Source of the DNA: Sipunculus nudus | Taxonomy: Eukaryota > Annelida > Sipuncula > Golfingiida > Sipunculidae | Length of the DNA stretch: 64,000 bases | Direction of reading: 5' to 3' | NCBI GenBank assembly: GCA_026874595.1 | Contig: CM049317.1 | Location: 13,322,882 to 13,386,881, forward strand | Shown here: piece after piece, positions 1 through 64,000 of the stretch | Layout of the letters: each line of letters opens with the position of its first letter | Numbering within the stretch: the stretch's first letter is position 1 | Translations under genes and position numbers: made by a program | Notes under the pieces: model-generated | What the model saw: the letters and a program-made list of their open reading frames with translations, nothing else | What the model was told of the DNA's origin: nothing | Databases searched by the model: none

Positions 1-1625
1 ACGTACTAAGATTAAGAAAAAATGAATGATTAAGCAAACTATGTTGAGTTTTAATTTAGCTTTGATGAGATCAAAATCGTACTCCGGTACACGAAAATCT
101 TCCCCAAGGAAATAAATTGCAATGGAGTTTCATATGGAAAATATCCCAGAAGGGTATACATATTCACAGTGCCTTAAAAGTAAAAATAAATTCAGCATGC
201 TTTTCCCATCGAATCCGTGACACCTATTGGTGATGGATGACACTAAGTGTACGGGTCGATTGACAGTGAACGATCATATGTCTCATATTTCGGACGGTAA
301 AAGTAAACGACTCCTTATCTTTAACTGCTATTTCCGGTGCAAGAGGGCCTCTGTGTTGATTCTTATTTCACCTGCTAACCCCGGGTGCTAGTATGTTCGA
401 CCCAGATACAGCGAGGGTAATCTTAAGACCAAATGTTATGGACGTTGAATTAATAGTTGCCCCGGGTATAGAAATATAAATAAACGAAAGCCTAAATAAT
501 AAATATTTTCTATCAAACCGTTAACAACCTATATTCAATAATAGCAAGTAAGCAGATAATAAATGTTGTTGATATTATGTTCTGGATGATGGTTTTCACA
601 AGATTTCCACATAGCTTTATAGAGTGACGACATCTCAGTTTGCAGAAGGTTAATTGAAAAAAATGTATTTTGTAAGATAGTATTTTTGCTGTTTATTTAA
701 GTTGCTTTGGTGTTAAATACTTATCAAGATAAAACTTGAACTACATAAAAACTTAGGAACTCGGGCAGAAATAATATACGTTTTAATTGCGCTTGACGTC
801 AGTATTCCCGATGGTGGCAGAAATGACCTTTCACATTACAGAGGCGTATTAATGAATCATACGTGAGCCAAAGTTGCTCCCTAAATGTTTTGCGGTCAAC
901 TCAAATTTGTCATTACATTGTGTTAGCCAGGAAAACAAAAGGTGATTGGATTAACAGGTTCAGCGCCCACCTTGAGGGGCAGGCCCGGTTCAAATGAAAA
1001 GCAAGACAGGTAATTGGGAACAATACGATGAGTTGAGTATTTATGAGCTCTCTTGGTTTTTGTCACCGTAGACGTACCCCGAAGGCTAGAGGTAAATATT
1101 TATCTTTCCTGCCTGTGGCACTCAAGCTGCGGAACCGCCGGAATGCCCCTTAGATTTCCTCCAAAATCAATTAAGGGTGATATAGGACATTAACTAGGCG
1201 TATAAACCCTAGTTCCCGGTTTCCTGGCTACTGGCGCACGCGGAGTAATACAATGCGTGACAGTCACCGCGCAGTGGCACACGACAGGAAATGACTGCGT
1301 TCACGGGAAGAATTCCCCATAATTCAACCACTAATCAAATTCCTACTGTGTTCCTCGGGACAACGCGTCGCTGAAATGCACCCTGCCACGAGCTTGGCAA
1401 GTTAATTTGGCCTTTCAGCGTCGGGGCATTAGATTAATTGTGAAATTTGTCGCTATATTTCCGCATGCTAAGACTGTTTCCGTGAATACCCCTAGGAGCC
1501 TCCAGTAACCCGCCCTCTGTCACTCCAGAGCGCTTCGCATTCAACGCTAAAAGTCAGGGATGACACGTTTATCAGTATCATTTGGTCTACCCGTCGCCCG
1601 ACGTCTCCCCTGTTGTAATCACGCT
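1..1625. other. Non-coding flank; CpG-rich part 1180-1620
   Basis: No ORF or exon that I can support. The stretch from about 1180 to 1620 is clearly richer in G+C and in CpG than the surrounding DNA: one 60-base line counted by eye is 31/60 G+C, with several CpG in clusters such as GCGCACGCGG. It is not obviously repetitive. It sits 1.1-1.5 kb upstream of the FFamide-type coding exon and could hold that gene's promoter or first non-coding exon, but no core promoter element was identified. Confidence 0.35.
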
Positions 1626-2349
1626 CTGATATCAGATTTTAATATCTCCCTCAACAGAGGAAAATTTGAAATCATCTGCCCCTGCAAAAATTAATTCAAA
1701 GATTGTATATATTTTAACATTTTCTTTATTTTTTTTTATAATTTTTGCTGAATTGCTGATTTCAATAACCAAATATAAGTTGAAAACAAGGACAATGCCG
1801 CTTTCTTTTTTGCAAAGTAGGGACCAGTACCACAATGAATTTAGGAAATAAGTCAACCTACTTCTGTCGTCTTTTAAATACTATTATTTTGTTAAAAAGT
1901 TTAACAATTTTTTCATACTTTTCAAATACAATTACATTTTTTGTTTACTGATCCACAATTCTACATGCATAACACATACAATTCTACTTAAATTTACTCT
2001 GGGAAGTTTTGTTTTATCGAAGTTTCATTTTCCCCAGTCAGTAGCCAAAAACGAATAAATCTGAAAACCGAGGACCATCGATCATCACTGCCACGGCCTC
2101 CCCTGAGGACTGTTTATAAGCATCACTTCCACTTCAGTATTAGATTTTTTTCATTTCGTTGGCATTAAAATCCAGTGACAGCACTCACGTTAGCATTTTT
2201 TTCTGTATTTCACACAAGGAAATATCAGTGATTACCTCTGGTAATAACTTGCTTGCTGTTGCAGCTTCTGCTTTTTAGATGCCTTGACTGTGCGTCTATA
2301 TGAACTATATATATATATATGTGTGTGTGTGTGAGTGTTTGTATGTGTG

Positions 2350-2398
2350 TACACAGTGAAACCCGGCTTTGCGACCACCCCACAATTACGACCACGTT
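2350..2398 (+). repeat. pogo/Tigger-like terminal repeat, left
   Basis: The block begins TACACAGTGAAACCCGG and continues with GCGACCACC and ACGACCACG. This resembles the ends of pogo/Tigger-type DNA transposons (TACAGTGAAACC, TA target). It precedes the FFamide-type exon, and an inverted counterpart lies at 3105-3161. Confidence 0.45.
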
Positions 2399-2681
2399 TT
2401 CTTCCCAAATATACCATTATAAAATAAAAAATTAAAAAAATAACGACCACTTCGGCACGTCCATCGACATGTTTCCGTTATCATAGAATTGTATGCCTCC
2501 CTGCTATAGAGCGACGGAGTCTGGTAAAAACAGGACTGATTGCGTTCGGTACTATCATCCATGTGTTCCGGATTTTTACACAGTTTTATATGAGCGGAAG
2601 GAAAGAATTAACATGGTTCGGGCAAGAGATGAAAGAGATAAAGTCCTCTTGATTCTTGATTCTATTTTTTCTCTATTTCAG

Positions 2682-2995
2682 ATATTACGACATCAACATG
2701 AAGTACCAAACCATCATCTTCGCTGTCGTCATGACAACCTGCCTGCTCCTGCACTGCGCAGTCGCACTGCCATTGGAAGACCAGATTCCTGAAGATACCG
2801 GTCTATTCTTCGGCAAACGTACCTCTCATAACCCCAACTTCAACAACCTTCTGTTTGGGCGTCGAAGCTACAGAGATTTGGCCGAAAAAAATTTGGGGGC
2901 TGCACAAGATTTCTGCACTGTGGTCGTCCGGACGTGTACTAAGTATGGTCTCCTGGACGGCGGAAAGAATAGAAAGTAAAAATGCACCTGCAAAG
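2682..2995 (+). other. FFamide-type gene exon (spliced 5' end)
   Basis: A strong 3' splice site (T-rich tract at 2661-2679, then CAG ending at 2681) precedes the start codon by 16 bases. The coding exon therefore probably begins at 2682, with the rest of the 5' UTR on an upstream exon I could not find. A good donor context (CAAAG/GTAAAT, GT at 2996) follows the stop codon by 16 bases, so the exon may end at 2995 with an intron in the 3' UTR, or it may read through to the polyadenylation signal at 3086. Confidence 0.55.
2698..2979 (+). CDS. SIFamide/FFamide-type neuropeptide precursor
   Basis: A 93-residue secreted prohormone. Residues 1-23 are a signal peptide (MKYQ, then a hydrophobic core, likely cleaved after AVA). 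Two amidated peptides follow: LPLEDQIPEDTGLFF with Gly39 and Lys-Arg 40-41, and TSHNPNFNNLLF with Gly54 and Arg-Arg 55-56. The remaining 37 residues hold two cysteines (C73 and C80, C-X6-C). The second peptide matches the arthropod SIFamide core PPFNGSIF-GKR in the pattern P-x-F-N-x-x-[IL]-F-G-[KR]-R, and a two-cysteine tail is also typical of SIFamide precursors. I therefore assign it to the SIFamide/FFamide group, which acts through G-protein-coupled receptors. The start was chosen at the ATG after the splice acceptor; an upstream in-frame ATG at 2656 lies in the predicted intron. The coding exon is bracketed by inverted transposon-like ends. A diverged NPFF-type or orphan amidated-peptide family is the main alternative. 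Confidence 0.8.
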   Translation: MKYQTIIFAVVMTTCLLLHCAVALPLEDQIPEDTGLFFGKRTSHNPNFNNLLFGRRSYRDLAEKNLGAAQDFCTVVVRTCTKYGLLDGGKNRK

Positions 2996-3085
2996 GTAAA
3001 TGTAATTGAAAGTACAAAGGTTTCGTGCAATTACTCTTGGGACTATCCAAGAATGGTCTCAATTCTCAGACTGTCAGTTATAACC

Positions 3086-3091
3086 AATAAA
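3086..3091 (+). promoter_or_regulatory. Polyadenylation signal AATAAA
   Basis: A canonical AATAAA lies 107 bases after the FFamide-type stop codon, just before the right-hand pogo-like end. It is the likely 3' end signal of this gene if the possible 3' UTR donor at 2996 is not used. Confidence 0.5.
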
Positions 3092-3104
3092 AATGTTTTC
3101 GGTT

Positions 3105-3161
3105 GTGGTCTTAATAGATAGGTCTTATTGGATATATGGTCTTTAAACAGGTACCACTGTA
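3105..3161 (-). repeat. pogo/Tigger-like terminal repeat, right
   Basis: Read on the minus strand from 3161 the block starts TACAGTGGTACCTG, then AAGACCA, and later AAGACCACAAC. It aligns with the left end at 2350 (TAC(AC)AGTG..ACC.....GACCA) in inverted orientation. The two ends enclose 812 bp containing the neuropeptide exon. They could be ends of one element or two independent solo remnants. Confidence 0.4.
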
Positions 3162-3359
3162 ATCATTATAAAATACATTTCGTTTGAACCTTAAAATTAT
3201 GTGTCGGTAGTGAATAGTTTGAAAGTAATGATATATGAAGAAATGGTAACTTTGTCAGGTGAAATGATATACAAACCAGAAACTCTGACATAAACCTCAC
3301 CGTATTATGTAATGTGTAAATGTAAATGTCCGCATACATGTTTGTATGTGCTGGACAGA

Positions 3360-3545
3360 GGTATACTGTGAAATAGCGACTGACGACCACCCGCTATCAC
3401 GACCACCCCGCTATCACGACCACCCCGCTAAGACGACCACTTTTTAGCTTCGGACTAATGCAACTCATCACGAAAACCTACTACTGACACCACCCGCTAA
3501 CCAGACCACTTTGGCTGGTCTCGCAGTTAGTCGTGATAGCGTTAT
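3360..3545. repeat. CGACCACCC(GCTATCA) tandem repeat block
   Basis: The block starts TACTGTGAAATAGCGACTGA, followed by three tandem copies of GACCACCC(C)GCTATCA/AAGAC at about 3382-3440. An inverted remnant (TTAGTCGTGATAGCG) ends near 3540. It looks like the end of another pogo-like non-autonomous element, related to the flanking repeats of the FFamide-type exon. Confidence 0.45.
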
Positions 3546-6500
3546 TTTACTTATTTTTTTATTAAGCTTACGTTTACGGGCGCAATAGATGCGAAAAGTC
3601 TTTGAACCAATAATGTTCCCTTCTCCTTACTTGAACTGATCATTTCGTAGTGATCACTGCCTTAGAATATTTCACGTATACTAACAGATGAACGTTGATT
3701 TGAATAAAAATTACCTAAATTTTATATTCCAACTTCAAAGCTGCTATTTGTAGAATCATTATAAGTTGCCGTCTTTCATATCAGAAGTGACTAAGGTCTC
3801 TTCACCTCACCTACCCAGTAACCAACGTCTCTGAACTGTCCAAGATTTTGTTTATATATTCAGTTTTTCCTTAATCTTATTAACACTCGACATCGACATA
3901 AACACATTTTGAAAGCTGCTATTATTCTCAACAACCTGGCAACAAGACAACTTAGGGATTTTCCAAATCTGGCTGAAATTTTCAAGATTCAAAAACAATC
4001 CTTTAAGTTTTATATATTTAACTTTAGGTTAATATTTCTCAACCATTTATGATCCAAAACATTAAATTTTCTCTGGAGAAAGTTGTAACATATGTTCTGA
4101 AATGCGTATTTTTTAACTATCTTTAATAGGACGATCGTTATAGGTATATGGTCTAGATTCAAAACCTCAAATAAAAAAGAACCTATGTTTTATTATGATG
4201 TTTAAATGTATTCTGCAGGTGTAACAGCCATTTTTCAATCAAATGTCTAAAATTCATTAATTTTTTTTTAATCTTGATAAAGTCAACCAATGTCAGATAA
4301 CTCAAACTTTCTGTGCAACTTAATGTAGAACATATACTAAGCTTTTATAATATGTACATATATAGGAGTTCCATACAATATTAAGGAGAAACTGAAACAA
4401 TGTCTAAACAGTTCACAGACTGAACTCCCCAGAACAGGTCGCGTTATCGTTATTAAGACGTCTTGTTATCTTCTCTAATTAACTCGGTACTTCTGTCATT
4501 GCTAATCGTAGAGCAACTTGTGGAATTCATGTTTTAGAGCCCAGGCAAGGAAAACCCGAATGCTTTTAATCTTTTAAGTCAACAGACTCCAAAATAAACA
4601 AACATTTAGGACACGAAGACATAATAGACCCAAGTACAGACTGTAATTAGCAAAAGAAGAAACTGGAGGACGATCCCAATAATGACGCTCATTAACAAGG
4701 AATCAATGACCTAGGATTTGATCCGACAGTGAAACGCCCTGGGAAATGACAGAGTATGAAGGTGATCGATGTTGCAAGCATTATTATGTGAGCTAGTGTA
4801 TTAATAATTCATCACTAGACAACGACACATGAGTGGTCTCTTCTAAGGAATCCAATGATAAAAGCCGGAAGTAGGCGCCTGGGTCACACCATAACGTTAG
4901 CACTACCTGGCCTTAGTGCAGCTTATAAAGCTACGTTAAAGTTGTCATCGTCCCTTAAATTCCTCTTTGTTTGTTCCCCGAATTTTGGATTTCCCTGGGA
5001 ACTACGGCTTAAGTAGGTTTGTTGCAGCGTTTCCCTTGCTCTCTGGATTTCAAGAATTTCCGCTCAAATACTTTTTATATCTTAACTTGTTATCGTTTCA
5101 AACCCCGAAACAGTTACGTTGATGTTGTATTGGGAACTCTATTGGAGTCACTGCTTGAAAATTCTTATTGATCTGAAATTAAACGCATTTTCAGCATCAT
5201 TTTGGTGAGTTATGTACCTCAGGTAATCTCATCTTCTTTTTATATATGTTATTTAAGTGAAGACAAAGGTACACAGGTTATATAACCCTGATATAACCTT
5301 AAACCTCCGTCAATATAATAAACGGAACTCCCTTTTTTCTACAGATAAGGGATCTGCTTATTCAAAGTTTAATGTTATGTGTTTCTAAATTACTTATGTG
5401 GTTTTCCACTTAAGGGTTATTTAAAAAGACGTTTTATTAAAGCAAACACATACGTAATTGCTATTTCTAAAAATTTTTATCCAAGAACCACTGAGGCATT
5501 CCACTTTAAGAATGCGACACTTGGACTCCCAAAATTTAATATTGATAAGAGATGAGGTAGGGGCATCTTACAGCTTGGATTCTAAGAAAAATAAATTGAC
5601 AAGTTAAGGGATAACAGGATTAAGAACCTTAGAATAATTAGCATATACTTATAAGGTAAGAGATTAGAGTATTTAAAACTCTGAACCCCTCAAACATAAA
5701 CTTAGCGCCAGATCGGCCCTCTGACATTAGTGCCAGATCACTGCCTTGCCAGAGTGCCTGGACAACAAGGCCCCATGAAGATGCAAATATTTTCGTCATT
5801 TTTGACAACGCCTCATTGCTTACAAGTATCGTGTCACTTTAAATAAACCCACTAGACCTTTTGATAAGTTTCTTATCTCTCCAACGATACCTACCATGTG
5901 TGTGAAATATTCCGTTATAACCCAATATATTCGTATATTGTTCTGCATGTATGGGAGATTTCTGCCTGCGGTCTGCCTGCCGACTGTATGCGGAGATACG
6001 GTTATTAAGCGTGGCGCGGACTTGTAGGGCGGTTCTAAATTTGGCTTGTGTCACGACTCTGTAGGGGGTCCTAACTGAGTCGTGTTTGTCACGGCTAACA
6101 TAAACTGATTAAGAAAGGTTGTTAGAGGTTAAAACTTGAACTCTCAAATGCAATCATAATAACTGATAAAGTAAGAGATAAGTAGCTTCTTTATGATAAT
6201 TTCTCATGGAAATAAATCCCTGGGTAGATATCAAATGTTATTCTTTGTACATATATCCCGTATATATCGACTACAAACGGACCTGCAAATTAAGTCACGA
6301 TACCACCGTTATAGATATAATTGTTATATTTAGATGTGTAGATATCTTTAGATTGGCTTTATAGAAATGCTTTCAATTAATAACTTTGGTAGATTCAAAA
6401 CATTACAATCTGATTTAGTTCTTTTCTATGTAAATATCGATTTTAAAGTGACCCCCAAGTCTGGTCACAAAGTCATCGAGGGGAAAATCGTTAAATATGC

Positions 6501-7070
6501 ATCGCTCGATGTTTGGATATCTCAAATGGCGTCTAACTCAGCCTGAAGTGTGCTTTATAAGGAACATCATTAATCGTACACTAACTTATAACTATTTGGA
6601 TATATCAAGTTGCGTCTAAGAAGGATATTACATCTGGTTTATCCCATTTAGATTCGGGATATGCCACATCAAGTTCGCCAATAATCAAGTTGTTTAATTT
6701 GCTAATTGATCTAGAATACACGCCGGAGGTGTTGAATTCCTTTATTTGGCACGTCATGTACTCTCACATAATCCCTCCCTGAAAAGCAACCAACGCAACA
6801 GGTCATTGACTGGCATATCAAATGTTCTGTAAATCTGTTGACGCTTAGTAATATCTGCTAAGGAACGATTAAATGTCGACAAGCAGGACTTTAGTATTGG
6901 CGTTCATCCTATTTTATTACTTTAATTAGAAGAATATCAGAAGACATGAAAGAATATTTCAACCCTTATTTCTGTTTTATTAAGAAACCAAGCTGCGTGT
7001 TTCCTTGAAAAAAAACCAGAATTCTTGTCAAAACTATTTGTCAGTTATCAAACAGTTTTTTTCCAAGATT
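3546..7070. other. No gene seen
   Basis: AT-rich single-copy-looking DNA. The only ORF above 60 codons (minus strand, 5839-6054) has no recognisable motif or splice context. No repeats or RNA genes were recognised. Confidence 0.5.
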
Positions 7071-7073
7071 TCG

Positions 7074-7436
7074 TGAGAGAGCGAGGGAGAGAGAAGGGAG
7101 GGGGAGGCAAATAAATTAAGAGAGAGATGCAGATAGACTGAGAGACAGATTGAGAGAGGCAGATAGACTGAGAGAGACAGATTGAGAGAGGCAGATAGAC
7201 TGAGAGACCAGAGTATAAGAAAGCCAGATAGACTGAGAGAGACAGAGTATGAGAGATGCATATAGACTGGGAGAGACAGAGTATGAGAGAGGCAGATACA
7301 CTGAGAGAGACAGAGTGAAAGAGGCAAATAGATAGACTGAAAGAAACAGAGTGAGAGAGGCAGATACACTGAGAGAGACAGAGTATGAGAGAGGCAGGCA
7401 AATAGATTGAGAGAGGGAGAAGCAGACAGACAGACT
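7074..7436. repeat. GA-rich minisatellite
   Basis: Imperfect tandem units built from GAGAGGCAGATAGACTGAGA and GACAGAGTATGAGAGA, roughly 30-40 bases each. The minus strand gives long Leu/Ser-rich reading frames that are a by-product of the repeat, not proteins. Confidence 0.85.
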
Positions 7437-7439
7437 TTA

Positions 7440-8900
7440 AGAAAGTTTGTCAAAGCACCACCTTCAAGGTGTTTCCAGGTTAAATATAAGGCCATTATAT
7501 TCATATTATTTTATACGAGCAGCAAAAAGGAAATTGGTAATAAAAAAAAAAAGAAATAAAAATCCCCATTTTCTTATTTTTTTCTCACCTAAAATATACC
7601 CTTGTTGATTGACGTCATGGTATCCGGTAAGCGAATCCGAGTGATGTAATACATATCGAGTGGTCGAGTTCGAAATTTGCAACCCGTTTCAGCCATACTT
7701 TGCATGTGACATGGTTGATTATCTATGCTTTGACATACTTGTGTAATTAAAGAAGCCCGTTAAAGATATTAATCAAAGAAAATGTTTTTAATGTTTCTTC
7801 TTAATTATATGTTTACAGGTTTACAGAAGACGTGAAAGGAGATACTTGGACAATTTTGCGATGTGTTGAAACAGACTGATTATTCAGACACCAATTAACA
7901 CCTTTAGTAGAACACGATACAATTCCTGAACCGAACCAATGGAGGCATCCAGCGATCAATCCAGTACGATCTACACAAATATATATAAATCGTCCTATTT
8001 TTAAGCTTTTCCACTTTGCAAGCGGAGTTAGAATTTATTCCCCATATATGTACTTTATTTTTTAGCTGGGCACAAACTTTTATTTTTAACCTCCACAGCA
8101 TACCAGTTGTATCGGTGTTTCTTTAACGGATAATAAAATAGTGATTTGTGTTTCAAAGGGCTGCCACGTTCAATTAAATTTCCTATATTCTTATGGTTTG
8201 AATATTTCTTTTTGAATATAAATGATCATGTGATCGAATGAATGATAGTATGGGTGTATTGCATTCATATGTGTGTAAATATATATATACACATGTATAT
8301 GTGTGTTTTTCTGTGTGCTCATGGTACATGTAGGTACATAAAGGTACACATTAAGCATACCCTGCATATATATACATACATACATACCTGCATATCTGCA
8401 TGATTCCTTTTCGGTTACAGACGCGGTATCACACGCTTCCTCTCATTTTATATCCTGCTGTAAACCAGGCCCGGTGACTTCTGCACTTGCGGGTCCTGGT
8501 TGTGTAATCGTTCCCGTTAAGCCTTCTGAGGGCCCAACAATGGGTGTAGTCCCGTGCTCTATCTCTCGACCATGAAAACCGGTTTAAAAAATCAAGAACA
8601 TCCTTATAAGGTAAACTAAGATTCTACTAAGGACTTCACCCTATTATTTTCTTATTTCAGAACTTTGCACTGTTGCAGTGCTCCATCCGGTAGATGAATA
8701 AAAATCCCTCCCTAACATAGAACAAAATATAAATGAATCTCTATAACGAAACCTATTCACTCTCGTAATTACTACTCATGCACATCCCCCTATAGTAGAA
8801 ACTCCAACAGCAGAAAACCTAACCCTAAGGTAAAAACTTCATCTGCAGAAAACATCTTCAGTATAAACTGTTTATGGAGACACCCTATTTCCATAATAGA
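7440..8900. other. No gene; small CA/TA repeats
   Basis: No convincing gene. Short (TA)n and (CATA)n tracts lie at about 8278-8392 and produce spurious Tyr/Ile/His frames. From about 8680 a degenerate short-unit repeat begins, with recurrent AGAAAACCT and AGTAGAAACTCC-like words. It resumes after the element at 8967-9119 (about 9322-9400), so that element appears to have inserted into it. Confidence 0.4.
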
Positions 8901-8966
8901 ACCTAATCTCGAAGTGAGAAATCACAACCGCAAAGCACCTAGTGAAAACAACCCTCTCTATTTACA

Positions 8967-9119
8967 AGGCCGGTTTCAGACCAATTTTAGCGTCCTGACC
9001 CCCTCCCCAACCCCCCCCCCCACCCCGTCCGCCCCTTTCCTGATCTTGGACCTTTTTTGTTTTTTTTTATTAGTCCTCCTGGGTTTGAACCCTTCTTTTC
9101 CTGAATCCCGGATCCGCCG
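8967..9119 (+). mobile_element. GGATCC/poly-C element, copy 1 (partial)
   Basis: The sequence runs GGTTTCAGACCAATTTT, a C-rich tract with CCTGATC, then TCCTCCTGGGTTTGAACCC and finally CTGAATCCCGGATCCGCC. The same ordered words occur in the fuller copy at 52598-52817. This copy lacks the left terminus. It is a non-autonomous repeat without coding capacity; the 69-aa frame across it is incidental. Confidence 0.6.
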
Positions 9120-9950
9120 TTGAGATAGATTCTCAACTGGACGCTTTCCCTGTGAATACTTTCGTGGCGCTTCCCGGCGCCATTATATAGAAACCTGACG
9201 GGTTTCTTTCTCCCAGTTTCTGGAGACCGCTCTTACGGCTGCCATTTTGAGTACACACACAATTCGGGTCACGAAAATCAAAATGCAAGAGTAGCATACA
9301 AATCGCAGCAAACCTCATCCTGCAATGGAAAGTACATGTATAGAAAACCTGTCACTACAGGAAAAATAGACCCATAGAGAAAACACCATCTCCACCAATC
9401 CAGAATAATAATTATGTCTATACCCAAAATCAGCACATACTAGTTTGAAGGTTGAAATTACACGATCCTTGATCCTAATAGAAAAATATGTTGTACATTC
9501 AACCAATAAAGGACAATTTGTCCTTTCCCTAAATATTAAATTATTTTAACAGGACTCTTCTCAAAGCTGAAAGTCATAAACTGTAAAAAGGATTCCAAGA
9601 CCGCGTGCATATCTCCGCCATATTAGAACTTGACTGGGAAGCCTGGAGGTTTGTGTGTCATGGTTCTAGAAAAAAGACTTTTGCCCGACACTGAGATAAG
9701 AAATAACCCTCCACATAACTAAACCAGAATCCAATTAAAACTTTTCAGGAAAGTTGTACATTTTGAACAAAGAAGTAAGAAACGATAAAAAATATAATAC
9801 TCGCCGCTTTGAGGAGGTATGTCTTGAATAATTCAATAGAGTAAACACTTATTCGTAAGAAAATCCGTCAACTGTCAAAAGTAAATATGCTTACACTCTG
9901 GTATCTTCATAAAAAATTATGCAAGACAAACTAATCAAAACTAGGAATAT

Positions 9951-10320
9951 GAGTTCTTAGGAATGCATGCCTCCGTCATGTGGGTGGTTCTTAATGTAGG
10001 GTACTCCTCACCCGTGTTTCCATTTACTTACTAACCTAATGTTCACAGGTTCATTGGTGCATAAGTTCCCGCAAAAAATGGTTGCATTAACTTATTTGGC
10101 CCATAATATTCCCATATTCATCCCTTCATATATGTGACTGCACATTTGTGAATATTCCTAGAAGTCCTTCCTGGATCCGGATCATAAGCCGTACTCACAC
10201 AAAAATCTATTCGATTCTTTATTGGTCCATTCCTGAGGTGCCCTGAAAATTTCATGGGCTTCCGTTCATGAGTGCGTGAGATATGTTGTGAACAAACACA
10301 CACACATACACACACATACA
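9951..10320 (+). mobile_element. RTE-like retroposon 3' tail, copy A
   Basis: The copy begins GAATGCATGCCTCCGTCATG and runs through CATAATATTCCCATATT and CCTGAAAATTTCATGGGC to CCGTTCATGAGTGCGTGAG, then ends in an ACAC microsatellite. A related copy lies at 17821-18110. The TTTCATGAAAATCCGTTCATG-like tail followed by ACA repeats is typical of 3' ends of RTE-type LINEs and the SINEs that use them. Confidence 0.5.
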
Positions 10321-10369
10321 ATGGAGGCAAAAAAAAACACTAACACTCACCAGCTTACAAAATACTTCG

Positions 10370-10450
10370 GAAAATGAAGAAATTCTCATGCCAGGATTTG
10401 AACCCAGAAACAACCCAAATAGCTGAAACGACAGTGAGGGGTTGAGAGAG
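10370..10450 (-). mobile_element. tRNA-derived SINE fragment
   Basis: On the minus strand there is a perfect B-box-like GGTTCAAATCC (plus strand 10394-10404) followed by TGGCATGAGAATTTC, with a weak upstream A-box region. It abuts the retroposon tail ending at 10320. No acceptor stem is recognisable, so it is a SINE head or fragment rather than a tRNA gene. Confidence 0.35.
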
Positions 10451-10459
10451 GCCATCAAA

Positions 10460-11210
10460 CTGACAAACTATTCTAGCATATGCACATTCGGGAACATAAT
10501 TGTTTTCTAATTGGAAAGCCTATCCTCCCATTAACAGTTAAAACTATTTCAGTTTACCTTGTTATATTGTTTTATCACGAACTTCTGTTCACAAGTTTTG
10601 GGTATTTTTTTTTAGTTTACTTTTTTTGTATAATTTTGTAGTAAACTTCTCATGGGATTGACAAGCTAATGTCGCATTAAAGAATTGTTAATTGTATTAA
10701 TATTAATTTCTTTCTTAAGTCTTTTCCTGTGATCTGGTAGATCGAATGTTTTCTGAGTAGACATATTTGTTTAGCTGGTTATTTTTTTAACATATGGGTT
10801 TCTTAATCGGTAGCTGTTCAATGTAGCTGTTGTCATGGGACCAATGACATTCACTGCTGTAAGTAGGGATGAAATGTTATACTCTGATTTTGTTAATGAT
10901 GGTGTATAATATGTTACATTATAACGTGTTATAGATTCTTATTCAGGGTTTCCCTCTCAACGATGAATGTTTAAATCTGTTAAATCCTATATTCCCCACT
11001 CGGCCTTAAACAGGTAGTCAGGATTTATTAAAACAGCATTACAGGTACACCGATATCATATACAGGTAACACGTATACAAGGAGAAAAACTACTCTATCT
11101 AGTGTTCCTATCCTCGGTCCCATATCTAAAATTGCTCTGCGGAGTTGAGTATACAACTGTCTGTTTAAATATACATACACACACGTATATATATATATAT
11201 ACACACATGT
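10460..11210. other. No gene seen
   Basis: AT-rich DNA with no supported exon. The minus-strand frame at 11028-11474 owes its length to the AT microsatellite it crosses. Confidence 0.45.
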
Positions 11211-11213
11211 ATT

Positions 11214-11216
<3 letters not shown>

Positions 11217-11279
<63 letters not shown>
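11217..11279. repeat. (AT)n microsatellite
   Basis: An uninterrupted AT dinucleotide run of about 63 bases, preceded by shorter TA and CA tracts from about 11175. Confidence 0.97.
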
Positions 11280-11281
<2 letters not shown>

Positions 11282-12450
11282 TGGGTGTATTTATAATTTT
11301 TTTCGTACAGAAAAAAAGTACATTAAATGAAAAGTTTAAAACAACAAAAGAAATAAATACAGTTGGTATAAGGATATAAGTATATAATCGTTCAGTTGTG
11401 AGTTGAGTGAACAAAAAGTTAATGAAACCTTTGTTTAGATTGGATATGTCATTTATACCATCTGTTAAGTTCACCAGGTCAGAGACGATGCTTCCTGTAG
11501 CCTGTGCCTTATGCTTTACACACAGACAACCTAGATAATTACATGTGTCAACAGTCTAGTCAAATCATAACTTAAATTACTTCCATATTACAGACTCTCA
11601 TTAAGTTATCAGAATTCTTCCTCAGACAGTTACACATTATAAGGCGCAAGCAGGGTATGTGTGACGTCATAATCGGAATGAAACGTCATCCGTTGCAGCC
11701 GGAAAGGAAAAGTCTATAAAGTATGTGGGCGTGACAGCTTGTGGGCGTGAATTGGATGATAATATTATTCTAATTTACCTAGGACTTGACGCCCAGACGC
11801 CTCAGCTAAAGCAGCCAACCACGTTCCCCGTGTCAGTCTGACTCTAAAAAAAGACACCAGTCGTTGGCCAAGTGATGTGGTGCACCTGACACCCCCATAA
11901 TAAAAATGAGACATGTCCAGAAAAATAAGGCCAATAGCCCCGGCGTCGGGTTGTGACCATAATAGGGGGGGGGGGGGGGGTCACACTCACTATATAAATC
12001 TAATATTCTGTCTGTAAGTACCAAGTCCTAGATCAGAGGAATAGGAATAACCCATACTTTAGGAGTTCACCTCATAACAAAAAGGGTTGTGCAAATCGAT
12101 GTCTTCAGCGAAAGGTTGGAAATATAAATGTTACACCTTGCATTGTCCATTTTCCTTGATTTATGATTTTTCCCTAGTTTATTCATAAATATTAGATTAT
12201 AAAGTGAATTCAGTATACATTTCTTTCCCTTGAAATATACATGTATACAGCTGCTGCATATCGTCCGTGAAATTGCACAGCCATAATACATTCAATATAT
12301 TGCTAAGTCATCTATACCGTTATATCATCAACTGAATCAGCATTATCGACACATTTATTTCTTGGATTTAATTGGTAAACGTCATCTCTTTATGATCGGA
12401 TGTATTGGTAAATAACTGTTTTTAGAAGTTGATTTTAGAATCAGATGTGT
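11280..12450. other. No gene seen; poly-G tract
   Basis: Non-coding as far as visible. A 16-base G run lies at 11965-11980. Small frames here have no motif or splice support. Confidence 0.45.
11662..11669. promoter_or_regulatory. CRE-like TGACGTCA palindrome
   Basis: A perfect cAMP-response-element core (TGACGTCA). It is one of nine in the window; the others are at 794, 7610, 13735, 36241, 40422, 49991, 57488 and 63912. No function is shown at any single site. Confidence 0.3.
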
Positions 12451-12457
12451 CCTGTGA

Positions 12458-12614
12458 ATGAACGTACAAATATTTACTGTACATATAATGGTACTGATGT
12501 TTACACTTTTGTCTAGCTACTGCTACTGCAGTTACGGAGAGAACATAAATAAAACATCACTGGTGAAAAAGACGAGTCAAAAGTATGAAAACGGAGGGAA
12601 AACGTCAGATAAAG
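12458..12614 (+). CDS. Possible secreted-protein first exon (unrecognised)
   Basis: The frame starts MNVQIFTVHIMVLMF and continues with a further hydrophobic, Ser/Tyr/Cys-containing stretch to about residue 25, which looks like a signal peptide. A polar segment rich in Lys/Asn/Ser follows (NINKT, a potential N-glycosylation site, and a Lys-Lys pair). A plausible donor AAAG/GTATAT ends the exon at 12614 in phase 1. Read through the donor, the frame ends at 12655 after 65 codons. A weak AG acceptor lies about 13 bases upstream of the ATG. I recognise no family and found no convincing partner exon; the next splice-like segment, after 13080, stops quickly in the matching frame. It may be chance. 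Confidence 0.22.
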
Positions 12615-12655
12615 GTATATTAAAGCTACAAATGTATCAAACGTATCATTTTTGA

Positions 12656-13476
12656 TAAATGAATATGTAATCCGACAGTTATATTACATGGAACATTTTA
12701 TGAACAATTATGAAAAAATTTAATAATTTTTTAACCAAAATAAATCGGTTAAATCATAAAGCATTCCATGTAAAAGTTATATGTGGACATTTATGTATTG
12801 TAACAATACAGTTACCTTTTTGCTCTGTTCCCTGTACTCTAATTGCTCTTTTTATGGGACTGACATCACAAGGTATTCGAAATATATTTATTATCTCAGG
12901 CGCAATTTTAGTTCAAGACATCTGTTACAAAATAAGTAGGAAAAATTTTTTTTTTCTTAAGAGAAATTAAGAAAATAAAGAATAAAGCAATATAGGAAAG
13001 GTAGCACCGTCACGCAGGCTGAGTGACCAATTTTAACACAGGCTGCACAGGCCCTAATTGCCTGCATATATTTAAATGCAGAAGACACTAAATGAAAAGT
13101 ATTCGGCAGAGCGCAGATATAACGGAAAAGTTAGGTTCTCGTCAAAGACAGGAGGAAAAAATCATTAATTGTACGACTTATCTGTGGTACACAGACTTGT
13201 GTAGGGTAAGAGCTCTGGAGGCGGAAGAGTTAATTGAGACGCATGAACACTGCAGTCTCAGATGGCGCCACTGTCGATCCTCCACCTTTGCTACTTCTTG
13301 TATCTGAACAATATTCCATTGGTGTACTAGCTGCATGACTTCGGTTAACAAATAACGTTTACTGAGTTAATAAACGGGCTGTCCAAAATGCTAAATTAAT
13401 TCTCTGTAGGGGAAAAATCTTAAAATGAGCATGCATGGAGAACAAGACACCAAGACCAGGACCAAGAGATCATCTG

Positions 13477-13516
<40 letters not shown>

Positions 13517-14095
13517 AAGCAATATTATTTTGGGACGGATCGGTAAATTGAAATTTACAGCTCTCTGATGGTAAATCGGTACAACATCTCCTTATGTCAC
13601 TGATTCCAAACTGAATTAAATGACTTCTTACTTTTGCTTATTTTCGGCTCTCCCACAAAAGTTCATAAGATTTGATATAAGACCTTTCTGAGTTATTTTG
13701 TGGACAAACAAGATAGGAGCCGCGTTCGTGGTTATGACGTCATAATGATAAAATAGTGGAGCCATCATGTGACCTTGATGACGTAATAGGAATGGATATA
13801 AAATAGGACAACCTCTACTGGATAGGGTTTCCTTATTTTAGTACACGCAAATCAGGCCATCTGGTCCTCAAGAGAAAAACAAATAAAAATAATGGAAAAA
13901 ATACAAATTGTCAGAAATCGACGAGCGTTGCGTCTGTTTGTCTCAAACGTTTCTGTTAATTTTAATGAAATTTTGAGGGCGACAAATCCAGATTTGAGAA
14001 TAAGTTACTGACTTTTCGGGAAATAATCAAGATGATAAATTACATCGATGAAGATCAGTTACAGCATTTTAACAATGACGAAGTCGTGTCAACAA
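12656..14095. other. No gene; (AT)n at 13479-13511
   Basis: Two frames above 70 codons (12710-12970 and 13092-13307) have no recognisable domain. An AT microsatellite of 33 bases lies at 13479-13511 and a TGACGTCA palindrome at 13735-13742. Confidence 0.4.
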
Positions 14096-14099
14096 CATG

Positions 14100-14885
14100 A
14101 GAGTCCGAGTGCAAGTCCGAGTCAGGTCACCTGAGTCGAAGTCCGAGTCACTGAGAGTCGAGCTAAGTTTCCTTTCTTCAAGTCCGAGTAATTCAGAACA
14201 AGAGTCAAAGTCCGAGTCTCAGTCCAATACAAATTGCCTTATAAAAAGACATTTGAAACAGAAATTTTAGATTGTTATGTGTAATCTATATAAGTTTATT
14301 TATGTTTGTTTGTTTGTTTGGCTTTTATTTCCTCCAAAAATGAAGATTATACAAAATATACAAGATATCAATATTAGAACAATCATTGGTTACAGTGTTT
14401 ATGAAACTTTTCAAAGTATTATTATTAGTACTACCATCATCAGCACCATAACCATAATAACACTATCATTAATAATAACAATAATAATAACAACAATAAT
14501 AATAACAACAATAATAATAATTATAATAATAAATATCTTAATGAAATAAAAGCAATACTAACAACATCAAGACAGCATTATATATACAAACAAGAGTCAA
14601 CGTCCGAGTCTCAGTCCAATACAAATTGTCTTATAAAAAGACATTTGAAACAGAAATTTTAGATTGTCGTGTGTAATCTATATTAGTTTATATATGCTAT
14701 TTACTTGTATGTTTAATTACATTAAGCTCCCGATGTCCTCTTGATGGTCCCTGGGATTTTAGTAATCAGGACGTGAGAACTATGAAAGATAACTCGAGTC
14801 CTGAACTCGGTGTCCGAGTACAAGTTCGAGTCCAGAACCCTCGAGTTCAAGTCCCAGTCCCTAAAAAGTGGACTCAAGTCCTATA
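14100..14885 (+). repeat. GAGTCC-rich dispersed repeat, locus 1
   Basis: Blocks of imperfect AAGTCCGAGT/CGAGTC units lie at about 14100-14225, 14589-14625 and 14790-14885. Inside, a segment of about 102 bases (14198-14300 and 14589-14690) is directly duplicated at high identity; it contains CAATACAAATTG and ACATTTGAAACAG. The copies are separated by about 290 bases that include an AAT/AAC microsatellite (14470-14535). Related blocks occur at 51250-51612 and 61018-61455. The ORF at 14810-15097 overlaps the repeat and is not a gene I can support. Confidence 0.7.
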
Positions 14886-15640
14886 TCAATGGTGCTCTCT
14901 GCTGTGTGAATGTTGTTCTGGGGGAAATCGTTCGTGAAATGATTTTTGAATACCTGCGTCGACTGAGTTTCCTGAAGACCAAGTACGGAATACCTGTTAT
15001 ATATAAACATCTCAACCATGGTCACGTGGTTACCAGGGCTGCTACGGGAGATCACTTATATATTGATTATCGTTTTATTGAAGTTATTGATGAGTGATAT
15101 GATATTGATCTTTTTAAAATTAACTATACATTAAATTCGCCATATAATTTTTAACAATTTGTAATTTTATATAGTTCACAAGTTTACATATGTAAATCAA
15201 TATTTCTCAGCCATTCAGATTTCTAAAACTATCTTAATACAAAATACGGAGTTGCAAATATTAAATGATGGTAGGTTTTTAACTGGGTTACCGAGTGCTT
15301 TGATCCATTATGGCACACGCTATGCTGCTCATCTTTGTCATTACATTTGCAATGGGAACATTTATCTAGCGACTAGTGGTTTTGCACTAAACTTTTTAAT
15401 CTTATGTTCAGGGATATACGCATATCCAAACTGAGATATATCGGCTCAACTAAAAGAGGCTCCCCTGCATTTCCTATAAGGACTAAACTCTTTCGGTCCC
15501 CTAAATCATTTTGAATGTTAACAGAATAAACTAGAATGGCTTTGTATTTGCAGCGCTAAAACAGATATATGTCTCCCCCTATGGGCCATCCCAAAACATT
15601 AGGGGTAAAAAAAGCACTATCTCAAAACAATAATTCTAGT
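14886..15640. other. No gene seen
   Basis: Frames at 14810-15097 and 15252-15434 have no recognised motif. No repeats or RNA genes were identified. Confidence 0.4.
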
Positions 15641-16230
15641 TTCAGCAGATTTGACCTTGAAATTCACGGTCACTACTTTTCGAACTCCGATTTGAACTGG
15701 TGTGTCAAATTTGAGGACAAAATGTGAAATACTTATATAGTTATGGGGTTCAAATCAATTTCAAATTTCGGCAGATTTGACCTTGAAGATGAAGGTCAAG
15801 GTTTAGCATTCCTTTCTGAGATTTCATTGGGAACAATGAGTGTTTAAAAGAGTGTATGCAGCCCTTAAAAAATTATCGCGTTCACATGAAATAACTATTA
15901 TTCGACCGATTTGACCTTGAAGATCATGGTCGAGGTCACCGGCTTTCAAACTCCTCCTGGTAAAAACAATTGGTGTACCAAATTTGAGGACAAAATAATA
16001 AATACTTCAAAAGTTATGAGGTTCACAAAACTTCACATTTCGGCAGATTTGACCTTGAAGATGAAGGTCAAGGTCACCAGGTTTTGAACTCGTCCAAAAT
16101 TTTTGGATGAACAATGAATGTTTAAAACTTTGGAGGAAATTATGCAATTCTTCAAAAGTTATCGCGTTCACAAGATATCCTACAGACGACGACGACAGAC
16201 GATGGCACTGAAAACAACATGTCTTTCCTC
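15640..16230 (+). repeat. TTGACCTTGAA tandem repeat, about four units
   Basis: Units start with (G)CAGATTTGACCTTGAA at about 15645, 15771, 15905 and 16043, a spacing of 126-138 bases. Each carries inverted halves TTGACCTT and AAGGTCAAGGTCA, then CAAATTTGAGGACAAAAT or AACAATGAATGTTTAAAA, then AAAAGTTATCGCGTTCAC. The array ends in an ACGACGACAGACGATGG tail. The TCAAGGTCA words match the extended half-site bound by monomeric nuclear receptors (SF1/ERR type), but here they belong to a repeat. Confidence 0.75.
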
Positions 16231-17820
16231 GAAGGGGGGATATGAAAAGCAATACGTCTATATGAAGACAAAGAAAGCGCCCTTTTTTTGCCCATACAAA
16301 CGTTGTTTTAACAGTGTGTTCCAGGGTATATTTTGACGTGTAGTAGATCCTTATTTGTTTAGTTGTAATGAAATACGTGCCATTGTAATTCTATATTTGT
16401 GTGGTTTTCAAATGTAATTTCTCAACCATGAAAAAATAATCGAAATTCATCTATCGTATCAAGGCAAACACAGCATTTAATTGGCTCTGGTATGAGTTTG
16501 AAAACATTCTATTATCTTTCTGTAATGATTATATATATTTCGTCATATTTTCATTCATAAGTCATAATCATCATATTATATAAATGAGTTATATATAGAA
16601 ACTCGAGAACAAATAGTAATGATTTAGCCTTAAAATTAAAATGCCACTGCCTGTAATGATCATGGTCGATTGGACTTCAACTGTTTTTTAAGTGGGCCCT
16701 TTAGGTCGTGTTTTATGCTGACGGAGAAGGCATGAGTTTATGAAGTTCTAAATTTCCTCTCTAACTTGTGTAAATCACGTTGTATGGAGCTTATAATCCC
16801 ACCCAGTTTCACAAGTAGACTTGGGACCAAATTGTACTATCTTAGTCTATAGCTATAATTATAGTCACCCAGCAACACAGGTATCCTTGACAATACCGTG
16901 ATCTCTGTATCATATGGTGGTAATTGACGAACCATGTTCGTGAAGATGAGAGTAAACACGGCCTCAACTCTCTGCCATCAATCTCGGTCAATTATACTGC
17001 ATGCCCGCTCCTTTCTGTCCCGTATATGACACCTATGTTATGGTCGCTGCGCAGACTCGGACTCACAAGAGAACGACGCTGCTGTTTAAGGTTTTTGGGC
17101 TCACAATCTGAGCCCCACAATGCAAGGCGCGGCCGCTACATAAAAAGATGGCGCAGGTATAAATATGGGGAAGGGGGTAATATAGTTCGTTACAATACAG
17201 TGGATAAGAATTGTTTCAAGGCAAATTACATAATTATGAATGTTTTGTGGTAAGGACTTCACGGAATAAGCAATTAATAGTTTGCAAGCATTCGCATGTG
17301 AATTGTAAACAGAAGGTGTTCCTCGAAATGTAACAAATTAAATTGTACAGTTTGATAAATGAGACAAGTAGTTTCGGCCGTCCAACAAGGCCTAACAGGA
17401 GGAGATTCGTTTTGAGTAGAAACGATCTCTGGCGGAAGGATGATGTTATGGTAGTGTGTCTGCCATGGATATCACAGTTACTCCAATGTCAACAGAAACC
17501 TATAAGATAAGATACCACCAGAAGATACAAGAGAAAGATAACACCCCTCAGGGATTAATTAAGTTTTGTTCTAACAAGCAATCAGATCATTACATAAACC
17601 AACATTCTTTCCGGACGATGCTTGACCTTTTTATGAATTATTTTAATTTAGAATTTCCTCACATTTATCTTACTTTTGGATATTTTATTCTGATATTTTG
17701 GGACGATCATTGACGCCGAGTTCATTAAAAATGAAATGGTTCCTAATGAAAGAAAGCTTGGATGCGCTTAGCCGGAACATGCCGGACACTTGCAGTTTGA
17801 ACTACACAAATAAACTAAAA
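16231..17820. other. No gene seen
   Basis: No supported exon. The frame at 16924-17253 (109 codons) has no recognisable domain and no clear splice context. The palindromic word GACGAACCATGTTCGTG at 16927 recurs as CGACGAACCATGTTCGTG near 39350; I assign no function to it. Confidence 0.4.
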
Positions 17821-18110
17821 ATCTGCATCCAAAGAATGCGAGCCTCCGCCATGCGAGGGTTCACATTGTGGGATACGCCTCAAACCATGTTTGCATTCAC
17901 TTATTCAGCCCATATTCCCAGATTAATTCGTGCAAAAGTGACTATATATTTGATGACGTTCCTGAAAACGGATCATGCAGCGCCTCCACACCAAAATCTA
18001 GTCAATTCTGCTTTAGCTCATTCCCAAAATGCCTGATAATCATGAAATTCCATTCATGATTGCGTGAGTGATGTTGTCATCAACACAATCACACACACAC
18101 AAACTAACGG
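17821..18110 (+). mobile_element. RTE-like retroposon 3' tail, copy B
   Basis: Homologous by ordered words to the copy at 9951-10320: GAATGCGAGCCTCCGCCATG, TTATTCAGCCCATATTCCC, ATGAAATTCCATTCATGATT, GCGTGAGTGATGTTGTC, then an ACACAC tract and ACGGGCATGGACG. It is about 90 bases shorter between the outer landmarks. The 112-aa and 63-aa frames across it are incidental. Confidence 0.5.
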
Positions 18111-18779
18111 GCATGGACGCATACCCGCCTGATGACACTATTAATAGTAAAGGGGGCTACGGCCTTATCATAAGTCAACAGGCCATTTGTTAAAGGGGTA
18201 CTGTTTGGACAACAATTTCGAGGTAAACAGAATGAAAAGGAGAGCACTTCGGCAGGAATAACAGGATTTGCGGATGTCCTGGATGTATATGTATCTCAGT
18301 TATCATTTGTTGGTCTGTCATATGAGACAAAAAAGGTGAAGGGGATTTAGTACACATCACCAGTAACAAAAAAAAAATATTTTTTTTAATAGGCTCAGTC
18401 ATATAACAGACCTGGCCCTATCAGTTGCTGCCCTCTTGAATCCCAACGGTTTACTAATTTAATACGTTTTTGTTAAATCACACTGATACACGGGGAGATT
18501 TTGGCATAAGTTACCACCGAGAAATGAGTATAAACTGTGTACATGTATACCTTGTCATGGCATCGCTATGCCCCATTTATGAATTATACGTACGTATTGT
18601 ATACGAAGTAGTGTTATGACTTTTGAAATGTGCATCAGGTAATGAGATGGAATTAAACGGTTATTTACATACCTACATTTTATTTCCGTGTCACTGCGGG
18701 TGAGCGAAAATAGGAGAGCGTAAATACAGTGAAACTGAAGTTGGAATCTATAATATAGTAAACACGGTATACATACTGT

Positions 18780-19320
18780 TGTGCTGAATGATTACTAGTC
18801 CAGTGGTTAAGCGCCTATATTTGGAAGAATGGTGCAAAAAATAAAAGAAGCATAAGAATTTGGTTAAAGTTTTCTTTGGAGGTAAATGATTAATTTCAGA
18901 AATTGGACCAAGCTGAAAATATACTATCTTGGCCAAAATCCAAGGAAGCGGCTGAGTGACCACCAGATTAAAAGATGTTTATACCTTCAGTTACAATGTC
19001 CTTAAAAACAAGTACTCTTATTTCTATGTTTTATGGGCTAAGAAATTCTTTTGTTTTGTTCAAACTCTCTACAGGCACTCATTAGCTGTTTTTAGCAGAA
19101 TTTTTGCAATAATCCCATTAATCAAGCGGTTACACTGATATCTAGAGGAATTATGCAAAAGATGACAGAAGAATGAATCTTGTCAAAATAATTGTCCAGA
19201 CCATCATCAATATTTTCAAATATGGGGCCAAGCAGAATTCACCTTGTCTTGGTCAGAATCGAAGAAGACGACTTAGATGGCCGCCGAATATAAGAATAAC
19301 ATCAAATCTGGTAATATGTG
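18780..19320 (+). repeat. Diverged direct repeat, about 320-bp spacing
   Basis: The segment 18807-18965 (AAGCG, GAAGAATGGTGCAAAA, GAAGCATAAGAAT, GGACCAAGCTGAA, TATCTTGGCCAAAATCCAAG, GCGGCTGAGTGACC) is matched in order by 19124-19282 (AAGCGG, GAGGAATTATGCAAAAGATG, GAAGAATGAAT, GGGGCCAAGCAGAA, TGTCTTGGTCAGAATCGAAG, GACGACTTAGATGGCC). An A-box-like AGTCCAGTGGTTAAGC precedes the first copy (18797). This looks like an old tandem duplication of a tRNA-headed repeat. Confidence 0.5.
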
Positions 19321-19560
19321 TCCAAGAATGCAGTGCAAGTGCACTATTTCTTTATTTTGGGGGGTCGAGAAATCCATTTATAAGGGTTTAAAGTCTGTAG
19401 ATTGACTCCGTGAATGAAATCTGGTTTCATTGGTATTGAAATGTGCTAAAATTGCCGTTTTACCAGCGCATCGAACGACAAACTTATATTTTGATACTTT
19501 GCTGAAATGATTATTTATGTTAATTTTAAGTATTTGAACATTATGTCTCTTTCAATATAA

Positions 19561-19640
19561 TGAAAAGGACAGCCAAGTGGTAAATCGCCCGGCTCTCTCC
19601 ACTGGAGACTAAGGTTCTATCTCCGGTTTTTGCTTTGAAA
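19561..19640 (+). mobile_element. tRNA-like SINE head, degenerate
   Basis: An A-box-like GCCAAGTGGTAAATCG (19573) is followed at tRNA-like distance by GGTTCTATCTCCGG (19612), a decayed B box. There is no intact cloverleaf. It resembles a Ser/Leu-type tRNA-derived SINE head. Confidence 0.35.
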
Positions 19641-20129
19641 GTAGGCTGTAGTGGCCCGCAAAAGGTCGGTGGTATTCTCCATATCATCTGATTCCGACCA
19701 CCCCTACCGAACGCCGCCATCTGAACCATGGAGAGTGGCTTGTATAAGTAATTATAATGGTTGTAAAATAAAATTTGTTTATAATTTTTATATTAGAATG
19801 AATGCGTGCATGGCAGGATACACCCACGTAGAGGCTCACACCTGTCACATTTATAGATTCAATTACTCTTTTGCCTTGAGGCACTGTTGCAGCTTTCAGA
19901 CTCTTTGCTTGCATAACGACAGAATCACTACATATTTAAAGGCTCATAACATTACGCCGTATGATATATTTTCTTATTAAAGGATAGGTTTAGGCCTGTT
20001 GGTATTTTATTGGATTTATAAGATTTTCCATACGGTAAAGAAGATATGTTATTAGAAAGAAGTCATAACCTTTCGTTAAGACATTAGAGCAAATCTTTTT
20101 GTTTCTGGTGAGATTTCACCATTATGCCA

Positions 20130-20206
20130 TTGAGACATAGACGGATTTCGAACTGGGGACTTACAAATGTGAGGTCCAATGCCTTAACCACTAGGGTACG
20201 TCCTAC
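20130..20206 (-). mobile_element. tRNA-Val-like SINE head or tRNA pseudogene
   Basis: On the minus strand GTAGGACGTACCC leads into the A-box-like CTAGTGGTTAAGGC. An anticodon-loop-like CTCACAT follows (CAC, Val), then AAGTCCCC and a perfect B box AGTTCGAAATCC (plus 20142-20152). The 5' TAGGACG and 3' CGTCTAT can partly pair as an acceptor stem. The anticodon and acceptor stems are not intact, so this is a SINE head or pseudogene rather than a functional tRNA. Confidence 0.5.
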
Positions 20207-21280
20207 CCTTGTATATGCTATTTTTGTACTGTACTGATGGTACCTGACAGAATCAGAACACTTGTAGACACTTGTGTAGTTTGTAGTTTACCTGCTACTT
20301 GGTAAAATAAAACATGATCCTTACCAATAAGCTGACATTGATTTTAATTTCCCGTGGTCTTAAAATACTTTCTTTTCTTACATAATGCACACGTTTTATA
20401 AGTGTAGTACTTATATAGTTACTACATTAATTTGAAATGATTTATCAACATGTGCACAAGATGCAACATTAGAGATCTAAATGAGTCTTCCACATAAGAT
20501 ATTTATTTAGTTGGAATTGATTGTGTTTTACCAGAAGAAAAACGCTCTTGTCCTGCAAAACGCAAAAGAAAATATTCAGGCATAGTTAATTAAACAATTT
20601 GCTGGCAATATTACAAAATTTGATGTAATAAAATGTCTTATTCAGTAATAATATTATTCAGTAATAATATTCAGAAATAGTATATTCTCATTAATTTATG
20701 TTTACTTGATGAAGCGAGTTGTATATGAAATACACGTTTCCCAAACATTCGGCAGTGGGAGATGAAGCTGACACAAAGAAAAAACTTAACTGTGAAAAGG
20801 TTGCCAGAGCACAGATGCTGTAAGCACAGAAAAGTTAGAATCACCAATCAATTAATTATAACTCAAACCAGCTTTGTACTGAATTTTGATGTAATCAAGA
20901 TGATGAAGATAGAATGCATGTCTAGAACCAGAGTGTGTATTATTTATATTTTTTTAACCGTGTGGTGTGAATTTGACTTCCGCCTTGCTCTTCCATTCTC
21001 TTAGCATACATCTAGGAAAGATAAGCTAGCGCGAACATTAGCAGCACGGACTCCTGAAGTTGGATATAATGAAAGTATTTTACTGACACCAAATCATGCA
21101 AAGTGAATGCCAACTCGTTGGTAATGTTCCAGTTTCATATAACAAAAATAGCATCACAGCAAAATAAAACCGTATCCACATGGGTGCTAATCATGGGATG
21201 CATTCATATCCATAGTACAAAGGTGGCATACAGCAACATGTTGTGCGCCTCTAGAGTTGTGTTGATTCCGTTTTCATGCT
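20207..21280. other. No gene seen
   Basis: AT-rich; the 80-codon frame at 20762-21004 has no recognised motif. Confidence 0.4.
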
Positions 21281-21284
21281 AGCA

Positions 21285-22430
21285 TACGATCTAAAAACTG
21301 CACCATATACCTCATGACCAAATACGCCTAGAATCCATACAGCAAACAGGTGTGAGCTTCCACATATGTGCGTCCCCTGTCAAGCACGTATGTAGTCTAA
21401 ATGAATTATGAAAACAGCTTTGGTGTTCAAATACATGTAACTAGTACAGGTATATTAAATTTTATAACAGCTATGTATTTGATATTCCCAAATAACACTA
21501 ACAAAGGTTTACCTGAATGTAAAGTGGATCATAAAATTTAATATATTGATTTTAGATATCTCTCTCCTCTTCACGGTTATATCAAGCTCCTGATTTGATA
21601 CCAGATGAGTTTCTTTCACCCATCACCTCTACAAAGCAGTTAATCCATTAGTTTAATGCAATGAAAGGAGAATAAGAAAAATTATTACAATTAAACATAG
21701 CCCATCAAATGACACTTTCTTTTGAAAGTGCAGTATTCATCAAGGTTTGCCACGTTTTACCGTTGCGGTGTTGTTGAAAAAGGCACTTTTAGCACAATTT
21801 AAATGCGTACACAGAAGACATAGAATCTATACAGCTGACAGATGCGAGCTTTTGACATATGTCAGTATCCTGCCACGCACGCAATTCAGTCTGATATAAA
21901 TATAATAAGCAAGAAAAACTTAACTAGCTTGTTCAATTTATTTTAATTAATCTGTAAATTTATATTGATTGTACAATTAAATATAATTTACCATTGCAAG
22001 CCACTCTTCTTGGCTCGGATGGTGATGTTTGGTAGTGTATAGGGGTGGAGGAAATCATAGGACACTGAGAAAACCACCGAACTTGGGCAGGCCACTATGA
22101 CCCACTCTAATATGACTGATGTTAATCAGTCTTGAAAGCTGAGTGCTTTTTCCATTCGACTGTCAATTTCATTTCATTGAAACAGTACTTAAAATTAACA
22201 CGTACCGGTATATTAAATATCAGCATAGTTGGATTTATGCTTTTGATATTTCCCAACTGCAAGAACAGGTTTACTTAAGGTTAAGTTGATAGTAAAATGT
22301 AATTACATGTAGGTATATTTTAAATATCCTAATGATAAGTGTTTACAGACATATCAAGTTCCTAATTTTGACAGACAAGTTTCTTGCACTCACCACCTAT
22401 TCAAAACAATTACATTTGTTAGCATGTTAG
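21285..22430. repeat. Diverged tandem duplication with an insertion
   Basis: Unit 1 (about 21320-21660) and unit 2 (about 21815-22425) share ordered landmarks. These are ATCCATACAGCAAACAGGTG and ATCTATACAGCTGACAGATG; GGTATATTAAAT at 21449 and 22206; AGGTTTACCTGAATG and AGGTTTACTTAAGG; ATATCAAGCTCCTGAT and ATATCAAGTTCCTAAT; and TCACCTCTACAAAGCAGTT and CACCTATTCAAAACAATT. Unit 2 carries about 260 extra bases (about 21940-22190), including GGGTGGAGGAAATCATAGG and GAAAACCACCGAACTT, a word pair typical of a dispersed mollusc repeat. Confidence 0.5.
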
Positions 22431-22654
22431 AACCCGGATCACGAAATATTTCGTAACATGGACTATGCCGCCTAGTTGCACTTGCACCGGTTGTCTTTGA
22501 ATGTTTTGAAAGTATTGTCCTTAACAGGCGACTACCTGCTGTTTCTCCATTTATGAATAACTTAGAGTTTGCTTACAGAAAGAACAGTAGTGAAGAGTAT
22601 GTCACTTTGACGGTTCAAAATAACATAAATACCAACATTTAGGCAAAAAAAAAA

Positions 22655-22995
22655 TTACGTTTGGTTCTCAGACACTTTTTTTCATAGATCAATGCGGGCG
22701 GGCGGTTTTTTTTATATTTAATTTTTGTGTATGTTTCGATAAATATGTCAGATGATAAGGGAAAAGCATGAAAATAACAGATTTATAATGCTAAACAAGT
22801 AAAAGCACTACATAACAAAGGAAATTGTATGATTTTATCTTCTTGAAAGAAATGTCCGCCAGCTGCAGCTCAAAATTGGTAAGTTTCTATTTAAAATCAA
22901 AATAAAAATTTTTGATGCGGGGGTTTAAAATTGATGCGGACGGTGCCTGAGAACCATATCTTTTATTTATTTATTTTTTTTTTGGCCTTACATAA
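22655..22995 (+). repeat. Dispersed repeat family R, copy 1
   Basis: The ordered words TTTTTTTCATAGATCAATGC, GGGCGG, TGTCCGCCAGC, GCTCAAAATTGGTAA, ATAAAAATTT and TGCGGGGGT, then TTGGCCTTACATAAA, match a second copy at 32190-32475. It is non-coding and lies directly upstream of the LINE relic. Confidence 0.5.
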
Positions 22996-23025
22996 AACTG
23001 GGACTTACGTAAGGGCTCTCTTTTG

Positions 23026-23959
23026 CAGATTTCAGTTCAACAAAACACAATTTTACAAGGTCTGCTTGTTGTTAAACCAGAATACATGGGCGTTCCAGCT
23101 CAACTATACCACTGGATTTCAGACTTTTTCCTAAGGGAGAAAACAAACAGGTGTGTGTGACTAGTAAGGACAGAACGGTATATTTTGATATATTAACACT
23201 TAATACAAGAGTCCTTTGAGGCTGAGTTCCCAGCTTTGTTTACAATTTACACCAATAGTTTTGACAGCTGTATAACTGTAAATATGCTGATGACACTGTG
23301 CTCTCGGGTCTTAGTTCAAATGATGAAAAATTCATATTAATATAGACATAAAATTGTGCATATGGCCGAATTGTACAAGGCTTATAATCTTTTGCTAAAT
23401 GTTGACAAAACGGAAGAAGTTGTGTCTGATTTAAGAAAGAGATACAATGTGCTTTACCAGGTCTGCATTGACAATATTAAAGGTCTGGCAATTGTAAACA
23501 GCAACAACTATTTATGCACTATCATCAGAGATATATAAACATTAGTTTTTATTTAAAATAAATCAAGGAAGCTGAGATAGCTCCATGTTCCATGTTGACA
23601 ATATACTCCTGAAGATGTTTAATACCTCAGTAATTGAAAATGTGGCTTTGTTCAGTTTTATTGTCTGATACAACAGTGCATCCTCCTGTTAGCATTGACT
23701 GTTAGCCGAGTTAGAAAAATTTAAGAAAAATAAAGACTTATAGATTTGCCGGTCAACAACTTCGATGGCATTTAAAAAAAGTTCTCGGTAAAGTGATGTC
23801 AGTCATCCATTGAATGTGCTACATAAGCTGCTGCCATCTGGTAAGAGACCGAGGAACCAAGCATGCAAAACAGAGAGGCATGCCGCATCCTTTGCGCAAA
23901 CTTCCATATTGTTGTGCAATAGCGTTCTCATGAATGTCATTGCGTCATTAGTGCAATAA
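23026..23959 (+). pseudogene. LINE (L2/CR1/Rex1-like) ORF2 relic: RT and C-terminus
   Basis: Reading across several frameshifts and stops gives an ordered set of non-LTR reverse transcriptase landmarks. They are ADFSST (23026), GVPAQLYHWISDFF (from about 23085), FPALFTIYTNSF, an out-of-frame YADDTVLSGL (the RT active-site box, about 23285-23310), then LLNVDKTEEVV..LRKR and CIDNIKG..IVNSNNYL (23356-23538). The conserved post-RT tail HPLNVLHKLLPSGKR is at 23804, followed by CKTERHAASF and SILLCN, with a stop at 23957-23959. The fragment starts mid-RT, so the 5' two thirds (endonuclease and early RT) are absent. It cannot encode a working enzyme. Confidence 0.82.
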
Positions 23960-24415
23960 CTTGTGTGTATATTCATTGTCTATAGTCATTGATGCATGTT
24001 CTAGTCATTATCCTTTAGTCTTAGTGTATGGCGTTTCAGAAATTTTAAGCTTATTCTTGTTCATCATTAAGTTGAATGACAGTGTCAGGCATGAGGGTAG
24101 TATGTCACAGGCCGTGTCTCGTATGTCATGGAAATTGAGATCTGAAATAATTACCAAGAGTAATGTCTCGTCAGTCGGAATTTGAGGAGCAGCTATGTAT
24201 TGATATATCGGTAAACTGATACAGCCCTAGCACCCACTGTGTAGAGCTTGCAGGATGTGAATCCGGATCGAAGACACCTGCCCTTCTAAAAATCACTGAA
24301 ACTTCTCTCAAGGTTTAGAGCCAGCCGAAGGTCCAGTTTTCTTCTTTTGACAATGTCTAGGGCGGCTTTTATCGGGCAGCTGCACATAACACATATGATT
24401 ATTTTATAAACAATA

Positions 24416-24577
24416 TACAGTAAAACCTCCCAATTACAGACACTGACGGGACCAGACATGTTGCCCGCAATAAGGAAGTGCAATTAGTAGAGAGGTTAAA
24501 ATTTTCGGGACATACTTTCAAGGAAGTACCCGTAAGTTGCCGTAAATATGAGGTGCCCGTAAGGACAGGTTCAATTG

Positions 24578-24579
<2 letters not shown>
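24416..24579. mobile_element. pogo-like MITE (164 bp)
   Basis: The left end is TACAGTAAAACCTCCCAATT; the right end, read on the minus strand, is TACAATTGAACCTGTCC. Both contain the CAGTxxAACCT-type terminus of pogo/Tigger transposons bounded by TA. The interior is short and non-coding (a 65-codon minus frame and a 68-codon plus frame are incidental). An AT microsatellite and an LTR-like element follow directly. Confidence 0.6.
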
Positions 24580-24585
<6 letters not shown>

Positions 24586-24626
<41 letters not shown>

Positions 24627-24638
24627 ATATATATATAT
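24586..24638. repeat. (AT)n microsatellite
   Basis: AT run with one TTT interruption between the MITE and the LTR-like element. Confidence 0.95.
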
Positions 24639-25373
24639 TGTTACGGTCCTTTTTCACACCCAAACAACTCAGGCCGAACCGTAACACATATGCTCAGACA
24701 CGTTCTCTTCAAATGAATACGTAACCAAAATATGGGTGCAAAAACAGTACTATATTACTATATTACAATATTTACAATCGTACACAAATAATATAATAGT
24801 CAATACATAACGTAATTCATAACCAAGTCTCTGAAGAAAAACTGAGTCTCTAAATAACGGACTGTAACGAAATACTTAACTGAATCCGGTATACGAGAAA
24901 CTGAAGTCCATCATCAACACATAATTTGGGCACACACAAAATTGAAGTCCTGTATTAATCCATGTGGCACCAAACAAACATAAAGTCTCTCCTCTTCCTA
25001 AATAATAAAGTTCATGGCGTGTTTCATGGCATTCCGTGGGCTTGGGGACCAAGAGCCCACGGTCACGGTCCCCGGGGATAACAGCAATGTGGCGTATCAA
25101 AGTCAATAGTCCCGCTTCGTACTGCAGGCGAGTTCGTTTTATAGGTTTTCAACAATGGGTGAAAACCGCAGAAGTTTGTGGTTTTGCTTGAGAGAAACGA
25201 TAGCGCCGGCTGAACTGCAAAACCAGTACTGAATGGTCCAAGAATAGTTTTTATGTTTCTAAAAGCGCGTCAGTAGTCACTGATAGCGGGGTGGATCCAT
25301 AAGCGTGGAAACGGGGGCGGCCACACCACTTCGTGGCGCCATCCTCCGATGTCCGGGTGACGTCCATGCAACA
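24639..25373. mobile_element. Solo-LTR-like element (735 bp)
   Basis: The segment starts TGTTACGGTCC and ends CCATGCAACA, giving the TGTT...AACA inverted termini usual for LTRs. An AATAAA lies at 25004-25009. It appears inserted within an AT run (ATATAT on both sides), so a target duplication cannot be told from the microsatellite. No gag/pol frame or second copy is in the window. It could be a solo LTR or a chance pairing of termini. Confidence 0.35.
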
Positions 25374-26069
25374 ATATATTTGGAACAGTGGGATATTTCA
25401 ATATCCGTACAGGTTGAAAAAAAAAGTTATCCAACCAACCGCTATGAATCTCCCTACCCTTAAAGATAAATTGAACTGAACATCCGTGTGTTCAGGCATA
25501 TGCCCAATGGGTCGGGATAGTTCATACACAACAAGGGTCAATTTTAAAAATGTCTCTCCATTTTTCAACAAATAAAATGCAAAATTCACATTTCGCAAAG
25601 TAGCAGTACTTAATTCTAAAAAAAGTTTGTTGTTGAGTATGTTATGTAAGGGTGACAATTTATGTCTAAAAGGCTGAGGTAGCCGCCCCAATAATGGGTG
25701 ACTAGAGTTATGGAGATCATTTAAAAAGTGTATATATTGATATTTTTAGTGATATGGATGTAGAGTATTACTGAACAGAGATGGTCCGTTTCTCCATCAG
25801 CTCTTGATATCCCCATGAGAGAACTACGAATATGTCATTCTTGTACCTGTAAAATTTCTTGAAAGAGATTGTAGAGTTCATCAAAAAGTTGACACCGTGT
25901 AATTTCCATACTTTATAGCATTTACTACCATATAAATATATATGGGCTGCCATCTCTTATTGTGTGGTTTTCTTTTTCACTGAATTAAAGTCAAGAATAC
26001 TTATTAGAACAGCTTTATCTGTATGCCCTCTTTATCAATCGTGCCGAGATTTCACAGAACAAAGGAATA

Positions 26070-26120
<51 letters not shown>

Positions 26121-27365
26121 ATCATCTTCATCATCACCATCATCTTGGGCTTAACTTCATCAGATAAAATGACGAAATGTTATATCTTATCCACAGAGCC
26201 TTGGATTTGGCACCTGGCATGTTTTGCCGAAATGACTCCAACGGATAAATTTCTGTTACCTCTACCTTTCCAAGTAAACTTATTTTTTCCTTTAGTTAGT
26301 CCCATTCTTTTTCAACTTTTATTAAATGTGTAAGGAATAAATTAGTTAAATTAATTCACTTCTATAACCACTTTTAGTTAAAGAAAATAAAGCTATGCTG
26401 AGAGGAATTTAGTAAGTTTGCGTCCTCTGGTGGTGATGTGGTGCACTAATTTTAGTTTTGCTACAGTCTTTTCAATAGTGTGTCCAATGAAATTTGGAAA
26501 TATTTTTATAACAAGACAGACAAGCTGCAAACTTCAAGCTACAGTGAGGGAATAAGGTATAGGCCATATTACTTAGGATGGAATCAGAACCATACCTTAT
26601 AAATATATTTTAAAATGCAGTTATTCTCAAGATATGATAGACCAGCGAATTATCACAACATCTCATTACCAATTGATGAAGGTAAAGGTCACTGGTCACA
26701 TGCACACAAAACTGCATTTAACAGCAGCTAATTGGTTGTTAATTGTCATAAATATTCTAAAAAAATGCGAATAATAAGGTGATGCTGCCAACCCTTGGCA
26801 GACAACATATCACTTGAAAATAATATCTAAAAAAAACCGGTAGGTTGTAAACTATAAATATTGGTTACCGTCATGAAGTTTCCCATCTAATAATAAAGCT
26901 TTTAGTCCCCCGCCCACTTAAAACCTTTGTGTTGAGGCATAGGTTTAAGACAATAATTGGGAAATGAAAATGGAGTCACGGTCAATTTCACCCACTAACC
27001 AAGAGCCACAGTTATAGAGTGATGATGAGGCCAACCTTAAACATGACGGATTAGAATGGTGACCTGCTTAAATTCCCATCAAGATGGCCTCCGAGGTGTC
27101 GTCTGCTGTCACCACCGAAACATTGGTCACACCCTTGCCCCTTATGATATGATTAGTCTTGGATTTCTGGGAGACTGTATGCCAGGCGTAAAGTGCTTTG
27201 TGCACGGGGATCATCTCTGTACACACAATATTATGAGACCACAATGTTTCCTTCCTCTGATATTTTTTAGACTTTTAAGTAAGTGGTATATTCAGTTTTA
27301 TCATTGTTTTACTCCAGCTACCTTTTATAACCATTATTAAGAAATAATAAATGGTATAGATAATT
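25374..27365. other. No gene; (TC)n at 26073-26114
   Basis: No supported exon. A TC dinucleotide run of 42 bases is at 26073-26114 and explains the Ser/Leu frame around it. Frames at 25398-25691 (minus) and 27056-27340 (plus) have no recognised motif. Confidence 0.45.
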
Positions 27366-28395
27366 TATAAGGTAGTAGCGGTAGCAGTATTAGTAAAAAT
27401 AGAAATTGTAGTAGTAGTTGTAGTAGTAGTAGAAGTGGTAGTAGAAATAGTAAAAGTAGTAGTTGAAGTAGTTGTAGTAGCAGTAGAATAAGAAGAAGCT
27501 GTAGAAGTAGTAGTAGTAGTGGAAGAAATAGTAGTGGAAGTAGTGGTTGTAGTAGTAGTAGTCGGGGGAAAAGTAGTAGTAGTAGTTTTAGTAGTAGTAG
27601 TAGTTTTAGTAGTAGTTTCAGTAGTAGTTTTAGTAGTAGTAGTAGTAGTAGTAGTTTTAGTAGTAGTTTTAGTAGTAGTAGTAGTAGTAGTTTTAGTAGT
27701 AGTTTTAGTAGTAGTAGTAGTAGTAGTAGTAGTTTTAGTAGTAGTAGTAGTTTTAGTAGTAGTAGTAGTCGGGGGAAAAGTAGTAGTAGTAGTTTTAGTA
27801 GTAGTAGTAGTTTAAGTAGTAGTTTTAGTAGTAGTTTTAGTAGTAGTAGTAGTTATAGTAGTAGTAGTAGTCGGGGGAAAAGTAGTAGTAGTAGTGGTAG
27901 TAGAAGTAGTAGTAGTAGTAGTAGTAGTTTTAGTAGTTTTAGTAGTGGTAGTAGTAGTAGTAGTAGTAGTAGTTTTAGTAGTTTTAGTAGTTTTAGTAGT
28001 AGTACTAGTAGTAGTAGTTCGAGTAGTAGAGGTGGAAGTAGTAGCAAAAGTAAAAGTAGTCGAAGTAGCAGGTGAGGTAATAGGAATAGTAGCAGCAGCA
28101 GCAGCAAAACAGTAGTAGTAGTGGTAGAAATATTAGAATTGATAGGCCTATCCAAAGTAGTAGCAGGCAGAGTGGTAGTGGTAGCAGAAGCTTTCAAAGT
28201 AGTAGTAACAGCAGAAGTAATAGTGAAGATAGTATCAGCAGCAGTAGAAGTGGTGCTGTTAGTTGCAGTAGACCGAACAGTAGAAGTGGTAGCAGTGGTA
28301 TTAACATAAATAAGTGGCACAAGAAGGATAAGTATTAGTGGTAGCAGTAGTAGTTGTTGAATTTTTAATAGCAGTAGTGTTATTATGAACAGTAG
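27366..28395 (+). repeat. ~1-kb (AGT)n trinucleotide array with variants
   Basis: A very long AGT array. It is purest at 27540-28020, where blocks of AGTAGTAGT alternate with AGTTTTAGT; it degrades to AGC/AGA/AGG variants on both flanks. A distinctive interruption, GTCGGGGGAAAAGTAGTAGT, occurs at 27561, 27768 and 27870, showing that larger blocks were themselves duplicated. The Val-rich plus frames and the Leu/Thr-rich 197-aa minus frame across it are artefacts. Confidence 0.95.
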
Positions 28396-30262
28396 AATTG
28401 CCAAAAATATAGTGAGTTCTCCATTGGAGATAACAAAATCAGCCATCAGATGAAAAATATCCCAAAAAACATTAACACCTATTTTTGAATAACATTGGAT
28501 AAAAATCAGAGCTATTATAAATATGACATGTTAATATTTGGATATTTTTCAGTTTTACTGAGTGTTAGGTTATTTCCAGGAACCAAGATGGTCTGAAAAG
28601 ACGTAACAATTCGGGGTGTTACTTAGAGGAGGATAATAGCCAATTACCAAATGTCATGACTGCATAGCATGCATGGCATCAATTATCAATATTGGTTTGG
28701 TGTTGGCTATAATCTAAGTGTCCGTTTCAAAAGGTGCATCCTAAGTATAATAACCTGACTCAGGCCGCACCCAGCTGGTTAAGGATACATGTTCTGAACT
28801 TGTTTATGTTAAAGTGATAGACGTGGTGTGTATCTGTACAGAGTGTATACAATATGGGCCTTTTTAGAAATGGACTAATGTTGACTGGTTCGCCCAGCTA
28901 CCAGTGATCAAGACGGAGAGCTCAATGCACTAATGGCTACTAATCCAATCTAAACAGGCTCTCATTTGGAATAAATGCCACATATATGATTTTCACATCT
29001 TGTATTCATGTGCGTCATTACAGGGGTGTGTGTATATTTATCCCCCGCATTTTGATAAGGTGTATTCACCCCCCACCCCCACCGCTCTTCAGAGGGTAAG
29101 ATATATATATATATATGTATGTGTGTTTGTGTGCGCGCATATGGCGTTTATGTGTGTATTATGTAGAATGGATTAAATTAAGTTTTTAGGCATTGTACTA
29201 TGAACAGCTATGTATATATTGACTTTGTACAACTGTGTACACATATATATATATGTGTGTGTGTGTGTGTGATGGAACGATCAGGATTTACAAAAACAAA
29301 GTTGTAAATTACCCTTTAAGTCATCGCCACCCCCCCCCCCCCCCCGCCCCCATCCCAAACCATCACGATAAATTGACGCCGCTGTATGTATTTGACGTGC
29401 TTTTCTGCGTTCAACAAACACGCCTGGTGAAGTGGTCCCTCTACCTTCGTTCAAAAATTCCTCCTACATTATCACTGCTTTCCTTTGCATTGTTGGCTGG
29501 GTATGTCCACGGAGGGATGTTGACACAAGGTAAAGGATCTTCTTATCGTTTGTAATTCCTATAGGTGGTGCTGAAATGTTTATTCTTAGGCTAGCACAGT
29601 TTTATTATCTTTATAAATAGGCTGTGTTATCAACATTGTACGTGTTTTGTGTTGCATTCATTTTTTCACTCATTGATGAGTGTGATTTGTATATGCATTT
29701 AATACAAAAATATGGAAACATCGTATGCCAATGGCTGTCTCGAACGTTTAAGAAAAAGGTGCAGTATTTTCTTTCCGTATTTTCCTTCTTCCGTTTATGC
29801 TTTAGAAATTCAGCTACCAGCGGTGGTTGGTTTAGGTGGTCGTTCTTTGCAGAAAGTTTAACTCTAGCAAAACAGCGCTGTTTGTTTTGGTAAGGTCTGT
29901 GTAGCCGAGATGGAATACCTGATGATCTAATAACCCTGAAGGTCCTGTCAACACACTCATATATAACTTATGTAAATAAAGTGTTATAGGGAGATTCGGT
30001 TCAGTAATTGCTTGCCTGTAAGAAGTAAAAACAGTCATATTTAGCAACTAGTTTCGATCCGAAGTATATATATATTATATATATATATAAATGTTTGATT
30101 TTATAGTCACATATCTTAATATCAAGAATAGAGTATACCGTTGTTTATTTCTTCTGTATACAGCTGGACAGTATCTTCTGATGTGATTAATATGCTGAAA
30201 CACTGTAACGCCTAACTGTTTATTGTATTTCGAATTATTTTACTTTTATACTACAAAGTTCA
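28396..30262. other. No gene; small microsatellites and poly-C
   Basis: (AT)/(GT) tracts at about 29100-29135 and 29243-29272, and a C run near 29330-29345. Frames at 29235-29555 and 29624-29893 have no supported function. Confidence 0.4.
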
Positions 30263-30627
30263 TGACATGACCACGCATTCACAAACCTTGAATCCACGAC
30301 CCTTATGTCATATATTTCATGAATAATAAATATGACCACTTAACCAATCAAATGACTGCCGTACACTTGTTTTACGCGGATGTCTGGGGGAAAGTTTTGA
30401 TCACACGTTCAGCATTGCCGGGAAGGCGCCGGGAATCTAACCATTTCTGGTACATATGTTCTTTTTCAAACATTGTGTGAACGGTGTAGTGTTGTTAATA
30501 TGATATTCTATTGACTGGGGTTGATTGACAGTTGTGATTTCGGCCCGAACACTTGAAGTCTTGCTCATTATTCATGAAATAGATGCGAGAGAATGTCTCG
30601 AAGGTTTGTGAATGTGTGGCCATGTCA
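30263..30627. mobile_element. MITE with imperfect long terminal inverted repeats (365 bp)
   Basis: The left end TGACATGACCACGCATTCAC continues AAACCTTGA, and later TATTTCATGAATAATAA. On the minus strand from 30627 the right end reads TGACATGGCCACACATTCAC, then AAACCTTCGA, and later TATTTCATGAATAATGA. The match covers roughly the outer 70 bases of each side. The interior is non-coding. It lies about 0.9 kb beyond the luqin stop codon. Confidence 0.7.
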
Positions 30628-30972
30628 CAGATTCGGTAGTATGAAGATGGATACTTTTTCTCCGACATAATTCAAGGCAAAGTAAGAACACAATCTTCAA
30701 CTGAGACATTCGGCAGAATACCACTCGCAACCGAGATGATTTGCATTTGTCATCCTGGCGTAGTTGCCTGAAACGTTATCCAAAAGATAACGTGAACACC
30801 AGTACTGACTATATAATATGTAACGTTGTTCGGTTAAGATTAAATAAACGTACATAAACATACAACATCACACCAACAATAAACCTGAGAATGACGTTAC
30901 TTCAAATCTTTAATAGAAAGTAACATTCGGTGGTCTGGTGTAGACAATCAGAGAAAACAGAGAACAGGCTCA

Positions 30973-31017
30973 TCACGTGAAAGGAGTCACGTGACCACGT
31001 CATAAACGATCACGTGA
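30973..31017. promoter_or_regulatory. Cluster of three TCACGTGA palindromes
   Basis: TCACGTGA occurs at 30973-30980, within GTCACGTGAC at 30986-30995, and within GATCACGTGATC at 31008-31019. A fourth GTCACGTGAC lies at 31405-31414. These are perfect E-box cores of the bHLH-Zip type (USF/MITF/TFEB; GTCACGTGAC matches the CLEAR motif). They lie 0.1-0.5 kb downstream of the luqin stop codon. Whether they act on luqin or another gene is unknown. Confidence 0.35.
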
Positions 31018-31295
31018 TCAAGAAGTCTCGTATTTTCTAAGGAGAGAAATAAGTTCGTTAGTTTCAGATTCATAAATTGGTGACACTTTTTTCACACAAA
31101 TGTTGACATAATAAATATATACGTATTCTGTTCAATACAACATGCATATTACAGAACAGATAGAGACAAGGGGTTTTTCTTGCCCCCGGTATTTGAGCAC
31201 GTCCAGGTGAACGAATATTTCGCACATCTGGGGTTAAGCGGTGCAAGTAAGCACCTAAAGACGGCGTGTGCCTCAAAATATCACTGAGTCTGCAG

Positions 31296-31301
31296 TTTAT
31301 T
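31296..31301 (-). promoter_or_regulatory. Candidate luqin polyadenylation signal AATAAA
   Basis: The plus strand reads TTTATT here, giving AATAAA on the minus strand about 190 bases after the luqin stop codon. It is the first canonical signal I found downstream. Confidence 0.4.
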
Positions 31302-31489
31302 TTTTTTCCTCGGAGAAAAAAAAAGATTTTCCGTAACATCGTGTTTCTGCGCATTTAACTCATAAAAAAATTATATGCATTGTCGAGATATTTGCAAGCT
31401 TCTTGTCACGTGACATATTTTCGGTTCTCTGATAGGTCAGTGGAGACACCTATCGATCAAAGGCGAGAACACGGATAGGAATTCAGAGC

Positions 31490-31532
31490 TCACTTCCTCT
31501 TGATGTTGGTGGTGGCGTCATTGTTGGTCCAT
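31490..31532 (-). CDS. Luqin coding exon 3 (last residues and stop)
   Basis: The acceptor CCGTTTCTGCAG is followed by the last base of an Arg codon, thirteen codons (WTNNDATTNIKRK) and TGA at 31492-31490. The phase matches the upstream donor exactly. Confidence 0.85.
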
Positions 31533-34500
31533 CTGCAGAAACGGAGAGAAAATATATTGAATTTAGAGGCATATTAAAGAGCAAAATTCTAAGCCAAACA
31601 TTATTTCATCATAAAATACCATATCAAAAGGTACCATATACAGGGGCTTTACTTTAATTTTGATAGCGCTCCAGTGACGAGTATTTACTATAATATTACT
31701 CTGAAAATTACGATTTTTAAAAGGGCCCTCCGACTCCCTAAAGTTATAGGGGCCTATCCCAATATCTAACGGGCATTAGATAAAGATAATTCATTGCTAC
31801 TTGTAATAATCTTGGTAAGTGTATGTCACTGAAACCCTAGACCAAGTCGTTGAAGACCTAGCGATCTTAAAGTGTATTGTCTCAATGAACAAAACACAAG
31901 GTCACGACATGCAAAGTTCAGCATCAAATAACTATAACATGGTTTTAACTGGACAACACTCTAGGCCGATTGGAAAGTAAAAACCTTTTCAGACTGAATA
32001 GATTACATCCAGATGTGCATTTTGGGATTCTTGAGAAAATAACAGATAAATAAAGAAAATCAATTTTTCTTTTTTTTTTTAATTTAGTTCGATGATATGT
32101 TTGTCAGCTAAGACGTAAGCAGGATAAACACCTTTCTATTAAAATCTGTTATTCTTTGTTTAAAACACGCACTCAAGGTTTCATTAGGTAAAATGATTTT
32201 TAGGCCCCATTTTTCCATATATCAGTGCCGGGGGGGGGGGGGGCATTTGTTATACTTTTTTATTTTATGTTTTTCTTATATTGATTTGCTAGGTAGGTAA
32301 ATGCATAACATACAAAAAGGTTTTATCGGATATTTTAAATTTGTTTTTAATGTCCGACCACCGGGAGCTCAAAATCGGTAAATTTCGTAAGAAAACAAAT
32401 ATAAAAATGTCATGTGCGGGGGTGCTGGCGCTTTCTGAGTAAACAATCCTTTTCGGCCTTACAGCATAAATTCAAATCCTTTGTCTTGTTTCAGCCTGGG
32501 GGATGGGGGGGGGGGGGGCAGATTAACATGTTCCCCTCGCTCTTTCAGATTTTTTGTCCCTTCACATTTTAGGGAAATTATTCACACAATTTCCAAATAA
32601 TCAGTTTACAGTTTCGTCATGTCTTCCTTAATAATATTCCAGGTATACATCTCAAAATGTGACCCTTAAGGATTTTATGTCAAGTGACTCATTGAATTGT
32701 CTTAAAAGTAAGCCTGTTTTTATTAATGTTTAAATCAAAACTTATTTTCTGAATAATAAAGTGCTGTTATCATTTTTGTATGATGAAAATACACATACAT
32801 ATACATATACGTAATTCATATATGGTGGGAGTGCGCAAATTGACGATATTCAGGGAGAGAGATTTTGTCTTGTTTGTCATAAAGGCGGGGGTTATTGTTC
32901 GGTGATATTGACCAGAGGAGCTAGAGGTTCTATTCTGTTAGTATTCCTATCAATTGCCCCCCCCCCCCCTTTCACATTTCCTCAGCAAACTATCCCCATG
33001 ATTTACTTGAGTTTATACATGTACATATCATACCTCCGTACCTGAAACATCTGTAGAGTCCTGGGCGTGACACGTGGACGCACATTCCGTCATCTCCGGG
33101 CAGCTGGAACAAGGGCGTGTCTTCGAAGCTTACGGGGTGGTTCTCGTGTCCAGCATCACCTGAAAAAATATAGAAGGCATTCAATGGAGAGCAGATGCTC
33201 CCGGAAAGGCTGAAATTACACTCTCAAATACGAGATGGTAAAATCATGATCATGGAAAAATTAGGAAAATACTTAGAAAAAGTAATCCTGTATAGCGATT
33301 CATTCTTCAGTGGATTTCGTTGTTGGTGCTTCCGTTGTCTACTCTACCAAGAAGCTGTTATTATTAAAGGCGTGGTGGTGAAGTAATAATAAGAGAGGGG
33401 ACATGTGACCTAAAAGAAATGATACATGGTTGATATATCCCTCTATAAAATAATTCTAAAATTTAAAAAGTCCTTTTCAAAAATACCGAAAATAGAAGAA
33501 TAACAATAAAAGTTTAAATGTTCAAACAACAAAACATTCTCCAGTTGAGTAGAGCGTTGATTACCTGATTTATTAATTACAATATTTTATATAATATATT
33601 GCAATTTTAGTTCACTCCCCGACGTCACCATCGCATCTTAAATCATACCTATTCATTTTTCATTTTTACTGTAAGTCGGTTATGATAATTTATTTGTGTA
33701 ATATTAGCCCAGTTAAATATAAGGGCCGGGAGCGGTGTTTCCACAGTATATAGAGTGGGAACACCAGTTCTGGTTCCTTATAGGGTCCTTTTATGGTTTT
33801 CCTAATTGCTGTCTCGCGTAACCAGGTATTACAAACGAATCACCTAGCTACGTAAAGCAAACATAAACGAGTCTAGGACTTTTCAAAGCCAGATTCATTT
33901 TGTTTAAAAAATATTTTAAGTGTGGTACTCGGTTCTGTCGAGACTGTAACATTAGCATGTGTACAATACTATAAAAATTAAATCATTTTAAGTACAAGGA
34001 TACAACACCTATGGCCTGAATGGATTTACATCAGGGATATCAATATTGTTAATCGCGCGATACCGAAAATTTCGACATGCGACCTGAGGCATCCGTACGG
34101 TGGATGATTTAGGACACAGAAAAAAAATATTTATCTCGAGATCTCGAGATAACATCTTATCTTAAGATAACATCTCGAGATCTCGACATAGAATTTCGCA
34201 AAAAAAATTAGGAAGCAAAAACAAAATTTTAGTAAGATAAAAAAAAAAATTTTAGGAAGCAAATAAAAATTTGTAGGAAGCAAAAAAAATTACCTAGATT
34301 ATGTTTATGATTACCTTCACTTCTTTAATATGTATATGCAAAGTTAGCCTGTATTAAAAAGGTTCTATAAATAAGACAGGTGAATAGCGACTTTAAGACC
34401 AAAGCAGAGCATTTTGCTGAAGAAAAATCATGATGAGAGATGATCGAAATATTTAAACCTTTTATTTATGAATATAAAACATTTATGAAGATAGGTTGAC

Positions 34501-37500
34501 TAAAGGTAATCTGAGCTAAAGTTATAGCTATAGTGGATCAAGACTTGGGCTTTAGGGGCTGAAGCACCCCCCCCCCCCCCACCCACCCCTCCGCCCAGCG
34601 TACCTTTCCGAAAACACAGTAATAATTTTTAGCATATTTTAATTTATGATGGTCTAATACATGTTCCGTAAATCAACACACCATTTCAATAAAAACAAAA
34701 GCTGAAAAAAATTGTACAAAAAGCGTGTTTCTATAAGAAGCCCATATTTGTTTGTATTCTAAAAAGTATAAGGTACCCACAATGCATGCATGCAGACCTA
34801 AACATTTCTATTTGAGTGATTTAACAGCCATTACTGCGAACCCGCCGTTCAGGTAGAATGTTTCAGTTTCTTTAGGCTTTGACATCTTCCTTACGGATAT
34901 GAATAATTACATATTGAATTTATATTGAACTTTTCTTCAACTCGCCTTATCTTAGGGGATGTACAAACTTGATTGATTTTAAATTAATTATATTGTTTTA
35001 CCGTTCAGTTAAATTAAGTGTACATGGTCTTTGTTTATAATTGCAATAGTTAGCACTCTTAACGTATACTGTCCCCATAACGTTGTTTTGCTTTATGTCA
35101 ATTTAGCTTCGAATACAAGTGTGACATTTTATCTGGAGATCTCGAAATATATATATTTTTTGCTTCCTAAATTTTTTTTCGTGTCCTAAAATTTTTTTTG
35201 TTTCTAAAAATTTTTTTTTTTTTGCTTCGTATTATTATCTTTCTGCTTCGTAAATTTTTTTTTTTTGCTTTCTTAAATTTTTTTTTTTTTTTGCTTCCTA
35301 TAATTTTTTTTTTTTCTTCCTAAAATTTTCTTTCTGCTTCCTAAAATTTTTTTTTTTACTTCCTAAAATTTTTTTTTGCAAAATCCTATGTCGATATCTC
35401 GAGATGTTATCTCGAGATCTCGAGATAAATTTTTTTTTTTTTTCTGTGTCCTAAATCAGCCACCGTACATCCGGGTTTTAGTGTGTACGCAAAAATCTAA
35501 GCCCACAGAGAAACTGGAGGAAAAAACCCTGACAAGGGGATGCAACACGAAAATAGTTTGAGGACAGCGTCCACTGGTGGATCTATCAGCGGAGAGATTT
35601 TGGTGGCAAGGGGGCAAGTATCGGCAGAGGTTAAAAGGGAATATCACTTTTTTATACCACGCCCGAATACATGACATTGCATTTAAACCACTGTTGTAAC
35701 CCCAGATGCTCACAACCGTGCAAAATCTGTCTTTATGGGTACTTATTTATATTATCAGGCTTTATTTCTTGAAAATGAACGTAAAATTAATAAACACTTA
35801 TTGAATATGGTTACCATTTATTTTTCATAATCTACGTCGGGACACACTGTTATAAGCGGAATCAATCATAAAACCTAAACAGAACAGGCTCTCACGGTGC
35901 AATCAATATGGTATTCATTACAACGAGGTCGGAATTGGGATTGGCTGGCGCAATCGAGTATGACAAGATGCGATTTATCTGCACTCGGTCAGGTTGCATA
36001 ACTAGGGTTTCCGGTCAAATTAACTGTGTCTTATTCCAAGATTCATTTCAATTTATCGATGACGGATATATATAACATATAGCTACATGGTAGGATTCAG
36101 CAATTACTTGGAACGGGTATGACCAAAATCAGATATGATTTTCGAGGAATTCAGGCCATCTCCTCGCACTAATATATAGCATTGCACGTTATCCTGACAG
36201 GCTTAATATATTCGTTAGTGAAACGGACACATTTGAACCCTGACGTCACGTCGACTATGACGCCTCACCTCATCAGACCAATCACAAAGCTGGAAAAAGG
36301 AGGCCCATCATGTACATTGCACTGCTTCATATCATGTCTGCCTAGGTTACCTGGTGCATTCCGGAAACTAAATATCTGACAAGTGCTTGAGTTTGAATGA
36401 AAATGAAAAAAAAAATCAATAATTCTAGAAAATAACACCCTCTTTTTAGCTTTACAATCCCAGAAAAGAGACACTTCCTTAACTTCAGAACAACAAGAAA
36501 TCTTTGCTCTTCTTTCGTGTATCCTTTATTTGACCGAAAATGATGTAGAATTTAGAAATTTATTAGTCAAGCGATTTTTAAGGAGAAATGTATTTGAATT
36601 TTAACCTCAGTAAATGTAGGAAAATTGTCAGATTTCCAATGCCTGGTGAAATCTGATATTTGTCATTGATATAAGGTATTTGTTTTTGAGTGAATAAGCC
36701 ATCGGATACGTGATGAATAATACATGGGAAGGATTAGGTTAATATCTAAAAGCAATGACAGTATGGCATACGAACATAACTTGATATGTATTTTGATTCG
36801 TTTTATTTATGGATGCTAATACCGTAAAAACGTCGCCTCAGGGTCGTGCTTAATGTATTAGGATAGGGGCACCTGCCTGGGGGCTCCAAGGGTATAGAGT
36901 TACCAATGCACGCAAATGACCATTAAATTTTGAAATGTGGAATTACAAAAGAATCCCTAAACGGGCAATTCGTCACTTATAGGTTAGAATGGTAAAAATA
37001 TTTTTCGCATTAGCTATTTATACATAAAGCGCTACCCGGCAAGAGAAGTTTCTCCCGAGTTCTATAGCCATAGCTGCTGTCTTGTTGTTCCCTGCGCTAA
37101 GCTGCGCTGTCCGACAAAAAAATCGTTAATTTTAAAATAGAGACATTCCAATCACCGATAAAATTGCAATACCTCGGTCAAAAAGTGTAGAATGAACCCA
37201 AGAATATGGACCGAAAAATGAAAGCAAACAAGGTTTTTGGAGCACCCCACAATAGGGAGGCTTGTTTTCCTGAGAATGCAGATGTATAGTTGTTAATGTA
37301 ATTTAACATTAGAAACATTTGGATTATAGACAACTGAATTATTCTGGGCAGGAGGTAAGGTCGGGTCACGCATTAGTTGGTTTATGTTGCACTAAATAAC
37401 AATATCCCTAAACGTTTTTCGGATTGCTCATCTACGAAACTTCTTTCATCAATAAATTTACGCATTGTCCTTGTTTCAGAGGACTGGGTAGGAGGGCGAC

Positions 37501-38426
37501 ATGTCCCGCTCATTTTTTTTTTTTTTTGTTTTCGAGTAGGGAACAAGGTAAAGGGGGGTTATTTAATCAAACAATGTTGAAAGAAACATCAATTATTTTC
37601 CTATAAAACCAAAACGTACATTCCTAATATACAGTGGGAGGGAAGAACATTATTACATTCTGGGAGGACCCTTTCGTTCTTTCTGTAATGAGATGGTTGT
37701 TGTCCATTGGGATTTTAAGTATGGAGTCCTTATTACGCGGTCTGCCTGCATGGGTGGATCTTCAAGGCCCATGAATTTAAGATGAAATAATGAATATATC
37801 AAACAAAATGTTAACAAGATGTAAGTAATCGATTGGGGGCGAAAACCTAAAACCTGAAGCCCAACACACCTCCCCTGTACCCCAAACCAAGCCAATTCCT
37901 AAGCGATAATGGGGAAACATCCATGGCGTGTACGACCTTGAGAAAAAGACAAGGCCAAAAATAAACATTAGGAGCAAACATTTCATCTAGAAGTAATATC
38001 GTGCTCAAAATTCCGACATACTGGAGATTTAACGCAAAAAAAAAAATGGCGGAAGAAAGAAAACAAAGTGAGATCGATTGTTTTGCACACGGGGGTGGGG
38101 GACCGAAGTAAGTCCATATACATAAATAATTTACCGAAATATGAGTAAAGACATAAATTCATTTACCCATAAAAGCCTCTCTTTTCATTTTAAAAGATAA
38201 TGACAAATTTAAATGCGAATTTCAAATTAAAACAAAAATAATGTAAATATAATAAGAAGTTTAGAATTTAGAAAGACAAACCTGCTGCGAGTGTGTGCAC
38301 TGCATCCTTGACCCCCATACGTTTGCCAAATCGTCCCTGTGGGCGCCAGTACCCGAATGCAACGCCATCCAGTGACAAGGCGAACACCAAAATCACAGCC
38401 AGAACACAGTTGCTTCCCGTTGCCAT
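31490..38426 (-). CDS. Luqin (RYamide/luqin family) neuropeptide precursor, three coding exons
   Basis: A 101-residue prohormone joined from 38426-38282, 33159-33042 and 31532-31490 on the minus strand. Residues 1-23 are a signal peptide (MATGSNCVLAVILVFAL, likely cut after GVA). Next comes FGYWRPQGRF, then Gly34, Lys-Arg 35-36, so an amidated FGYWRPQGRF-amide; WRPQGRF-amide is the diagnostic protostome luqin ending. The long C-terminal peptide carries the family's conserved cysteine pair (CVHVSRPGLYRC, C-X10-C) and ends NIKRK-stop. Junctions are GCAGCAG/GTTTG..TTTTTTCAG/GTGATG (phase 1) and TTTCAG/GTACGG..TTTCTGCAG/ATGGAC (phase 2), and all keep the frame. Luqin acts as a secreted neuronal peptide through a luqin/RYamide receptor. 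A gene symbol is not given because nomenclature differs between taxa. Confidence 0.94.
32190..32475 (+). repeat. Dispersed repeat family R, copy 2 (luqin intron)
   Basis: Matches 22655-22995 in order: TTTTTCCATATATCAGTGC with a long G run (32229-32242), TGTCCGACCACC, GAGCTCAAAATCGGTAAATTT, ATAAAAATGTCA, TGCGGGGGTG and CGGCCTTACAGCATAAA. It sits in the intron between luqin coding exons 2 and 3. Further G and C runs follow at 32506-32518 and 32957-32968. Confidence 0.5.
33042..33159 (-). CDS. Luqin coding exon 2 (C-X10-C domain)
   Basis: 118 bases with a clear acceptor TATTTTTTCAG and donor CAG/GTACGG. It encodes an acidic spacer (HENHPVSFEDTPLF) and the cysteine pair. If the donor were not used, translation would continue 16 more codons past CF (RYGGMICTCINSSKSWG) and stop within the intron. 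Confidence 0.92.
33160..34094 (-). other. Luqin intron 2, distal part: nothing recognised
   Basis: AT-rich intronic DNA; a 63-codon plus frame at 33195-33386 has no motif. Confidence 0.5.
34095..35468. mobile_element. Foldback-type transposable element with 4-bp target duplication
   Basis: The termini are perfect inverted GTACGGTGG...CCACCGTAC and continue as long inverted arms: (A/C)TGATTTAGGACACAG, an A run, then a 22-bp perfect palindrome of CTCGAGATCTCGAG type (34131-34152 and 35407-35428). Degenerate tandem units TAGGAAGCAAAAAAAATTT follow. Arms are about 200 (left) and 330 (right) bases around an AT-rich loop of about 850 bases with no ORF. ATCC flanks both ends (34091-34094 and 35469-35472), consistent with a 4-bp target duplication. 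It lies in the luqin intron between coding exons 1 and 2. Confidence 0.85.
35473..38281 (-). other. Luqin intron 2, proximal part
   Basis: No exon recognised. It contains a perfect TGACGTCA at 36241-36248 and poly-T/A tracts; other short frames have no support. A repeat-like CCCACAGAGAAACTGGAGGA lies just outside the foldback element at about 35500. Confidence 0.5.
38282..38426 (-). CDS. Luqin coding exon 1 (signal peptide and amidated peptide)
   Basis: Holds residues 1-48 and one base of codon 49, including the whole mature luqin and its GKR site. The exon starts upstream in the 5' UTR at an acceptor (TTCGTTACAG) at 38442, 16 bases before the ATG at 38426. The donor GT is at 38281-38280. 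A longer minus-strand frame (38484-38227) overlaps in another frame and is a shadow. Confidence 0.93.
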
Positions 38427-38442
38427 AGCGACACTTGTGCTC

Positions 38443-40797
38443 TGTAACGAAAAACCAATATTGTGCGTAATTTAAAGCAAACAAATCATTTCGCTGATCT
38501 TGTAAGGCATTTAATTGCTAAATGACAGCTCTATAATAAACAGATAATGCCATTTATAATTCTGGAATTGCATACAACCGTTTAGAATTTAAAATTTAAT
38601 GATGATCGATTTATCTGCTGCGAGCGGTTTCATTAATGACACATTGTGATAAAACACTTAATGTGTCTCCATATTTTGTCTATTGCAAGACAATTTTAAA
38701 ACTATATAACTTTGAATCAGAAAGATTGTCACGAAGTTTTGGAAATTATCCAGGTCATACGTTACCGTATAGGCAAGGCCGCATAAACATCACTTCTCGT
38801 TTTTTTTAACTGTCTGCAAAAAAGAAACTAGTAAAAACCCTCCATTGTCTATCAGAAACCTGAATGTCTTAACATTTTTGTTAATTCGCGCATGAAACCA
38901 AACTCCATAACACATCTGCTTTATTATCTTATCTGCCTGCGATAGGTGAGTACATAACACTGTAGATTACGCCTAGGAGCAAACACCTGGCATGATATGG
39001 CTTTATTCTCACGATCTGGCGAAAAACATTACATGAATCTGTGATTATACAAAGAAAGACGTATACTTTTACTTTTTCTTTTGGGTTAGATCTCTCTACA
39101 GAATCGAATGTTGCTCAATAAAAGACTCTTAGCAATTTCAGACACAATTTTAAAATGTACCGATATGCCAGTTTGTATCCTGTAACATATGATGCCAGCG
39201 TATTTCCAGATAATGTTCAGACTCTGCCCTGTGTGACTTTCTTTTTCTATTCATGTACAATATATTTAAGTCATGTATAGCAGTTTACATATTGTAATGA
39301 AAACTTTTCATAGGCTAATGTGCTACAAGTACGATTCATTGAATTTTCGACGAACCATGTTCGTGTCATGTGACCCAGTATGGCTGATTTTGTCAAGTTA
39401 AACCAGATACGTGATAAGGTCTCGAACAGAAACCTAGCGTTCAACGCAGTTCCTTATTATATTTTTATCATTTGAAATATAAACAAATAAAGTGGGAATA
39501 AAATATGCCCAAACACCTATTGTCATTCGCTGTCATCAAAGGTCGCTAGTGTGATGGAAATAATCTGGTAGAATTAATATATAAGAATATATATCAGAAA
39601 AAGTATTGGCGTCCTAATTTTCTTATAAATGACAAGTTTCTTATTTATACAGTTATCATAGGCTAAACAGTACCATAAAATGCAGAAACTGTAATGACCC
39701 TTTACATGAATTACAACAACTTTAACCAACGTGATAACTCGTGAAAACTTTGCTATTTAATGTTAATCATCATAAACATGCTTCATTAAGCGTATTAAGT
39801 ATGCTACAGCATAATATATTTTAATATAAAATTTACCGGTACAGAAATTTATAACTGTATTGAACGTTTTAGCAAAAATCACGATTAGTTAGGATAAATT
39901 AAAAATAAGAAAACCTTAGCTGAAAAAAATAACAAATGAATCCGATAAATGATCACCGACTTCATTGAGTCCATTTTACTTAAGAGACTGGTGTAACAGA
40001 TGAGGGATGATCTATGTTCACCTGTCAAAGAGTACTGAGACTTTTGCAATCTCGGTGAATAAGGCGCCATCTGGGGGGTCAAGACCCTATTTACGCCTTT
40101 AGTGCACTCCAAAGACTTCATAAACCTGTGTAACCAACACAGACTGCGGAATATGAAAATCTGTCAACTGACAGATACGTGAATTTGTAGTTCGTCTTTC
40201 ATTTTCTGATTTAATTTGAAGAGTCTTAGTGAGGAGTTCCACCATGTCGATATTCCAGGAGGGCCCCAAGCAATATCTGCGAGAGGTTTCAGTCCTACTC
40301 AATGAGCAACACATTCTCTTCATGAGCCGCCATATCGCGTCTGGTATGACAACCAGGCCCATTTACGCACTTCGTGCCCAGGCGGTTATCATAACGCCAG
40401 GGCACTATATTTCAATAAAGCTGACGTCACGTCATTAATATTCATCTTTCCCCTTCTAAGTCATGTTTGGTGTGTTCAATAATTTACGGTATCGATTTCT
40501 GGTTCCTGTTTGCACAGACCTCGGGGTGGAATGGTCTCCATGCATTTGTTGGTCATCGCGGAATATATAAAATAGTCCAAAAAATACCCGTCGCAACACA
40601 ACAAGCACAGCCATGTAGTTGTCAAGCTATTAAAATTATAAAATGCTTACCAACCAGTGTCATATGGTTATTTTCATATCCAATTCAAAGGAAAAGTTTT
40701 CCTATAAACCATATTTCAACCCTCCAAGCAGGTTTTATAGTTTTATCTTTAGGATATTATCCTTTAACAGAAGGCTATAAAAGGGAGCATACTTTAC
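38443..40797 (-). other. Putative luqin intron 1
   Basis: Lies between the candidate 5' UTR exon and coding exon 1. Holds only short unsupported frames and a TGACGTCA at 40422-40429. Confidence 0.35.
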
Positions 40798-40870
40798 CTG
40801 GAAACTGACGGCACAGTCTGTGTGGTAAACACGAGAGATCGCGGACGAGTGGCCCAGGAGGGAAAAGGAG
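40798..40870 (-). other. Candidate luqin 5' UTR exon
   Basis: The acceptor at 38442 shows that luqin has a non-coding upstream exon. The best donor on the minus strand upstream is TTTCCAG/GTAAAG, with the exon ending at 40798, preceded by a moderately G+C-rich stretch to about 40870. The 5' limit is a guess; no TATA box or initiator was identified. A CRE (TGACGTCA, 40422-40429) would lie in the first intron. Confidence 0.35.
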
Positions 40871-42309
40871 CAATGTATTAACCAGACTCAGAGGTCGGAG
40901 GCCCAAATTAGTCTAAAGACATTACTTGTCTCCCTGATTAGACGATTAGTGACCGCCACAGCCAGCAGGGTGAGACTACCAAGAGTAAGATGACCAGACC
41001 AGTCGTTATAATGAGTGCTTAGCGCTTCTTGATGACTGATCCGGTTCACTGTTTTAGGTTCAAACTAGAAAGACCTCAGAGACCGTGTACCGTCATTAAT
41101 AATCTGGATTATAAGATCCGGAATTTTACCAGAATCCTGAACTAAAACGCAATTCGTGGTACGGGAGCGAAGGAAATATGAGAAACAAAGTCGAGAGAAA
41201 TGCATGTCACCGATAACCAATTTGATTGTTTTATAAAGAACCACAATGAATACAAATATTATTCTGGTATCTTCTATTTCCTTCAGCTCTGGTTTCTTTA
41301 TTTGATATATGTTAAACAATTATCTATATCTATATCCTCTCTATTTTATTATATGTATGTTATATGTTCTTTTTTATATAATAATAGTATTGTTTCTTTG
41401 TGTGTCGTATGTTTTATCAATTATTCAGTTTTGAATAAAAAAAATCTTAGATTGGAATACCAATCAACCAATGCAACACCCATATCAATTACCTCAAGAT
41501 ATTTGAAAGAAGAGAGCCTCAGAATCCACCATCAACATACTTCATATTAATCTGATATTCCGAGGATCAGGATGACACAAATGACTTAGGATACAGGAGA
41601 GACCAACCTTTCTTGCAGCGCGGATAAAATATCTATCACCTCCAGACAGAAAAAAAATGCTGACGACAAAGGACCCAGCAATCATCTGTGGACAAGCAAG
41701 TGTCAATGACGATGCTACAGAGGCGTTGACAATCCGGGAGGCATAATGGACAAAATGTAACGCTACACTAAGTATATAACATTAGCCTGTATGGATGGCG
41801 CATTGTGCCATACATATCTTCCTATATAGCTAATCCTCAAAGAAACCTTTATATGCCCCAGAAATCGTGGCTGAAAATTTGGTATTTTTAATTTTTTTTT
41901 TTTATTTTTTATTAGATATTTATATTTATATTAATAATGATAACATTTCTTATTTATTATATTTTATCATAAATCTTAGGTTTCCTTCTTGTTCCGAAGA
42001 CACTTTCGTACACCCGCACTCAGTTTTGCATAAATAAAGTTTCCTAATTATTAATATATATGTCCTAAAATCCTAGATTTGTTGTGAAATAAATGTTTAT
42101 ACTAAATACTTTAATTATTCTAAAGGTTCGCCTGAACGACTTATATCATAAATAATCCTTTGCCATACAACATTTGTAAACCACCATTTCTAGGCGCATG
42201 CGCAATACGCGTTACGATCGTCTGCTGTGTTCATATAAAATAAGCTAAAACGTGTGGTTTTTTCTCGAGTGTTCTCATAATTAAACTAGAGACTTACAAC
42301 TAAAAAAAG

Positions 42310-42364
<55 letters not shown>

Positions 42365-43450
42365 TTATAATCATAGAGATCACAGAACAAGGATTAAATA
42401 ATGCTTTATCGGGTCTAATATTAATTTGAAACAACTTTATGATCGATTTTAGACATAGGGGTTTTTGGAAATAATATTACATTCAACGTTACAACTTTAT
42501 TCAAAGCATTGTAACACATAATAATCTATACTTAGGCAGGCTGAAAACATAAATGTAGAGTATTTCATAATGTAGTGTAAATATAAAGAATTCTAAACCA
42601 CTGTGAGACAGGCCACTGTGATCCGGCCATGACGTAGATAAACAAACATGAAAGTTTGATTAGATTCCTGGCGGAGGTTTAAGTGTAGTCTGAAACGACT
42701 TGTCTAGTTACTGTCTGGGAAACAATACGTTCTGCAACAGGGAATGGCAATTTTTTAAATCTCTTAAACACGACTCGAGATAACCTCGGTAAAAATGAAA
42801 ATAAAAAAGCTATTGCCAATTACCTTTTTGATCTTCAAAACCTTTAAGAATTTACAAACAGAGCATGATTTTGCTGCTAAGACTTCTAAGATATTTGCGC
42901 GAGCGGGTTTACTTCCCCTCATTAATATTAAACAGATATCCTCAAACGCTAGTAGTTGCAAAGGGTGTTAATGCTAATACATATGGCATTTTGGTCTTTA
43001 CACCGAAATTATTTGTAACCGAGACTAATGCAGCTAATTTAAGTGCAGTGGGAAATCTAACGGCACAGGGACTGTTTTCTTTTAAGCCTTTATTTTGAAA
43101 GAGTAAAATCTAAATGTTAGGCATATGGAAATTCATTAATATTAGGGAAAAAGAAAAACCGTTGGCGTAATGCTACATAAATCTTAGACTTTGACTGAAA
43201 TTTCTAACTGTACTTTTCGTTTCGAATAAGAATTAATGGGACTTATATTATAAATCAGTTTTTGGGTACCAGTACTATAGTCAAGTTCTCGTATGTACCA
43301 AGTCTGTGTCCTTTCTATTATCCTATATTTGTTAGGGCCTTGTATTGTAACCGGTTTGTATTTACAGAAGACACTCTGTTGTGAAGTGTTTGTCAGAATA
43401 TATGCCAAACTCATTCTGATAAACAGATACCTACGGTTTGTACAAGTAGC
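40871..43450. other. No gene; (AT)n at 42313-42361
   Basis: The nearest part may contain the luqin promoter. An AT run of 49 bases lies at 42313-42361. Frames at 41065-41550 and 42865-43098 have no motif. Confidence 0.4.
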
Positions 43451-43454
43451 TCTA

Positions 43455-43850
43455 CAGTATGTCCTACTGACACACTGTGGCAGGCTTCATTTTCGCGGGG
43501 TTAAAATTTCAAGATTTTAATTCTTCCTTGTTTCGCGAGGATTCCAGAGAGTACAAGTAATATTATTAGAATTAATTGTATCAAATAGTTATTGCCAAAA
43601 AAAATCTTATAAACAAAAATATTTTTCGTTAACGGTAAATAATCGGAAAGATCTGATATCATGTGAAATATCAATCTTTGAACATACACGATCTATGTTT
43701 TTTCCATAATGACATCCTTTTCTTTTCACCTTTGCCTCCGACGATTGGGTCTCTTATTTACGAAGATTTAATTTTAGCGACAATTTTCTTTTCGCGAATA
43801 TAGCGAAGTGAAACGGTCGCGAACAAATAAACAAGTACAGTATATGGCCC
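43455..43850. repeat. TTCGCG-rich MITE-like repeat, copy 1
   Basis: Recurrent TTTCGCG(A/G)G and TTCGCGAA words are flanked by TACAGTATG (43455) and AAGTACAGTAT (about 43835). A similar set of TTCGCGAA/TCGCGAAAC words lies at 58675-59035. Non-coding. Confidence 0.3.
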
Positions 43851-46800
43851 TTTTCCCTCAGCGTAGGTCTAGTTTAATATAAACGACACTCAAGTTGGAA
43901 GACGGCAAATGTTAAACATATCCTGCGAACCAGTCTGGATGAAAACTGGAACGATTCACGGAGTGTGCTCAGAATGACAATCATCCTCTTGTCTTGCAAA
44001 TAAATTGTATTTATTTACACTGATAATGTACACGCAAGCGGACATGGAGATGGTGGCGTCTTTACGGTAATTCAAAATGGCTGCCAGACGACATGAAGGA
44101 CCTGTTGAACGTATTAAACGTCTCACGTTGATGAAATAACAGAGCCAGATAACCGGGTTTTGTTTCTGGGTTCCGGTGCTCCAGTTTTGGACAAACATCT
44201 TTACAGGGCGTTTCTCCGTAGGTGCTCCGTGAATTCCGAACGTCATTTCGGCTTTGGTATACCGACACTCAGTACTTATCGAATACAAATATATTTTGGC
44301 GATATTTTTCTGGAAATCTTCCACTTTTAATCAATTATACAGACTGCGACTATATCATTTCATGCGGATTGTAATAATAATAATTAGTAATTAATTAAAA
44401 ATAACATTATTATTAGTAGTAGTTTTAGTAGTAGTGTAGCAATATTATTTTTAATAAGAATAAGAATAAGAATAATGATAATGATAATAACAATAACAAT
44501 TATTATTATTAATATTATCATGACGAAATCGTTAATGAAAGAGTTATTTTTAGCTTATTAATCAAAGTGCAAAGAACACTTAATTCTATCATCAGTAAAA
44601 GCTAAAATTAAAAAAGGGTTCCAAGGAGACTGAATGTTTTATAACTTTTACGTTTATAATCATATACGTTTTAATCATTGATTTTTAACATGTTGTTACA
44701 AAACTTTCCCGTCAAGCCCGAGTGCTTGTTCAGCAAACGTGACAAACAGAAAGATTAAAAAGGATAAGTAATGAGTCTCGAAGGGGAAATAAGAGCCGGG
44801 TAAGCGTCCTTAAACAAAGGGAATAAAAAATCACCGTCAGAGGTTAACTGTCATTAGTCACTCACGGTAAGGTTTATGCCAAGGATTTAACGTGTGTTTT
44901 ATTGTCTAATTTAGCGAAAAGAAACGTTTCGCTAATTACGGTACTGACAATTAAAAGGAATCAGGCCGCCAAATGTGATGGAAACTTTCTATTTTGGTTA
45001 ATGATTGACAGGTAATAGACACAAAATAAGTGTGACCCTAATGGGTAGGTTTTGTGTTTGATATAAGTGATACCAACCACTAATTTGATAACAGTGCTAC
45101 ATACATTTATTGACGATTGATTAATGAAAGAAATCATTAAAACAATTAGGTCTGGGGAACCATGCAGGTCAAAGAGACGTAAGTATTCCTGTGTCAACAA
45201 CATTTTTATCTCAAAATGTAAGTCATTTCTTCGAGTTACTTCACGAGATATCACTTTATAGAAATTGATATTGTTCTGAATAAATATAACAAAATAAACA
45301 ATTAAAACAATTGTTGTAGTTTCATCTGTCGGTTCAATCTAATTTTCAAGTTTAATCTCTAACTTCAGTATCATCGTTTTTTAGCAGTGTAAATAAATTT
45401 GCTGTCTATGCTTTGCATGGATGATTGCTTATATATACTGAGATAATGGACAAGGGTGGAGGGGACATAACTAAAGATCTTTTATATATGATTTTACAAT
45501 GTATGGTACAATTGTAAAAGCAATAAATTTATAGAAAGCCATAAAAAATGTGACTCCTTGCATAAAGAAACAAATATTTCGAGTCTCCCAACTCAACCAG
45601 CTAATTCCAGTGCACTTACATTTAACTTATATAGATTCGGTATTTGAATTTAAAATGTCCCTAACCGAATACACGAGCACACAAGCATGCGTTCTGTACG
45701 ACTGAGGTGTTCATTTAATGCAGATATACAGATACTGATATGCGATCACAAACATTTATATTAACTCATGTGTTAAAAAAAGCTGCCATTGCCGAATGAA
45801 ACTCCTCCGTCAGTAAACATCGTTGAACAACTCCGTAGTTTTACATAAGCCCCTATAAAAACTATACTATTTTTGGCTTAACACAATTATTTGTCGTATG
45901 ATTTATTAAATATCCCTTCAGCTTTTAGTATCCTGGACTCCTAAATCAACATTTATTTATCATATTTTGTCAAATCTGAGCTATCAAGCAGTAAATGTAA
46001 CGTACATTAGTTCGGGTTTGTGTTAAGTTTCTGAAAATATCCCACAAGGTTTTTTTCATTCTTGTTTCGTTACTGCAGTATAATAACCCTCGGTGGCTAG
46101 TGGATGCTTACTTGCACAGCACACCTAATACAAATTAATACAAGACTATCAAATGAACTTAATGCATAACAGATAGTAGCAATTTATACAATGAAGCGAC
46201 ATTAAGGTTAATGCAAAGTTTTCATATTAATAATGCCTTAAATACTCGAGTATAGGTCGTGCGGCCAGGTGCATCGATTTTCTACACGCTGTCGGGAATG
46301 GCATTCATTTACTCGGCCAAGAACGTGACAGGTCTTGAATTAGCTGCTAGACTAACAGCAAAAGAACAAGAGACGGACACCACAATGTCAAAGTCATACA
46401 CAGGGTCGTCCTATTGTTGGCAGCACCTCTGTGGCTGGTACAGTTATGCGCCGTGTCTATATAATGGATGCCTCGAAGTTAACAAATGTCTACTGAAGAA
46501 ATCATACCGTCCCATTGAGGTTTGACGTAAAGGAATAGATTGGTCCCGACCTGCATTGGAAGCCTTTATATGTAGACTGGTACTTTGAACATTATAAACT
46601 TTTGTGCTATATCCAATCAGATAAAGACGAACTGACCCGACATATGGTACAGAGGATTTTATTATTCTCTGATTTAACTACACGGCAATAGTCGAATGTG
46701 TACTCAATAAATTGGTCGTAGCGGGTTTGCCTGAACAAATTGCCTGGACAATCCTGTGTTTTAAGCTTCTAGACCGACCAGGCAGAGGACCTCTGTGGGA

Positions 46801-46872
46801 AAATCAGAGATGTATCCCCAGAACTTACACTTATAAAAGGGCACAAACTATTTAAAAAATGCAAGAATGTAT

Positions 46873-46879
<7 letters not shown>
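43851..46879. other. No gene seen; AAT-type microsatellites near 44.4 kb
   Basis: Degenerate AAT/AAC/AGT trinucleotide runs at about 44370-44520. Frames at 43956-44324 (minus) and 46259-46525 (plus) have no recognisable domain or splice support. Confidence 0.4.

Positions 46880-46936
<57 letters not shown>
46880..46936. repeat. (AT)n microsatellite
   Basis: Uninterrupted TA/AT run of about 57 bases. Confidence 0.97.
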
Positions 46937-46938
<2 letters not shown>

Positions 46939-48510
46939 GTATGCAGAACGAATCCATTAGTGCTCTCTTAGCGGGATGGTAAGAGCTTTTATAAAGTATT
47001 TATTACGAAAATGGTCAGTAAAATTGTTATAAGAAAATTACACATCAAAGCGTTTTCGTGCTATCGTCAGATGTGATCTGTTGATGTAGTTAATAAAATA
47101 TCTAAACTCATTTCAAAATGCAGGCATAATAATTACCAAACACTCCCATCTGACCGTGGCTGACCTTTTCCCTGGTGGTGATGCTATAAATTAATGGAAT
47201 ACAACATTTTAGCGTAAGCACTGTAGTAACGCTTAGGAACTTTGTTTGATAATTCTAGTCAAAGATTAACAACACAAAACGTGGCACTTACGTGAACGTA
47301 CTCTTTACATTCCTTTTACTGTCTTAACCGGCTCTGATTCTGGCTCATTGATGAATATTCAATTAAATTTGTCTCTTACTTCAAAGCATAGACATTGTAC
47401 AGCAGTGTAGAGACAAAGTTGATTGCTGATAAAAATCGGTTTCACGGAATAGTAAACGTCTGTTGCTTGTGATTATAAGTACCAATTACTTGACGAAATG
47501 GACACGAAATGCAACCTTTTTCGAACATTTAACTGTGTCACACATATATTGATGATGATAGGTTTTAAAAAATTTTCTTCATGGTCTGTTATTGAAAAAA
47601 TCGATTCGATCTTGCTCTATGACAGAAATCTATCAAACAGAAATTCGTCACAAAAACAAATGGACATAAATGTGAGAGACATGAAATGGTTTATTTAATT
47701 ATGAATAAAGAGCAATAAAGTACCTTTAAATCTCCAGTAATCATACTGTTAGGATTAAGAATAAGAGAATTTGGATTGGTCAATAGAACTCTACGAGCTT
47801 AACGGTGAACTAAGGACAAAATATGAGGATATAAAAACCATGGCGACCAATATATCTACTGCTGCACGTCATAATGGGCAGATAGTGATCAAATTCCTTT
47901 ACCGCAACGTCAGAGCAAATTCATTGAGAAAACAAACCAATGATTAAGAGTCCCCTCATACCGTGCGGGACTATTATCTCAGCAACAGTCACTTCCGGAG
48001 AGGATCATGGACTGAATGTTACAATGAGTCAGCAATTACACTACTAAACGGAGGTCAGCGGCGGCTTGGCAAACGTAGCTACACCGATATGTATATATTA
48101 GTATTGTGCCAAAGACATCGATGATTGGTCGTTTTCTGTCATAGCCGATTTGATCGATTGGGCCTTTGTATAATCGATCTTAAACGATTATGAATGCTAA
48201 TGCAATGAATATTATATTTTCTTGAAAAAAAAAAACTTAATCCTCTCAGAGATCTAAAGGCGAGACACAAGCGGCGAACAACATTAAACCTGTGATGGGC
48301 GGACAGATGAGAGCAACATGGCCTAGACCTTGTTCTTTAAGCGTGAGCATAGGCGTAAATTCTTCTACTAGTGCCGTCTTGAAATCGACCAACTCTCAGG
48401 AGTTGTTATTATACAAACTGTGAGATAATTCAATATCTGTATGATGGCTATGATCACTTTATTTACCGAGTATTTTTTAACTTTAAAAGCAAATTGCACG
48501 GACACGCAGG

Positions 48511-48513
<3 letters not shown>
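46937..48513. other. No gene seen
   Basis: No supported exon, RNA gene or repeat recognised. Confidence 0.4.

Positions 48514-48607
<94 letters not shown>
48514..48607. repeat. (AT)n microsatellite, longest in window
   Basis: About 94 bases of AT with one TTT interruption near 48595. Confidence 0.97.
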
Positions 48608-51245
48608 GTATTGTCAAGTATGTTATACAGTGTTACATTAGTATTTGTCAACAGATATTAGGTGCATATCTTATATACAAAGAGAGGGAGAGAGCCCGAA
48701 CGGACGAGGCCCTGACCTAGAAAATTTAGGTGATCTGGAATGCGGTAGCGTCCTTTCCGGCTTCTCGGTACCAAACTTAAGGACGCATGCTTGGCTAAAA
48801 TTAAATTTTAAGAAAATGGGAAGATATGTTCAATTATCGGAATGTATGCTAAAATAAATGATAAAATGAAATTTTAATCGTAACTTTTGCCTAAATTATC
48901 GTAAAATTGATAATAGACAAACCAAACAACGAACCAAGAAACCAACCGGGATAAATACATTAAGAAACTCCAGGTAGAGATATAACAATATGACAGTGAA
49001 AAACAACATCGAAGCCTTTCGAAAGACACATCGGGTCATAACTAAATGAACACCAGTTTAATTATTTGCACCCATTCCATGTATCTTCTTGTTATTTACG
49101 ACGTCCGCCGTCGTCATGTTTTGCCGCTTTTATCATGTAACGCGCTTTCACATGGCTTTTATATGAAACTTGAAATGATTCAGACAAATGATTATGTCAG
49201 CTTCTCCCGTTTTGTGTGTCACATTGCAAGTCGTTCATCCTTGCGTTTGGTCAATACTTTTTACTGGTCTAATAAAGGATTTTTTTCTGTCACTGTTAAA
49301 GATAACAAATGTAACTGTTTGTTTGAGACCACGTGTGTTACATTATCCCCCTGCTAAAATATGCGATTTAAATTTAGAAAATTTAAGTCAGTGAGAGGGA
49401 CAATCCAGTTATACAGCATTTTAAAGGTACACTCGAGGGGAGATGGGTGCCCATTAACATACTTTCACATTTTAATGAGAAGACAGGATTATCATTCTAA
49501 CAAAGTATTCAAAATTTCAAATAAAGCTAATTTCTTAATTATTTCTCATTCGTCATGCACCTCTTAATAACTTATTATCTAAGTGAGGGTAGGTCCCAAG
49601 ATCCCTAAAACACTGGGTATAAATAATTTATAGGTCAATGCATCTCTTAACATGGCCCTCGTAATGTAATGTGTGACTGATTTATCCTTTTAAATCATTT
49701 AGAAACTATTTTTATGCAATCAATCAAAATATGTTATAAAGTCAGGTATTTTATTTAAGAGTGAAGCATAATTTGAAAGATTGTGAGAATGTTACTTTTA
49801 TAGGGAACCGCAGCATAAGTACGGTCATAATACCAACACTGAGGGGGGTGGAGAAAGAGACGGAAGGAGGTAGAGTGATTATAAACTTATTTTCAAATGG
49901 TTGAATGTCGATCAAAATTTTATAAAACATTATTTCGATGAAACCCTTGGCAAACAAGAACGTGCCTACTTCATCCTTACAAGCATAATGTGACGTCACT
50001 AGTATAAAAATTCAAGTGTCATCAACCACCGTATCTTACATAAAACACAATTATTGTTTCCAATCCCAATGGCGCATCAAACGATTAACCATATCCCTGT
50101 GCGCTACTTTATTCAATAAGCCTTCTAATGATGAAAATGGTTTTCACTTCCACCAAATGTTAGTCGATTGTTAACTAAAAATGTTCAAAGCCATAAAACT
50201 AATCAACGGCGGATAAGCCACGGCAACAGGTTGATAAGTCACGTGATCCGCTGTACTTTCAAACCTAAATAATCTCACTCCAAGTAAAAGGTAAATGCGT
50301 TCGTTTTTGTTGCGCATGATTATTCTTTAACTATATCCGTCACAAAGACGAATGCTTTTTCCAAAGGATGAAAGACTATCGATTCACGGATTGGTTCACT
50401 AAACAACTGGACTTGACTACCCATCTTTATTCACCTCCCCTTCACACTAAAATCTGGAAGGGCATGTCTTTTCAATGGCTTTGTATTTTTCTTCATTATC
50501 TTAATAACTTCTTTTCAACATGCTGGTAGCATAACAAACTCATTTTTCAGATGCAATGGAAGTGTTTTGTTAAGCTCCCTCGTGTGGGCTCCAGGGAGAA
50601 CGAGAACGAAAGTAAACTAAAGAGAAAAGCAAGGGTAGGTTTATAGATGGACTGCTCTGGGCCAAGACGATAAAAAATCATATTGCCGGCCCATGTATCC
50701 ACGACGGCGACAAAAAATGGCCAGAAAGAAAACATGAAGAAAAATGCAGTTTCTTTTTGTTTTGCAACTGTCTCATGTTTCTAAAATACGCATATATTTT
50801 CTTTATGAAAGGGAGCTGATCTTATAACAAGGGTTCACCTTAAAGGTAGTCTAGTGTTGCTACAAACGCAGATCAATACAAGGTCTTCTTGTTTCAACTT
50901 TTGGTCATTTATCGCCCTCTGATTTCACTGTGACATGAAAAAAAAGAACAGCTTCAGCGATCAGATGAATCAAAGACCAGAACAAATCCGTCACACTCGC
51001 AGTAATCTGTTATTTTTCATGCAACTGAATCTGTTATCAGACACGACTTAAAAAAAGAAAAGGACTTGTGTCTTAAGGTCAAACGCTCAGATAAATTAGA
51101 AGACATTTTCTTAAAGAATAGGTCCATGGCCTGATGGTGGTACTGTCTGTTGATGAGGATTAATGTAACCACACTGTAAGGATGGCATGATATCACTTAG
51201 CTATATGCATTTCAAATTTTTACTGCATGTAGTATAATTTGTTCA
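48608..51245. other. No gene seen
   Basis: Several frames of 60-103 codons lack motifs. Contains a TGACGTCA at 49991-49998 and a TCACGTGA at 50239-50246. Confidence 0.4.
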
Positions 51246-51249
51246 GTGA

Positions 51250-51612
51250 CGTAGGACTCGAGTCCGGGATCGGACTCGAGAAATCGGACAAGTCCATCTT
51301 CAGTCCAATGGAGAACACTCTGCCACACTTACAGAATATAACAAACGAATAATACTGTATATACACCAAGATTCAGTATTGGTAGCTATGGCTGTAATGA
51401 ACCATTTAAGTAAAAGTGTGTGTGAACTAACTTACCAATGTAAATAATAATCTGACATGTTCATTTTAAATTGCCTTTTACAGATATTTATATTGGACTC
51501 GGACCTGCACTTGTCGCAAATCACTTCAACTCGAATAAGTTTGACTTGGAATCGAACCTCAAGGACTCACACTTGGACGGGAGTGGTCTGGACTCGATCG
51601 GACTTCCACTCC
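51250..51612 (+). repeat. GAGTCC-rich dispersed repeat, locus 2
   Basis: Two blocks of GGACTCGAGTCC/GGACTTGGA-type units (51250-51310 and 51493-51612) flank a spacer of about 180 bases. The spacer ends AAATTGCCTTTTACAG..TTGGACTCGG, resembling the AATTGCCTTTTTAAATGGAC..TCGG junction at locus 3 (61340-61365). The ORF at 51471-51758 is repeat-derived. Confidence 0.6.
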
Positions 51613-51934
51613 GGACAACATCACTGGCTTTGAATAACCCAATAGTCATAACCTTAAGTCAGGCCACTGTACAAAATGAGTCAAATTTTGTTTATATTTA
51701 TCGTTCATTCTACCGCCTTAGACAGTTCTTTAAATATGTGTGTGTCGAAATGCAATGATTTTTGTTGTACGGTCCCCCCAAAATACCTTGTTCTTGTGAT
51801 ATTAATATGTTTTTCAATCACAGTGTATTATATCCAGTTTAATTTTTCCTTGTACGATTCAATAAATCACTTCCAGGCGAAAATTGTATGTCTCATTGCA
51901 GAGAATTTCAGGCCAATAAGCTATAATGTTACGG

Positions 51935-52073
51935 GGTGACATAAAAGCGGACCGAACTGTCTCGCTAGTGAAGCTTGCTTTGCTAGCGAAGCGGTTTGAA
52001 CGCCGGACATGTGCGCAACCGACATGGGTTCGAATCCCGGATCGGCCCAATGTTTTCCCCTTTATCTTCGTAA
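51935..52073 (+). mobile_element. tRNA-Thr-like SINE head, copy 1
   Basis: Starts GGTGACATAAAAGCGGACCG. An A-box-like TAGCGAAGCGGT lies at 51984 and a perfect B box GGTTCGAATCC at 52027-52037, followed by CGGATCGGCCCAATGTTTTC and TCTTCGTAA. Relative to copy 2 it has about 23 extra bases upstream of the A box, partly a duplication of GCTAGCGAAGC. Not an intact tRNA. Confidence 0.65.
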
Positions 52074-52204
52074 AAAAAAGTATGGGCTTGTTCAACGTGA
52101 CGGTAAACTTTGTGGCCCAGGGAATAAGCTCACCAAAGTGTGACTCCTGGGATAATTAGTCTTGTTCTGATAGCAGAACGCTCATAAGAAGGGGTGTGTT
52201 CCGT

Positions 52205-52327
52205 GGTGACATAAAAGCGGACCGAACTGCCAGCGAAGCGGTTGGAACGCCGGTCTTGTGCGCCACCGACATGGGTTCGACTCCCGGATCGGCCCAATGT
52301 TTTCTCCTGAACAATTTGTCTTCGTAA
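52205..52327 (+). mobile_element. tRNA-Thr-like SINE head, copy 2
   Basis: Same start and end words as copy 1, 270 bases downstream in the same orientation. GGACCGA can pair with TCGGCCC as an acceptor-like stem (six of seven). A-box-like CAGCGAAGCGGT, an anticodon-loop-like CTTGTGC (TGT, Thr) and B box GGTTCGACTCC (52274-52284) follow. The anticodon stem is broken, so this is a SINE head. Minus-strand ORFs through both copies (LGRSG.RTHVG) are incidental. Confidence 0.65.
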
Positions 52328-52597
52328 CAATATATTGCTACGAACTTTAGGGAATCATTCACAGGTCATGTTACAGTCCTTCGAAATATTCAGCATACTG
52401 TATAAAAAATGGCACTGTCCTATGAAATAGAGATTATGATATAATATTTTCTTCATACATATCATATAAAACATGGTGACGAGGTTTCCAAAATCTACCA
52501 TTGAACATACTCTCATGTTTAGTACCAAAATCTGCATTTTATACACAGCGTGTATTCGTTAACAAACCCTTGTCTAAGACCAGAATCCGGGACAAAC

Positions 52598-52817
52598 CAG
52601 AAACGGATCCAGTGGGGGGGGGGGGGGGTCTAGGGTCTCCGGACCCCCCCCCCCCCACACTCCGCAACCTTTTTTAAGGGATTCAGACCAATTTTGCGGC
52701 CTGGATCCCCCCCCCCCCCCCCCGCTTTTTTTCCGGACCTGTGGACTTTTTTAAGGCTTTGTCACTGGTCCGCCTGGGTTGGACCCCCCCCCCTTTCTAA
52801 ATCCTTGATCCGCCCCT
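52598..52817. mobile_element. GGATCC/poly-G-poly-C element, copy 2
   Basis: Bounded by CAGAAACGGATCC at the left and GATCCGCCCCT at the right (inverted GGGGCGGATC). Inside are long G and C runs, GGATTCAGACCAATTTT, CCTGGATCCCC, GTCCGCCTGGGTTGGAC and TTTCTAAATCCTTG. Matches the partial copy at 8967-9119. Confidence 0.65.
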
Positions 52818-52857
52818 ACAAACAAAGGTGAAAAAAACTACGCAGTATTTTACGTTA

Positions 52858-52999
52858 ATGGTTATTTGTACATTTGTATCCGTGGGAAGAATCCATCACA
52901 GGGACAAAGATGGTGACAGTTCTTGTCATGGAAGGGAGCCTCGCAGTCAATCCATGCTGGCACTCTAAGAAAAAAGGTAAAATAATTGAAGAGGGCCTG
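52858..52999 (-). CDS. Candidate cysteine-rich terminal exon (unrecognised)
   Basis: On the minus strand an excellent acceptor (TTTTACCTTTTTTCTTAG, about 52975) leads into a frame reading VPAWIDCEAPFHDKNC, HHLCPCDGFF, PRIQMYK and TAA at about 52860. Four cysteines spaced C-X8-C-X3-C-X-C suggest the end of a small secreted peptide. I recognise no family. No matching upstream exon with a signal peptide was found, and no polyadenylation signal precedes the GGATCC element about 40 bases downstream. Another frame of the same segment is also open, so chance is possible. Confidence 0.22.
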
Positions 53000-54240
53000 A
53001 TGTGACGTATCTTGTGGCGGCATTCCCTGACTACCACTGATTACAACATATGGTGTTACCATTACCAAAAATATTGACGATATTTTTGTTTTCCTTGCCG
53101 TACCCTTCTCCTTGACCAAATACGGGGAATATAATCAACAGAACCATGTCACAGGTATAAAGTCAGTCGATCCAGTACTTTATTCAATTTTAACGGCATT
53201 CGATGATTTGCAAATCTCATCCGCCAAAATTAATTACATAGAGAAAATTGAGGGACTTGAAGCGAGATATTAGGGTTGAGACAAACATGACGAATAATTT
53301 CATCAGTGTGAAGCTACAACAAATAAACATGGAAACAACAACATTTCCTTGGGACAATAAATATTATATGCCAAAACCTACGCTATAGATTAGTTGACTT
53401 CCTGCTGTATAGTTAATCTTGAAGTGTGGGGGAGCTAGTTTTGTTGGAAACAATGAACACACTTACTAAATCAAAACTGCGTGACCAAAATGTCAGAAGA
53501 AATAAAAAAAATGACAACTCTTGGATGTATGAGTAGGACTTCTTTCATGATGCGCATTTTGGAAAAAGAAGGAGCAAACACGTCTACGTCAACAGAGGCG
53601 GTTTCAGTAGCTCATACAAAGTACCCCGAACCCTCTTCCTGTATCCTCTGTTAAATTATTTTATTTTAAAAGACAAATTAATGACTGCGAAAGCTGTAAA
53701 ATACATTTCCCCTCAAAAGGCTGTTACGGCTAAGTGACTTGCTGTTGGGTCCATATTTTGCCTAATTTAAGACCGTTGCTGATGCGGAATGCTGGAAATA
53801 GTCGTAATAAATGGCCCCTCAGGGGAAAGCTGTTCTATCATAAACCAACGCGAAGGATGTACTTCTATGATCTACTATTATCAAAAATCGTTCTTTTCTC
53901 GGCTGGTGATCTTGTCATATATTAATGGCCCCCTTGAGATGATGTTTCCCTACTAAGGTGTATAAATCCCACGGCTGTTAGCGCTTCGGTTCAACCATAT
54001 GTATTTCACAGTAATTAATTTGCCTGGAGGCGTTTGAGAAATATGTGGGGCGTTTAGTACATCGACTTAGCATTGCTGACAGGTTTAAATGTTCTGTTTC
54101 GTAAGTTATATAGGCGAACTTGACGGAGTTTTACTAGAATAAAAGAAAAGGGAAGTTTTTGTTTATGTGTTTTATAATGCTTTCATTTTGTATCACACCT
54201 CCTTCGAATGTGTTCAGTGTTATTTCAATTTCACTTATAT
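53000..54240. other. No gene seen
   Basis: No supported exon or repeat. Confidence 0.4.
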
Positions 54241-54244
54241 CATC

Positions 54245-54271
54245 CTGTCTCTGTCTGTCTGTCTATCTCTC

Positions 54272-54322
<51 letters not shown>

Positions 54323-54346
54323 GATATATATATATATATATATATA
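54245..54346. repeat. (CTGT)n/(AT)n compound microsatellite
   Basis: CTGT/CTCT units from about 54246 run into AT runs at 54276-54319 and 54323-54346. Tyr/Ile frames on both strands are artefacts. Confidence 0.95.
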
Positions 54347-54349
54347 CAC

Positions 54350-55660
54350 ATACACGGGTAAACATATATATGGGTACAAATTATATACATATACATATCG
54401 GCAGGAAGTTGAATTTAATGGAATTTTGACTTTCATAAATTTCAAATTCATTTTATTTTAAAGTTATATAATAACTCTCATCCCCATTTACTTTCTCTTA
54501 GTTTCCGAGATATAAGAGTTGACATTTATAATAATTTTTTTAATAGAATGCAAGTTTGAAGAAAACACAGTGAGCATTATCCATGTTGTGTTTGTCTTAG
54601 AATCGTCTTATACAATGTCATCATTTATTGTAATAGAAATCCGAGAAACAGAGTAGTACACGCTGAATGTAAGAATAACTCACGCTTAGCATTTTGCACA
54701 CGGCACTAATGCCACGTGTAACCGGAAGTGGACAGGGGTCACATGGAATAACTGCGCTATGACCCAGATAAATGTTAATATTATAAGTGACAATGATTAG
54801 GTTCGGGGCTAATGTTAATTATCGGTAGGTTTGGGGAAATAACATACGAGATGAGGTTACAATGGTATTACAGGCCAAGCAAACGTCATATAACACATTT
54901 GCCTATTAAATTATCAATCCAGATTTTGAATGAACTGAACCCATTTCCTGGCAGAAAAACTTTTTTTCTTCTTTATTGTTTGACAAAATACATGAGGTTG
55001 AGCTACCATGCCCCCTTATGACCACTTTCAACTGTGTAGTGACGCCAGCCACAGGGAAGCCACTCATGCGAAAAATGTTTGATTTCAACAAACTTAGCAT
55101 TATTGAGACGGTCAATCCCAAATTCGGGAATGAATGAAAACATAATGCATGGTTGAATGAAAGTTATTTCTAATTTTTGTCTAACATGTCACTACCCTCC
55201 AGCCAATCACATCAGGGTTCTGTCTCTCTTCTGGATACAATGTTTCAATCATATAATACATCAGCATGGGAATACGTTGACCTGAACTCAAGGGAGAAAA
55301 TTAGTCACATGATCGGGACACTAGCGTCTCACATTGGCAATCGTGTTGATGAAGAAACGGTCAGTTGATATAACTCAGAAATGTAAGTCACATCCAGTGG
55401 TGGTCAGCCGTGAATAGACCCTATCAGACTAATGAACTTGGCTAATTACTAATTATTCGTAATCATGATGGCAAATTTAAGACATTTAAACTCCCTTTGA
55501 TGTCCACCAAGAAGTGACGGGGTCACACAGTACACAGTCTGCTTCTTTTTCCTGCAACTGCCATGGACCAGCTGATTCTAACCTACGCTTGAGATTAGCG
55601 ATCCATTTTGAAGTTACATATTTATCTGAGTAGATTAACTAGATGATTTGTTCCTCTTTG

Positions 55661-55709
<49 letters not shown>

Positions 55710-57131
55710 GCAGAAAAAAAACATGTACAAGTGTGTGTGTTTGTGTATTTAACTAAAATTAATTATAATATATGTACAATTTTTATACAGTATATTTCGG
55801 TTTGAATCTATTCCAAAATTATCAATCGAGCAAAAGTTATCCTTCATATGTGGTGTGTCTTTATATAGTAAATGATGTAACAATTTGACAGCACTACTCA
55901 TTATAATCATATCTGTAAATAGATAACAATATCACTTATCAGTTTTTAATCAGGCGTATAGTGGCTTATCTTCATGATATGATACTGTTTTTTGGCATTT
56001 CTCAGTAGACCGATTTCTAAACGACTACTCTAGGGACATTGACAGAACGGGGCTGCGTGTAAACATACGAAATATTTGTCAATATTTATCTTCATGGCAG
56101 TGAATTAATAACATTGACAGTGGCGCCATCCAATTGCCCGGCACCTCACCGGGCCAGAAGATCCTTGACACTTACGGTGACCGGAACTTATCCGAAAACA
56201 TAGCACGGCCGCAGAAACGTGGTTGGTGCGCGTATTGTCACAATATAAACATATCATCCGCAATTTAACTCGGAACCAGGTAAATTATAACTAAACAATA
56301 ACAGGACCGTTCCTGTGTGGATGTCAAATATGATCTCTCAGCCGGTGACCGGGTTGTCTCTAAATATAGTCAACAAGGAGAAGATATTTTTTCCTGCAGA
56401 TGACATATAGGAGTATGTAAGAAAGTGTCGCATTTAAAGTTAGATTTCCTTGTACAATAACACAGAGGGAGTATGAGCTGGGGACAAAACTAAACGGGGG
56501 GATCAGGCAAAAAAAACAAGAGACAAATATGGCCAAACAAAGCAGTTAGATGGACAAATTAACACCTTTAGCAATTTTATTGTTACCTTATAGTCAACCA
56601 TCACTCATGATTTTCATTGATTTGTCCCTGTGATTGTCCAACGCTTTTCAGTGGTCACATCTGTTCGAGTTTGGAATCAAGCGTCTATTTATAGGAGCAT
56701 GAAAAATACAATCGCAGTTATAAAGCCAGTAAAAGGAAATCCAGTGACCCATAAATGACATTTATATCTCAACAGAAAATAGAAGGCCCTTAAATCCATT
56801 TTGTTCAATTGCCAGTTCTCGTTTATACTGGGGGTCGCTGATTGGTGGAAAGAAATGTATAAAAAGACACACTAGAGATTGGTTCATGTGATATATAACT
56901 GTATGATAACGGGCAAATCAACCCTCATACTTCTTTGACAAAGACTTCACGAACTTCTATGCATAACATGTATGTCTGAGTTACAATTCAAGTGTAAAAT
57001 AATTCAGCTTTTAGTTAAAAATACGCTTGTAAGGACAGAATAACTCGGAGGAAATCAATAGACAATCGCTGGTGTAATATAGAATCCCGACTTAATACAC
57101 TCGTCTCGATCTTCTATATTATTATTCAAAA

Positions 57132-57169
<38 letters not shown>

Positions 57170-58660
57170 AATTAATAAAAATTTTAGTTTGTTTATCGTA
57201 TCTTCGAAGCAGCAAACATGTTCCTGTTTGAAGATGGTTAAAAATCGACACGTCTACAGCATCTTCTATAAAAGTCATTTTATAATTAGACAATACAACA
57301 ATTATTGCATTTCACATTTCATAACCTTTAACACCGACAGAGTATTATCACCTGGGTCCAAATCAACACTTGAATTTTATCAATCAATTCAAGATATTTT
57401 ATGGCTTTTGGCCCATCTACAAAAACATTAAATTAAAATTCTTTGAGAACCTTGGCAGCTATTGTGTGGAAAAAAACAAGGAACACATGACGTCAACGGA
57501 AGGAAATTTGCCAAAGATATCCGATTTGTAATTCCCCCTGTTAACTAATGGACGAACATACAGTTGTAAAATTGAAGATAATCCATAGATCCACATGTAA
57601 TTAATCATCAGACTTGGTTAAATGTACAGATACACATAAATACTTTGAGAATAAACGAGTCTAAATATATTTAAACGGATTACATCGTAATCTCATCCCT
57701 TATTTAAAGCTAAATAGCATTAACAAAATTCTGGATTCTCAGATAATTTCCGGTCCGTTGATTACACAAACAATTAAGACAACATTTATCTAATACTAGA
57801 ATGTCAGAAAATAAAAGAACAGCTTCATTTTAAGGATATTCACACTCGGGCATTAGCAGCGTGGGCGTTTGAGTCAACTGACGGCTTAGTACCCGCATAT
57901 GGGCGTCAGTTATATCCGTTCGGTGGGAATGACAGACCGCAGCCAGTAACAGGGGCCAGTTTTTAAGCGAGCCGCTTTCTGCTGGTCGTTTTCTTGTCCT
58001 TATCTGCCCACAGGGGACCCAGTTGGGTGCAGACATTTTCAATTTAAGCTGTTTGTGTTAATCTATGGTAAGTGACGGGCGATGGCGCGGCCTCCTGTAG
58101 GAACCGTAAATGGGTCGTTACAACCTAATGACGACCTAATGTCGCAAAAAATTCCCCAAAACTCATGCTCTACCTGGCGAGGCGAGGTGCTTTTTTACCA
58201 TTCTTTGATTTTACTCTCAAGGTACTTGCTTTTTGCCGTGAGAACCTAAACGGATTTTGTCTAATGGTGCCGAACCCAACAATTGAGCACGAATTGGCGT
58301 TGAGGGGACAATACGTGGTCTCCGGCGAACGGTGTACTGGTAAAGGTTACTTATCTCTTTAAGATAAAGGGGTTAAAACAAAAAGACATAAAACCAGTGG
58401 AAGAAAACTTCGTTATCTTAAACGACTGCCACTTATTTTAGGTCCGGCTCCTTACAGGGCTTTTAACAGCGGACTGTTCTGAAGAAAAGTCCTTATAGTC
58501 TACATATTATACATAAATACATGAAGTTGATAACACCAAAGCAAGCCTAGCTGAGCAAAAGTATCTTAAAGAGAAATTTCATCAATGTTAATTATATTTC
58601 ATGAACACTTTCTTAGGATAAAAAAAATTAAATATGGAGATTGACAATCCAATCTGTTCG
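54350..58660. other. No gene; (AT)n 55663-55707 and (ATT)n 57135-57168
   Basis: Two microsatellites and otherwise unremarkable DNA. The 70-codon minus frame at 57830-58042 and others lack motifs. A TGACGTCA lies at 57488-57495. Confidence 0.45.
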
Positions 58661-58674
58661 AACAATCTTTTTGT

Positions 58675-59035
58675 TCGAAAGGGTGTGAAATTCACGATTT
58701 TCGCAAAGGGGAAATAATCGCGAACTTTAAACCTTCGTGAATATGCCGAATCGTTTACACAGATGAATCGTCATTTATAATATATAATTTATAATATTTT
58801 ATATTACCTTCAAATCAAAGACGGACATTACCCGTAATATCATTTTATCTGCCTTATTCCTTCTTGTTTTCTGGATCCTCCTCAAACCGTTAAGATTGAG
58901 CTTGCATTTTAAATAATCGATGTGAGAATGAATATGCTATGTGTAGCTTGCTGCACGGTGAGATCACGAAAAGGTACGCTCGCGAAACCTTGATAAAGCG
59001 GATATCGCGAAATATTAGCCTTGCGAATATAACCA
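58675..59035. repeat. TTCGCG-rich repeat, copy 2
   Basis: Contains AATTCACGATTTTCGC, ATAATCGCGAACTTT, CCTTCGTGAATATGCCG, GCTCGCGAAACCTTG, ATATCGCGAAATATT and CTTGCGAATATAACC, similar in word content to 43455-43850. Termini not defined. Confidence 0.3.
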
Positions 59036-60167
59036 CATTACTTATCACTTCCTTGATTTCGTATTATTAAACTAACATACCTCACTCAGATAAAACTAAT
59101 ACAAAGACATACAGTGTTAATATTTGACAGAAGCTATATCATTATTGAGTATGGCGCTAAATCTTTGTCACACAACTCTCTGTACCCTCCACTGTGAAAT
59201 GCCCTAAGTGGGTTAAGTTTCCATATTTAACCGGCTTATGTGGCTGTGGGATGAGCGCTTTGCAGGCTTAATGGGGAGACTGTGCCAAAAAGGTCATGTT
59301 TCACTCAGAAATGAGCGCGCCTTTCGGTGGTTCCTCGGTGTTTTGACCCAGCAATGGGATGACACACACCCAGGACCCGCAGGAGTGATACACCGAGCCT
59401 GGTTGACACCAGGATAACCCGGAATAAGCCCCTGTCTGTTGGTATTCATAGTAATAGTTAAGCAAGCATTAACCTCAACCAAAAAATAAAATGTTTCCAA
59501 GTTTCCTCTTAATCCTGCGGAATGTAACAGTATTTGGGAAATTTCGAGAACGGTCTATCGTAGCAGACACTACGCTGGTGTATCAAACAAACTCTGCCCA
59601 TGCCAAACCCGTCCCGGGAAGAACCGAAGTCGCGCAAACCTTACCCAACGCATAAAGGGTGATCTGTTAGTAAATGTACTTAATGCTTGATAATAACTAA
59701 GGACTACATAATCAATGTTAACATATAAGGTTTTAATTATATATACCATGGTAAATTGATTGAGGCCTCCTAAAACAAAACCGGAAATATTTATTGTACA
59801 AGAAACCGCAGATACCTAGAAGCAACTCATCAAGATGCAGGCATTTATTAAGATGCCATTGACAAGTTTATCTTAAATCTTTCCGAGTGGTATATCTCAA
59901 TTGTGTTGAGGAAGTCCGGAACGTAAATCTGAGCAAAACTGCCTGCAGTTACGTAATGGTGCTCACAAAATGGTGCAATAAGGATAATTGTAAACTGGGA
60001 AGATTTAGAAGTAATACTTTAAAGGACATAACCACCATGAACATCCTATTTCCATTCTCGCTAATACCCCGATCACTGAAGCATCTATCCTCTTGTGTTG
60101 AAAACGTTCCACATGTCAGCTGATTTCCCCATCAAACACAAATCATGCCAAATCTCAGATCATTATT

Positions 60168-60169
<2 letters not shown>
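59036..60169. other. No gene seen
   Basis: Short frames only (59294-59500 minus, 59887-60123 plus), without recognised motifs. Confidence 0.4.

Positions 60170-60211
<42 letters not shown>
60170..60211. repeat. (AT)n microsatellite
   Basis: AT run of about 42 bases; inflates the 100-codon plus frame at 60145-60447. Confidence 0.96.
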
Positions 60212-60214
<3 letters not shown>

Positions 60215-61017
60215 TAATATACCACTCACTTAAATCGCCACGTCAATCAGACAAACTGAATTTTACATGCCAAGTACCGCCAACGACAGCCGATAGCAAT
60301 AAGACCGTCACTGTGAAGACAAGTTTAAAGGTAAACGTATTACACGTAATCTATCGCGTACCGTTAATGATCTTCTACATTGGTTATGATTATAAAACTG
60401 GATGTGAGTGGAAAAGTAAATATAATATTAAAGTGCTAATTAAATAATTACCGCCGGGTATTGAAGATAAAATTAAGACTGGCTATTGCAAGAAATGATA
60501 CTATCGATCCGTGATGCAATCATTCAAATGCAAAACAGTGCTTAAGCAGAAAACACACTTGCGTCAAGCGTCGCATCGAATTTATTTACATTCCTTGAGT
60601 CTTACAAGCTGAAAAGCTGCATTTGCCCAGACGGTTTGTGGCCCATAAAAACAGAATACACAAGATTTTGTTTATCTGAAGAATTTAAGTTTGTTTTTAT
60701 ATATTTATTTAAGATACATAATTATGAATTCTGTTAATCTGATTGATATGACGGTTTCACTTTATACAAAAGAAAATTAAACTTCCAAACTTAAAATCCA
60801 AATTAAGTAAATGGTACACTAAGTTTTTTTTATAAAAAAACATGTTGAAAACCGATTGAGAAATTTCTTTATCCTTTTTTCTACATTTTCACAACATTGT
60901 ATAATACTTCGGAAATAATTCGACTAAGTCTACTCCGCATTTTTTATATAAAACAGGTCCAAATATGGGTCTTTTTATCCACAGGCCGAGTCATGTTAAG
61001 AGAAAAGGTTAACCTCA

Positions 61018-61455
61018 CGAGGGATGAAGGACTCAAGCCCGGATTCGAACTCGATCTTGGGCAAAAACCCGGAAGCCAGGACTCGAGAAACCATGCAGAT
61101 GGAGACATGCTAGAGTGCAGCTCCAAAAAGCAAAAGGCACATATACATACTGAAAGACAGAGTGGCATAGATAGCACGGATACTGATAGATGTAACATGT
61201 AACTGTTGCAAAGTAAAAACAGACAAGTGTTCGATTTATAGGCCCACGACAATAAATTATATATTATCAGTGTGTTGTATTGCAATTCTAATTTACTGAC
61301 AACAGACAAATTAAACCTATTATAACGTGCGTATTAATTGCCTTTTTAAATGGACTCGGGCTAGAAAATCGTTTGAAGCAGGTGAACTTCAAGGACTTGG
61401 ACTTCAAGCTGAGCTCGAGTCCTCGGACTACGACTTGCACTCGGTCCTCATTGTA
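61018..61455 (+). repeat. GAGTCC-rich dispersed repeat, locus 3
   Basis: Blocks at 61018-61090 (GGACTCAAGCCCGGATTCG, GGACTCGAG) and 61350-61455 (GGACTCGGG, GGACTTGGACTTCAAG, GAGCTCGAGTCCTCGGAC) flank a spacer of about 260 bases, as at locus 2. The ORFs on both strands here are repeat-derived. Confidence 0.6.
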
Positions 61456-62659
61456 GCTTCATTAGGCTTGGGCGGCTAGGCAAGCTTAATATCGAGCACT
61501 GTATACGTTTGTGATGAATGCTTAATGTATCACAAAGACATCGATTTTTTTTCATTTAATTGTTGTTTGTTGAAAGAAAATGTCTGGTTTCTTAATCCTG
61601 TTTGTAAAAGGAACCACAGAATAACAACGAAGAGTGCACCTGTCAGCCGATTAGTGTTGAACGATAAACAAAGACAATCGTACTTATTTACCATCTAATT
61701 AACGTATTGCAGATGAAAAATTTCAATATCTCCTCAAGCCGCGGTTGTTAGCAAAACGTAATTTTTGTCATGTTTTCAGTAATGATTTACAACTTGACAG
61801 GATTGAATTAAAATAAGACCTTAAATACCTTCCATCTGTTGCTGGCAGATTTGTTTTAAACAAAGAAATCCGTGGTTAAATTACTGCTACACAGGTTAAA
61901 CATGAATTCCCTGTAGTAACATTAACACAAGCATGAACCCTACTTCTATCATCCGAAAGATATCTGCCAAACACCGTCACAATCTCGCGCTTGGTTTATA
62001 CTGGGTTTCATAAATTGACTTAAACATGTAAGTGTTCCTTTTTTATTGTAAATGGACGCAACAGATTCGTAGATCAGATTATAAACCTTGGCGTAGGGAT
62101 AAATACCAATGATTTTAATGTTTTGAACAAGAAAATCATCTCGAGTTATCGGGAACATTTGGAGAAACAGATAGTGAACGACCGGTCCAAATTGGCCATG
62201 AAAGGCAGGATTTAATGGACCCTGCCTATAATAAACTTAACACCGGAAATTAAACGTATCACCCCAGAGCAAATATCCCATCAGGCACCGCTGTTGGCCT
62301 CCACAGACGATACACCACTTTCAAGAGCCATATTGACGGTTTATGACTGGTGACATAGCTACAAAAATATATTCTCTACAGACAGAACTGTCTCCTTTTT
62401 TCACATACAAGCTTTGGGTGAACGGTATTAATGTTGTTAATTATTAACTCTTTCAAAGAAATCATTATATGTTTCAATTTTGCAAATTTTCTTTTCACTT
62501 CAGATTGGCCAAAATTCATGTTTTTCCCCCTCTTAACTTAACGAAAAGTTAAAGGTCGACCGTTCTTTCTGCTGTTTTGTCCCATGGAGTGTAAAAAAAT
62601 GATTGATAAGTGTTGAATTATATGACTTTGCTCATTTAAATACAGGTATTTCACACACA

Positions 62660-62692
<33 letters not shown>

Positions 62693-64000
62693 TGTTATTA
62701 CTATTATTTCTCTTGTAATATTTATTGTATAATACTCTCTCACTATCCGCTGTTTGTTTTGTACAAAATGTATTTATTCTCATTTATCAAAGATCTTTTG
62801 TCTTCTAGGGGCATCAAATATATGCCACGAGTCTATATGTTTATTCCTTTAATTACAGTCGTCTGTCAGGTTCAAGTTATTAAGCACAATTCCTAGTCTT
62901 AGATACAAGAGTTATCAACTTCACTATGTGTTTAAAAGGAATTAAGCACTTAGTCAATTACCATTATGTAAGAAAGACATTGCTCTTCTTAGATGTAAGA
63001 AAGCACAAGACTTAGTCCCAGCATTTAGTCTTTATCTTCTGTTTAACGATGTATATTACCGTACATAACAGTACTAGCAATTACCAGCTCAATTTGAAGT
63101 CACATTCAGTATGTTTACGGTAAAGAATGCGATGGCGCTATCACTGAGGTCACGTGTGCTTCAGCGATAAAACCCGAGACTTTAGTGCCCCGTGTTTTCT
63201 GTGTTTCCATCAGATCAATAGCGTGTGACAAAGGCCTCTGATTCATTAGATAATAAACACCCCCAGGCCTGCAAGTCTCGGTAACACAGGAGCGTGGCTG
63301 CTCACGATTCCTTTGAAAGTTAAATGTAAATCTTTTTTTTCTTCTGACCGAATGATGTGGTGTAGCTGCAGAGCAGAGTTCAAATCTCAGCTGAGAGACG
63401 GTAAGACTTTTTTCACGACCACAGAAGGCCGTTCCCCAGGTCCTTGTTTTATTTACAAACGGGTGCGACTTTGCGAGTTCCTGGCTGTTATGGCCCAACA
63501 ATTGGGATAATTATAAACCGAGGACCCGCACGTGCGAAAGTCACCGGGAAAGTCACAGCTAACCAGGATATGAATTTGAGGAAGCGTGTGCTACCGCCCT
63601 GTCACACATTCTAAAATCGAAACGGGATTCTGCAGATTTATATACCTAATTTAAGACACCATTTGAAAACAACCTTAAATGTTTAAGATACTCTTTTACT
63701 CTGGACGTGAAAACATTCAGGGGAGATAGGGAGAGAATTAAAAAATGAAGCCGGATGATGGTTAGAATTTCGTGCTGTATTTGATAACATTTTAACCAAT
63801 CAATTCAAGTGAGGCTTTGTCCAAAGGAAACATTTCAGTTGGATGATCTTGATCGTTGTACGTGCGAGTGTGTGTGTCACGTGATATATAGAAATGTTTT
63901 CTCGTGCGTTGTGACGTCACGGTGTTACATTGTTATGACCTGATTTGATCGATGGCGTGCTGACCCTTCAATGCATTGTGAATATGAACATTATTATTGA
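61456..64000. other. No gene; (ATT)n at 62661-62708
   Basis: An ATT microsatellite gives Tyr/Asn frames on the two strands. The 128-codon minus frame at 63115-63501 is the longest non-repeat frame but shows no recognisable domain or splice pattern. A TCACGTGA lies at 63877-63884 and a TGACGTCA at 63912-63919. Confidence 0.4.

What the first reader, a model, noticed from the sequence alone, without database searches (positions are those of the whole stretch)
31490..38426. Spliced luqin gene hidden from ORF-based annotation
Three short coding exons spread over 6.9 kb join in frame to a 101-residue precursor with a signal peptide, FGYWRPQGRF-amide and a C-X10-C tail. No single open frame shows it; the exon carrying the hormone lies in a different frame from the longest ORF there. 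WRPQGRF-amide and the cysteine pair are established luqin hallmarks. The FGY extension is less usual than the APQ-type start I recall from molluscs.
Basis: partly seen in the sequence, partly recalled or inferred. Interest (0 to 1): 0.8.

Follow-up and report, generated by a model that had tools for sequence, protein, structure and literature searches.

The report
Luqin neuropeptide gene, peanut worm
The window holds an ordinary gene for the neuropeptide hormone luqin in a marine peanut worm, with a second known kind of neuropeptide gene nearby; it extends a known family to one more animal.

Summary
Three minus-strand exons (38426-38282, 33159-33042, 31532-31490) join in frame with GT/AG ends to a 101-residue precursor: signal peptide, FGYWRPQGRF-GKR, and a C-X10-C tail, CVHVSRPGLYRC, like the published oyster luqin tail VCVESNVPGLFKCY. 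The WRPQGRFGK code occurs once in the 1.43 Gb genome. It is a luqin gene. Chromosome lengths (against the paper) place the window on chromosome 12 of Sipunculus nudus, a sipunculan annelid, not a mollusc; annelid luqins vary before WRPQGRF, so FGY is unremarkable. 'Hidden' is overstated: the hormone lies in a plain 52-codon ATG frame. Weakest part is exon 3: a second donor 8 bases on gives another tail (106 aa), and exon-2 skipping would give a 64-aa cysteine-less form like one reported in Aplysia. Not in the finding: a complete SIFamide/FFamide-type precursor at 2698-2979, one place in the genome search, 28.5 kb from luqin and convergent with it. Verdict: new member of a well-known family, modest interest; the luqin-SIFamide linkage is the one open lead.

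The parts
38282..38426 (-). Luqin coding exon 1: signal peptide, FGYWRPQGRF, GKR
   Evidence: ATG at 38426, donor CAG|GTTTGT after 38282; GC 0.559
38358..38426 (-). Predicted signal peptide, 23 residues (MATGSNCVLAVILVFALSLDGVA)
   Evidence: Hydrophobic core and -3/-1 rule by inspection; the crude scan found a signal-like start but placed the cut earlier, after S18. Scallop luqin also follows a 23-residue signal peptide. A cut after G25 also fits the rule. No dedicated predictor was run.
38319..38357 (-). Hormone FGYWRPQGRF followed by GKR (amidation and dibasic cleavage)
33042..33159 (-). Luqin coding exon 2: C-X10-C tail
   Evidence: its acceptor is the only one in the stretch of intron 1 scanned with at least 14 of 17 pyrimidines and no nearby AG; second whole-genome hit of the precursor
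33047..33082 (-). CVHVSRPGLYRC, conserved luqin tail motif
   Evidence: compare oyster VCVESNVPGLFKCY
33034..33159 (-). Alternative exon 2 ending 8 nt later at donor GAG|GTATGA (isoform B, 106 aa)
   Evidence: generic donor score 3.23 against 4.44 for the first donor
31490..31532 (-). Luqin coding exon 3, stop TGA; frame uncertain
   Evidence: acceptor 15/17 pyrimidines; of 5 candidates with 13 or more between 33000 and 29000 only a poly-C run at 32495 scores higher (16/17)
31296..31301 (-). AATAAA poly(A) signal candidate, 188 nt after the stop
38427..38441 (-). Possible 5' UTR after a splice acceptor (TTTTTCGTTACAG) 15 nt before the ATG
   Evidence: 11/17 pyrimidines, weak
2698..2979 (+). 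SIFamide/FFamide-type precursor, 93 aa on one coding exon, linked gene
   Evidence: acceptor TCTCTATTTCAG 16 nt before the ATG, AATAAA at 3086
2767..2820 (+). First amidated peptide LPLEDQIPEDTGLFF-GKR (N-terminal end by inspection)
2821..2865 (+). Second amidated peptide TSHNPNFNNLLF-GRR
   Evidence: compare scallop GMNPNMNSLFF and oyster GMNPNMNSLFFamide

Best explanation
This is the luqin gene of the sipunculan annelid Sipunculus nudus, the only luqin-like locus that the genome searches found. The precursor enters the secretory pathway by its signal peptide; the signal peptide is removed just before FGYWRPQGRF; prohormone convertase cuts at KR, a carboxypeptidase trims it, and the exposed glycine is turned into a C-terminal amide, giving FGYWRPQGRF-NH2 (or a shorter YWRPQGRF-NH2 if the signal peptide is cut after G25). 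The cysteine tail is released as a companion peptide or helps sorting. The amidated peptide then acts on a luqin/RYamide-type G-protein-coupled receptor. Shown here: sequence, motifs, one locus, GT/AG introns. Inferred: processing, expression, receptor, function; the last coding exon and its frame.
For: Signal peptide, hormone and GKR contiguous in one exon. WRPQGRF-amide is the molluscan and annelid luqin signature. Tail CVHVSRPGLYRC has the C-X10-C spacing typical of the family and shares C-V-x4-PGL-[FY]-[KR]-C with oyster luqin. Both family motifs occur in 0 of 100 shuffles. One locus in the genome. Exon 2 has the only strong acceptor in intron 1. GC-rich exons 1 and 2 and an AATAAA.
Against: No transcript or peptide data. 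The intron-1 donor GTTTGT is weak by a generic, recalled matrix (1.53; 95.7th percentile of 3610 GT sites on the strand). Exon 3 shows no GC signal of its own and can be read in two frames. No Pfam family matched above its cut-off; the only match was prolactin-releasing peptide at E 0.11, 12.6 bits against 27. The receptor was not sought.
Confidence: 0.96

Rival explanations
1. Luqin gene as above, but the main product ends differently: the donor after 33034 joins exon 3 in the other frame (106 aa, tail ...CFRYGDGPTMTPPPTSRGSEL), or exon 2 is the last exon by read-through (tail ...CFRYGGMICTCINSSKSWG).
For: Both open frames exist. Isoform B and the exon-2-skipping form read exon 3 in the same, proline-containing frame; Aplysia luqin has a proline-rich mature peptide, though where its prolines lie was not seen.
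Against: The first donor scores higher (4.44 against 3.23, recalled generic matrix). No transcripts.
Confidence: 0.3
2. The gene makes two forms by exon skipping: the full precursor, and a 64-aa form (exon 1 joined to exon 3) that keeps the hormone but loses both cysteines, as reported for an Aplysia kidney transcript.
For: Exon 2 is 118 nt (not a multiple of 3) and carries both cysteines; skipping leaves a 64-aa frame. Review text on Aplysia exon skipping.
Against: Any exon of such length would do this; nothing shows that the form is used in this animal.
Confidence: 0.25
3. Pseudogene or chance assembly of motifs.
For: Exon 3 has no independent support. The signal-peptide-plus-amidation scan alone is not very specific: 51 of 100 shuffles of the 264 kb gave at least one hit.
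Against: Intact signal peptide, hormone, cleavage site, tail and splice sites; family motifs in 0 of 100 shuffles; only luqin-like locus found in the genome.
Confidence: 0.02

Closest known systems
Mollusc luqins (Aplysia APSWRPQGRFa, Lymnaea TPHWRPQGRFa, scallop and Lottia APQWRPQGRFa)
   Same: WRPQGRF-amide, a single peptide following the signal peptide, C-X10-C tail; hormone also 10 residues in these
   Different: FGY in place of APS, APQ or TPH; phylum Annelida. Some snails have two luqin copies
Annelid luqins (Capitella QFAWRPQGRFa, Platynereis WRPQGRFa)
   Same: Same core and same phylum
   Different: N-terminal residues differ; FGYWRPQGRF is in 0 papers of the library searched
Oyster luqin tail VCVESNVPGLFKCY
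   Same: C-V-x4-PGL-[FY]-[KR]-C then an aromatic residue
   Different: HVSR in place of ESNV in the variable part
Ecdysozoan RYamides and ambulacrarian RWamides
   Same: Same family, two-cysteine tail typical
   Different: C-terminal RY or RW instead of RF
SIFamide/FFamide precursors of bivalves (for the linked gene at 2698-2979)
   Same: NPN-x-N-x-L-[FL]-F: scallop GMNPNMNSLFF, oyster GMNPNMNSLFFamide
   Different: This one has TSHNPNFNNLLFamide and a first peptide ending TGLFFamide

Membership tests
Luqin / RYamide | Peptide with WRPQGRF (lophotrochozoan form) followed by an amidation glycine and dibasic site | tested here: met
   FGYWRPQGRF-GKR
Luqin / RYamide | Hormone directly after a signal peptide, N-terminal in the precursor | tested here: met
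   Residues 24-33 after a predicted 23-residue signal peptide; by inspection and a crude scan (cut placed earlier there); no dedicated predictor
Luqin / RYamide | Two cysteines ten residues apart near the C-terminus | tested here: met
   CVHVSRPGLYRC at 33082-33047; family feature
Luqin / RYamide | Hormone and cysteine tail on one spliced transcript | tested here: inconclusive
   GT/AG and frame fit, single strong acceptor in intron 1; no transcripts to prove it
Luqin / RYamide | Activates a luqin-type receptor | not testable with these tools
   No receptor search or assay was made
SIFamide / FFamide (linked gene) | Amidated peptide(s) ending in FF or LF with an NPN-like body | tested here: met
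   TSHNPNFNNLLF-GRR and ...TGLFF-GKR; compared by eye with peptides
SIFamide / FFamide (linked gene) | Acts on a SIFamide-type receptor | not tested
   No receptor search made

The most novel reading that the evidence does not exclude
Luqin and SIFamide/FFamide genes lie together because they are relics of one ancient cluster: a tandem duplication of an RFamide-type precursor that gave two families whose receptors both belong to the RFamide-type rhodopsin-beta group. Both precursors have a signal peptide, amidated peptide(s), then a two-cysteine tail, and both have an acceptor 15-16 nt before the ATG. If the linkage recurs in other annelids, molluscs or nemerteans, gene order would give independent evidence on the origin of neuropeptide families, which sequence similarity does not give here (BLASTP of the two precursors aligns 8 residues, E 0.18).
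Probability: 0.07. Interest if true: 0.6.

Novelty: new member of a known kind. Interest (0 to 1): 0.22.

Why it matters
It places luqin in a sipunculan with its likely gene anatomy and corrects a mollusc-centred reading. The wider value lies in the linked SIFamide-type gene: gene order is a character by which the old question of how RFamide-type neuropeptide families arose could be tested in any chromosome-level annelid or mollusc genome.

Tried and rejected
Pfam on the luqin and FFamide precursors and on part of one low-complexity window ORF: nothing above a cut-off; PrRP at E 0.11 rejected. Pfam on 10 further ORFs (3 of the window, 7 of the flanks): one hit above its cut-off, zf-RVT in L023; Herpes_teg_N in L020 is just under its cut-off (24.2 against 25) and sits among frames that look like a Helitron, so it was not taken to mean a virus. 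Only these ORFs were scanned, so other genes in the window are not excluded. Rfam at gathering thresholds: 0 hits in the window. ARAGORN: no tRNA.

The scan for signal peptide plus G[KR][KR] over 264 kb gave two hits, the two precursors, but it is only moderately specific: over 100 shuffles the mean was 0.65, 51 had at least one and 12 had two or more. I therefore rest on family motifs, not on that scan. A mis-spaced tail pattern (six instead of five residues before PGL) found 0 in the real sequence; corrected it found 1.

C-X10-C and C-X6-C alone were rejected as evidence (595 and 581 in 264 kb, shuffle means 539 and 540). [FL]FG[KR][KR] alone is also at chance (3 against a mean of 2.12). Strong minus-strand acceptors (14 of 17 pyrimidines or more) occur at 0.41 per kb in the window, so about two would be expected by chance in intron 1; only the exon-2 one was found.

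Homology of the two precursors: none detected.

Linkage in the literature: one search found 0 papers with FFamide, SIFamide and luqin together; one search listed 19 of 19 and one search listed 20 of 112 papers, and none of the titles or abstract openings speaks of luqin-SIFamide linkage; passages of a few of them were read. The library is open-licence only and no supplements were searched. FGYWRPQGRF or YWRPQGRF: 0 papers. A paper on the echiuran Urechis held none of four family names.
Full report
What is there. The minus strand of 38426-31490 encodes, over three exons, MATGSNCVLAVILVFALSLDGVA-FGYWRPQGRF-GKR-MGVKDAVHTLAAGDAGHENHPVSFEDTPLFQLPGDDGM-CVHVSRPGLYRC-FRWTNNDATTNIKRK. Exon lengths are 145, 118 and 43 nt; the introns (5122 and 1509 nt) have GT/AG ends; the sum is in frame. 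The longest open frame over the hormone exon is indeed in another frame (96 aa), while the hormone frame is open for 67 codons, 52 from its ATG.

More than chance. WRPQGRFG[KR] occurs once in the window plus 100 kb on each side (264 kb, six frames) and in 0 of 100 local first-order Markov shuffles; as a degenerate DNA pattern it occurs once in the 1.43 Gb genome, with 0 for the reversed pattern. The tail pattern C-X5-PGL[FY][KR]C occurs once and in 0 of 100 shuffles. By contrast C-X10-C alone is at chance (595; shuffle mean 539). The precursor hits the genome twice at E up to 0.001, at exons 1 and 2 of this locus (10 of 10 first-look candidates scored). Exons 1 and 2 stand out in GC content.

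Which animal. G000 has 1,426,538,692 bases in 153 contigs; the window is C12:13322882-13386881. The 17 large contigs run from 110.9 to 61.1 Mb (for 16 of them, for C12). Their lengths equal those given for Chr01-Chr17 of the Sipunculus nudus assembly in 14 of 17 cases, Chr12 included at 78,550,287; the other three differ by under 10 kb (PMC10212961, abstract and first part of Methods read). S. nudus is classed in Annelida, Sipuncula. Platynereis is reported to have both luqin and SIFamide (PMC3890597, passages).

Family. Luqin-type precursors typically have a signal peptide, one or more amidated peptides near the N-terminus and two cysteines ten residues apart near the C-terminus (PMC5940834, passages). 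All three are met. Oyster luqin is reported as APQWRPQGRFamide with VCVESNVPGLFKCY (PMC4200219, passages); the S. nudus tail MCVHVSRPGLYRCF matches it at C, V, P, G, L and C, with F/Y, K/R and Y/F exchanges. Scallop luqin also follows a 23-residue signal peptide (PMC5996578, passages). A table of mollusc luqins shows that the first residues vary (PMC4208409, passages).

What is less sure. Exon 3 is short and without GC signal. Its acceptor (15 of 17 pyrimidines) is second only to a poly-C run among 5 candidates between 33000 and 29000, but a second donor 8 nt after the first, GAG|GTATGA, leads to the other frame and a tail CFRYGDGPTMTPPPTSRGSEL. By a generic donor matrix from recall the first donor scores 4.44 and the second 3.23; the intron-1 donor only 1.53. 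The acceptor of exon 2 is the only one in the stretch of intron 1 scanned with at least 14 of 17 pyrimidines and no nearby AG, where about two would be expected from the window's rate. Exon 2 is 118 nt and holds both cysteines, so skipping it shifts the frame and gives a 64-aa precursor with the hormone but no cysteines. The review reports just such a form, made by exon skipping and specific to the kidney, for Aplysia. That is a prediction here, not a finding. The signal peptidase site is also open: cuts after A23 or G25 both fit the -3/-1 rule (inspection), and the crude scan put it after S18.

The second gene. At 2698-2979 on the plus strand a 93-residue precursor, MKYQTIIFAVVMTTCLLLHCAVA-LPLEDQIPEDTGLFF-GKR-TSHNPNFNNLLF-GRR-SYRDLAEKNLGAAQDF-CTVVVRTC-TKYGLLDGGKNRK, lies on one coding exon with an acceptor 16 nt before the ATG and AATAAA at 3086. 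Its second peptide resembles bivalve FFamide/SIF-like peptides, GMNPNMNSLFF in scallop and GMNPNMNSLFFamide in oyster. The genome search gave one place, at E up to 1. The two genes point towards each other, stop codons 28.5 kb apart. If a genome of this size held about 100 neuropeptide genes at random (my assumption), one of them would fall within 36 kb of luqin about 0.5% of the time; this is arithmetic after the fact, and clustering of genes would raise it. The two precursors share a plan but no detectable sequence similarity, and their coding exon structures differ. Receptors for luqin and for SIFamide/NPFF both sit in a large RFamide-type group, whose common ancestor is speculated to have used an RFamide ligand (PMC4062910, passages). 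The linkage is therefore worth a check elsewhere. None was made here: the genome tool gives no relatives of this animal.

Function. From work on other species told in the review, luqins excite heart and other muscle, are linked to reproduction and water balance in snails, and act through a receptor close to tachykinin receptors; a Platynereis receptor responds to WRPQGRF-amide, but no physiology was known for annelids at its date. The S. nudus peptide most likely acts in the same kind of way through an orthologous receptor; that receptor was not sought here.

Verdict.

Noticed in passing
window 2698-2979 (+): Complete SIFamide/FFamide-type neuropeptide precursor (two amidated peptides, C-X6-C tail), one place in the genome search, 28.5 kb from the luqin gene and convergent with it.
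   Followed up: partly
window 38427-38441 and 2682-2697: Both neuropeptide genes have a splice acceptor 15-16 nt before the ATG, which suggests a non-coding first exon in each.
   Followed up: partly
window 27372-28044: Long imperfect trinucleotide-type array (consensus GTA, score 590) with long open frames on both strands that are likely repeat artefacts.
   Followed up: no
window 7122-7397: Tandem array of a 34-bp unit, 8.3 copies, 83% matches.
   Followed up: no
L020:2789-7981 (+), about 63-68 kb downstream of the window: Run of long open frames that by recall look like a Helitron transposon; the two tested gave only sub-threshold Pfam hits. The S. nudus paper reports 16.83% of the genome as Helitron.
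   Followed up: partly
L023:315-1259 (+): Reverse-transcriptase zinc-binding domain (zf-RVT, E 4.2e-11), a likely LINE-type relic.
   Followed up: no
L018:9838 to L019:740 (+): 301-aa open frame of an apparent multi-pass membrane protein with GEISRLYDTEITPVGWTFAIWAVIYTWQ; no Pfam family above cut-off for the 246-aa part tested.
   Followed up: partly
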